IMG/VR virus record: IMGVR_UViG_3300042549_005039
Location: 1-33,438 of that record
DNA length: 33,438 bases
DNA from: a virus
Reading direction: 5' to 3' (one strand)
Under the pieces are notes generated by a model. It searched no databases, was not told the DNA's origin, and worked only from the letters and a program-made list of their open reading frames with translations. Position numbers and translations under genes: made by a program. Shown piece after piece: positions 1 to 33,438 of this stretch. Positions within the stretch are counted from its first letter, which is position 1; each line of letters starts with the position of its first letter.

Positions 1-7
1 GTTTACA

Positions 8-29
8 GCCCCCTGAGCGGGGATTTTTA
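8..29. terminator. GC hairpin at the left end, possible terminator or packaging-site element
   Basis: CCCC at 10-13 pairs with GGGG at 19-22 around a five-base loop, and ATTTTTA follows on the plus strand. That shape fits a Rho-independent terminator reading rightwards. On the minus strand it lies just after the stop of the HNH gene, but without a T-run. If the genome is circular it sits between the HNH gene and the small terminase gene, where a cos site is often found. The role is uncertain. Confidence 0.35.
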
Positions 30-31
30 CC

Positions 32-499
32 CTACTGGGGGGAAGAAACATTCCATTCAATATTAAAAGAATTATTTATATCATTCGTTTCGATAATCTT
101 TTTAATCACATCATTCGAGACGTTAAAAAACTTTGCACAATCTGAAACGTTTCTAAACAATCCTGGCAGACCTTTGATTTTTATTTGACACTTCTTTCGA
201 GCGTATACTGATTTCAAATGTTTTAAATCACACCAATACAAATTACTTTCGTGGCAGTTCAATCGATTACCATCTATATGTCCAACGCAATCTAGTTTCT
301 TTGGATTATCTATAAATTGCTGAGCCACCAACCTTCGAACATAATGATAAGTTGTAACGCCTCCAGATAACGCAACAATTTCAATTCCCATCTTAGATAC
401 TCGTTTAGACAATACTCTTTTAGTTTCAACGTTCCTGACAGTTCCAAAGTTACTCACTTCATATTTGCCATGAGTTTTTATTTTTTTAAATACTTCCAT
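32..499 (-). CDS. NUMOD4/HNH homing-type endonuclease
   Basis: A 155-residue protein with the usual architecture of small phage-borne HNH endonucleases. A NUMOD4-like DNA-binding segment (YEVSNFGTVRN, residues 13-23) is followed by an HNH_3-type core (HIDGNRLN, residues 74-81, then NLYW at 86-89). The core His, the Asp-Gly-Asn and the downstream Asn are all present, so the active site looks intact. Such enzymes nick or cut DNA at long target sites and often move as free-standing homing genes. It has its own promoter (TTTG, 20 bases, TATCTTTG, then 5 bases to the ATG). If the window is circular it lies directly upstream of the small terminase gene on the same strand, a position where HNH proteins often take part in packaging. 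Sequence alone does not separate homing from a packaging role. Confidence 0.88.
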   Translation of the reverse strand: MEVFKKIKTHGKYEVSNFGTVRNVETKRVLSKRVSKMGIEIVALSGGVTTYHYVRRLVAQQFIDNPKKLDCVGHIDGNRLNCHESNLYWCDLKHLKSVYARKKCQIKIKGLPGLFRNVSDCAKFFNVSNDVIKKIIETNDINNSFNIEWNVSSPQ

Positions 500-504
500 G
501 CTTT

Positions 505-536
505 CAAAGATACCAAACTACCAAATAAAAAACAAA
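505..536 (-). promoter_or_regulatory. Bacteroidota-type promoter of the HNH gene
   Basis: Read on the minus strand, a TTTG box (533-536) is followed by 20 bases and TATCTTTG (505-512), then 5 bases to the ATG at 499. This matches the -33/-7 consensus known for Bacteroidota. The predicted transcript starts at or next to the start codon. Confidence 0.6.
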
Positions 537-539
537 TTC

Positions 540-816
540 GGGTAAGAAGATTTAAATAAAAAAATCTAACCCAAATCTTACCTTCGATGTAAACTATTGT
601 CAATTATAAATTTAATAAATATTAGGGTAAGGAGTAAGAAGAAAACGCGTTTTCTTAGGGGGATATATAACATAAAATGTGCAATATGTGATGTATCATA
701 TATCTCATGTAATATTTATAATATTTAGTTACCTTCATTACCCTACCAAGTATAGAGTATAGCGTTTATAATACATTGATACGGGTAACGAGTATTTTTA
801 TTTTACTTACCTTACC
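540..816. repeat. Dispersed GGTAA-type short repeats in both orientations
   Basis: GGGTAAG occurs at 540-546 and 625-631, and GGGTAAC at 783-789. The reverse form (TTACC) occurs within 577-582, 728-733, 738-743, 806-811 and 811-816. Several copies are extended, for example GGGTAAGGAG and GGGTAACGAG. In places a forward and a reverse copy face each other across an AT-rich spacer. They could be iterons or sites for a dimeric regulator. Chance in AT-rich DNA is less likely because the words contain a GG or GGG core. Confidence 0.5.
639..656. repeat. 18-bp perfect palindrome with a central ACGCGT
   Basis: The sequence AAGAAAACGCGTTTTCTT reads the same on both strands. It lies just after one of the GGGTAAGGAG copies and is the most GC-rich point in its surroundings. 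It is a candidate binding site for a dimeric protein. Confidence 0.6.
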
Positions 817-846
817 ATACCCAAGGTACCATATATTTACATTACT

Positions 847-881
847 ATGACAAAAGTGTCCAATTTATTGGAACGTGTCAT
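847..881. repeat. Interrupted dyad, candidate operator
   Basis: The outer arms are ATGACA (847-852) and TGTCAT (876-881). The inner arms are TCCAAT (859-864) and ATTGGA (867-872) around TT. Both arm pairs are perfect, and the spacers between them are 6 and 3 bases. The element lies about 90 bases upstream of the first plus-strand gene, where an operator for the early array could sit. Confidence 0.5.
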
Positions 882-968
882 TTGTATGTAACTAATTAGA
901 ATGATTATAAATAATGCGATTATAGAATATTATTTGTTAATATAGAATATTTAGCCGTATTTCGCTGT

Positions 969-1202
969 ATGGTAACAAAAAGTTTTATATTGTTTGCTTT
1001 TATTGGAATAAGTTGCAAACAACCTCAAAAAGTATGGCATAAAGTACGTGTGCAAGTTTCTGAGGCGGGATTAAAAGATACGCTAAGCGTTATTGTTTCT
1101 GGGTCGTTTGGGCTCGGTTCGAATGGTTCTGTTAGTCAAAATGGGTGCAATGTGTTTGAGAGCAGTCAGGAATGTAAGGTTATTTCAGTGCAGCGCTTAT
1201 GA
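969..1202 (+). CDS. Small secreted or lipoprotein-like protein
   Basis: A 77-residue protein that I do not recognise. The N-terminus has a positive residue (Lys4), a short hydrophobic stretch (residues 6-14) and a Cys at 16. This looks like a signal peptide and may be a lipoprotein signal, but Gly at -3 makes a poor lipobox. The rest is Ser/Gly/Val-rich without a clear motif. It is the first gene of the rightward early array and its TGA overlaps the next ATG. A TTTG box at 933-936 lies upstream, but there is no good -7 box. The start is the only upstream ATG in the frame. Confidence 0.5.
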   Translation: MVTKSFILFAFIGISCKQPQKVWHKVRVQVSEAGLKDTLSVIVSGSFGLGSNGSVSQNGCNVFESSQECKVISVQRL

Positions 1203-1441
1203 CAAACACATCTAAAACCCCGTGGATTATCCGCAATAGTCCTGAATCATTGCTACGAATCCAATCCGATTTAGTCTACAATAGACGCTACACAATAGCA
1301 AATGTATTGAACCCAAGTAAACTAGACCACGAAAACTTTGAACGAATTGTAGCATGTGTAAACGCTTTACGCGGTATTGAAGATGTTGAACAATTCGTTC
1401 AGGATGCTAAAACTTTAATGGGTCAAAATGGAAAAATCTGA
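1199..1441 (+). CDS. Conserved phage hypothetical protein
   Basis: An 80-residue protein of unknown function. The segment NFERIVACVNALRGIEDVE (residues 46-64) resembles a short motif seen in many small phage proteins (Asn-x-x-x-Ile-Val-x-x-Val-Asn-x-x-x-Gly-Ile), usually encoded in early regions. The start overlaps the stop of the gene before (ATGA), and the end overlaps the VRR-NUC gene by 14 bases. It is therefore surely co-transcribed and probably translationally coupled. Confidence 0.7.
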   Translation: MTNTSKTPWIIRNSPESLLRIQSDLVYNRRYTIANVLNPSKLDHENFERIVACVNALRGIEDVEQFVQDAKTLMGQNGKI

Positions 1442-1760
1442 GGATCGCTTACAGGAAGACATCGTACAATATATGTGGAATAATTACCCCGAAACAAGGG
1501 GCTTGTTTTGCTATAATTTGAACAACTCAAAAAATGCGATTGACGGGCATCGAAACAAATTAAAAGGACTTATTCAGGGTCGTTCCGATTTGACTTTGTA
1601 CTGGCTTGGACGCGCTTATTTTTTTGAGCTGAAAACTACGAAAGGAAGGCAAAGTCCCGAACAGAAAGAATGGGAAACGCTGGTAACTAAACACGGCTTT
1701 ATGTATTACATTGTGCGCAATTTGGACGAATTTAAAATGATAATTGAGAGGGTTTTATGA
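1428..1760 (+). CDS. VRR-NUC domain nuclease
   Basis: A 110-residue protein made up of a single VRR-NUC domain, the PD-(D/E)xK-type nuclease fold found alone in many phages. The key elements are visible: Glu10 in the first helix, GRSD (51-54) with the metal-binding Asp, ELK (67-69) with the catalytic Glu and Lys, and SPEQ (76-79) followed by the helix and strand that end the fold. Free-standing VRR-NUC proteins are structure-specific nucleases thought to process branched or nicked DNA. The gene overlaps both neighbours in the early array. The length is normal for the stand-alone family. Confidence 0.9.
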   Translation: MEKSEDRLQEDIVQYMWNNYPETRGLFCYNLNNSKNAIDGHRNKLKGLIQGRSDLTLYWLGRAYFFELKTTKGRQSPEQKEWETLVTKHGFMYYIVRNLDEFKMIIERVL

Positions 1761-1996
1761 GCAACGGCAAAAGCAGGCGAATACCAAGAAAACTAAAAAA
1801 GAAAATTAAAAAGAGATTACCCAATTTTTATTCAATAGATTTTATAAGAAACAAAAAAGAAACATCAAATGAATACACATGTATAAAATCATGCAAATTT
1901 AATTTTCTTGGATTTGACCAAATTCGCATTTGTAAATTAACAAATGAAGAAATATTTGAAAATTGTAAATCATGTAAAAAAGAATATCATAAATAA
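1757..1996 (+). CDS. Basic Cys-containing small protein of unknown function
   Basis: A 79-residue protein with a very basic N-terminus (Arg/Lys-rich to about residue 20). The C-terminal half carries Cys42, Cys46, Cys59, Cys70 and Cys73, including a CKSC pair near the end, which could bind one metal ion. I recognise no family. The start overlaps the stop of the VRR-NUC gene (ATGA). Base use is more AT-rich than in that neighbour. Confidence 0.6.
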   Translation: MSNGKSRRIPRKLKKKIKKRLPNFYSIDFIRNKKETSNEYTCIKSCKFNFLGFDQIRICKLTNEEIFENCKSCKKEYHK

Positions 1997-1997
1997 A

Positions 1998-2153
1998 ATG
2001 AGCAACAATAAACAACAAACGGCAGTTGACGCATATTGTCCAGAATGTGACGCATATATATGTAATGAGCGAGTAACCTTTGAGGAGTGTTGCGACACTT
2101 GCGGAACACCTATTGAATATCACGAACAAACCTACGGAGGAGGTGAGCAATGA
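1998..2153 (+). CDS. Small zinc-ribbon protein with shared MSNNKQQT leader
   Basis: A 51-residue protein. Two Cys pairs (CPEC at 14-17, then CDTC at 32-35) with a further Cys at 22 make a small zinc ribbon. I chose the ATG at 1998 rather than the in-frame ATG at 1944 for two reasons. It lies just after the previous stop, and its first eight residues (MSNNKQQT) are identical to those of the gene at 2341, with almost the same bases. The C-terminus (TYGGGEQ) is encoded by the TACGGAGG ribosome-binding cassette of the next gene. The function is unknown; a DNA- or protein-binding role is possible. Confidence 0.68.
   Translation: MSNNKQQTAVDAYCPECDAYICNERVTFEECCDTCGTPIEYHEQTYGGGEQ
2133..2140 (+). 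promoter_or_regulatory. Strong Shine-Dalgarno cassette, copy 1
   Basis: TACGGAGG followed by AGG lies 9 bases before the ATG at 2150, inside the coding end of the zinc-ribbon gene. It is the first of four copies of this cassette in the array. Confidence 0.7.
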
Positions 2154-2344
2154 CCCCACAAGAAAAAGCGGAAGAATTATTTAATAATATTTTTGGTTTG
2201 TACCCCGACCAAGATGCTTATTGGATTGCTAAAGAATGCGCATTGATTTGCGTTAATGAGATATTAATAGTAATTACTGAATGTGAAACTGAATATTATG
2301 ATAATTATTGGCAACAAGTAAAACAAGAAATAGAAAAACTATGA
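2150..2344 (+). CDS. Conserved Bacteroidota phage small protein
   Basis: A 64-residue acidic helical protein of unknown function. The pattern of an N-terminal TPQEKAEEL, a central AKECALICVNEI and a C-terminal YWQQVKQEIEKL is one I recognise from many small proteins of flavobacterial phages, but no function is known to me. It starts behind the first TACGGAGG cassette and overlaps the stop of the gene before. Its own stop overlaps the next ATG (ATGA). Confidence 0.75.
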   Translation: MTPQEKAEELFNNIFGLYPDQDAYWIAKECALICVNEILIVITECETEYYDNYWQQVKQEIEKL

Positions 2345-2622
2345 GCAACAATAAACAACAAACGTCAGTGGATTTATTTGCAGAAAGAACTTTCAATTTG
2401 ATAGAGTTAATGAAAAGGAAATGGGTAAATCAAGAGGAGTTTTTAGATGGTATGCTTAAAGCAAGAAACGAAGCCAAAGAAATAGAGAAGGAACATGAAC
2501 TAAACTTAATTAAGTTTACAAAAGAAATTTTTGAATTAGGTAAATCACATTTTAGTTATGCAATAATAACAAATGAAGAGATTTTAGAATTATACAACGA
2601 AACATACGGAGGTAACAAATGA
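2341..2622 (+). CDS. Small protein with MSNNKQQT leader and TYGGNK tail
   Basis: A 93-residue, charged and helical protein of unknown function. The ATG at 2341 is preferred over the in-frame ATG at 2308 because it makes an ATGA overlap with the upstream gene and restores the MSNNKQQT leader shared with the gene at 1998. Related Bacteroidota phage proteins often begin with a similar NNKQQT(A/S)V segment. The C-terminus ETYGGNK is the translation of the next ribosome-binding cassette (2605-2621). The gene may have been built by shuffling a fixed start module and a fixed end module around a variable body. Confidence 0.72.
   Translation: MSNNKQQTSVDLFAERTFNLIELMKRKWVNQEEFLDGMLKARNEAKEIEKEHELNLIKFTKEIFELGKSHFSYAIITNEEILELYNETYGGNK
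2605..2621 (+). promoter_or_regulatory. Strong Shine-Dalgarno cassette, copy 2
   Basis: TACGGAGGTAACAAATG ends in the start codon of the gene at 2619. It is translated as TYGGNK at the end of the upstream gene. An identical 17-base copy occurs at 2959-2975. Confidence 0.75.
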
Positions 2623-2762
2623 AATATTATTTAAATAAAAGAAATCCACCAGAAAAAAATGATAATGTAATTATATCTAATTATGTAATAGCAATACGTA
2701 TAATCATATTAATTATGTTATTATTTCTAATTTTATGGGCATTAGGATACGGAGGTAAATAA
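2619..2762 (+). CDS. Small single-pass membrane protein
   Basis: A 47-residue protein. The N-terminal 20 residues are polar (MKYYLNKRNPPEK), followed by a strongly hydrophobic segment at about residues 23-43 (Ile/Leu/Met-rich) that should span the membrane once. It ends GYGGK, again encoded by the downstream cassette. The start overlaps the stop of the gene before (ATGA) behind cassette copy 2, and the end overlaps the next start (TAATG). The tight fit on both sides is good evidence that this short gene is real. The function is unknown. Confidence 0.7.
   Translation: MKYYLNKRNPPEKNDNVIISNYVIAIRIIILIMLLFLILWALGYGGK
2748..2756 (+). promoter_or_regulatory. Strong Shine-Dalgarno cassette, copy 3
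   Basis: TACGGAGGT lies 5 bases before the ATG at 2762, inside the end of the preceding membrane peptide gene. Confidence 0.7.
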
Positions 2763-2956
2763 TGAAACATAAAATTAAACTATTTATAGCAAGATTGCTA
2801 TTTGGTCAACCTAAAATTGTGTCTGTTTACAAAGACAAAAACAATAATTTTTACGGTAGTGTAATCCACAATGAAGACGGTAAATCTTATATCCATGTAG
2901 TTAATAAGGAATTAGGAGAGACTGAATATGTTGGTGAAACTGCAATTTGGATTTAA
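2762..2956 (+). CDS. Small hypothetical protein
   Basis: A 64-residue protein with a basic, hydrophobic N-terminus (residues 1-15, possibly membrane-associated). A probably beta-rich body follows (KIVSVYKDKNNNFYGSV, then SYIHVV). I recognise no family. The start lies 5 bases behind cassette copy 3 and overlaps the preceding stop. Unlike its neighbours, its stop comes before the next cassette, so the cassette is not part of its C-terminus. Confidence 0.6.
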   Translation: MKHKIKLFIARLLFGQPKIVSVYKDKNNNFYGSVIHNEDGKSYIHVVNKELGETEYVGETAIWI

Positions 2957-2958
2957 CA

Positions 2959-2975
2959 TACGGAGGTAACAAATG
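2959..2975 (+). promoter_or_regulatory. Strong Shine-Dalgarno cassette, copy 4
   Basis: A 17-base exact repeat of copy 2 (TACGGAGGTAACAAATG), here untranslated because the upstream gene stops at 2956. It places the start of the next small gene at 2973. Confidence 0.75.
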
Positions 2976-3125
2976 ATAATAATCCTATACTTTGCAACAT
3001 CAGTCATTTTATGTCTGGCAATATTATTTGCACTGACAATGATTGTACTATTTATTGTTAAACTTTTTAAGAAAAATGAACTGCACTCCACAAATAACAG
3101 AACAAACAACACTAGGAAGCCATAA
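2973..3125 (+). CDS. Small membrane peptide
   Basis: A 50-residue protein. Residues 2-29 are almost entirely hydrophobic (Ile, Leu, Phe, Val, Ala) and should form one membrane helix. A basic, Asn/Thr-rich tail (KLFKKNE, then NNRTNNTRKP) is expected on the cytoplasmic side. It is supported by the exact copy of the ribosome-binding cassette before its ATG. Its last 50 bases overlap the next gene in another frame. The function is unknown; an early membrane-active peptide is possible. Confidence 0.6.
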   Translation: MIIILYFATSVILCLAILFALTMIVLFIVKLFKKNELHSTNNRTNNTRKP

Positions 3126-3321
3126 CGGATTTTTACGAGGCAACCGTTTTAAATTAAACGGTATTTGGTTTCGACTGGTGCAAGTCCAAGAAATTAAAGG
3201 CGTCTTTTACGGATGGATTAAAAATGAATCAAACGGAAACGAAAAGCGAATCGAAATGAACAACCTCAGAAAATTAAAAGTTGATGAAGTTGGGAATATT
3301 GACCCACACAAAAAATATTAA
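3076..3321 (+). CDS. Hypothetical protein
   Basis: An 81-residue protein counted from the ATG at 3076. A longer version from 3043 would add a hydrophobic leader encoded opposite the upstream membrane gene and looks spurious. The body has a GIWFRLVQVQEI, GVFYGWI, RIEMNNLRKLKV pattern suggesting a small beta-barrel or SH3-like fold, but I cannot name a family. It ends just before the HNH gene, whose promoter lies partly in its last codons. Confidence 0.6.
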   Translation: MNCTPQITEQTTLGSHNGFLRGNRFKLNGIWFRLVQVQEIKGVFYGWIKNESNGNEKRIEMNNLRKLKVDEVGNIDPHKKY

Positions 3322-3326
3322 CTTTG
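3299..3326 (+). promoter_or_regulatory. Bacteroidota-type promoter of the second HNH gene
   Basis: TTG (3299-3301), 17 bases, then TAACTTTG (3319-3326), then exactly 4 bases to the ATG at 3331. The predicted transcript would be leaderless or nearly so. It allows the HNH gene and the tRNA-like RNA to be expressed apart from the early array. Confidence 0.6.
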
Positions 3327-3330
3327 TGCC

Positions 3331-3624
3331 ATGCCAACTATGCCAGGTTTTAAAAAATCCGCTCAAACTGAAAAGAAAAAAGCATTTTCGGGTAAGCGTG
3401 AATTTTATACAACCGAATACAATACAACAGCGTGGCGAAAATTACGTGAAGCTCGTTTAAGGCGTGATCCAATTTGCCACGCTTGTAAACGTGCAATGGC
3501 AAATGTATTAGACCATATAAAGCCAGTGCGATTAGGTGGCGAATTTTGGAATGAGGAAAATCACCAACCTTTGTGCGATAAATGCCATAATTCAAAAAGC
3601 GCAAAAGAAAGGTTTATGAAGTAA
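3331..3624 (+). CDS. HNH endonuclease
   Basis: A 97-residue protein, a compact phage HNH nuclease with structural zinc. Visible features are CHAC (49-52), DHI (61-63) with the catalytic His, GGEFW (69-73), NH (77-78), and CDKCHN (82-87) with the second Cys pair and the last His. The N-terminal W-x-x-L-R motif (35-39) and the C-terminal KSAKE are typical. In cos-type phages, HNH proteins of this form lie beside the terminase genes and act with the large subunit in DNA cutting. Here the gene is about 3.4 kb from the terminase on a circular map and on the opposite strand, so that role is less certain. Its own promoter gives it an unusually short or absent leader. Confidence 0.9.
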   Translation: MPTMPGFKKSAQTEKKKAFSGKREFYTTEYNTTAWRKLREARLRRDPICHACKRAMANVLDHIKPVRLGGEFWNEENHQPLCDKCHNSKSAKERFMK

Positions 3625-3631
3625 AATATTT

Positions 3632-3742
3632 AGTTAGGTGGCGGAATGGAAGACGCAGGGTGATAGGTCTGAATAGGCACGTTTGAAACAGAACTCCACT
3701 ATGGTAGACGTACTTACAGATTCGAATCCTGTCCTGACTACC
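3632..3742 (+). ncRNA. tRNA-like element with an enlarged anticodon region
   Basis: The 5' end AGTTAGG (3632-3638) pairs fully with CCTGACT (3733-3739), with one G-T pair, to form a 7-bp acceptor stem followed by A-CC. TGGCGG...GACGC (3639-3656) is a tRNA-Leu-like D arm with a 3-bp stem and the loop GG. TTCGAAT (3721-3727) is a T loop on a stem of ACAG/CTGT with one A-C mismatch. Between the D arm and T arm there are about 60 bases, against roughly 33 in a class II tRNA. No normal anticodon arm forms there. The best helix is AGGTCTG (3665-3671) with CAGAACT (3689-3695), which has one mismatch and a 17-base loop, and CCA-CTA-TGG follows. It is either a degenerate tRNA-Leu or a tRNA mimic. Confidence 0.5.
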
Positions 3743-3841
3743 GTTCTGTGCTGCGTAAACGTATAGAGTGCCGAGGTTCACTTCTTAACCGATCCTTCTT
3801 AATCATAATTTACCAATGACAGCTTGGAAAGACAGCAAAAG
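3743..3841 (+). other. Unassigned leader between the tRNA-like element and the terminator
   Basis: About 100 bases without a gene. A small hairpin, GGTT/AACC with an 8-base loop, is visible around 3775-3792. The stretch is probably the 3' part of the same transcript as the tRNA-like element. Nothing else is seen. Confidence 0.3.
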
Positions 3842-3871
3842 CCCCAAGTCTTAATTGATTTGGGGTTTTTT
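3842..3871 (+). terminator. Rho-independent terminator of the rightward early region
   Basis: CCCCAAGTC (3842-3850) pairs with GATTTGGGG (3857-3865) with one wobble pair and a six-base loop. Six T residues follow. It ends transcription of the HNH gene and the tRNA-like element. Confidence 0.9.
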
Positions 3872-3887
3872 ATTGAGCAACCAGAAC

Positions 3888-3921
3888 GCAAAAAATAAAG
3901 GCAGCCTATTTCTAAACTGCC
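3888..3921 (-). terminator. Rho-independent terminator of the leftward replication operon
   Basis: On the minus strand GGCAG (3917-3921) pairs with CTGCC (3900-3904) across a 12-base loop, followed by TTTATTTTTT. It lies about 55 bases after the stop of the primase-helicase gene and converges with the plus-strand terminator. Confidence 0.6.
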
Positions 3922-3976
3922 CCTACATGGTAAAAAGATACGAAGTACAAAATCAATGCAAATATACCGTTATAAT

Positions 3977-6130
3977 TTAAAACGGCAACTCTTCCTGTAC
4001 TTCATTTTCGTTTTTATGTATTTTCTCACGTATTAAATACCCGAATACCCCGTTTTTCTTTGTTCTAATAAACCCACTCTCTCTAAGTGCCATTCCTATA
4101 CGTTTAATAGAAAGGTGTTGATTTGTACGCCCTTCTAAATCGTCTTTGATTAAAGTAGTCGTTTTAAAGTTGATAATCGATTCAGTAGGCTCAAAATACT
4201 CATAAATCAACTCAGATTCAATATTCACCTCCGCATATTCTTTTCCTGTAACATCTTCGAGCCTGTCAATATCTTCGCCCGTTAACGTAGAATTTTCCCC
4301 GCTTTCGTAAATAGCTTTAATCTGAGAGAATAACTGCCCCTTATCCAGTGAGTTGTACAAATCATAATCAAAACGTCCAGACGCTTCAAATACAATAATT
4401 CTACGATTGCCCGTTGGATCGTTCAATATTTCTATTTCATTGCAAGTTCCACAAAGTGTAGCCAGTCGTTTCAGTGTTACATTTTTACGCCCGTATGGCT
4501 CTCTGAGTGTAAAGTAGTCAGTTGAAAGTAACATTTTCATTTTCTTGCTGTCTTGTTTTGATTTCCCCGAATATTCATCATCGAAAATAATCAACTTTTG
4601 ACACATCAATATTTCATCGTCTTTGCCCTTATCCAACTGACTCAGCGAAAAATAATATTTCAATTCTTTTGGCAGCAACTTTTTAAAGAAAACTGTTTTA
4701 CCCGTGTTCTTTTTACCTGCCAAAACCAAACAAAGAATATTCGGATTTTCAGAATAGACACTTTCAATAATGCCTATTAGCCACTTTTTTAGCATATTAA
4801 ACCGAAATTCGAAATTTCCCGTGTTTGATGTTATTGACCGTGCAAGGTCGGTTAATCTGTCTTTACCGTCCCATTTTACGCTGTCAAAATATTCGCGTAT
4901 TGGGTCGCAAGTTGGCGTAAAATTGCTGAATAAAACCGTGTCAAAAATGTCGCGCGAAAGTTTCGGAAATATCTTTTTCCCTTTGATAAAAATCGTGTTT
5001 AAATCTTCCGTTTCAAGTTCCCGCCCGTCGCACTCGTAAAAGCGTGTAATTAAATTACGTCTAATATTGTAATTTGTTTTTAACCATAATTCAACAGCAT
5101 TTATGTCGAGTTTTTTCGGGTCAGATAGTGGAAGCGCGTCCTGAGATGTTGAGAGCGTTTTATCGACAATTTCCATATCAATGGCAGCCGTTCCAATTTC
5201 CTTATCTAGTATCTCAATTATTTCGTCTTTGCTTTTTCCACTGGCTTTTGACATGTGAACTATCTGTTCAGTCTTTGCCTCATTCGGTGAAATATATTCA
5301 AATCCTTCACGCTTCAAATAATAGTAAAAACTCGCAATTGTAATACCGCCATTGTGCTTTCTTGAAAAGAATTTATAAACTTTTTCTGTCTGGTCAGGGT
5401 TGTAATTCTCATGGAAGCTACTGACATGGTGAAAATAATGCAAACCGCTTTCCCCGTACTCACTGGCAATTGCAAAACCAATATTTCGCCACTGTAAATA
5501 ATCGCCCGTAATATCACGGTCAAGATTTTCCATGATTCTTTCAAACCTCGATTTGGTATGTACGATATTTTCGCGTTTAGGTGGTTCAAGTTGCTTTTTT
5601 GCTAGCAACTTTGTAAACTGCACCGAATTAGGGTTGTGGTATAATTCCTTGTCCCAAGAAACGTAACGCGGTCTACTTAAGTCTTTGCAACTCGAATCAA
5701 TTGTCAAAGTAAGTAAGCGCCAATAATAGTCTTCAAGTGAAAGAAAACTCTCTGAGTGCTTATTTGGGTCGATTTTTACAATACAACATAATCCGCGCTG
5801 AGAGATTGACCTAAACAATGCAAATGTATATTTATCAGTTTTGAGCTTTTGGAATACATCTTCAATATTTGGTAAATCGTCAAAATCCAAACCTATCAAC
5901 CCCGAATGTTCTTTAATGCCTTTATTGTTTCGCGTTTCAAAAGTTCCCGAAATTGTGAAATACGGAGCTGAGCGCTTTAATTCGGTGCGCTTCTTTTTGT
6001 CCGTTTCGTTTGCAATTTTAAGTGATAAGTCTTGCCAAGTCCCGTCCCGAATGTCGGCAAGGATTTTATCAATTGCCAAATCCGCCGCGCCAGTTGTTTT
6101 GGTTATGTTGGGGAATAATGAGACGTTCAT
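3977..6130 (-). CDS. Primase-helicase with VirE_N, PriCT and VirE/D5-type ATPase domains
   Basis: A 717-residue replication protein. Residues 1-170 form a VirE_N/BT4734-like domain with the acidic motif GLDFDDL (80-86), an SISQRG segment (108-113) and a late SRPRYVSWD (152-160), consistent with an AEP-type primase fold. Residues about 195-275 look like PriCT_2 (DYLQWRNIGFAIA, then HENYNPDQTEKVY). The C-terminal half is a virulence-associated-E P-loop ATPase with Walker A GKKNTGKT (472-479), Walker B LIIFDDE (513-519) and a CNEIEILND...GNRR segment (563-577). It should prime and unwind phage DNA for the host polymerase, since no phage polymerase is present. It is the last gene of the operon, and its ATG overlaps the methyltransferase stop. 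Confidence 0.9.
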   Translation of the reverse strand: MNVSLFPNITKTTGAADLAIDKILADIRDGTWQDLSLKIANETDKKKRTELKRSAPYFTISGTFETRNNKGIKEHSGLIGLDFDDLPNIEDVFQKLKTDKYTFALFRSISQRGLCCIVKIDPNKHSESFLSLEDYYWRLLTLTIDSSCKDLSRPRYVSWDKELYHNPNSVQFTKLLAKKQLEPPKRENIVHTKSRFERIMENLDRDITGDYLQWRNIGFAIASEYGESGLHYFHHVSSFHENYNPDQTEKVYKFFSRKHNGGITIASFYYYLKREGFEYISPNEAKTEQIVHMSKASGKSKDEIIEILDKEIGTAAIDMEIVDKTLSTSQDALPLSDPKKLDINAVELWLKTNYNIRRNLITRFYECDGRELETEDLNTIFIKGKKIFPKLSRDIFDTVLFSNFTPTCDPIREYFDSVKWDGKDRLTDLARSITSNTGNFEFRFNMLKKWLIGIIESVYSENPNILCLVLAGKKNTGKTVFFKKLLPKELKYYFSLSQLDKGKDDEILMCQKLIIFDDEYSGKSKQDSKKMKMLLSTDYFTLREPYGRKNVTLKRLATLCGTCNEIEILNDPTGNRRIIVFEASGRFDYDLYNSLDKGQLFSQIKAIYESGENSTLTGEDIDRLEDVTGKEYAEVNIESELIYEYFEPTESIINFKTTTLIKDDLEGRTNQHLSIKRIGMALRESGFIRTKKNGVFGYLIREKIHKNENEVQEELPF

Positions 6131-6786
6131 AATAGTTTAGTTTGAAGTTTGTAATCGTTAAATCTTTTTTGGCTGGCATTAAAATAATTAGTGTCCAGTT
6201 CACAAGCGTAAAAATCAAAGCCTTCCATATCTGCTGCAATACGGCTGCTGCCTGACCCCAAATGAGTATCTAAAATTTTGTCGTTTGGTTTTGCGTAGTT
6301 TTGTAAAAGCCAACGGTATAATGCGACTGGCTTTTGAGTGGGGTGAATACGAAATTCTTTATTTTTCATATCTTGCTGAAACATTCCATTCCATCTGTAT
6401 TGAAATTTTCTAACTGCAGATGTGAATGAAGTATAAGCTAATTCGCAATCCGCAAAATCGGAATTTCCGTTTATTTTATCCCACACAATCCAACAACTAC
6501 TATTTGAACGTGGTATATTTTCAATGAAATGATTTGCCCCCCAAATAATTTGATTTTTTGAAACTCGTTTTAATTCGATAAAATATTCATAAGATTCGGG
6601 TTCTTTGTCAAATCCGCTAAATGGTTTATAATTTTTTGCAATTGATAATTTGCCACGTGTATGATTTCTACTTCCATCTTCACCAATCCCATACGGAGGG
6701 TCAACAATTGCCAACTCAAAATAACTATCAGAGAACTGGCTCATGTATTCCATGCAATCCATATTTTTTACTTCTGAAATTCTCAT
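6127..6786 (-). CDS. DNA adenine/cytosine-N4 methyltransferase, DPPY type
   Basis: A 219-residue methyltransferase of the N4/N6 class. It has DPPY (29-32) near the N-terminus, HPTQKP (148-153) and the SAM-binding DTHLGSGS (173-180) near the C-terminus, which is the beta-class order. All key residues are present. It transfers a methyl group from S-adenosylmethionine to an amino group of adenine or cytosine in DNA. No restriction enzyme gene lies nearby, so it is an orphan and probably protects phage DNA from host restriction. It is the second of two adjacent methyltransferase genes and starts 2 bases after the first stops. The specificity cannot be read from sequence. Confidence 0.92.
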   Translation of the reverse strand: MRISEVKNMDCMEYMSQFSDSYFELAIVDPPYGIGEDGSRNHTRGKLSIAKNYKPFSGFDKEPESYEYFIELKRVSKNQIIWGANHFIENIPRSNSSCWIVWDKINGNSDFADCELAYTSFTSAVRKFQYRWNGMFQQDMKNKEFRIHPTQKPVALYRWLLQNYAKPNDKILDTHLGSGSSRIAADMEGFDFYACELDTNYFNASQKRFNDYKLQTKLL

Positions 6787-6787
6787 A

Positions 6788-7558
6788 TCAAAATAATCTT
6801 TGTTGAATACGACTTAATACTTTTTCGTTTGCCAGTTTAAAAAAATCCTTTTTAATCTCAAACCCGAAAGCCTTTCTATTTCTTTGTGCAGCCGCTAGCA
6901 AAGTTGAACCCGAACCAGCGCAAGGGTCTATAACAACATCCCCCTCATCTGTAAAAATCTCAATTAAATGTTCTAATAATTTCACTGGTTTTTGTGTTGG
7001 ATGTACTTTTTCGGTTTCATTATCTCGAACCCAATCCATGCAATTAAAAATCATTTTACCGTTGTTGTTAAATTTAGGCAATTTATCACGATACAACAAA
7101 ATAGCATATTCACAATTACCGACTACTTTCATATTGGCTTTCAAAACCTGAGCAGAAAAGTTTTTGCGAAATACTAAATTGATGCTTTTTACTAACCCGT
7201 ATTTTTTTGCTTTTTCAATTAACTCAAATTGCTGTTCAAATGCGCAAAAAACAATCATACAAGGAGCAGCGCCGCTTTCTTTTGGTTCTGGTCTTAACAT
7301 TGTGCTGCAGAAGTGTAAAAACTCTGAAATTCTAAAATCTTTGTCGGTATCAAAAAATTCCTTATTTGCAAGGTTGCTTTCCCCGTTTTTATTATCCCCG
7401 TCAACATACCATGCAGGGTTTGAGGCATATGCGTTATTCCCTAAATTGTATGGAATATCCGCAATAATTAATTGCGCTTTAGGGACGTTGTATCTTTTAT
7501 AATTTTGAAAATGGTCGTTGTAAAGTTCTGGTTTATGGATTTTGTTTTGTTGTCTCAT
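6788..7558 (-). CDS. DNA N-4/N-6 methyltransferase with DIPY active site
   Basis: A 256-residue beta-type amino methyltransferase. The catalytic motif is DIPY (34-37) rather than DPPY, followed by NLGNNAYASNPAWY, a signature I recognise from many Bacteroidota phage methylases. HPTQKP lies at 186-191 and the SAM site DPCAGSGS at 211-218. It shares little with the neighbouring enzyme beyond these motifs, so the pair is probably not a recent duplication, and the two may modify different sites. The start overlaps the stop of the upstream small gene in the sequence GATATGAGA, a start form repeated at several genes in this operon. Confidence 0.92.
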   Translation of the reverse strand: MRQQNKIHKPELYNDHFQNYKRYNVPKAQLIIADIPYNLGNNAYASNPAWYVDGDNKNGESNLANKEFFDTDKDFRISEFLHFCSTMLRPEPKESGAAPCMIVFCAFEQQFELIEKAKKYGLVKSINLVFRKNFSAQVLKANMKVVGNCEYAILLYRDKLPKFNNNGKMIFNCMDWVRDNETEKVHPTQKPVKLLEHLIEIFTDEGDVVIDPCAGSGSTLLAAAQRNRKAFGFEIKKDFFKLANEKVLSRIQQRLF

Positions 7559-7761
7559 ATCTTAAAAAATTTAGTAGGTGCTTGACTTTCGTCTAATATT
7601 TTAATAAATTGATTTTCTGCTTTTACGGATTCGACAATGGTTTTTGCACAATGATTTATAGTCATGGCAGTTTCATTGTCAATTTCGTTTTCTTTGAGCT
7701 GTCGAATAGTCTCAAACAACTCATTCCGCAAATCCGCTATTGTGTTGGTTTCGTTTCTCAT
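7555..7761 (-). CDS. Conserved phage small helical protein
   Basis: A 68-residue protein of unknown function. The layout (NTIADLRNELFETIRQLKENE, then a segment around AKTIVESVKAE) matches a small helical family I recognise from many phages and prophages, often encoded among early genes. No catalytic motif is present. The first 41 bases overlap the end of the HTH gene in another frame, and the stop overlaps the start of the methyltransferase gene. Confidence 0.7.
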   Translation of the reverse strand: MRNETNTIADLRNELFETIRQLKENEIDNETAMTINHCAKTIVESVKAENQFIKILDESQAPTKFFKI

Positions 7762-8119
7762 ATCTTTTGTTTCGTTCTTTTACTATTTTACTAATTTTAC
7801 TATTTAAAAGTGAAATTTCTTTAACATCTTCTGGCAATTTATTCCAAGCCGTTTGACCTTTTTTAAACTGCGTTGCTTTATTCCAATCGGCTCCAAGTTT
7901 TAATCCTTTATTCCATCCAGTGCAACCTTTTTTAAATTGGGTTGCTTTACTTTTTTCTGTAACGGTTGTAAAAAATACAGTTTTTTTCAGTCCCAATTTT
8001 TGCGCTTTGTCATAAATTCTTTGCCGTGAAAATCCGAGATGGCTGCAAATATCTTGTATTTTAGATTTAGAATAATTCTTAATAAGATATTCAATTTCAA
8101 TTGATGTCCATTGCCTCAT
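7721..8119 (-). CDS. HTH protein with FKKG-WNK repeats, HNH domain missing
   Basis: A 132-residue protein. Residues 1-45 form a helix-turn-helix-like domain (WTSIEIEYLIKNY, then IQDICSHLGFSRQRIYDKAQKLGLKK). Two copies of a TQFKKG-x-T-x-WNK repeat follow (around residues 60-72 and 82-94). In the family I know, this HTH plus FKKG-WNK arrangement is followed by an HNH nuclease domain of about 80-100 residues. Here the protein ends about 38 residues after the second repeat, with a Lys/Ser-rich tail and no HNH. The 41-base overlap with the next gene suggests the tail arose by truncation or frameshift. It may act as a DNA-binding protein only. Confidence 0.68.
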   Translation of the reverse strand: MRQWTSIEIEYLIKNYSKSKIQDICSHLGFSRQRIYDKAQKLGLKKTVFFTTVTEKSKATQFKKGCTGWNKGLKLGADWNKATQFKKGQTAWNKLPEDVKEISLLNSKISKIVKERNKRYEKRNQHNSGFAE

Positions 8120-9546
8120 ATCCTAACCGCGTAATCATTAAGGCCTTTTGTAAATGTACCGAAAAATTCAATACGCTTTTTTCTGTATCCGATTTTATAT
8201 TCTTTGTCATTCCAGTACTGGTCCAATTCCTGAATACGCCCCGAAAAATATAGAACCATCTCAAAATATACCTTTTTTAGTTTTTTGTATTTTACCAACT
8301 GAGCCAATTCAACAACCGATAAAGAGAATAATTTTCTCCCGTTTAACAAAGCAACGTCCCTATAATCAACCTCGGTCAATTCGCCTTCTAAAATATCCTT
8401 TGCAGCAACCTCAAATGTAGCGCCGCAATATTGACAAAAACGCGCAGAAGTTGGAATCCTAGCTGCGCAACCGTCGCACTCTTTTAAACTCTGCATACCG
8501 ATTGATTTTCGTACTTTTTCGGGTTCATTAAAAACTTGTTTCCAATTTATACGCTGCTCCCAATGCCCTAATCGTGCGATATTATCCCCGTAATCCCAAA
8601 TCTCAAATTCAGTTTTCACCAGGTCGATAACACGCGAACCACGTCCGCACATTTGCATCCATAATGGCAAAGACAAAGTTGCACGATTTACAATCACAAT
8701 TTTGATATCTGGACAATCAAAGCCAGTGGTTGCAATTCCACAATTTACAAGAATGCCATTCGGACTACTCAGGAACGCCTCAATAAATTTCCCCCTATCT
8801 TCTTTCTTTTGTTTAGAATGAATGCAATACACGGGGTTTATAACGTTGTTTTCAAATTCGGTTGCAACGTTTATGCTGTGATCTATTGAACAACAGAAAA
8901 CAATCGATTTACGCCCGCTGCCTTTTTCAATATAATCCTGAACAACCCCGCCAAAATTACGGATTTGATTAAATTGCTTGCCTAAACTTTCGGAAGTAAA
9001 TTCGCCTTGTTTAATAACCAACGCGTCAAAATCAACTCCTTTAATTTTCTTTTGGTAACTTTTTGGCCGTGCTAAATAACCCGTTGCGATTAACTCAGCA
9101 ATGTCGACAGGCTCGACAATGTCAGAATAGTATTTATTTAGTGGCGGTTTTGCTATTGGCGTGGCTGTGCAACCAATTACGCAAACTTCACCAGGTGCAA
9201 TATCCAAAATCTTTTTGAAATTACCAATATGGCATTCGTCAATAATAATCAAATCAACTCCTTTTAAAAACTCGGGATTTTCTTTAATTCGGTTGTTTAA
9301 AGTTTCCACCATAATAACTGTACAATTTGACCCATACGATTCGGCTTGGCTTTTTAACTCGATTCGGTGTGTAAGGATTAAAACTTTATTACCTTTCGCA
9401 GCCGTAAGCGTTGCAATGCGCGAAAACACAAGGGACTTACCCGCTCCCGTTGGCATGCAAAGTATCACTCTTTTATTTAATTTGGAAAAAGAAAGCGCAA
9501 TATTTTGTATTGCGCTCTCTTGGTAAGGTCTTAAATTTTTGGTCAT
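8116..9546 (-). CDS. SF2 DEAD/DEAH-box helicase with zinc ribbon
   Basis: A 476-residue superfamily 2 helicase. Motifs in order are the Walker A PTGAGKS (32-38), DECH (103-106), TATP (127-130), the C-terminal RecA-like domain with GIATTGFDCPD (270-280), and motif VI QMCGRGSR (298-305). A zinc ribbon follows with Cys 357, 360, 371 and 374. The domain order matches phage and RadD-like helicases thought to unwind or remodel replication forks and recombination intermediates. It sits inside the replication operon; its start overlaps the upstream stop, and its stop overlaps the next start (ATGA). Confidence 0.93.
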   Translation of the reverse strand: MTKNLRPYQESAIQNIALSFSKLNKRVILCMPTGAGKSLVFSRIATLTAAKGNKVLILTHRIELKSQAESYGSNCTVIMVETLNNRIKENPEFLKGVDLIIIDECHIGNFKKILDIAPGEVCVIGCTATPIAKPPLNKYYSDIVEPVDIAELIATGYLARPKSYQKKIKGVDFDALVIKQGEFTSESLGKQFNQIRNFGGVVQDYIEKGSGRKSIVFCCSIDHSINVATEFENNVINPVYCIHSKQKKEDRGKFIEAFLSSPNGILVNCGIATTGFDCPDIKIVIVNRATLSLPLWMQMCGRGSRVIDLVKTEFEIWDYGDNIARLGHWEQRINWKQVFNEPEKVRKSIGMQSLKECDGCAARIPTSARFCQYCGATFEVAAKDILEGELTEVDYRDVALLNGRKLFSLSVVELAQLVKYKKLKKVYFEMVLYFSGRIQELDQYWNDKEYKIGYRKKRIEFFGTFTKGLNDYAVRI

Positions 9547-10031
9547 GTCAATTCAAGTTCAAGTTGTTTACTTGGGGCGTATTTACCGTCCAAATAGTTC
9601 AAAATTTCACCGTGTAAAATTGAAGCGTCAACCATAAGTTGGTAATCAAAATCGTAAAAAGAATTTTCGTTTTGAAACATACAAAAAGGGCTTACTAAAT
9701 TCAATACCCTATTTTCTTTTAGTTGCTTTTTACCAACGATTGTAACTCCGCAATACTCACTATGCCCGCCCCAACTTACTCCAGTCGTTTCAAATTTTTC
9801 AATCAACTCGGGGGCTTCTTTTGCAATTAAAAATTCATGAAATTCGCAAAGCGCCGATAAGTGAATTGTCATATTTTTTAAGGCATTCAATAAATCTTCA
9901 TGCGCTTCAAATCTCATAATTTTTGAAATTTCCAAAACAACTGGCTTTTCGTTTTCGTCTTTTAACACCTCTTCGTATTCGATTTTAAACTCGAAAGGTG
10001 TAATCATTTTTATTTTCTTTATGTCTCTCAT
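9543..10031 (-). CDS. Phage hypothetical protein in the replication operon
   Basis: A 162-residue protein of unknown function. It begins with a beta-rich segment (ITPFEFKIEYEEVL). A helical middle follows (EAHEDLLNALKNMTIHLSALCEF) and then strands around GVTIVGKKQL. There is no recognisable catalytic motif, signal peptide or membrane helix. Its place directly upstream of the helicase gene with an ATGA overlap suggests a replication or recombination accessory role. It has a fairly high acidic content near the ends. Confidence 0.65.
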   Translation of the reverse strand: MRDIKKIKMITPFEFKIEYEEVLKDENEKPVVLEISKIMRFEAHEDLLNALKNMTIHLSALCEFHEFLIAKEAPELIEKFETTGVSWGGHSEYCGVTIVGKKQLKENRVLNLVSPFCMFQNENSFYDFDYQLMVDASILHGEILNYLDGKYAPSKQLELELT

Positions 10032-10034
10032 AAT

Positions 10035-10232
10035 TTATTTTTTCAAACTACTCCAAATAGTTGACTTATCACGCCCGAAAGCATCCGCAATTTGTTGAAT
10101 CGTCCACCCGTGAGAGTGCAAAAATTTATAACACCATTTGCGGTCAGCATTCATTGCGTTATTCCCTCCCTTTGCCTTAAAATCATTAATATTATACGGC
10201 AAGCTATTTACTTCTAAAAATGTCTCTATCAT
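10035..10232 (-). CDS. Small HTH DNA-binding protein
   Basis: A 65-residue protein. Residues about 30-65 (RKWCYKFLHSHGWTIQQIADAFGRDKSTIWSSLKK) form a helix-turn-helix. The GRDKSTIW segment resembles the recognition loop of the DnaA C-terminal domain (GRDHSTV), so binding to an origin is possible. The gene is much shorter than DnaA and has no ATPase domain. It overlaps the stop of the upstream gene. It could instead be a transcription regulator. Confidence 0.7.
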   Translation of the reverse strand: MIETFLEVNSLPYNINDFKAKGGNNAMNADRKWCYKFLHSHGWTIQQIADAFGRDKSTIWSSLKK

Positions 10233-10588
10233 CTTTTTAAAATTTTATCTATGTACATCTCATTCACGTCTGACCAGAACTTAAAACCAAAATCAGAACG
10301 ACCAACTTCAAGCGCTTCAATTGAATTATACCAACTGAATGAATCAATTATAATTTGGTGCTTTTCGGTTTCTTTTAAAACCGTTTCAACTGGCTTTGTG
10401 CAATTCGCTTCAAATCGTTTAAAATTATCTTCGCCGATTAGTTGTTTAAGATCGGTTGTGGTAATGCTGTTTTTTTGCATTGATTTAATTTCTTGATGCA
10501 ATTTTTCTGCCATGCTTTTAAATACATGGTTTGCGATTATTCTACTTGCTGGCATGGTTCCGTTTATTAATTTTTTCCAAACAATCAT
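10229..10588 (-). CDS. Hypothetical protein
   Basis: A 119-residue protein that I do not recognise. It is mostly helical, with a basic N-terminal third (AEKLHQEIKSMQKN) and an aromatic segment near the end (SDFGFKFWSDVNEMY). No motif for catalysis or metal binding is visible. The first 47 bases overlap the small gene upstream. An internal ATG 11 codons later (10555) is a possible alternative start, but it does not remove the overlap. Confidence 0.55.
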   Translation of the reverse strand: MIVWKKLINGTMPASRIIANHVFKSMAEKLHQEIKSMQKNSITTTDLKQLIGEDNFKRFEANCTKPVETVLKETEKHQIIIDSFSWYNSIEALEVGRSDFGFKFWSDVNEMYIDKILKR

Positions 10589-10694
10589 TAAATATCCAAT
10601 TAGAAAAACTTTGTTTTGTTTCGCTTTTTGGCATTATTGAAAAAGCGATTGAAATTATTATTTCTGCTATGTACTCCCTAAATTCTTGTATCAT
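10542..10694 (-). CDS. Small amphipathic or membrane-associated peptide
   Basis: A 50-residue protein. The start (MIQEFREYIAEIIISIAFSIMP) forms a helix with a hydrophobic face at residues 9-21, perhaps membrane-associated. The rest is polar and basic, ending in NKRNHASK. It fills the otherwise empty 128 bases between two genes of the operon. It has an A-rich leader and lies 22 bases after the previous stop. It overlaps the next gene by 47 bases. The function is unknown, and the gene is plausible rather than proven. Confidence 0.5.
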   Translation of the reverse strand: MIQEFREYIAEIIISIAFSIMPKSETKQSFSNWIFNDCLEKINKRNHASK

Positions 10695-10716
10695 ATTATT
10701 TTATTTTTTAATTTAA

Positions 10717-11013
10717 TTATTCGAATGAAAACCCTCTAATATCAACAGGTTCAAGTATTAACCAATTCAAGATCCTTTGAGCGTCATTAAAACTACCATG
10801 TCTTTGCGCCCAAAATTCAAAAGTTGTTTCTGGATTCCCTATAAGTAGTTTATTTATAGTATCAATTGCTTTGAATTGTTCATTTTTGGCAAATTCAATT
10901 AATTGTGATTTTTGCGTTTCTGCTAAATCATCTTTGCTAATAATACCCTTTAAGCTATCTCTGTACAAAAAAGATAATTCAACATTATTTAAAAAAACAT
11001 CCTTAATACTCAC
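10717..11013 (-). CDS. Hypothetical protein
   Basis: A 98-residue protein of unknown function. It is helical and acidic, with a TFEFWAQRHGSFNDAQRILNWLI segment near the C-terminus. It starts at a GTG within GTGTGA, overlapping the stop of the upstream membrane protein gene, so translation is probably coupled. No membrane or catalytic feature is seen. Confidence 0.6.
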   Translation of the reverse strand: MSIKDVFLNNVELSFLYRDSLKGIISKDDLAETQKSQLIEFAKNEQFKAIDTINKLLIGNPETTFEFWAQRHGSFNDAQRILNWLILEPVDIRGFSFE

Positions 11014-11234
11014 ACTAATTCCCCTCTCATTTTACCTTTATACATTTTGTTCAACTCGCGATTAGCATTTTTCGCAATCGGATTCAATTTTTCCCAATTC
11101 GGCAAATCATAAACGTCTGGGATCTCTTTCGGTTCAACCTCTTTAATGTTGTTCCAAGCATTCAAAACAACAAAGTACCCAACAATAAAAAACGCAACCA
11201 AGCCAAATGCGGCAAAGAAAAATATAATACTCAT
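11010..11234 (-). CDS. Small membrane protein
   Basis: A 74-residue protein. Residues 2-26 are strongly hydrophobic (IIFFFAAFGLVAFFIVGYFVVL) and form one membrane helix. The remaining polar tail (NWEKLNPIAKNANRELNKMYKGK) should be cytoplasmic or periplasmic. The start overlaps the stop of the coiled-coil gene (ATGA). A membrane anchor for the neighbouring coiled-coil protein is possible, but this is only inferred from position. Confidence 0.6.
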   Translation of the reverse strand: MSIIFFFAAFGLVAFFIVGYFVVLNAWNNIKEVEPKEIPDVYDLPNWEKLNPIAKNANRELNKMYKGKMRGELV

Positions 11235-11794
11235 TTCTTGTTACTCCTTCCATAATTAGGATTCTGAGCGCGTTTGTTTCGCATAAATTCGGCGTTCTTT
11301 TCATCGCGTTTTTTCTTGGCCGCTTCAAATTTTTCGAGCTTTACCTTTAGTTCGGAGTTTGATTTAAAGAATTTTTCATTTTCGGTACTCCAAAAATTAA
11401 CGTCTTTTTTCAAATCAATAATTTGTTTCATTGCGCCTTTTTTGAATGATTCCGATTCAGTTTGAGCTAAACTCAATTCGGTTTGAAGTTTTACAATTTG
11501 GTCGTTTTTTTCTTTGACCATTTTGTCGAAGCCTTCGTTGTAAGCCAATGATAATCTGCCTAATCCGCTCCAATAGAATTGGTTCTGCGCGCCCAATCTT
11601 TCGCACTCAATTTTAGTTTTGCCCAATGATTTTGTAAGGTTTTCAATCTCACTCCTTAATGCACAATCGGTTTTCGCCCAATCGCGCGAGGCGGTTGCAA
11701 CTCCATTTTCGCAACCGTGTAATCTCTTTTGAAGTCTGTCGATTTCAGCGCGCAATTCCTTGCGACTTGGTCTGTTTAAAATTCTGTTAATCAT
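11231..11794 (-). CDS. Coiled-coil protein
   Basis: A 187-residue, highly charged protein. Heptad-like patterns run through most of its length, from ELRAEIDRLQKRL (residues 14-26) through TELSLAQTESESFK to ELKVKLEKFEAAKKKRDEKN. The C-terminus is basic. No enzyme motif is visible. It may act as a scaffold or spacer and is translated together with the membrane protein after it. The leader before its ATG is A-rich (AAAAAAGAT), as for several genes in this operon. Confidence 0.65.
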   Translation of the reverse strand: MINRILNRPSRKELRAEIDRLQKRLHGCENGVATASRDWAKTDCALRSEIENLTKSLGKTKIECERLGAQNQFYWSGLGRLSLAYNEGFDKMVKEKNDQIVKLQTELSLAQTESESFKKGAMKQIIDLKKDVNFWSTENEKFFKSNSELKVKLEKFEAAKKKRDEKNAEFMRNKRAQNPNYGRSNKK

Positions 11795-11820
11795 ATCTTT
11801 TTTGTTTTTAGTTTTTAGTT

Positions 11821-12024
11821 TTAAACTTGAAATTCACTAGCTTGGAATATTGCAATATTTACAATGTTTTCAGAAGCATCAAAAGATAAACCTCTGTTTG
11901 TAAAATGCCTAATTGCATTTTTTTTCAAAACCCCAGCTAAAATCATTTGAGTTGCTAATTTTGTCAAAGGAGCTATAAATAAAAGTAATTCCTCGTTGTT
12001 TTTATATTTCGTTTCGTTTTCCAT
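11821..12024 (-). CDS. Hypothetical protein with leaderless-type promoter
   Basis: A 67-residue helical protein of unknown function (central LTKLATQMILAGVLKKNAIRHF, then FDASENIVNIAIFQ). A TATTTTTG box lies exactly 4 bases before its ATG, after a 58-base gap from the upstream gene. It therefore probably begins a new transcription unit within the operon. Confidence 0.6.
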   Translation of the reverse strand: MENETKYKNNEELLLFIAPLTKLATQMILAGVLKKNAIRHFTNRGLSFDASENIVNIAIFQASEFQV

Positions 12025-12028
12025 GATT

Positions 12029-12036
12029 CAAAAATA
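12029..12036 (-). promoter_or_regulatory. TATTTTTG -7 box, 4 bases before the ATG at 12024
   Basis: The -7 element fits TAnnTTTG and has the same 4-base spacing to the start codon as other genes here. There is no good -33 box at the usual distance, so strength is uncertain. Confidence 0.45.
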
Positions 12037-12082
12037 CAAACTTTTTAACACAATGTAACACTTTTTAAAACTTTTTACAATT

Positions 12083-12355
12083 CTATGACATTTTACCACA
12101 TTGCGGGCAAGTCTCTTTCGTGCTTGCATAAATCTCCCCACAATTAACATTACCACAAACAACCATTCCCAAACGAACTGCTTTCATTTTATCCAGTTGC
12201 ATTGTCAAGGCTTCGACTGCTGCAATGGCAACGGGCGTCTTTTTATCGTACCTTGAAATTAATTCACGCCTAACCCCAACGGATTTGCAAAGTTTATTCA
12301 TGGATATATTTTCATCCGTGCAGCGTTTTTTTAGATCATTTATTGTCTTACTCAT
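12083..12355 (-). CDS. HTH protein with C-terminal zinc ribbon
   Basis: A 90-residue protein. The N-terminal 55 residues form an XRE-like helix-turn-helix (INDLKKRCTDENISMNKLC, then VGVRRELISRYDKKTPVAI). The C-terminus has CGNVNC (67-72) and CPQC (83-86), a probable zinc ribbon. The pair of domains on a short chain suggests a DNA-binding regulator or replication accessory. It lies 2 bases after the ssb stop and is co-transcribed with ssb. Confidence 0.75.
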   Translation of the reverse strand: MSKTINDLKKRCTDENISMNKLCKSVGVRRELISRYDKKTPVAIAAVEALTMQLDKMKAVRLGMVVCGNVNCGEIYASTKETCPQCGKMS

Positions 12356-12357
12356 GA

Positions 12358-12723
12358 TTAGAAAGGTAAATCGGGTTCAACACTTGGAGCCGCCTGAGTT
12401 GGTTGCACCTGAGCCGCGCCACCTTCATTCTTTGACATCAATTCAATTTCCATTACATTACAAATCAAATTCGCTTTTTCTTGGTAAACTTCACAACCCG
12501 CTTCACCAACAACCAAAACCTTAACACCTTTTTTTAAGTAATCCGCAATGGTAAGCGACCCACCCGAGGCAACCCATTTTGTACATTTTACCCACGTTGT
12601 AACGTACTCGTCTTTTACTTTTTTAGATGTGCCAACACTGAATCCAATTGCGCTGCGACCATTACCGCCGTCGCGGATAACAGCATCCTGGCCGATATTT
12701 CCTGAAATAATTAATTTTAACAT
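12358..12723 (-). CDS. ssb: Single-stranded DNA-binding protein
   Basis: A 121-residue SSB. An OB-fold occupies residues 1-95 (LIISGNIGQDAVIRDG, AIGFSVGTSKK, TTWVKCTKWV, YLKKGVKVLVVGEAG). A disordered Gln/Pro/Ala linker follows, and then the acidic tip DLPF, which recruits partner proteins in this family. The length is close to other phage SSBs and somewhat shorter than cellular ones. It protects single-stranded DNA during replication and recombination. It is the first gene of the leftward operon, and it has a strong promoter with 4 bases between the -7 box and the ATG. Confidence 0.95.
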   Translation of the reverse strand: MLKLIISGNIGQDAVIRDGGNGRSAIGFSVGTSKKVKDEYVTTWVKCTKWVASGGSLTIADYLKKGVKVLVVGEAGCEVYQEKANLICNVMEIELMSKNEGGAAQVQPTQAAPSVEPDLPF

Positions 12724-12727
12724 GTCG

Positions 12728-12758
12728 CAAAAATAACAAAAAATTTGTCAATATCAAA
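12728..12758 (-). promoter_or_regulatory. Promoter of the ssb operon
   Basis: On the minus strand TTTG (12755-12758), 19 bases, then TATTTTTG (12728-12735), then 4 bases to the ATG at 12723. Both boxes fit the Bacteroidota consensus. The promoter interlocks with the opposite promoter of the nuclease gene. Confidence 0.75.
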
Positions 12759-12776
12759 TATTTTATTTTATATTTG
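12744..12776 (+). promoter_or_regulatory. Promoter of the recombination operon
   Basis: TTTG (12744-12747), 21 bases, then TATATTTG (12769-12776), then 4 bases to the ATG at 12781. The two divergent promoters share the same 57 bases, with their -33 regions crossing, so RNA polymerase binding may be mutually exclusive. Confidence 0.75.
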
Positions 12777-12780
12777 CAGC

Positions 12781-13662
12781 ATGGTACAAGAAAATTTTTA
12801 CGATTATCACGCCGACAATAAACGAATCGGCAAGTCAGGGTTAGACTTAATCAACAAGAGCCCATTGAAGTATTATTTTGAGCGAATTTGGGAAGGTCGC
12901 ACACCGCTCGACACTAAGGCGCTTAGATTAGGTAAATTTTATCACGCTTATTTATTTGAGCCTGAGCGTTTGAGTTTGGATTTTTATATCCTTAAAGAAC
13001 GCGCGGTTATGGCTCAAATTGGCGGGGCGAAACCACGTGCAACAAACGCTTACAAAGAGTGGCTAGCAAATGAGGTTGAGGAATGCGGTATCAAAACAAT
13101 GGTTTCAGAAGATTACGCAGATTTAGCGCAACCAATGAAAGACGCGTTACTCAGAAACCCATCAATTGCAGCATTGTTGAATCATGCAGGGGAATGCGAA
13201 AAAACGGTACTTTGGGAAACACGCGACGGCGTTAAAATGAAATCGAAGTTGGATAAGTACATTGCCGAGTTTCGAAGCGATTTGCCTGAATTAGACGAGT
13301 TGAACGGCCGCGAAGTAATTATCGATTACAAAACAACTGAGGACGCTGGTACGGGCTTTTTGAAATCCGCTTATAAGTACCGCTACGATGTGCAAAATGC
13401 AATGTATATCGACTCTATGGGCGGCGACGATGTTAGATTCATTTTTATCGTACAAGAAAAATCATTCCCGTATTTGGCGAAAATCTATCAACTTAGCGAA
13501 GAGGACATTGAACGAGCTCGCGAAATTTACCTTTGTGATGTTGAAAAATACAAAAGTTGTATGGAAAAATTTGAGGCAACTGGAGACGTTTTCGCATCGT
13601 TTGAAGGGTACGAAAACGAAAAAGAAATTAACACATTGTTTTTACCAAGTTGGGAGAGATGA
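12781..13662 (+). CDS. RecE/YqaJ-like PD-(D/E)xK exonuclease (DUF3799 type)
   Basis: A 293-residue nuclease from the ATG at 12781; an upstream in-frame start at 12745 would run through the promoter and is rejected. Visible features are GKFYHAYLFEP (51-61) with the conserved His, KSKLD (154-158) with the metal-binding Asp, IDYKTT (181-186) with the catalytic Asp/Lys pair, and YDVQNAMY (202-209). These fit RecE-like exonucleases that chew 5' ends to leave 3' single strands for annealing. It heads the rightward recombination operon, divergent from ssb. No RecT or Erf homologue is obvious next to it; the partner annealing protein may be one of the unrecognised genes downstream. Confidence 0.88.
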   Translation: MVQENFYDYHADNKRIGKSGLDLINKSPLKYYFERIWEGRTPLDTKALRLGKFYHAYLFEPERLSLDFYILKERAVMAQIGGAKPRATNAYKEWLANEVEECGIKTMVSEDYADLAQPMKDALLRNPSIAALLNHAGECEKTVLWETRDGVKMKSKLDKYIAEFRSDLPELDELNGREVIIDYKTTEDAGTGFLKSAYKYRYDVQNAMYIDSMGGDDVRFIFIVQEKSFPYLAKIYQLSEEDIERAREIYLCDVEKYKSCMEKFEATGDVFASFEGYENEKEINTLFLPSWER

Positions 13663-13664
13663 TC

Positions 13665-13889
13665 ATGTTTCCGATAATTAGAATTATAAAAAAGAATATT
13701 GGTATTAGCGGCGGTGAAAAGTTTGCCGTCCAATATTTGAAAGTTACGAAACGATTTGTTTTGCCAGATAAAAAAGAATGGAAACCATATATTTCTTATA
13801 GTGGTTTGCCAGACGATTTATTTTGGTTTACAAGTTTGGCAAGTTTAGAAAAAGAAATTATACAAAAAATTAAATTTGAATTGATATGA
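13665..13889 (+). CDS. Hypothetical protein
   Basis: A 74-residue protein, basic and probably beta-rich (KFAVQYLKVTKRFVL, then DDLFWFTSLASLEKEII). I chose the ATG at 13665 because GGGAGAG lies about 7 bases upstream and this start clears the end of the nuclease gene. A start at 13650 would overlap that gene. I recognise no family. It could be a small partner of the exonuclease. Its stop overlaps the next ATG. Confidence 0.55.
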   Translation: MFPIIRIIKKNIGISGGEKFAVQYLKVTKRFVLPDKKEWKPYISYSGLPDDLFWFTSLASLEKEIIQKIKFELI

Positions 13890-14245
13890 AAGCATCAGAA
13901 TTAAGAATAGGGAATTGCGTTAATGTTCTTGGAGCAAACCAACAAGTTATTGACATTATGTGCGACGGGGCAAGTACAATATTTAATGAATGTATCCCAT
14001 ACGATGACATAGAACCAATCCCACTTACCAAAGAATGGTTGTTAAAATTAGGGTTTAAAAAAATGGAATGGAATCGCCCTACTTCATATTATTTAGATTT
14101 TGGATTTTGTGATATATTTTATAATTATGAAGGAATTGTAGAAATGCACGTTGCAGATGTTGAAATATATTTACATCATATCAAACACGTACACCAACTT
14201 CAAAACCTTTACTTTGCACTAACGGGAGAGGAGCTGGCAATATGA
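13886..14245 (+). CDS. Conserved Bacteroidota phage protein, MKASELRIGN family
   Basis: A 119-residue protein of a family I recognise from many Bacteroidota phages and prophages but whose function is unknown to me. The signature is MKASELRIGNCV at the start, PIPLTKEWLLKLGF (residues 45-58) in the middle, and HVHQLQNLYFALTGEEL near the end (100-116). The family is usually encoded among early genes. Start and stop both overlap the neighbours. Confidence 0.8.
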   Translation: MKASELRIGNCVNVLGANQQVIDIMCDGASTIFNECIPYDDIEPIPLTKEWLLKLGFKKMEWNRPTSYYLDFGFCDIFYNYEGIVEMHVADVEIYLHHIKHVHQLQNLYFALTGEELAI

Positions 14246-14442
14246 AACACGTACAAATAATAATCGACATCAAAATGACCGACGCCGAATTTAACAGCGA
14301 AGATGTGCAGGGCTTTATTTCAAGTGTTACATCTGGAGCTATGACTGAAATTGCGAAAAGGGAATGGGGCGAAACGATTTTAGGCGATGGCGCAATGGAT
14401 ATAACTGTAACTTATGGGTTGAAGGAGACTAAACAATCATGA
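14242..14442 (+). CDS. Hypothetical protein
   Basis: A 66-residue protein of unknown function. It begins with a strand (VQIIIDIKM) and has a helix and a second strand (DITVTYGL), which suggests a small alpha/beta fold. No motif is recognised. It is coupled to both neighbours by ATGA overlaps, so it belongs to the recombination operon. Confidence 0.6.
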   Translation: MKHVQIIIDIKMTDAEFNSEDVQGFISSVTSGAMTEIAKREWGETILGDGAMDITVTYGLKETKQS

Positions 14443-14921
14443 CACAAACACACTGGAAAAAACTACACAACCCTGACTATTTAGGTGCATACAGTTTAGC
14501 CGATAATAGCGGCAAATACGCCGAACAAGTTGTAACGGTATCAAAAGTTGAAATGAAGCGCGTAAAAGGGCTAAACAATAAAGAAGAGGACTGTATAACA
14601 TGTTGGTTCACTCAGCATCAAAAACCAATGATTCTGAACGCTACGAATTGCAAACAACTTGTAAAGTTGAGCGGTTCAGAATTTGTCGAAAATTGGACGG
14701 GTGTAAACGTAACGCTTTATGTAAGCAAAGTAAAAGCATTCGGGGACGTTGTTGACGCGCTACGAATTAAGGCCGCTAAACAGCCCGTAAAAGAGGAATT
14801 AACCCCAACGCATCCAAAATGGGAAGGGGCGCTTGCTGCAATCAAATCAGGCGCAACAACAATCGAAGCTATTGAATCAAAATATAAATTAACAGAAGAA
14901 ACTAAAAAATTATTATTATGA
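14439..14921 (+). CDS. Conserved phage protein of the recombination operon
   Basis: A 160-residue protein. The pattern WKKLHNPDYLGAYSL near the N-terminus, KPMILNATNCKQLVKLSGSEFVENWTGVNVTLYVSKVKAFGDVVDALRI (residues about 64-112) in the middle and a helical C-terminus is widespread in Bacteroidota phages near RecE-type nucleases. The central part looks like an OB-fold (alternating strands), so binding of single-stranded DNA is possible. The exact function is not known to me. It would be a good candidate for the missing recombination partner. Confidence 0.72.
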   Translation: MTQTHWKKLHNPDYLGAYSLADNSGKYAEQVVTVSKVEMKRVKGLNNKEEDCITCWFTQHQKPMILNATNCKQLVKLSGSEFVENWTGVNVTLYVSKVKAFGDVVDALRIKAAKQPVKEELTPTHPKWEGALAAIKSGATTIEAIESKYKLTEETKKLLL

Positions 14922-16003
14922 GTACAGAAATCACAATTTTACCCGAAGAGATTCGCCCACTTGCCGAGCAGGTAGAGGAATCAAAAAAGAACGAAATCAC
15001 CGCATCTATTCAGTCGGTATTTCAGGATCAAATCAATTTATTAGCTGCAATTGAGGATGTTAAAATAACTAGTATTGACCAAGTCGAACAAATTCGATAT
15101 GCAAAACAAATTCGTCTTGAAGCCAAGCGTAAAAGATTAGAAGTTGAAAAAGTTCTGGATCTAAAACGCGCAGAGGTTCAACACAAAATGGCAGGTTATA
15201 AAACTGAAGATGCGTTGTATTTGAAAACGAAACAAATGATCCAAATCAAATATAAGCACATTGAAGATTTAGCCGAATACCAAGAAAAGTTTATTGAGCG
15301 CTACGAATTAGAACAATCCGAAATGAAATACCAACTAAGGACGGCTAAATTAGAATCGTTTCAAGTTGATACAACTTTTATTAATTTGCGCGAAATGTCT
15401 GATTCAGATTTTGAGTTGTATTACAATAATCAAAAGGCGCAACATGAAGCGAAACTAGAAGCTGAGCGTAAACAAAAAGAACACGAAGAGTTATTAGCAA
15501 AAGTTGAAGCGCAAAGAATCGAACTTGAAAGAATTGAACTTGAAAAGCAACGCGAAGCCGAAAGAATCCAAGCAGAACAAGAAAGAATCGAGCGCGAAAA
15601 AGAACAAGCCGAACGTGAGCGACTTGCAGAAATTGAACGAGCTGAACGTATTAAGCAACTAGAAGCGGAACGTGCAGAACGTGCAGCATTAGAAGCGCAA
15701 CGTGAAAAAGAAAGAATTGAACATGAAGCGCAATTAAAGGCAAAGCAAGCCGAAATCGAAAAAGCGCAAGCAGAAGCGAAAGCATTGGAATTGGAAAAGC
15801 AAAAGCAAATTGAAGCTGCAAATAAAGAAGCCGAACGACTGGCAAAATTAGACGATAGTGGGAAATTAAAAGAGTTCTTAAACCAACTCGAAGCGATTGA
15901 TTATCCTGAGTGCAAAACGAAAAAGAATAAGGAAATCATTCAACTTGCAAAGGAGCGAATAACTAAGATTTGCGACTACTTAAAAACAGAGATTACCGAA
16001 TAA
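14918..16003 (+). CDS. Long coiled-coil phage protein, Glu/Lys/Arg-rich
   Basis: A 361-residue protein. Residues 1-165 are helical with ordinary composition. Residues about 170-300 are a highly charged coiled coil built from Glu, Arg, Lys, Gln and Ala with many ERIE/AERE-like repeats. The last 60 residues look like a small folded helical end (LKEFLNQLEAIDYPE, then IIQLAKERITKICDYL). This layout is common in proteins encoded beside phage RecE/RecT genes. It may tether or organise DNA ends, but that is inference. The gene ends the rightward operon just before a terminator. Confidence 0.75.
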   Translation: MSTEITILPEEIRPLAEQVEESKKNEITASIQSVFQDQINLLAAIEDVKITSIDQVEQIRYAKQIRLEAKRKRLEVEKVLDLKRAEVQHKMAGYKTEDALYLKTKQMIQIKYKHIEDLAEYQEKFIERYELEQSEMKYQLRTAKLESFQVDTTFINLREMSDSDFELYYNNQKAQHEAKLEAERKQKEHEELLAKVEAQRIELERIELEKQREAERIQAEQERIEREKEQAERERLAEIERAERIKQLEAERAERAALEAQREKERIEHEAQLKAKQAEIEKAQAEAKALELEKQKQIEAANKEAERLAKLDDSGKLKEFLNQLEAIDYPECKTKKNKEIIQLAKERITKICDYLKTEITE

Positions 16004-16008
16004 AACAC

Positions 16009-16031
16009 AGCCCCTTCATTGGGGCTTTTTT
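16009..16031 (+). terminator. Terminator of the recombination operon
   Basis: AGCCCC (16009-16014) pairs with GGGGCT (16021-16026) around a six-base loop and is followed by TTTTT. It lies between two convergent genes. The stem also works in the other direction, but the T-run there is weaker. Confidence 0.88.
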
Positions 16032-16623
16032 AATATTGCAAACTAAAATCTATAATTTCACCGTCTTTAAAATGCGCAATCACCTTTAACCAATACGCCT
16101 TAGGTACAACTTGACACCCAGCACTCCAATTGTCGATAAAATTACCTAGTCCCGCTTGGTGAAAATTGATACCAAATAATCCCTTTTGAATTACCTTCTC
16201 ATCTAAATTTGCATCTTTGTTTCCATCCCTGAAAATCTGAATAGGTTTGATTTGCGCGAAATAAGGCATTCCTAACCACAAAGACTTCCAATTTGCCGCC
16301 GTTTTAAAAATATGCGAACCTTGGACGTACTGAGCCGCAGCAATTGCAGTTCCAGTTACCCCACCATAAGTGATAGGATTTTGAATATAATGTTTGCCTG
16401 CAGATGTTGAGCACGGGAATACTTCTGCAACTTCACCGTCAATCCATAATACGCCAAAATCGTCAAACGTGTTGGTTAGTTTCTTATCGCAACGAACCCA
16501 AGTTATCCCCTTTTTTTGCCTAAATACATATTTTTTTATTTCGGCTTTCGTGTCTTTGCCTATAACCCCGTCGACTTCTAAATTGCAGCCGAATCTATTT
16601 AAATATTGTTGTACGTGTTTCAT
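16030..16623 (-). CDS. Endolysin with peptidoglycan-binding and L,D-transpeptidase-like domains
   Basis: A 197-residue protein. Residues 1-35 (NLEVDGVIGKDTKAEIKKY) match a PG_binding_1 repeat. The rest has a YkuD-like layout with GINFH (151-155) and SAGC (167-170) giving the His...Ser-x-Gly-Cys catalytic signature, and Cys170 as the expected nucleophile. Normal YkuD enzymes carry HGC; here Ala replaces the second His. It lies at the end of the late operon after holin- and spanin-like genes, so a peptidoglycan-cutting lysin is likely. It has no signal peptide and would need a holin. A role in wall cross-link change rather than lysis is the main alternative. Confidence 0.72.
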   Translation of the reverse strand: MKHVQQYLNRFGCNLEVDGVIGKDTKAEIKKYVFRQKKGITWVRCDKKLTNTFDDFGVLWIDGEVAEVFPCSTSAGKHYIQNPITYGGVTGTAIAAAQYVQGSHIFKTAANWKSLWLGMPYFAQIKPIQIFRDGNKDANLDEKVIQKGLFGINFHQAGLGNFIDNWSAGCQVVPKAYWLKVIAHFKDGEIIDFSLQY

Positions 16624-16931
16624 TGTAAAATTATTAAAATTGCGCTAAGAATTGACGTGATCCAAAGCCATTTTGTTAAGCGTGTATTTTTGTCCAATAA
16701 CTCAGCATTCTGCGAAAGGTAAGTTTTATTAACACTCCGCAAAGTATCAATATAAATAGAATCGACACGACGAATACTTCTATATAATGCCAAATCTTCA
16801 CGAGCCTTTGCACCTTTAATTAAATAGATGTTTGCTTTCTTGAGAGTCAATGAATCTATGCAAATTAATTGCGCTTTGCAAAAAATCGGTGCTATAAAAA
16901 GAATCGCGCAAATGAATTTCAATCGTGTCAT
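16620..16931 (-). CDS. Secreted protein with C-terminal membrane anchor, spanin-like candidate
   Basis: A 103-residue protein. An N-terminal signal peptide (FICAILFIAPIFCKAQ, with cleavage probably after Ala20) precedes a charged helical middle. A C-terminal membrane helix follows (LWITSILSAILIIL, about residues 89-102). Its first 116 bases overlap the upstream gene in another frame. In the lysis cassette, two overlapping small membrane proteins suggest a spanin-type pair, but the topology is not that of the classic Rz1 lipoprotein. Function remains inferred. The stop overlaps the lysin start (ATGA). Confidence 0.6.
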   Translation of the reverse strand: MTRLKFICAILFIAPIFCKAQLICIDSLTLKKANIYLIKGAKAREDLALYRSIRRVDSIYIDTLRSVNKTYLSQNAELLDKNTRLTKWLWITSILSAILIILQ

Positions 16932-17112
16932 ATTTGGTTTTTAGTTTGATTTGTTTTAATCGTATTGTATCGTGTTGTTTTTTATATTCTGAGTGAGGTG
17001 CTTGCATTGGTTTCTGTGTTGGTAGACTTGTTCTAAATCCACAATACATGCCCAAAAAGAACAACGCAGCCAGAATGATTAACTCAGCTATTATTCTGGT
17101 TATTTTTGCCAT
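16816..17112 (-). CDS. Small membrane protein with periplasmic tail, spanin-like candidate
   Basis: A 98-residue protein from the ATG at 17112 (MAKITRII). A TTG at 17127 is also possible but less likely. Residues 5-25 form a membrane helix (AELIILAALFFLGMYCGF), and the long polar tail (KKQHDTIRLKQIKLKTKYDTIEIHL) would be periplasmic. This is the topology of an inner-membrane spanin such as Rz. The C-terminal 116 bases overlap the next gene, like the nested or overlapping genes of known spanin pairs. Confidence 0.55.
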   Translation of the reverse strand: MAKITRIIAELIILAALFFLGMYCGFRTSLPTQKPMQAPHSEYKKQHDTIRLKQIKLKTKYDTIEIHLRDSFYSTDFLQSAINLHRFIDSQESKHLFN

Positions 17113-17299
17113 TTGTAAACTTATCAAAAGAGGTGAACCCTAGTGAGAAAATTGCTATGTATTCAACTGCCTGAATCAATTCGGGAATAGGAGAATAAAT
17201 CATTCGCCCGAATAATACTAGCGAACCAATAATTCCAACAAAACGCTTGGAACTAAATTCGCCTTTGTCTCCTTTAAAAATTTCAAATATCTTTTTCAT
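17084..17299 (-). CDS. Holin-like membrane protein
   Basis: A 71-residue protein. The N-terminal part is basic (MKKIFEIFKGDKGEFSSKRFVG), then come two hydrophobic segments (about 22-37 and 46-57) with a short turn, and the polar end FDKFTNGKNNQNNS. The SSKRFVGIIGSL...SLGFTSFDKF pattern resembles small Bacteroidota phage holin-type proteins. It is placed in the lysis block just upstream of the spanin-like genes. A holin role is probable but not proven; the gene at 17589 competes for it. Confidence 0.6.
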   Translation of the reverse strand: MKKIFEIFKGDKGEFSSKRFVGIIGSLVLFGRMIYSPIPELIQAVEYIAIFSLGFTSFDKFTNGKNNQNNS

Positions 17300-17592
17300 T
17301 TTTTTTGATTTTTCATTAAAGTTGCTATTAAACTACTATCGCTATCTAAAGCCATCAAATAAAGATTACAATCGAATTTGTACGACAATAATAAACTGTC
17401 GCTATTTTTCATTTTGATTCGCATTGCTTCTATTTTATGTGCTAAAATTTCATTGTCTTTTTTGCAACTAGCTATCAATTCTTTTTTAGTATTTTCGGAA
17501 TCATAGTATAAAAATCCAACCACCCCAAGCATTATAAATGCAACGGCACTAATTGGATTCTTTGAAAATTCTGCAAAAGATACTGGACTCAT
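17296..17592 (-). CDS. Membrane-anchored coiled-coil protein of the lysis block
   Basis: A 98-residue protein. The N-terminal SFAEFSKNPISAVAFIMLGVVGFLYY holds one membrane helix (about residues 14-30). A charged helical tail (IEAMRIKMKNSDSLLLSYK) follows. Similar small proteins with an NPI...LY membrane segment are common in Bacteroidota phages near the lysin. The function is unknown; it may be part of the lysis machinery. It overlaps neighbours on both sides by ATGA-type junctions. Confidence 0.6.
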   Translation of the reverse strand: MSPVSFAEFSKNPISAVAFIMLGVVGFLYYDSENTKKELIASCKKDNEILAHKIEAMRIKMKNSDSLLLSYKFDCNLYLMALDSDSSLIATLMKNQKK

Positions 17593-17762
17593 TTTTTTGA
17601 TTTTAAATAGTAGTAACGGATTGCAAATAAGCCCGAAACAATTGCAATCAATCCAGCAACAGCCGTAATAATCGGTTGTAGTTGTGTTGACAAAGTTGCC
17701 AAGAAACTAATTATAGACGTTGTTGCCAAGCCGTCTGCAGTTGTATCATTAAGGTGTTTCAT
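17589..17762 (-). CDS. Small membrane protein, holin candidate
   Basis: A 57-residue protein. Residues 11-25 form a moderately hydrophobic helix. Residues 29-50 (QPIITAVAGLIAIVSGLFAIRY) form a clear membrane helix, and the protein ends in the basic tail YYLKSKK. The size, the membrane segments and the C-terminal basic residues fit small phage holins. The start and stop overlap the neighbouring genes by 14 and 4 bases, which supports that the gene is real. It could be the true holin, with the 17084 protein as an antiholin or second holin. Confidence 0.6.
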   Translation of the reverse strand: MKHLNDTTADGLATTSIISFLATLSTQLQPIITAVAGLIAIVSGLFAIRYYYLKSKK

Positions 17763-18138
17763 CGATTAGTTTTAAAAATACAGCATAGTATTCTGCAGCT
17801 TCTAAAGTTTCAAACTGGTCAAGTGTAAAGATAGCATGAGTGATTTCTTTTTCCTCGTTTAAAAGTTCGGTGTATTGTTCTTGAAACTTTACAAAATTAG
17901 GACTATCAACTTTGATTTGAACTTGCCCGTCAATTTCAGTTCCAAGTTCTTTGATTAATCCGTTGCGAACTTCATCAATTGTTGCCACTTCACTTTTTAA
18001 CTTATCGGCTAATCTTTGCAACCAATATTTTACTTTTAATGGCAATGTTTGAGATAATAAACCTTTGTTGTTTTCGTTACCAAATAACTCTAAATTAAGA
18101 GTGTAAATTTCGCCAAGTGTTAGTTTTGTTGTTTTCAT
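17749..18138 (-). CDS. Phage hypothetical protein at the tail/lysis border
   Basis: A 129-residue, mostly helical protein. The N-terminal TLGEIYTLNLELFG and the middle GLLSQTLPLKVKYWLQRLADKLKSEVATIDEVRNGLIKELG suggest a conserved small phage family, but I cannot name it. A second helix pair follows (FQEQYTELLNEEKEI). It lies between the fibre-associated genes and the holin candidate, and it is coupled to its upstream neighbour (ATGA). Confidence 0.65.
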   Translation of the reverse strand: MKTTKLTLGEIYTLNLELFGNENNKGLLSQTLPLKVKYWLQRLADKLKSEVATIDEVRNGLIKELGTEIDGQVQIKVDSPNFVKFQEQYTELLNEEKEITHAIFTLDQFETLEAAEYYAVFLKLIDETP

Positions 18139-18389
18139 ATAATTACAAAATTAAGCAAATTACAAGCCCAATTGATTACAAAATTGTCATCGTTATTCCA
18201 TTGAGAATATGTCTCAGCATCCATTGTTAGATTACCTTGTAAAACTGATGTGTAATTTTCGTCTGTAACTGATAAAACTTGCCAATAGAAAACTACTGAT
18301 GTTGGATTCATTGGGAAATTTAAAGCGTCAATTTGGAAGATTGTTCCTTCGCCTTTTGTAGGTACTGATATAGGTTGTATATGTGTCAT
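18135..18389 (-). CDS. Small tail-associated protein
   Basis: An 84-residue protein of unknown function. It is beta-rich (TIFQIDALNF, SVVFYWQVLSV) and ends with a W-x-C-x-x-L-x-F segment (NWACNLLNF). It is encoded immediately after the tail fibre gene with an ATGA overlap, so a fibre accessory, chaperone or tip protein is possible. No known family is recognised with confidence. Confidence 0.6.
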   Translation of the reverse strand: MTHIQPISVPTKGEGTIFQIDALNFPMNPTSVVFYWQVLSVTDENYTSVLQGNLTMDAETYSQWNNDDNFVINWACNLLNFVII

Positions 18390-19837
18390 AGTAAAGTAAA
18401 TGTTTTTGTTACTGCTCCGATTCTCATTTTTATATTAGTTCCATCATACCAAATATCGCCGTCAACTGGTGATGTTGGTGCAGTTCCACTTGGTATTCTT
18501 AATGATGCTTTAGCCGTTGTTGATGCTCCAAGAATTGTTATACCATTTGCTATTTCAATTGCTCTAAAATCAGCAGCAGCAGTTAAGGTAGGTTGTATGT
18601 AAAGAGCTCTTGTAATACCATTTGCCCCACCCGTTTGATTAATTGTAAAATTTAATTTTAAAGCATTAAATGATGGTGTCCCACTTGCCGAAGTTGGTGC
18701 ATAAGTCCCAGAAAAATCTGCCAAACCTTGCTCTGTATTTGTGCCAGTTAAGTTATTAAAACTTTCAGCATCTACAACATATCCACTACCACCCGCTAAA
18801 TTTGAACGTAAATTTACATTATTACCAGCATTGACAAAAGCATTGCCTGAAGTTAAAGTAAGGTTACCTTGCACCCTTGCAGTTCCGACGACATCTAAAC
18901 GGAATCCAGCGTCTGTAAATGTTCCTCCGTTTTGGAATACAAAGTTGCCAGTAGACAAGAACATCGTAGCATATGTAGTACCAGCACTTTTAAAACTTAA
19001 ATTTGAACCATTTGTCTGTAGATTGTTTGTTTGTGTCGAGGTGCTAAAAATTGCACTTGATACACGAATGTCCCCAGTTACGTCTAATTCAACTCCTGGA
19101 TTAGTTCTCTTAATACCAACTCGCCCGTTTACTGTATCGGTATAAATTAAATTAGTCGCAACCGTCAACCCCCCAACAGTAATAGAATTCGTTGTCGTAT
19201 TCCCCCTACCCGTTACACTTGCCAACGTATCGCTTTCAGCAGTCAAATAAGTGTTAGTATCTAACGCAAACGTCCCCGCAGCAGTCATCTTTACAAATGA
19301 TGTTGAAGCATACGTTAACGCTGAAATAGATGTTAGGTTTGTTGCTAATGGTTGACCACCTAAACCACTCAAAGTATATGTTGGAATATTTAAAACGTTT
19401 GCAGCAAAAGTCGAAGCACCCGAATTGCCCGTTGTTGTTAAACTGATAGTTGCTTGTTTGCCGTTTAAAGCCGTTTGCGTAGCGGTTGAGATTGGTTTGT
19501 TTGCATCGCTTGTATTGTCGACATTTGACAAACCTACTGCAGTTTTATCGAGGGTGAGCCATGTCGTATCGTAATCCGTTGCGCTTGCTTTTTTTAACAC
19601 TTGCCCGATTGACCCACCCGCAGCGATACCAATTCCCGGTATGCCTTGAATCCCTTGAGCCCCTTGATCACCTTGAATACCTTGAATCCCTTGCGCCCCT
19701 TGAATACCGAATAAAACGCCTTTTTCTAAAACGGTTACAATGGTAGTTTCTTGTACGGGAAAATAAACCGTTATTTTTTTGCCCTGAACAACTGCGTTAT
19801 CTACTGAGTTCTCAGGAATATTTATTGTTATATTCAT
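18386..19837 (-). CDS. Tail fibre protein with collagen-like segment
   Basis: A 483-residue protein. The N-terminal 43 residues are a small beta-rich attachment region. About nine Gly-x-y triplets (GIQ/GAQ/GDQ/GIP, residues 44-70) form a collagen-like trimerising stalk. The long remainder is rich in Ser, Thr, Asn and Gly with fibre-type repeats (LDVTGDIRVSSA, RLDVVGTARVQGN, SLRIPSGTAPTSPVDGDIWYDG). The end resembles C-termini of Bacteroidota tail fibres, without an S74 peptidase domain. It should recognise the host surface. The gene follows the 112-residue protein and the large tail protein. Confidence 0.85.
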   Translation of the reverse strand: MNITINIPENSVDNAVVQGKKITVYFPVQETTIVTVLEKGVLFGIQGAQGIQGIQGDQGAQGIQGIPGIGIAAGGSIGQVLKKASATDYDTTWLTLDKTAVGLSNVDNTSDANKPISTATQTALNGKQATISLTTTGNSGASTFAANVLNIPTYTLSGLGGQPLATNLTSISALTYASTSFVKMTAAGTFALDTNTYLTAESDTLASVTGRGNTTTNSITVGGLTVATNLIYTDTVNGRVGIKRTNPGVELDVTGDIRVSSAIFSTSTQTNNLQTNGSNLSFKSAGTTYATMFLSTGNFVFQNGGTFTDAGFRLDVVGTARVQGNLTLTSGNAFVNAGNNVNLRSNLAGGSGYVVDAESFNNLTGTNTEQGLADFSGTYAPTSASGTPSFNALKLNFTINQTGGANGITRALYIQPTLTAAADFRAIEIANGITILGASTTAKASLRIPSGTAPTSPVDGDIWYDGTNIKMRIGAVTKTFTLL

Positions 19838-20172
19838 AAATCACTCGTTGTTGAATTAGAAAGTTCTACAATATTATTTTCAAATACAACGTGTTTGCCG
19901 TCTGGAAACTCTGAATCTGAAAAAACCAATGTTACAACAAGTGCTAGCATTCCACTTCCCCACGTTTGTGAATCGGAACGAACTATTTTAAACTTGCACT
20001 GATTAATATCCCCTGAAACAGCAACTACGCCGCCCGTACTTTTTTTGTACGTTTTGACAAGTTTGCCGCCAATATTAACACCAACAAACACATCTATAAG
20101 AGTTGAAAAAACAACCGTGTCTAAATCAATAACAATAACAGAATCTTCGCCCTTATAAATTACGCTTGCCAT
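19834..20172 (-). CDS. Tail tip or fibre-attachment hypothetical protein
   Basis: A 112-residue, beta-rich protein of unknown function (SVIVIDLDTVVF, DVFVGVNIGGKLVKTYKK, KFKIVRSDSQTWGSG, ALVVTLVFSD). The layout resembles small beta-sandwich baseplate proteins that hold fibres, but no named family is recognised. The gene is preceded by 43 non-coding bases with a TAATTTTG box 4 bases from the ATG, so it may start a transcript for itself and the fibre gene. Confidence 0.6.
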   Translation of the reverse strand: MASVIYKGEDSVIVIDLDTVVFSTLIDVFVGVNIGGKLVKTYKKSTGGVVAVSGDINQCKFKIVRSDSQTWGSGMLALVVTLVFSDSEFPDGKHVVFENNIVELSNSTTSDL

Positions 20173-20176
20173 ATTT

Positions 20177-20184
20177 CAAAATTA
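20177..20184 (-). promoter_or_regulatory. TAATTTTG -7 box, 4 bases before the ATG at 20172
   Basis: The box fits TAnnTTTG with the 4-base spacing seen at other starts. The best TTTG upstream is 25 bases away, longer than usual, so this promoter is weakly supported. Confidence 0.4.
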
Positions 20185-20215
20185 AATCTTTTGCCGTTTC
20201 AGTTTGTTACAAATA

Positions 20216-22531
20216 TCAATAGTGTGATTTTATCCAATAAACCGACCCATCCGAAACAATCACAATAGACCCATTTTGATTTGTTATATCGTGGTGAGAT
20301 AGTCCGTCAATCGTTCCGTTTACAATTACGCTATGCGGATTTGTTGTTTTCTTAAACCAAAATTCTATTCCCTTGCAAGTATCAGCTGCAGGAAGATTAA
20401 TTGTAATATTTCCGTCGGTTGTATTACAAATATATGAAGGCGTTGAAACACTGGCTGTGTGTGTTCCTGTTGTTAGTGTTGTAAGTGAGCCGAGTTCTTG
20501 GAGTTCAAATGTTGAAGTTTCAATAGATGGCTGATAATATACAGATACGGAATATCTTGTATCAATAGTCGGATTTGTATTCCCCTTATCAATAAATAAA
20601 TTGGATGAAAGATTTTGAGATACATTTGTTTGAGCGCCATTCATTGCATCAACTTGAGATTCTAATTCTTGAATTCTAAACTCATTTTGAGTTGCAGGAT
20701 TATTATAATATTCTGTATCTCCTGATTCAACGGCCGTATAATCGCCGTACAATTTAAGCCATTCTCCGTCATAAGTTTCACTCATGGCGTTGTAGGTATA
20801 TCCATTGCTTACCCAAATCGATGAATCAAATACAAGAGTCCTTAATCCATTATACGCACCATTGTCTCGGACGTTTGTTTTTACTGACTTAACGGCTTTT
20901 GAATAAAACCCTAAAACTTGCTTTGCATAAATATTTTCAAAGCTCCCACTTGTTGGTCCTGCTGCAATCCATGAATCGGAATTACTCCAATTGGTTCCGT
21001 CATAAACTTGAATAGAACCAATTGAATCCGAGCCAAATCCATCATAATAATAGGAATCCAAGTCAATAACTTTTGAAGCCTTTGTGTTGTTTATATTATT
21101 ATAAGTTGTTAAATTATCATTTAATTCTTGAATGACTGTAATTGATCCTGTGAAATCCGCATCTATTATCGTAGTTGAACCAGGTGTTTGAACATTTTGC
21201 AACAAATACATTTCAGCATAAAAATCACAACCCGAAATAAAGCTATTATCTGGCACCGAGTAACTCAATCTATATTGATGCGAGTATGGATTTGCTCCTG
21301 CAGCCGCAGCTCTAAAAGGCAAATCAATTTTTAAATTACCCGAAAATGCAACTGTTGGAGTCAATACCCATGCTGTCCCACTCCATGTATATTTGTTTCC
21401 CGTAGATCTTTCTTGCGCCCATGCTCTATATTTAAAAACATAAACATCCCTATAATTCGGAATGAAATTAATATAAAAATTAAATTTAACAGATTTGTCT
21501 TCTGTCATAGTTACGGGACCAATACTCAAATGAGAATTATTATAAGGCGTCCTCCATGTCTTAGCAACTTTTTTACTTACTGCTTTATGTGTAGTGAGTT
21601 TTATTTTTTTAATTGCTGGCTGGTATGAATGTGTAGGAAACGCTTCAAGAAATGGACGCGCAGAATTACTGATTGTATGCTCATGTGTAATTACTGTATT
21701 TGTGGCGGTTAGTGTTTCGGTTGTTGAATAACTATCGTAAATAATTGAATTTGTATAAGCCGCGTATTGGTGAACAAAATACATTCCATTTTCTAAAATA
21801 ATATACGCAGCAAAATTTCCTAAAACTTTTTCAAGTGCTTTTAGGCACGTTATATTGTCTTCGTTTTCATCGTCGCTCGATTGAACTATATTTTGTGTAG
21901 GGTCGTAGTTTTTTATTAAACTAGCCGCATTAATTCTAAATCTTGGTAATCTATAATTTGTACCTGAGCTATTTTCATAAGTCAATAAAGCATCCGCAAC
22001 AAAATAACCAGAACGACCAACTGCGCCCCAGTAAGCATCCAATTCGGTAACTTTTAAAATTGAAGTAATCAAATGCAACAAAGTAATTTTGCCACTTGTA
22101 AACCAAGCCGTATCAATTTTGTAATTATCCAACAACGAAAGCGTATCAACAGACGTAATTTCATAAATACGGTTTCCTTCAACTGCTGAGCGCTGCCATT
22201 GGAATAAATCACTTAAAACGCGACCTATCCAAATAACAGCGTTGTTTTTGTAGATGATCATCGCGTGAGAGCCCTCGCCGTCCGTTGCCATATTTTCAAA
22301 ATACGTCGCATCCGTATTATTGTCAATTGCAAAAAATACAGACGCCTTGGATTTCTTAACTATATTTTCAAATAGCGTGTCTCCTTGCCCTTGCCTTTCA
22401 ATCGTAAACCCTTCATTTACAATTCGCAATTCTGTACCACCTGAGCCGCTCCCTGTTGGCGCATCCCATATTTCAACTTTATAATTTACATTCGCAATGG
22501 ATATAAATTCACCCCAATATTTTCTAGCCAC
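20216..22531 (-). CDS. Large tail tip protein
   Basis: A 771-residue structural protein. The N-terminal 230 residues (KYWGEFISIANVNYKVEIWD, then FTIERQGQGDTLFENIVKKSKASVFF) resemble the distal-tail or tail-associated proteins of Bacteroidota siphoviruses, which begin with a small beta domain. A long Ser/Thr/Tyr-rich beta region follows, and the C-terminus is a further beta-rich head (STPSYICNTTDGNITINLPAAD). It lies directly after the tape measure gene, where the distal tail and hub proteins are encoded. It starts at GTG, overlapping the tape measure stop by 8 bases. An enzymatic domain is not apparent. Confidence 0.75.
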   Translation of the reverse strand: MARKYWGEFISIANVNYKVEIWDAPTGSGSGGTELRIVNEGFTIERQGQGDTLFENIVKKSKASVFFAIDNNTDATYFENMATDGEGSHAMIIYKNNAVIWIGRVLSDLFQWQRSAVEGNRIYEITSVDTLSLLDNYKIDTAWFTSGKITLLHLITSILKVTELDAYWGAVGRSGYFVADALLTYENSSGTNYRLPRFRINAASLIKNYDPTQNIVQSSDDENEDNITCLKALEKVLGNFAAYIILENGMYFVHQYAAYTNSIIYDSYSTTETLTATNTVITHEHTISNSARPFLEAFPTHSYQPAIKKIKLTTHKAVSKKVAKTWRTPYNNSHLSIGPVTMTEDKSVKFNFYINFIPNYRDVYVFKYRAWAQERSTGNKYTWSGTAWVLTPTVAFSGNLKIDLPFRAAAAGANPYSHQYRLSYSVPDNSFISGCDFYAEMYLLQNVQTPGSTTIIDADFTGSITVIQELNDNLTTYNNINNTKASKVIDLDSYYYDGFGSDSIGSIQVYDGTNWSNSDSWIAAGPTSGSFENIYAKQVLGFYSKAVKSVKTNVRDNGAYNGLRTLVFDSSIWVSNGYTYNAMSETYDGEWLKLYGDYTAVESGDTEYYNNPATQNEFRIQELESQVDAMNGAQTNVSQNLSSNLFIDKGNTNPTIDTRYSVSVYYQPSIETSTFELQELGSLTTLTTGTHTASVSTPSYICNTTDGNITINLPAADTCKGIEFWFKKTTNPHSVIVNGTIDGLSHHDITNQNGSIVIVSDGSVYWIKSHY

Positions 22532-24455
22532 GTCTTGAATCCCTTTCGTATTTTTTTACTGCCAAATATAAGTCCCTTCCGTCAAATCTCGTTTCCATTG
22601 ACATTGGAAAATTACCGCCACTCATAGGCATTAGCATTCCTTTTAATTTATCCAACGGCGCAATAACCTCGGGGTTACTTGAAGCCCCTGGATATTCACC
22701 AACTAACCCCAATGTCGGGCCGCTTACTATACCCCCGTCGGCAAATGCTGTTGGTCCTTTTGCTGCAATTGATTTAACAACTGCCCCCGCAGCAACCAAA
22801 GCAATACCCGCGCCAATGGCTAAAACTGGATTTGATATTAATAATTTTTGAAATGCCTCAGACGCGACAGCTGCCGCAATTAATGCTTTTCCATAAGCAT
22901 CCGCAAACGCTCCGACAGAATTTAACATAATTGAAAAAACACTTTGTAAAACATTGCTACCATTTAATAACCCATCCGCAATTGCAAGTCCAATATTGGC
23001 GTAAGCATCTGACTGAATATTTGCAAATGAAGCATTAAAAGCCGCAACAAATTTATCATTGTCGGCGATATATTCATCTTGTGCTTGTTTTTCTCTTTCT
23101 CGTTGTTTTATTTTTTCGTCTGTAATACTTTGATTTGCTGCTAATATTTTTCTAGTATTTTCAATTGCTTTCATATCAACAGTGAATTTTTTATCATTAA
23201 AATTTTGTTCAGCTGTAATAATATCACTTGAAATTGATTCAGTAAACTTTAAGGTATCTTCTTTTTGTTTTTTTGCTATTCCTAAACTTCCCCCTTTTTG
23301 CTCGTATGTTGGCTCGGTTGAATTCATGCTGCCATTTGACAAAACTGGCTTTTGTTTATTTAGTTCTTTGTCTAAATCTTGTTTTAATTTTATAAATTCC
23401 TTTTCGTTTTTTATCGCTTCATCGTTTGCTTTTTTCTTAGCTTCATTTGCCGCAATTTGAATATCTAATTCAAGCCCATATCTTTGAGATTCCAAATCAT
23501 TGTACTCTTTAAATAATTGCCCTTTTATAGCTTGATTAGTCTTAATATCAAGGTATTGCTGCATTGTTAAATTCTTTTGTTTTTTAATAAATGCCATTTG
23601 AGCATTTAGTATTTCAATATTTGATTTGCCTTGGGCTTGTAATTCCTTGCCTAGCTCCCCAATACGCCTATCAGCAAAATTCTTTTGAGATTCAAATCCA
23701 GCTTTTGCCGCTTCCTCAGCTTCTTTATTTGCTTTTTGTATTGATTCCCCAAGTAATTTGCTTTTATCAGCAGCATCGCTCATAGCACTTGCAAATTGTG
23801 CAACTAATACAATAGCAACACCAATACCCGTTGCAACCATAGCTACTTTTAAAGCATTCATGGCGCTCGCAGTTGCATAAGTTTTAATTGCTAAAACTTG
23901 CTGTGCGGCTGCGTTCAATCCAGTCATGGCAGCGCTTTCTTGTTGCAGCACATTTTGCACAGCTTGTATTCCATTCATTAAAGCAATTGCGCCTTGAACT
24001 TTTGCCAGTGTTTTTTGAAGTTCTTCATTTTTAGATCCAAATAACGCAGCAGCTCCTTCAGCAATTCCAAAAGCCCCAGCAACACCATGAGCAGCCGAAA
24101 CAACAGCATCAATTCTGCGCGTATCACTAGAAAAATATTGAATTTGAGCACCAGCATCGCTAACTTTGTCTTTAATTTGACCAGCAGATTTGATAATTTT
24201 ATTTGCCATGTCTTCAAATTCGGGACCAAGTGCTTGGACTTTAAGCGCCAAATTTTGAAGCTGAGCAACGGTTCTTTTTGTGTTTGGTGAGTTGGCAATT
24301 CGTTCAAAATCTTTTTCAATAGATTTTACGACGGCTTCCATTTGGCTGTCTATGGTTTTACCGCTGGCGCCAATAATTCTAACGGCATCTTTAAAACCTT
24401 TTTCGAGCTTATTTATATCCGCTCCAATTACTATATTTATTTGTTTATCTGCCAT
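22524..24455 (-). CDS. Tail tape measure protein
   Basis: A 643-residue protein. The N-terminal half is a helical coiled-coil rod (ADINKLEKGFKDAVRIIGAS, then QMEAVVKSIEKDFERI). A hydrophobic segment lies around residues 196-225 (NALKVAMVATGIGVAIVLVAQFASAM). Charged helices follow, then a second hydrophobic part (FADAYGKALIAAAVASEAFQ...VLAIGAGIALVAAGAVV). The end carries the usual GG-x-x-x-GPT...GEYPGAS-x-NPEVIAPL motif. Tape measure proteins set tail length at about 0.15 nm per residue, so a tail of roughly 95 nm is expected. No muralytic domain is visible. Confidence 0.92.
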   Translation of the reverse strand: MADKQINIVIGADINKLEKGFKDAVRIIGASGKTIDSQMEAVVKSIEKDFERIANSPNTKRTVAQLQNLALKVQALGPEFEDMANKIIKSAGQIKDKVSDAGAQIQYFSSDTRRIDAVVSAAHGVAGAFGIAEGAAALFGSKNEELQKTLAKVQGAIALMNGIQAVQNVLQQESAAMTGLNAAAQQVLAIKTYATASAMNALKVAMVATGIGVAIVLVAQFASAMSDAADKSKLLGESIQKANKEAEEAAKAGFESQKNFADRRIGELGKELQAQGKSNIEILNAQMAFIKKQKNLTMQQYLDIKTNQAIKGQLFKEYNDLESQRYGLELDIQIAANEAKKKANDEAIKNEKEFIKLKQDLDKELNKQKPVLSNGSMNSTEPTYEQKGGSLGIAKKQKEDTLKFTESISSDIITAEQNFNDKKFTVDMKAIENTRKILAANQSITDEKIKQREREKQAQDEYIADNDKFVAAFNASFANIQSDAYANIGLAIADGLLNGSNVLQSVFSIMLNSVGAFADAYGKALIAAAVASEAFQKLLISNPVLAIGAGIALVAAGAVVKSIAAKGPTAFADGGIVSGPTLGLVGEYPGASSNPEVIAPLDKLKGMLMPMSGGNFPMSMETRFDGRDLYLAVKKYERDSRRG

Positions 24456-24456
24456 T

Positions 24457-24864
24457 TTAATTTACATTAAAGCATATTGAATAATCTTGCATAATCCTGA
24501 ATGTACCTTCTTCGCTTTCGGTTGTTTCGGTAAATGGAATTTGGTCGAGTAGTTCGATACCTAAAACCATTGACCCATTAATTATAACGGGTGGATTCAC
24601 AGCAAGCATAGCAATTCGAACCAACTTTGCAATACTAGTGGCCTGAGTATATTCATACCCTACAATATCCACTTGTACGCGCGCATAGTTGGTTTTACTA
24701 TGTCCGCTCTTTGTGTTGTTCTGAGGTTCGCTAATTTGACGAAAGCAAATCGCAGGAAACTGAGACGTTTGAGCGATTTCCATCGGTGTGATTCTATCTC
24801 CAACAACTGCCACTACTGAGCTGTTGCTAGACAATATTTTATAAGTTATTTCAGGCGCTTGCAT
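24457..24864 (-). CDS. DUF3168-like tail completion/terminator protein
   Basis: A 135-residue protein. The layout (ITYKILSSNSSVVAVVGDRITPMEIAQTSQFPAICFRQIS, then YARVQVDIVGYEYTQATSIAKLVRIAML) matches the DUF3168 or gpU-like family of tail completion proteins: an alpha/beta fold with a loop that contacts the tail tube end. Usually it is encoded before the major tail protein. Here it lies after the tail chaperone genes, next to the tape measure. TAATG overlap with the chaperone extension. Confidence 0.75.
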   Translation of the reverse strand: MQAPEITYKILSSNSSVVAVVGDRITPMEIAQTSQFPAICFRQISEPQNNTKSGHSKTNYARVQVDIVGYEYTQATSIAKLVRIAMLAVNPPVIINGSMVLGIELLDQIPFTETTESEEGTFRIMQDYSICFNVN

Positions 24865-25256
24865 TACGGCGCTAATTTAGCGTATAAATCCTTTCGTTTC
24901 GCTACAAATTCGGCAATACTCTCTTCTTGGTCTGATTCCCAAGGAAACACAATTAAATTTTGTGGCGACATTTTCGCGTTCTTTTTTATATGTGGAGACA
25001 ATAAAATAAACGCCGTCCATCTTGACCGCTCCCATTCTTGACGATAAATCATAGTTTGGGCATTGCGCAACCCCGAAAAGCGTATCATGAAATATTCAGG
25101 ACTTAACAACTCCCAATCATTTGGCATAATACCCATTTCGCCAAATGCGGCTTCTTTAATTTCCTTCCAAGTTAAGGATTTTGCTTTGTGGTTTTGCTTA
25201 CCTTTTGGGGCTTGGCTTCCCCCGTCGTTTTGAAAAAACCGCCGAAAACCTCCCAA
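24864..25256 (-). CDS. Tail chaperone T extension, made by -1 frameshift as G-T fusion
   Basis: This open frame has no good ATG near its start; only a TTG at 25256 lies ahead of it. It is best read as the -1 frame extension of the preceding gene. The product is predicted to be a 222-residue fusion of residues 1-100 of the G protein (from 25531) and 122 residues encoded here. The T part includes TWKEIKEAAFGEMGIMPNDWELLSPEYFMIR (beginning about 21 residues into the extension), the W-x-x-x-x-x-A-x-G-x-x-G-x-x-P signature of tail assembly chaperones. It binds the tape measure and tail tube proteins during tail assembly. It is followed by the DUF3168 gene (TAATG). Confidence 0.75.
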   Translation of the reverse strand: MGGFRRFFQNDGGSQAPKGKQNHKAKSLTWKEIKEAAFGEMGIMPNDWELLSPEYFMIRFSGLRNAQTMIYRQEWERSRWTAFILLSPHIKKNAKMSPQNLIVFPWESDQEESIAEFVAKRKDLYAKLAP

Positions 25257-25531
25257 AAATGCGCAACTATTGGTGTAAGTTGTTCAAATGATTCAATCGA
25301 ATTACCAAACTCCTCCGAATCTTTCCAAGGCAATACAACTCCTTCCTTTTTGCAACCCGCCAAAATGCCATTATAAGCAACTTCGCGGTGTAGTTGGAAC
25401 ATTCCTAAATTGCTTTTTAGTTTATCCCCCATCGCTTCAAAACTATCACAATTCAAACTAATCATTGTTTTTTCAATTGCAGTCATCCCGAAAAATATCG
25501 GATATTCGATTTCGTTTATTAAAATTTTCAT
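25172..25531 (-). CDS. Tail assembly chaperone G, short form
   Basis: A 119-residue protein from the ATG at 25531. A TTG at 25549 would add six residues through the promoter box and is rejected. It is helical with an early strand (MKILINEIEYPIFFGMTAIEKTMISL). The middle (AMGDKLKSNLGMFQLHREVAYNGILAGCKKEG) is like a small tail chaperone. A T TTT TTC slippery heptamer (25232-25238) lies in frame at Phe99-Phe100, followed after 8 bases by a GGGG/CCCC hairpin, and the T frame is open from there. This is the G/GT arrangement of tailed phages. It has a promoter 4 bases from the ATG and follows a terminator. Confidence 0.8.
   Translation of the reverse strand: MKILINEIEYPIFFGMTAIEKTMISLNCDSFEAMGDKLKSNLGMFQLHREVAYNGILAGCKKEGVVLPWKDSEEFGNSIESFEQLTPIVAHFWEVFGGFFKTTGEAKPQKVSKTTKQNP
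25232..25238 (-). promoter_or_regulatory. -1 frameshift slippery site T TTT TTC
   Basis: The heptamer in the G reading frame fits X-XXY-YYZ exactly. Re-pairing by -1 gives TTT TTT. Eight bases downstream a four-pair GC hairpin with a nine-base loop may stimulate shifting. The T frame has no stop from here to 24864. Confidence 0.78.
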
Positions 25532-25535
25532 GTTA

Positions 25536-25563
25536 CAAATATAAAACAAAAAAGGCTACCAAA
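25536..25563 (-). promoter_or_regulatory. Internal promoter of the tail chaperone gene
   Basis: TTTG (25560-25563), 16 bases, then TATATTTG (25536-25543), then 4 bases to the ATG at 25531. The spacing between boxes is a little short. The -33 box lies inside the terminator stem, an unusual overlap. Confidence 0.55.
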
Positions 25564-25572
25564 TAGGCAGCC
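25548..25572 (-). terminator. Terminator after the major tail protein gene
   Basis: On the minus strand GGCTGCC (25566-25572) pairs with GGTAGCC (25554-25560), with one wobble pair and a five-base loop, followed by TTTTTT. It lies about 30 bases after the major tail protein stop, so the tail-tube mRNA probably ends here. Confidence 0.85.
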
Positions 25573-25599
25573 CTTAATGTATGAAAAAACGAATCTGAA

Positions 25600-26052
25600 T
25601 TATACGAATTTGCCGACAGTAACAGCGCCTGTAACTTGAAGTTTTACAGAGAATGTTGCCACGTCGTTATCTGGTGCACTTAAAGAAAATGAACTGACCA
25701 ACGCATTCATAGTCAATTTCAAATCACCAACAATGCCAGATCCCATAACAACTACAACGGGGGTGTGTGCAATAGCGCGCGCCAATAAGTCTTCTGGGCT
25801 TTCTTGACCTGAGCCAACTGACCCGTCTTCTTCCATGATTCCGTCGCAAGTCATAGTTGCTGAGTGTAAACCCGCAATAAATTCCTTCCAACCTGCGCTA
25901 TCTTTATTAGAAGCGTCGATCATGTCGTTAGTCATTTCGAAATCGTTTGTTCGCGCGTTGGCGAATTTTGTTTTTGTAGTAGTGCCGCCCGTGGTTGTCT
26001 CAATGAACATCCCTAATAGCGTGCCGTTTGTGTAACCAGTTGAAGCTGCCAT
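25600..26052 (-). CDS. Major tail tube protein
   Basis: A 150-residue protein of the phage tail tube (TP901-1-like) type. It begins with a beta-rich part (TGYTNGTLLGMFIET), then NDFEMTNDMIDASNKDSAGWKEFIAGLHSATMTCDG (residues about 36-71), a pattern typical of tube subunits with a beta-sandwich core. It ends with strands (VATFSVKLQVTGAV). It stacks as rings to form the tail tube around the tape measure. It is followed by a strong terminator, which should make its mRNA abundant compared with the chaperone. Confidence 0.88.
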   Translation of the reverse strand: MAASTGYTNGTLLGMFIETTTGGTTTKTKFANARTNDFEMTNDMIDASNKDSAGWKEFIAGLHSATMTCDGIMEEDGSVGSGQESPEDLLARAIAHTPVVVVMGSGIVGDLKLTMNALVSSFSLSAPDNDVATFSVKLQVTGAVTVGKFV

Positions 26053-26063
26053 ATTTTTATATA

Positions 26064-26480
26064 TTATTTATTTTCAGTTACAATTTTAGTGATTTTATCG
26101 CCTACTTGTGTTGCAATTTGTTGTTTGTACTTATCAAATGCGGGGCGAATGTATGGAACCGCTTTGATAAATCCCCTATCTTGACCGTCTTTTGTCTTTC
26201 TGACAGCCGTTCCATATTCAAAAATATGTGATAATTGGCCGCCCCCATCAACGCTATAATTAGGGCCTATTAAAATTGTGTTTGGGTATTTATTGTCTTT
26301 ACGCGTTATGAAACCATAAGCGTTTCTAAGCGTTTCATTTGGGGCATTTGCGCGAACTTCTTTCACAAGGGGTAACGCAACATCGATTAAAACTCTTTGA
26401 ACAACTCTATTACGTGTAAGTGCCTTCCGTTTGCGTTCCATGGCCGCAACTACCTTATCGACATTCTCGACCTTTACCAT
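26064..26480 (-). CDS. HK97 gp10-like tail component
   Basis: A 138-residue protein of the HK97-gp10/tail-connector family. A helical N-terminal part (VDKVVAAMERKRKALTRNRVVQRVLIDV) is followed by the typical core LSHIFEYGTAVRKTKDG...RGFIKAVPYIRPAFDKYK. The HIFEYGTA and PYIRPAFD motifs are strongly diagnostic. It forms part of the head-to-tail junction or tail completion. The start overlaps the stop of the head closure gene (TAATG). Confidence 0.9.
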   Translation of the reverse strand: MVKVENVDKVVAAMERKRKALTRNRVVQRVLIDVALPLVKEVRANAPNETLRNAYGFITRKDNKYPNTILIGPNYSVDGGGQLSHIFEYGTAVRKTKDGQDRGFIKAVPYIRPAFDKYKQQIATQVGDKITKIVTENK

Positions 26481-26797
26481 TATTGCGTTAATTGAGTTGT
26501 TACAAATAAATACATGTCTCTTTGAATATTTGAAATTGTAATAACGTTATAATTTTGGCCGTCAAAAACAATTCTATCTGCAACTTTTAAATCGCAATAG
26601 CGAATCTTGAATAAAACTTGTTGTTTGTTTTCGCGTTGGTTTCCAAAAACACCTTCCGAACCACTTTCGATCGCGTCGTATTTTGCCCATTCATCGGACA
26701 ATTTTGACCATGTTTTTACTTTTTCGCCCGTTGTTGTGTTTTGAGTATAAGCAAAACGCCAAATTTCAATCGGTGTATCAAATCTTCCTGCATCCAT
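26480..26797 (-). CDS. Head closure / head-tail adaptor protein
   Basis: A 105-residue protein matching the phage head closure family (SPP1 gp16-like). It begins with RFDTPIEIWRF and TGEKVKTWSKLSDEWAKYDAIESGSEGVFG. The end is strand-rich (VLFKIRYCDLKVADRIVFDGQNYNVITISN). This small beta-barrel sits under the connector and closes the filled head. Its order between connector and gp10-like gene is the standard one. Confidence 0.9.
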   Translation of the reverse strand: MDAGRFDTPIEIWRFAYTQNTTTGEKVKTWSKLSDEWAKYDAIESGSEGVFGNQRENKQQVLFKIRYCDLKVADRIVFDGQNYNVITISNIQRDMYLFVTTQLTQ

Positions 26798-27424
26798 TTA
26801 AACGAAATTAATTGCGCGATATTGATCTAAAATATATTCAGTTCCTTTTGGAATGTCGTTAACCGTCGCGCCTACAATGATATTTGCACGATTTTCGTAA
26901 AATTGTCCAATGATTAACAAGCAAGCCAATTTCACGTCCGCAGGAAACTCAGTCGGCTCGAATCCTTCCAAAACCTCAATAACAAATCGTTCACGCGCAT
27001 CGGTTAAGCTAGTTGGAGCCGAATTAACTAGCAAAGAATAACAAAACTGGCTTTGTGAATTTGCAGCATTGTTGACAATATCCAACGTTTGAGCCGTTTG
27101 GGTATCGTCGATATATTTTGCCGTTACTAAGCTAATAACCCGTGAAGGAATAAATAAGTAATTACCAACAGGAATAGCATTGCCCAAAAACGGCGATATG
27201 GCCGCGTTTGCGCCTTCTAAATAGTCAAATGAATACTTTGTGTTGGCTTTTACAACCGAGTAGCCTAGATAGTTCGAAACTTGCGCAATTGCATTCGTAA
27301 TTAGCATCGAAATCAAATCATCTTCACGCGTATGGGTAGCGCGCAACCATGCCTTCGCTTCTGAAAGTGAAAGATAGTCCGTGTCGGGATTTGATTTCGA
27401 TATTAATTTACGTCCAATTAACAT
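26798..27424 (-). CDS. Head-tail connector protein, gp6-like
   Basis: A 208-residue protein. The segment DYLSLSEAKAWLRATHTREDDLISMLITNAIAQVSNYLGY (residues about 16-55) matches the N-terminal helices of HK97 gp6-like connectors. A long beta-rich insertion (about 65-150) is followed by helices near the C-terminus (KLACLLIIGQFYENRANI). The usual gp6-type protein is about 100-130 residues, so this version is enlarged. It forms the ring between portal and head closure protein. Confidence 0.85.
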   Translation of the reverse strand: MLIGRKLISKSNPDTDYLSLSEAKAWLRATHTREDDLISMLITNAIAQVSNYLGYSVVKANTKYSFDYLEGANAAISPFLGNAIPVGNYLFIPSRVISLVTAKYIDDTQTAQTLDIVNNAANSQSQFCYSLLVNSAPTSLTDARERFVIEVLEGFEPTEFPADVKLACLLIIGQFYENRANIIVGATVNDIPKGTEYILDQYRAINFV

Positions 27425-27427
27425 TTT

Positions 27428-27685
27428 TTAAAGTGCTTCTGCGCCTTCTGGTGAGATTTCGTCTGCGCTTACAACTGGCTCAGAATCGGTAATAGCAACT
27501 TCGATTTCGCTTACATACTCAGCGTGCTCATTTGCCACAATTTTATCCGCTAATTCTGATTCAATTTCAGCAACGTCGCCAATAAAATATCCTAAACCAT
27601 AAGCGCCCATTGGCGAAAATGTGAATTTAATCAATTTAGTGTTTGCTACTTCCGCAGATTCACTACCTTTATTATTTTTACCCAT
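27428..27685 (-). CDS. Small head-region protein
   Basis: An 85-residue acidic protein. The central GAYGLGYFIGDVAEIESELADKIVANEHAEYV looks like the small domains placed between capsid and connector genes in many siphoviruses. The function is unknown; head decoration or a capsid assembly role is possible. The tail after residue 60 is Glu/Ala-rich and probably disordered. Confidence 0.65.
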   Translation of the reverse strand: MGKNNKGSESAEVANTKLIKFTFSPMGAYGLGYFIGDVAEIESELADKIVANEHAEYVSEIEVAITDSEPVVSADEISPEGAEAL

Positions 27686-27693
27686 AAATTAGT

Positions 27694-27723
27694 GGGCGGA
27701 TAAGCGACGAAGCTACACCGCCC
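27694..27723 (-). other. Hairpin after the capsid gene
   Basis: On the minus strand GGGCGG (27718-27723) pairs with CCGCCC (27694-27699), with further pairing inside (AGC with GCT). There is no T-run, so it is not a typical terminator. It could protect the 3' end of capsid mRNA or act as an attenuator between capsid and the next gene. Confidence 0.5.
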
Positions 27724-27729
27724 TATTGA

Positions 27730-29037
27730 TTACGTTGTAAGTAAATCAACAATAGCACCAAAGGCAGCAGGTTGTTTAACCGCAATACCGATATGCTGAT
27801 TTAAAACTACACGAGTTTTGTTTCCGATAGCTTGTGAATATGGATCAACTACCAATTCAACGCCACCGAATTGACCGATAACCAAATTTTCCCAATCTCC
27901 GTAAATCATTGCAGAACACACGCCGCTCGCAGAACCTTTTGTCAAGTTGCTTGGAACGTTGGTTGTGCTAAATACTGGCTTTCCGTCGATTTGGTCTGAC
28001 ATGCCATTGAAGTATGCCATATAAGACATAATCATTGCGCCTGAACCTGAACTGATTTCAGTTTGCTTCAATTTAGCAACCAATTTAGGATTGATTAAGA
28101 ATTTACCATTGATTCCTGCGTTTGCATTTTCAACTGCCGCAACTAATTCAAGAACTTTCGCCAAACTTGGCACCGCTCCGTTAGTTCCCATTGCAACTGA
28201 ATTAATACCAGAAGTTCCTAATAAACCTAATGGCTGATTACTAGAACCTGAACCATTGATTGCAGCTCTTTCAATTTCAACTGCCAATGCTTTAATGAAA
28301 CTATTGATAATTTCTTGTTCAATTGATTGATTGTTTTGCAACAATAATTGTTTAGAAATATCACTATACGCACTCAAACGAGATGGGCGTAATTGACGTG
28401 CAGCCGTTGCAGGATCACCCGAAGCTGCATCCGCAGTTTCCGCAGCCCAAGCCACAGTTGCAGCAGAACTAAATCCAGTCAAGTCAACGTTTGCAGCAAG
28501 TCCAGTCAATTTGGTAACACCCAATTGATCTAATATGGTTTTAGCGTACAAAGCGTCAAAGAAGCCAACTTTTTCTAATGGAATAAAGTTACCGCCCGCA
28601 GTTGCAGAACCAGCCGACATTGTACGAGCTTCACGAACTTTAAAATTCATAATGTCGTTTGACAAATAAATCCCTTGTGGAGTGATACCCATTGCGCGAG
28701 CCTCTTTTGCAGACTCTTCGACCATTTCTTTTTCAATTCCTGAAATACTGTTAGTGCCAGCCTCAGAAATTAACTTAGAAAAAGAAAATTGTCTTTTTTC
28801 TTTTTCTTCTGATTTTGAAGCCTCAACGCCGTAATTGAAAGAACCGTTTGCGCGTTTTTCCAATACTGCCAATGCTGCGATTTCGCCATTAATAGCGTTT
28901 AATCTTTCTTCGATTTCAACTACGCGAGCTCGCTCGGTGTCGTTAAATCCACGCTTTTCAGTGGTTAATGCTGCTTGAACTGTATCAAGCTCAGCAACTA
29001 AACCAGAGCGTTCTTCTAATAATTGAACTTTATTCAT
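27730..29037 (-). CDS. Major capsid protein, HK97 fold
   Basis: A 435-residue protein from the ATG at 29037, which overlaps the protease stop as ATGA; a start 8 codons upstream at 29061 is less likely. Residues 1-110 are a coiled-coil delta (scaffolding) domain (ERSGLVAELDTVQAAL, RARVVEIEERLNAINGEIAALAVL) that is expected to be removed by the protease. The rest has HK97-like features: SAGSATAGGNFIP near the mature start, LSAYSDISKQLLLQN, an E-loop region, and the C-terminal NKTRVVLNQHIGIAVKQPAAFG. It builds the icosahedral head. Confidence 0.93.
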   Translation of the reverse strand: MNKVQLLEERSGLVAELDTVQAALTTEKRGFNDTERARVVEIEERLNAINGEIAALAVLEKRANGSFNYGVEASKSEEKEKRQFSFSKLISEAGTNSISGIEKEMVEESAKEARAMGITPQGIYLSNDIMNFKVREARTMSAGSATAGGNFIPLEKVGFFDALYAKTILDQLGVTKLTGLAANVDLTGFSSAATVAWAAETADAASGDPATAARQLRPSRLSAYSDISKQLLLQNNQSIEQEIINSFIKALAVEIERAAINGSGSSNQPLGLLGTSGINSVAMGTNGAVPSLAKVLELVAAVENANAGINGKFLINPKLVAKLKQTEISSGSGAMIMSYMAYFNGMSDQIDGKPVFSTTNVPSNLTKGSASGVCSAMIYGDWENLVIGQFGGVELVVDPYSQAIGNKTRVVLNQHIGIAVKQPAAFGAIVDLLTT

Positions 29038-29675
29038 TTTTTTAGTTGTATTAATTTGCACAAATCTAAACTATTTCGCATTTCTTGTTGTTGCAATTCT
29101 GTTACATTTATTTCAGGTGTAGCAAATTTGCTTCTTTCTTCCTTTAAAGATGCGCTGCGACTATCCGCTTCTGTATCTTCATAAGCGGGGTAAGTAACGG
29201 GGGAAACATCATACAATGCTTTGATTTTTGTAATAGTTCTCAAACCCATTTCACCATATTTCGCGCTATTACTCCAATTCACCTCTTCAATCGTAAAAGC
29301 AAAAGAACTTTGAGTTACATCTTTGCGAATGATTGCGCTTGCAACGGTTTTATGTAAAGGTGAATTAGCGTCGAAATCGTAATCGTATGCTAAATTTCCA
29401 TTATCATCAACAAACACGCGGCAAGTTCCTGAAAGTGTACGTCCTAAAACGCTGCATTCTTCATGGTTGTATAAGCAACGAATATCCAAATCCGTTGCAG
29501 CCAAAGCAGCATCAAACGCGCCTTTTGCTATTTTTTCCTCATACCAACCCATATCGGTAACGGTATCAACAACAGCAGCGACTCCACCGAATTTATCAGG
29601 GAACTCGACGCCGTCAACCATGGCACGTTGTTCAATAGAACCAAGTTTGCGCCTTTCTATATTTGCATTTTTCAT
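29034..29675 (-). CDS. HK97-family prohead protease
   Basis: A 213-residue serine protease. Features are the early AMVDGVEFPDKFGGVAAVVD, LYNHEECSVLGRTLSG with the catalytic His71, QSSFAF (122-127) with the catalytic Ser, and DVSPVTYPAYEDT downstream. The size and order are normal for the S78 family. It cuts the capsid delta domain during head maturation. The stop overlaps the capsid start. The start lies 4 bases after the portal stop. Confidence 0.93.
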   Translation of the reverse strand: MKNANIERRKLGSIEQRAMVDGVEFPDKFGGVAAVVDTVTDMGWYEEKIAKGAFDAALAATDLDIRCLYNHEECSVLGRTLSGTCRVFVDDNGNLAYDYDFDANSPLHKTVASAIIRKDVTQSSFAFTIEEVNWSNSAKYGEMGLRTITKIKALYDVSPVTYPAYEDTEADSRSASLKEERSKFATPEINVTELQQQEMRNSLDLCKLIQLKK

Positions 29676-29679
29676 ATTT

Positions 29680-30942
29680 TTAATTATTGCCGTTTGGATT
29701 ATTGTTTGTAATCGAAGCGCTATTTAATTGATTGATTTTTCCCTCAATCCATTCACTCATTAATTCAGTTGGTATCAAATTCGCATTAACAAATTTTTGA
29801 TCCCCACCTTCGTACGCGTTCTGGTCTTCAAACCCTCTCGCCTCGTTTGGAGACATCCATCCGTTATTTATTCCTTTGTTGTAAAATTCTGCGCGATCTA
29901 ATGCGGTTGCACGTAACAAGCTATTGAAATTAAATTTAAAATAGTAAACGCCTTTTTCCGCTGGCTTTATAATCAACTTGCGGCGCAATTCTTCTTCGTT
30001 TTTAATGGCGTAATTGGCTAAAGTGTTACTATAAAATTCTTGATATTCCTGTTCAACTGTTGCTTTTCCGTTTACACCTGAAACAACCATTGAAATCGGA
30101 ACGCCAAAAATATTAGCGATTTCCTCAGCGCTCATTTTTTTGCTTAAAATGTATTGCGCTTCCTCGGGTGTCATTTGGATTCGTTCAACGCCGACACCGC
30201 CTGGAACGGCCAATGAATTTGATTTGTTATCAATTACATTGTTTAAGGATGTTTTTAAATCGCCAAGTTGTGTTTGGTTTAAATTTCCAGTTGTTTTAAT
30301 AAAAAACTTTAATACCCCGTTTTTGTACGAACTAGACTGCCCTGCAGTTGCCGCTAACGACACGCCCATAGTTTCACGGTGATACACAATAGGACTATAA
30401 CCAAATAAAGGGGTCTCTAAACACTTGCCTTTAAAATGGATTATGTCATAGGCTTCAACATAATCGCTTTTATCGTTGTTGGTAATTTGATACCGTAAAA
30501 TTCCATCCTGAATAACTGGCTTTACATTTTCGGTAATCAATGGCATTAATGCAATTGGTTGAAAATTATTGTTTCGAATAACCTGAGAATATCCGTTACC
30601 TTTCAAAACTTGGCACATTACCATCCATTCAATCCATTGTGATTTGGTTTGGAATGTATTGGGTTCGTCAATTAAAATTGCAATTGGGTGTTTTGGTTCG
30701 GCTTTTTTTACTCCGTCAATGTCTGAATAAACTTTGACATTTAAATTTACAATACCATTCGAAATAATATCAACGCACTTTTTAACCGCTGCAATTGATA
30801 TAGCCGTTTTTTGTGTTACCGTCTGGCCGCTTTGTGAAGTCGTTCCAAAGATATTGCCCAATGAATCTAAAAACCACTGATAGGAATTAGGCACCTGGGC
30901 GCTACTTCTTTTCTCTCTTTTAAAAAAATCTATCAATGCCAT
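29680..30942 (-). CDS. Portal protein, HK97 family
   Basis: A 420-residue protein. It has the early TAISIAAVKKCVDIISNGIVNLNVKVYS (residues about 44-71). The middle holds FKGKCLETPLFGYSPIVYHRETMGVSLA, LAVPGGVGVERIQMTPEEAQYILSKKMSAEEIANIFGVP, and the C-terminal ALDRAEFYNKGINNGWMSPNEAR. All are typical of the phage portal family. It forms the dodecameric DNA gate of the head. A TAATTTTG box lies 5 bases before the ATG without a clear -33 box, so an extra promoter is possible. Confidence 0.95.
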   Translation of the reverse strand: MALIDFFKREKRSSAQVPNSYQWFLDSLGNIFGTTSQSGQTVTQKTAISIAAVKKCVDIISNGIVNLNVKVYSDIDGVKKAEPKHPIAILIDEPNTFQTKSQWIEWMVMCQVLKGNGYSQVIRNNNFQPIALMPLITENVKPVIQDGILRYQITNNDKSDYVEAYDIIHFKGKCLETPLFGYSPIVYHRETMGVSLAATAGQSSSYKNGVLKFFIKTTGNLNQTQLGDLKTSLNNVIDNKSNSLAVPGGVGVERIQMTPEEAQYILSKKMSAEEIANIFGVPISMVVSGVNGKATVEQEYQEFYSNTLANYAIKNEEELRRKLIIKPAEKGVYYFKFNFNSLLRATALDRAEFYNKGINNGWMSPNEARGFEDQNAYEGGDQKFVNANLIPTELMSEWIEGKINQLNSASITNNNPNGNN

Positions 30943-30960
30943 TCATGCAAAATTATAAAC

Positions 30961-31158
30961 TTACTTACTTTTTTTTGTTACAATTTTGCTTCCGCTCATA
31001 AATCTGCTTATCGTCGCACGAAATACCGTCGCATTTTTAAACATTCTTTTCCCAAATTTTTCGACATGGATTCGCTCAACTTCCTCATAGGCCAAATAAT
31101 AAAATTTGTACTTAGGCAAGTTTTCATAATACAGCTCGAAAAATTCTCTATGGGTCAT
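30961..31158 (-). CDS. Small protein between terminase and portal genes
   Basis: A 65-residue basic protein of unknown function (MTHREFFELYYENLPKYKFYYLAYEEVERIHVEKFGKRMF). It is aromatic and helical, with a basic end. Small genes at this place are common in Bacteroidota phages. The start overlaps the terminase stop (ATGA). A DNA-binding or packaging accessory role is possible. Confidence 0.65.
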   Translation of the reverse strand: MTHREFFELYYENLPKYKFYYLAYEEVERIHVEKFGKRMFKNATVFRATISRFMSGSKIVTKKSK

Positions 31159-32789
31159 AAATCGTAAACAAAAAATTCTTGTGGGACTTCCTTATCCATG
31201 TTTTCTTCAATCCAAGTTCCAATTGCCATAACTTTTGAAACTGGTCCGTCGACTTTATCGTTGCTACTTTGCTTATCGATTTTGATATTACCAGCAGCGT
31301 CCTGAACGATTAAAATATTTGCCATCATCCAACGACATACGGGGTTATTATCGTGCTTAAATTCTTTGCCTGTAATCAATCGTTCAAGTTCTTTTGTACC
31401 CTTTGACATTGAAATAAAACCCTGTCTGTATTTGTACATTTTAAAACCATCGTCTTGCAATTGAATAACCAACTGCGAAGAGTTGTAAGGGTCAAAGGCA
31501 ATATCCATAGGACGGCCGTACAACAACGCTAAATCATTAATCTTTGAACGTATGTAATCGTAGTCCGTAACGTTGCCAGGTGTCGCAATAATATTCCCAC
31601 GTAATACCCATTCTCGAATTGATTCACCTGACTGGTCGTTTCGTTTGTTTAAAGAATCCTCGGGAATAAAATAAAACGTTTTGCAAAATTTAGTCTCAGG
31701 AAAATATAACGAATACGCGCAAAAATCTGAAACCGTTGCCAAATCTAAACCGCCGTAACATTCCCCGATTGCCAAATTCTCATCCGTTCCGCAAGCGTTC
31801 CAAAGGTCATCGCTTACCCATGTCGTCGCTGAATCCGTCCAAACATTTAACAATTTAGTTTTAAATTCAACTTCCTTATGTGGCATCTCTTTCGCTTCCG
31901 ACAATCCCTCTTCGAGTATTCGCGGATTAACGCTTACGCCCCAATTTGGATTTGCTTTTTGCCAGTTTTTCGGATCCTGCCAATTGTCATCTTTGTCCAA
32001 TGTATAGATAATTGCAAAAAGCGCATCATCCTGAATACTAGAATCTAAAACCTTTGTGCAATATTTTCGGTGTCGATAGCACGGACTTTCTTTATTGAAG
32101 CCCGCCGTTGTGATTGTAAACAACAAGGGCTGCGCACGAGCGCCCATCGAGTTCCGCATTACGTTGTACATTTCATCTGATAAATGCGCGTGATATTCAT
32201 CTATGCAACAAAAATGAGCGTTTAATCCGTCCTGTTTTTTTGGATTCCATTCGAGCGGCTTAAAAATAGAATTTTCTTTTGAAACGTATCGGTTATGAAT
32301 AGAGTTTGCAGATTTTAAATGGCCAGCAAAAATTTTATTTTTTGTAACCATTCGGTACGCTTCTCCAAAAACCATCATAGCTTGATCTAGTTTTGTAGCT
32401 GCCGAATAAATTTGAGCGCCCTCTTCCCCGTCCGCAATTAACCCGAACAACATAAGCGCGGCCGCAAAAGTTGACTTTCCATTTTTACGAGGAAGTTCAA
32501 CATAGGCACGAGTATAGCGCCGCGTTCCGTTTGGCTTTAAAAACCCGAAAATATTTGCAACGATAAAATGCTGCCAAGGTTCAAGAATAAAATTTTCACC
32601 CGCTTTTTCCCCGACAGTATGTGTTAAATTCTCAATCAGCTTTGCGCAATACAAATAATGCTGCTCAGAGAATTTAATATCTTCACGCTCCAAGTCAGAA
32701 TTAAACCGAATACAGGCGTTTTTTACATACTCACAAGCCAATATTCGACCCGTAAGCACATCGGAAATATACTTAGTTACTATTTCCAA
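31155..32789 (-). CDS. terL: Terminase large subunit
   Basis: A 544-residue packaging ATPase and nuclease of the Terminase_1 (HK97-like) type. The Walker A is LPRKNGKST (99-107), the Walker B is FCCIDEY (193-199), with TITTAG (226-230) as the coupling motif. The nuclease part starts with GGLDLATVSD (346-355) and continues with DPYNSSQL. It starts at TTG, since no ATG lies near; the start region GRILACEYVKNACIRF is typical for the family. It pumps and cuts DNA with the small subunit. The active sites look intact. Confidence 0.95.
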   Translation of the reverse strand: MEIVTKYISDVLTGRILACEYVKNACIRFNSDLEREDIKFSEQHYLYCAKLIENLTHTVGEKAGENFILEPWQHFIVANIFGFLKPNGTRRYTRAYVELPRKNGKSTFAAALMLFGLIADGEEGAQIYSAATKLDQAMMVFGEAYRMVTKNKIFAGHLKSANSIHNRYVSKENSIFKPLEWNPKKQDGLNAHFCCIDEYHAHLSDEMYNVMRNSMGARAQPLLFTITTAGFNKESPCYRHRKYCTKVLDSSIQDDALFAIIYTLDKDDNWQDPKNWQKANPNWGVSVNPRILEEGLSEAKEMPHKEVEFKTKLLNVWTDSATTWVSDDLWNACGTDENLAIGECYGGLDLATVSDFCAYSLYFPETKFCKTFYFIPEDSLNKRNDQSGESIREWVLRGNIIATPGNVTDYDYIRSKINDLALLYGRPMDIAFDPYNSSQLVIQLQDDGFKMYKYRQGFISMSKGTKELERLITGKEFKHDNNPVCRWMMANILIVQDAAGNIKIDKQSSNDKVDGPVSKVMAIGTWIEENMDKEVPQEFFVYDL

Positions 32790-32800
32790 AATAGATTAAA

Positions 32801-33007
32801 TTAATTTTTTGAGATAAAGTAATCCTTTGCGATTGTCGCCTTTGCTGAGTTCATGTAAAACCTTGGCGTTTCGCTCGGCTTCCCGTTTTCGTCGCACAAA
32901 ATTCCATCCAATTTTACAGCATAAGCCAAACCAACTTGTTCAACTTCATAAGGCAATTGATTTCTTTCAACTGGCTTTGCCGCGTTTTCGATATTTTTAT
33001 TTTTCAT
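32801..33007 (-). CDS. Small hypothetical protein between terminase genes
   Basis: A 68-residue protein of unknown function. A probably beta-rich middle (EVEQVGLAYAVKLDGILCDENGKP) is flanked by polar ends. It lies between the two terminase genes with its own TACCTTTG box 4 bases before the ATG. It may be a packaging accessory, but there is no sequence support for that beyond position. Confidence 0.6.
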   Translation of the reverse strand: MKNKNIENAAKPVERNQLPYEVEQVGLAYAVKLDGILCDENGKPSETPRFYMNSAKATIAKDYFISKN

Positions 33008-33011
33008 AAAA

Positions 33012-33019
33012 CAAAGGTA
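33012..33019 (-). promoter_or_regulatory. TACCTTTG -7 box, 4 bases before the ATG at 33007
   Basis: The box fits TAnnTTTG and the 4-base spacing. There is no TTTG at the usual distance upstream, so it may be weak. Confidence 0.4.
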
Positions 33020-33024
33020 ATTAA

Positions 33025-33381
33025 TTATCCTAACTTTTCGCGATTAGTCAACAAATCAAACATTGGAGTTTCGATTTCCTTGTTAGCCCCAAGTGATTTG
33101 CGCACTATTGGAGTGAACCCGAACAATTTTGCTATGTCCATAGCAGATTTCAAAGACTGCTTTCGAATTGTGTACCATGGATTAATCATTAAGTAACCAG
33201 ACGGGGCAGGAATGCACTCACTTTGTGCGTTGCATTGCTCACTGGCTTCTTCGTATGTGGCCATTTCAACAGCGTAACTTTGAATTAATTTTTCATCAAT
33301 GTCATGATATTGTTTCAGTTTTTTTAATTGCTTAATCGTATTTGAAAAAATAGATTTTGCGCGATCATTCATTACTTCCAT
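33025..33381 (-). CDS. terS: Terminase small subunit, P27 family
   Basis: A 118-residue protein of the P27-like small terminase family. The N-terminal helices (AKSIFSNTIKQLKKL, DIDEKLIQSYAVEMATYEEA) form the DNA-binding part. The C-terminal NPWYTIRKQSLKSAMDIAKLFGFTPIVRKSLG (residues about 67-98) is the diagnostic motif. It recognises the packaging start and loads the large subunit. It is the first gene of the leftward late operon. Confidence 0.92.
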   Translation of the reverse strand: MEVMNDRAKSIFSNTIKQLKKLKQYHDIDEKLIQSYAVEMATYEEASEQCNAQSECIPAPSGYLMINPWYTIRKQSLKSAMDIAKLFGFTPIVRKSLGANKEIETPMFDLLTNREKLG

Positions 33382-33385
33382 AAGG

Positions 33386-33393
33386 CAAATATA
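33386..33393 (-). promoter_or_regulatory. TATATTTG -7 box before the small terminase gene
   Basis: The box lies exactly 4 bases before the ATG at 33381. A good -33 box is not visible within the window at 17-23 bases. It may be the start of the late operon. Confidence 0.5.
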
Positions 33394-33438
33394 GCCAAAT
33401 ACCCCCTATTTGTTTGACATCGTGGGTGTATAAAAAGT

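Follow-up and report, generated by a model that had tools for sequence, protein, structure and literature searches.

A candidate reusable gene junction with a strong Shine-Dalgarno site in small-gene arrays of probable Bacteroidota phages

Bacteroidota are the textbook case of bacteria in which an intact anti-Shine-Dalgarno sequence is kept and left unused. In lambdoid phages, short shared DNA at module borders coincides with the breakpoints of mosaicism; the junction described here differs from those boundary sequences in that the shared stretch also serves as a start signal and encodes the end of a protein. The rpsU gene of Flavobacteriales carries an extended Shine-Dalgarno (SD) sequence of 9-13 bp with pairing energies of −14 to −21 kcal/mol, typically below −13, through which bS21 is autoregulated (PMC9976891). 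The Start-Associated Sequences (SAS) of cluster K mycobacteriophages, GGGATAGGAGCCC, belong to a single phage cluster whose host uses SD sequences (PMC3203893). Finally, freshwater Bacteroidota phages that encode bS21 have been proposed to interfere with translation initiation, with a role in late, structural genes (PMC9723584).

The junction that we describe, GGAGGTAACAAATGA, is like SAS a short conserved repeat with an SD core, located just 5' of some non-structural genes, nearly always in one orientation, missing from the host genome and conserved beyond the bases that pair with 16S rRNA (PMC3203893). Since the sequence differs from GGGATAGGAGCCC, it is only analogous to SAS and is not a SAS. 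It also differs in usually lying within the last codons of the upstream gene with a stop/start overlap, in belonging to an SD-poor host phylum, in spanning contigs of about 4 to 180 kb and in having an SD-less sister. With the rpsU SD (PMC9976891) it shares the exceptional presence of a strong SD in an SD-avoiding phylum, and it may likewise respond to the state of the 16S tail; unlike that SD, it precedes phage genes, many rather than one, and mostly forms a 6-bp helix of about −11 kcal/mol, a single site (2133) reaching the rpsU range. The bS21-encoding phages (PMC9723584) share its habitat and host phylum, but the junctions serve small-gene arrays, and bS21 is encoded in 2 of 46 SD-junction records and not by the phage studied here.

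Four consecutive gene starts with strong SD sites

The window, that is the whole stretch of 33,438 bases that was analysed, carries the packaging and head genes of a tailed phage on the minus strand (terminase, portal, protease, major head protein), has a GC content of 36.5% and contains a small-gene array on the plus strand, at about 970-3620, which from its position may be expressed early. The sequence-only reading had claimed four cassette starts in this array, and they are real: TACGGAGG occurs at 2133, 2605, 2748 and 2959 (+), at consecutive gene starts, with its GGAGG 6-9 nt 5' of the ATG codons at 2150, 2619, 2762 and 2973. For the whole window 0.26 copies were expected, with a maximum of 2 in 100 dinucleotide shuffles; a fifth copy, at 6692 (+), lies within a minus-strand methyltransferase gene, away from any start. 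GGAGG as such was not over-represented (13 in the window against 18.6 expected), and the enrichment is thus specific to these four starts. The identical 17-base block that had been pointed out was found as well, TACGGAGGTAACAAATG being present at 2605-2621 and 2959-2975, and the identity reaches 22 nt (2601-2622 and 2955-2976).

Junction 1 (2133..2152, +; TACGGAGGAGGTGAGCAATG) holds two overlapping GGAGG (CGGAGGAGGTGA) followed by a TGAGCA spacer. It encodes the end ...HEQTYGGGEQ* of a 51-aa gene (1998..2153, +), whose TGA is overlapped by the ATG at 2150 of a 64-aa gene (MTPQEKAEEL...; 2150..2344, +) of a type seen in other phages with or without an SD. The 51-aa product, made of an MSNNKQQTAVD N-terminal block, a CxxC-type core with a weak Zn-ribbon match below the cut-off, and a YGGGEQ C-terminal tail, resembles a chimera built from the junction-carrier family described below. 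The next gene (2341..2622, +; 93 aa) is a member of that family (KQTAVEW...QAKEMEK...YYNETYGGNK). Its own start has no SD (AAATAGAAAAACTATG), and its end carries junction 2 (2601..2622, +; AACATACGGAGGTAACAAATGA), in which the SD, a TAACAA spacer and an ATGA overlap encode ...YNETYGGNK* and start a 47-aa small membrane protein gene (2619..2762, +). The end of the latter, ...LGYGGK*, is encoded by junction 3 (2748..2764, +; TACGGAGGTAAATAATG), and its TAA stop abuts the ATG at 2762 of a second 64-aa gene (2762..2956, +). Junction 4 (2955..2976, +) is a short form: the 22-mer of junction 2 follows the upstream TAA stop, untranslated in frame, and starts a 50-aa small membrane protein gene (2973..3125, +). 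The sites at 2133, 2605 and 2748 are therefore in-frame C-terminal codons of the upstream gene, and only that at 2959 lies outside. The upstream stop overlaps the next ATG by 4 nt in two junctions and by 1 nt in one; stop/start overlap or abutment, which is a criterion for coupled gene pairs, was thus found in three of the four junctions and suggests that these genes may be translationally coupled, junction 4 lacking any overlap.

A repeated gene start, ATGAGCAACAATAAACAACAAACG (MSNNKQQT), is present at 2334-2372 and 1991-2029 in two otherwise different small genes, and is the N-terminal counterpart of the shared tail.

The predicted pairing with the 16S tail extends over 11 bp at the 2133 site (−18.0 kcal/mol) and is limited to a 6-bp core helix at the other three (−10.9, −11.1 and −10.9 kcal/mol); the tail assumed here is the Bacteroidota consensus, which may not be identical to that of the host, and the program differs from that of PMC9976891.

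A Bacteroidota host is likely for the window phage because promoters of a fitting form stand at gene starts, because the carrier family has relatives in metagenome-assembled genomes that bear the labels Sediminibacterium and 'Bacteroidetes bacterium', and also in an unclassified pond bacterium, and because the sequence upstream of the other genes is A-rich. The promoters are three perfect copies of TTG-N19-21-TAnnTTTG, the Bacteroidota promoter form; they abut start codons at 535 (−), 12745 (+) and 12757 (−), and a near form of the motif was not over-represented across the whole window. All three stop just 4-5 nt short of the ATG, which would leave the transcripts with almost no leader or none, and the promoter position suggests that the ATG near 12781, rather than the TTG at 12745, is the start of the exonuclease gene. 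Megablast of the window against phages found no match; tblastn with the terminase found only distant matches (best below 40% identity) in phages of other phyla, which gave no host clue. Portal relatives were close fragments without the small-gene array, no relative with the array was confirmed with the primase as query, and a prophage search of 395 Bacteroidia genomes matched the portal at only 26-29% identity. At 3636-3745 (+) a leucine-type tRNA-like stretch with an odd insert (GGTGGCGGAATGG...GATTCGAATCCTGTCCTGACTACCG) can be seen by eye; neither ARAGORN nor Rfam recognised it, and tRNA and Rfam searches of the window gave no match.

A junction shared by many phages and its SD-less sister

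Looking beyond the window, we found the 18-mer ATACGGAGGTAACAAATG as an exact match in at least 119 IMG/VR phage stretches, in unrelated contexts. The junction GGAGGTAACAAATGA is often extended as ...TACTACAACGAAACATACGGAGGTAACAAATGA, and in most phages the conserved block continues upstream in this form, TACTACAACGAAACATACGGAGGTAACAAATGA encoding a small-protein C-terminus, YYNETYGGNK*. IMG/VR contigs are partly redundant, and duplicates were removed by their flanks; genes were called by a simple ORF rule. The junction is common to well over a hundred freshwater phage contigs, which range from about 4 to 180 kb. The presence of strong SD sites in the small-gene array of a Bacteroidota-type phage is upheld, as a pattern that recurs in many phages.

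Host genes had also been said to use such sites rarely, and as a cassette these were absent from the genomes searched. A 21-mer version of the junction had zero exact matches in 11.3 million genome contigs. When one mismatch was allowed, the 395 Bacteroidia genomes gave 7 matches, no excess over a reversed-pattern control, and six of these were away from plausible starts of such genes. The seventh, TAAGGAGGTAACAAATG in a Bacteroidia genome (L302), precedes a small ORF (about 51 aa; MRKLEPEKIMEILKAKGVDVTVEQ...), which may be a host-genome instance of a mobile-element gene with a strong SD. Blastn of a 39-mer junction against INPHARED (50,697 phage records) returned chance-level partial matches only, and tblastn of a family member gave no match. 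A 69-aa query composed from pieces had matches in Staphylococcus among phages, which we set aside as meaningless since the query was stitched together. In one locus (L020), from a contig whose name differs in type from those of the metagenome contigs, the 60 of 67.6 kb that we examined contained phage-like genes only and no host flanks.

The family that carries the junction has three conserved blocks, KQTAVEW...QAKEMEKEQI...EQYYNET(F/Y), with variable sequence between them. It was sampled by its codon-degenerate middle motif, QAKEMEK(E/Q)QI, a search that is blind to the SD, and neither Pfam nor PHROGs gave a convincing match to it. Conservation at the DNA level covers each of the three blocks, whose codons are unlike those in the rest of the same genes: GCC accounts for 86% of the Ala codons in the middle block and for 10% in the variable parts. 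The family looks like a shuffled and diversified one. Its members are often tandem paralogues, at many loci between L004 and L289 (for instance L079:12668-12880 and L117:652-1336).

GGAGG is present in 24 of 133 family tails, a tally that includes members from loci fetched otherwise. Among the tails without an SD, YYNETFKSE* is the most frequent; TAAGATG or TAGAATG comes after it, and it forms a second junction, ...TTTAAATCAGAATAAGATG. In AAATCAGAATAAGATG this junction has A at −3, −6, −12 and −13, the positions reported as start determinants for F. johnsoniae (PMC9976891); the SD junction has C at −3 and T at −6. The SD-less form is conserved equally, GAAACCTTTAAATCAGAATAAGATG (L318-L390 and others) being an exact 25-mer in at least 120 stretches. 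The two junctions exclude each other: among 392 loci, the SD junction was found in 166 and the SD-less KSE junction in 139, with no locus carrying both; the loci are contig pieces, and for each of them the other junction is taken as absent on the basis of at most about 15 kb. A sister phage population thus relies, within this gene family, on a junction that is A-rich and lacks an SD.

The same division is seen at the other genes. In SD-junction loci, pairing of −9 kcal/mol or stronger was found at 4.5% of non-junction genes against 1.8% in mock regions (OR 2.6, p=6e-8), and in KSE loci pairing of −7 kcal/mol or stronger at 2.6% against 7.3% (OR 0.34, p=1.5e-10); these p-values are guides only, since the counts ignore shared ancestry. 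SD avoidance like that of the KSE loci is the pattern of Flavobacteriales genomes (PMC9976891). Starts of the carrier family were preceded by GGAGG in 16 of 65 cases in SD loci and in 1 of 83 in KSE loci.

If the SD-junction phages infected an SD-using Bacteroidota lineage in which such sites are ordinary, one would likewise expect phage populations that do not overlap and whose SD statistics point in opposite directions. Only about 1-2% of genes have an SD, however, in the surveyed example genomes of all Bacteroidota classes (PMC10783764). The other genes of the SD-junction phages are mostly SD-less with A-rich upstream sequence, the cassette is not enriched in the 395 Bacteroidia genomes, and no SD-junction phage here is linked to a named host. 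We therefore hold such a host effect to be possible but doubtful; it can be compatible with the explanation that we prefer, working SDs on a reusable junction, and the confidences of the two overlap.

Gene exchange and conservation of the SD core

Clustering of 310 junctions gave 219 upstream groups, 211 downstream groups and 274 pairings between them. A single downstream gene (MKSFLIVNQVKQRLE...) was found after nine unrelated upstream sequences, joined each time through the same junction. Where two SD junctions had the same downstream gene, their upstream gene was also the same in 30 of 145 pairs, compared with 77 of 138 pairs for other borders between small genes in those contigs. SD junctions are thus breakpoints where unrelated small genes get swapped.

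Such breakpoints would equally be expected if the junction were a recombination hot spot at gene ends whose GGAGG has no part in translation. That the conserved block also runs upstream of the SD and that the SD-less counterpart is conserved to the same degree fit this possibility; because of the latter, conservation alone may reflect recent spread and not SD function. Four observations weigh against it. Firstly, the core is more constrained than its neighbour: at fourfold sites within the SD 156 of 158 positions were conserved, compared with 65 of 79 at the Thr site just upstream (p=6e-6). Secondly, the SD also occurs with other prefixes, spacers and protein ends (AAAGGAGG, ACAAGGAGG, GGEQ*), with 47 of 253 distinct sites falling in non-coding positions beyond the upstream ORF. 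Thirdly, the spacing peaks at 6 nt (295 of 460 SD sites). Fourthly, the same phages have more SDs at their other genes. A passive hot spot is, in our judgement, rather unlikely.

The tail peptide itself might also be the conserved element, with the SD as a by-product of its codons, since the tail belongs to a real small-protein family. Codon choice contradicts this: among distinct YYNETYGGNK* ends collected with a codon-degenerate pattern, the two glycines are GGA in 78 of 79 and GGT in 78 of 79, so that about 98% of the ends have GGA GGT, whereas about 8-11% would be expected from codon usage (in long ORFs, 84 of 1102 Gly-Gly pairs are GGAGGT). The tail moreover varies (GGNK, GGEQ, GGDK, GGGNK) around a constant GGAGG, and there are SD copies outside reading frames. 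Given the codon choice and the non-coding copies, we rejected this explanation as extremely improbable.

The distribution of the sites along the genomes points in the same direction as the conservation of the core. In SD-junction contigs, which had been chosen by the junction, GGAGG was present in the start region of 228 of 2430 genes and in 8 mock regions, whereas other contigs gave 14 of 1552 genes and 10 mock regions. In the former, start GGAGG was found on 15% of 60-100-aa genes and on 2% of genes above 250 aa. In 46 whole records, GGAGG-N6-ATG with junction spacers was clustered, usually several per array, and the remainder of these records, up to 180 kb long, had few; the median spacing of SD-junction sites is 270 nt. 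An ATG overlapping by 4 nt follows 97 of 108 SD tails, compared with 28 of 123 SD-less tails. A counter-example is given by four loci (L122, L130, L151 and L045; tail GDDKQ/GNDKQ), which have the next ATG inside the SD (TACGGAGATGACAAAC; TACGGAGATGACAAACAATAAACAACA), with no usable SD, and are fusions in which the tail block is joined directly to the start block by a longer overlap.

A proposed role for the junction

We favour, with somewhat better than even confidence, the explanation that one reusable junction is present here in four copies and that these sites most likely work as SDs in the small-gene arrays of one Bacteroidota phage population. The junction packs the last upstream codons (...TAC GGA GGT AAC AAA TGA), GGAGGU, a 6-nt spacer and an overlapping ATG into 15-33 nt. 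As the end of each gene brings along the start signal for its successor, genes are exchangeable at this point: recombination there swaps genes, and the newcomer would still be translated, to the presumed benefit of the phage. The SD would pair with the 16S tail chiefly when the ribosome that has ended the upstream gene re-initiates at the overlapping ATG, a step for which a briefly exposed 16S tail might be enough. Against a function of the SD counts the behaviour of F. johnsoniae ribosomes, to which an added AGGAGGU brings nothing unless bS21 is altered (PMC9976891). As the sister population has an SD-less junction in the same family, what decides between the two start signals is probably the host group or the translation regime of the phage.

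That dependence on bS21 bears on the idea, raised by the sequence-only reading, that the array is translated mainly when bS21 is limiting, by ribosomes that lack it or have an exposed tail. Strong-SD reporters rise about 1.4 to 4 fold upon bS21 mutation, truncation or depletion, and replete F. johnsoniae is not helped by them (PMC9976891); the SDs are concentrated in small-gene arrays, and the 2133 site, at −18 kcal/mol with the consensus tail, falls within the rpsU range. The three other sites, at about −11 kcal/mol, are weaker than rpsU, and we identified no phage product that strips or sequesters bS21. A bS21 homologue (PF01165) is encoded in only 2 of the 46 SD-junction records and not in the window, and phage-encoded bS21 was rejected as a general cause for this reason. 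The two homologues are at G409:1181-1321 (L313) and G421:82495-82650 (L314). That the other genes of these phages are also mildly enriched in SDs suggests, in turn, SD tolerance and not a special regulon. We consider a bS21 regulon improbable, and give as little credence to the broader proposal that SD junctions are read preferentially by exposed-tail ribosomes, bS21-poor or post-termination 30S, so that the phages exploit or induce specialised ribosomes.

Were this last proposal true, the accessory small genes of freshwater Bacteroidota phages would use a translation channel that their hosts keep closed, and the sister population would avoid SDs and rely on the A-rich code of the host. The occurrence of an SD junction beside an SD-less sister in the same gene family offers a natural comparison for when the hidden tail becomes usable, for example in re-initiation. 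Shared regulatory sequences have reportedly served as bait for anti-defence genes of archaeal viruses (PMC11065993). In much the same way, the junction is a practical marker that flags exchangeable accessory genes in uncultured phages.
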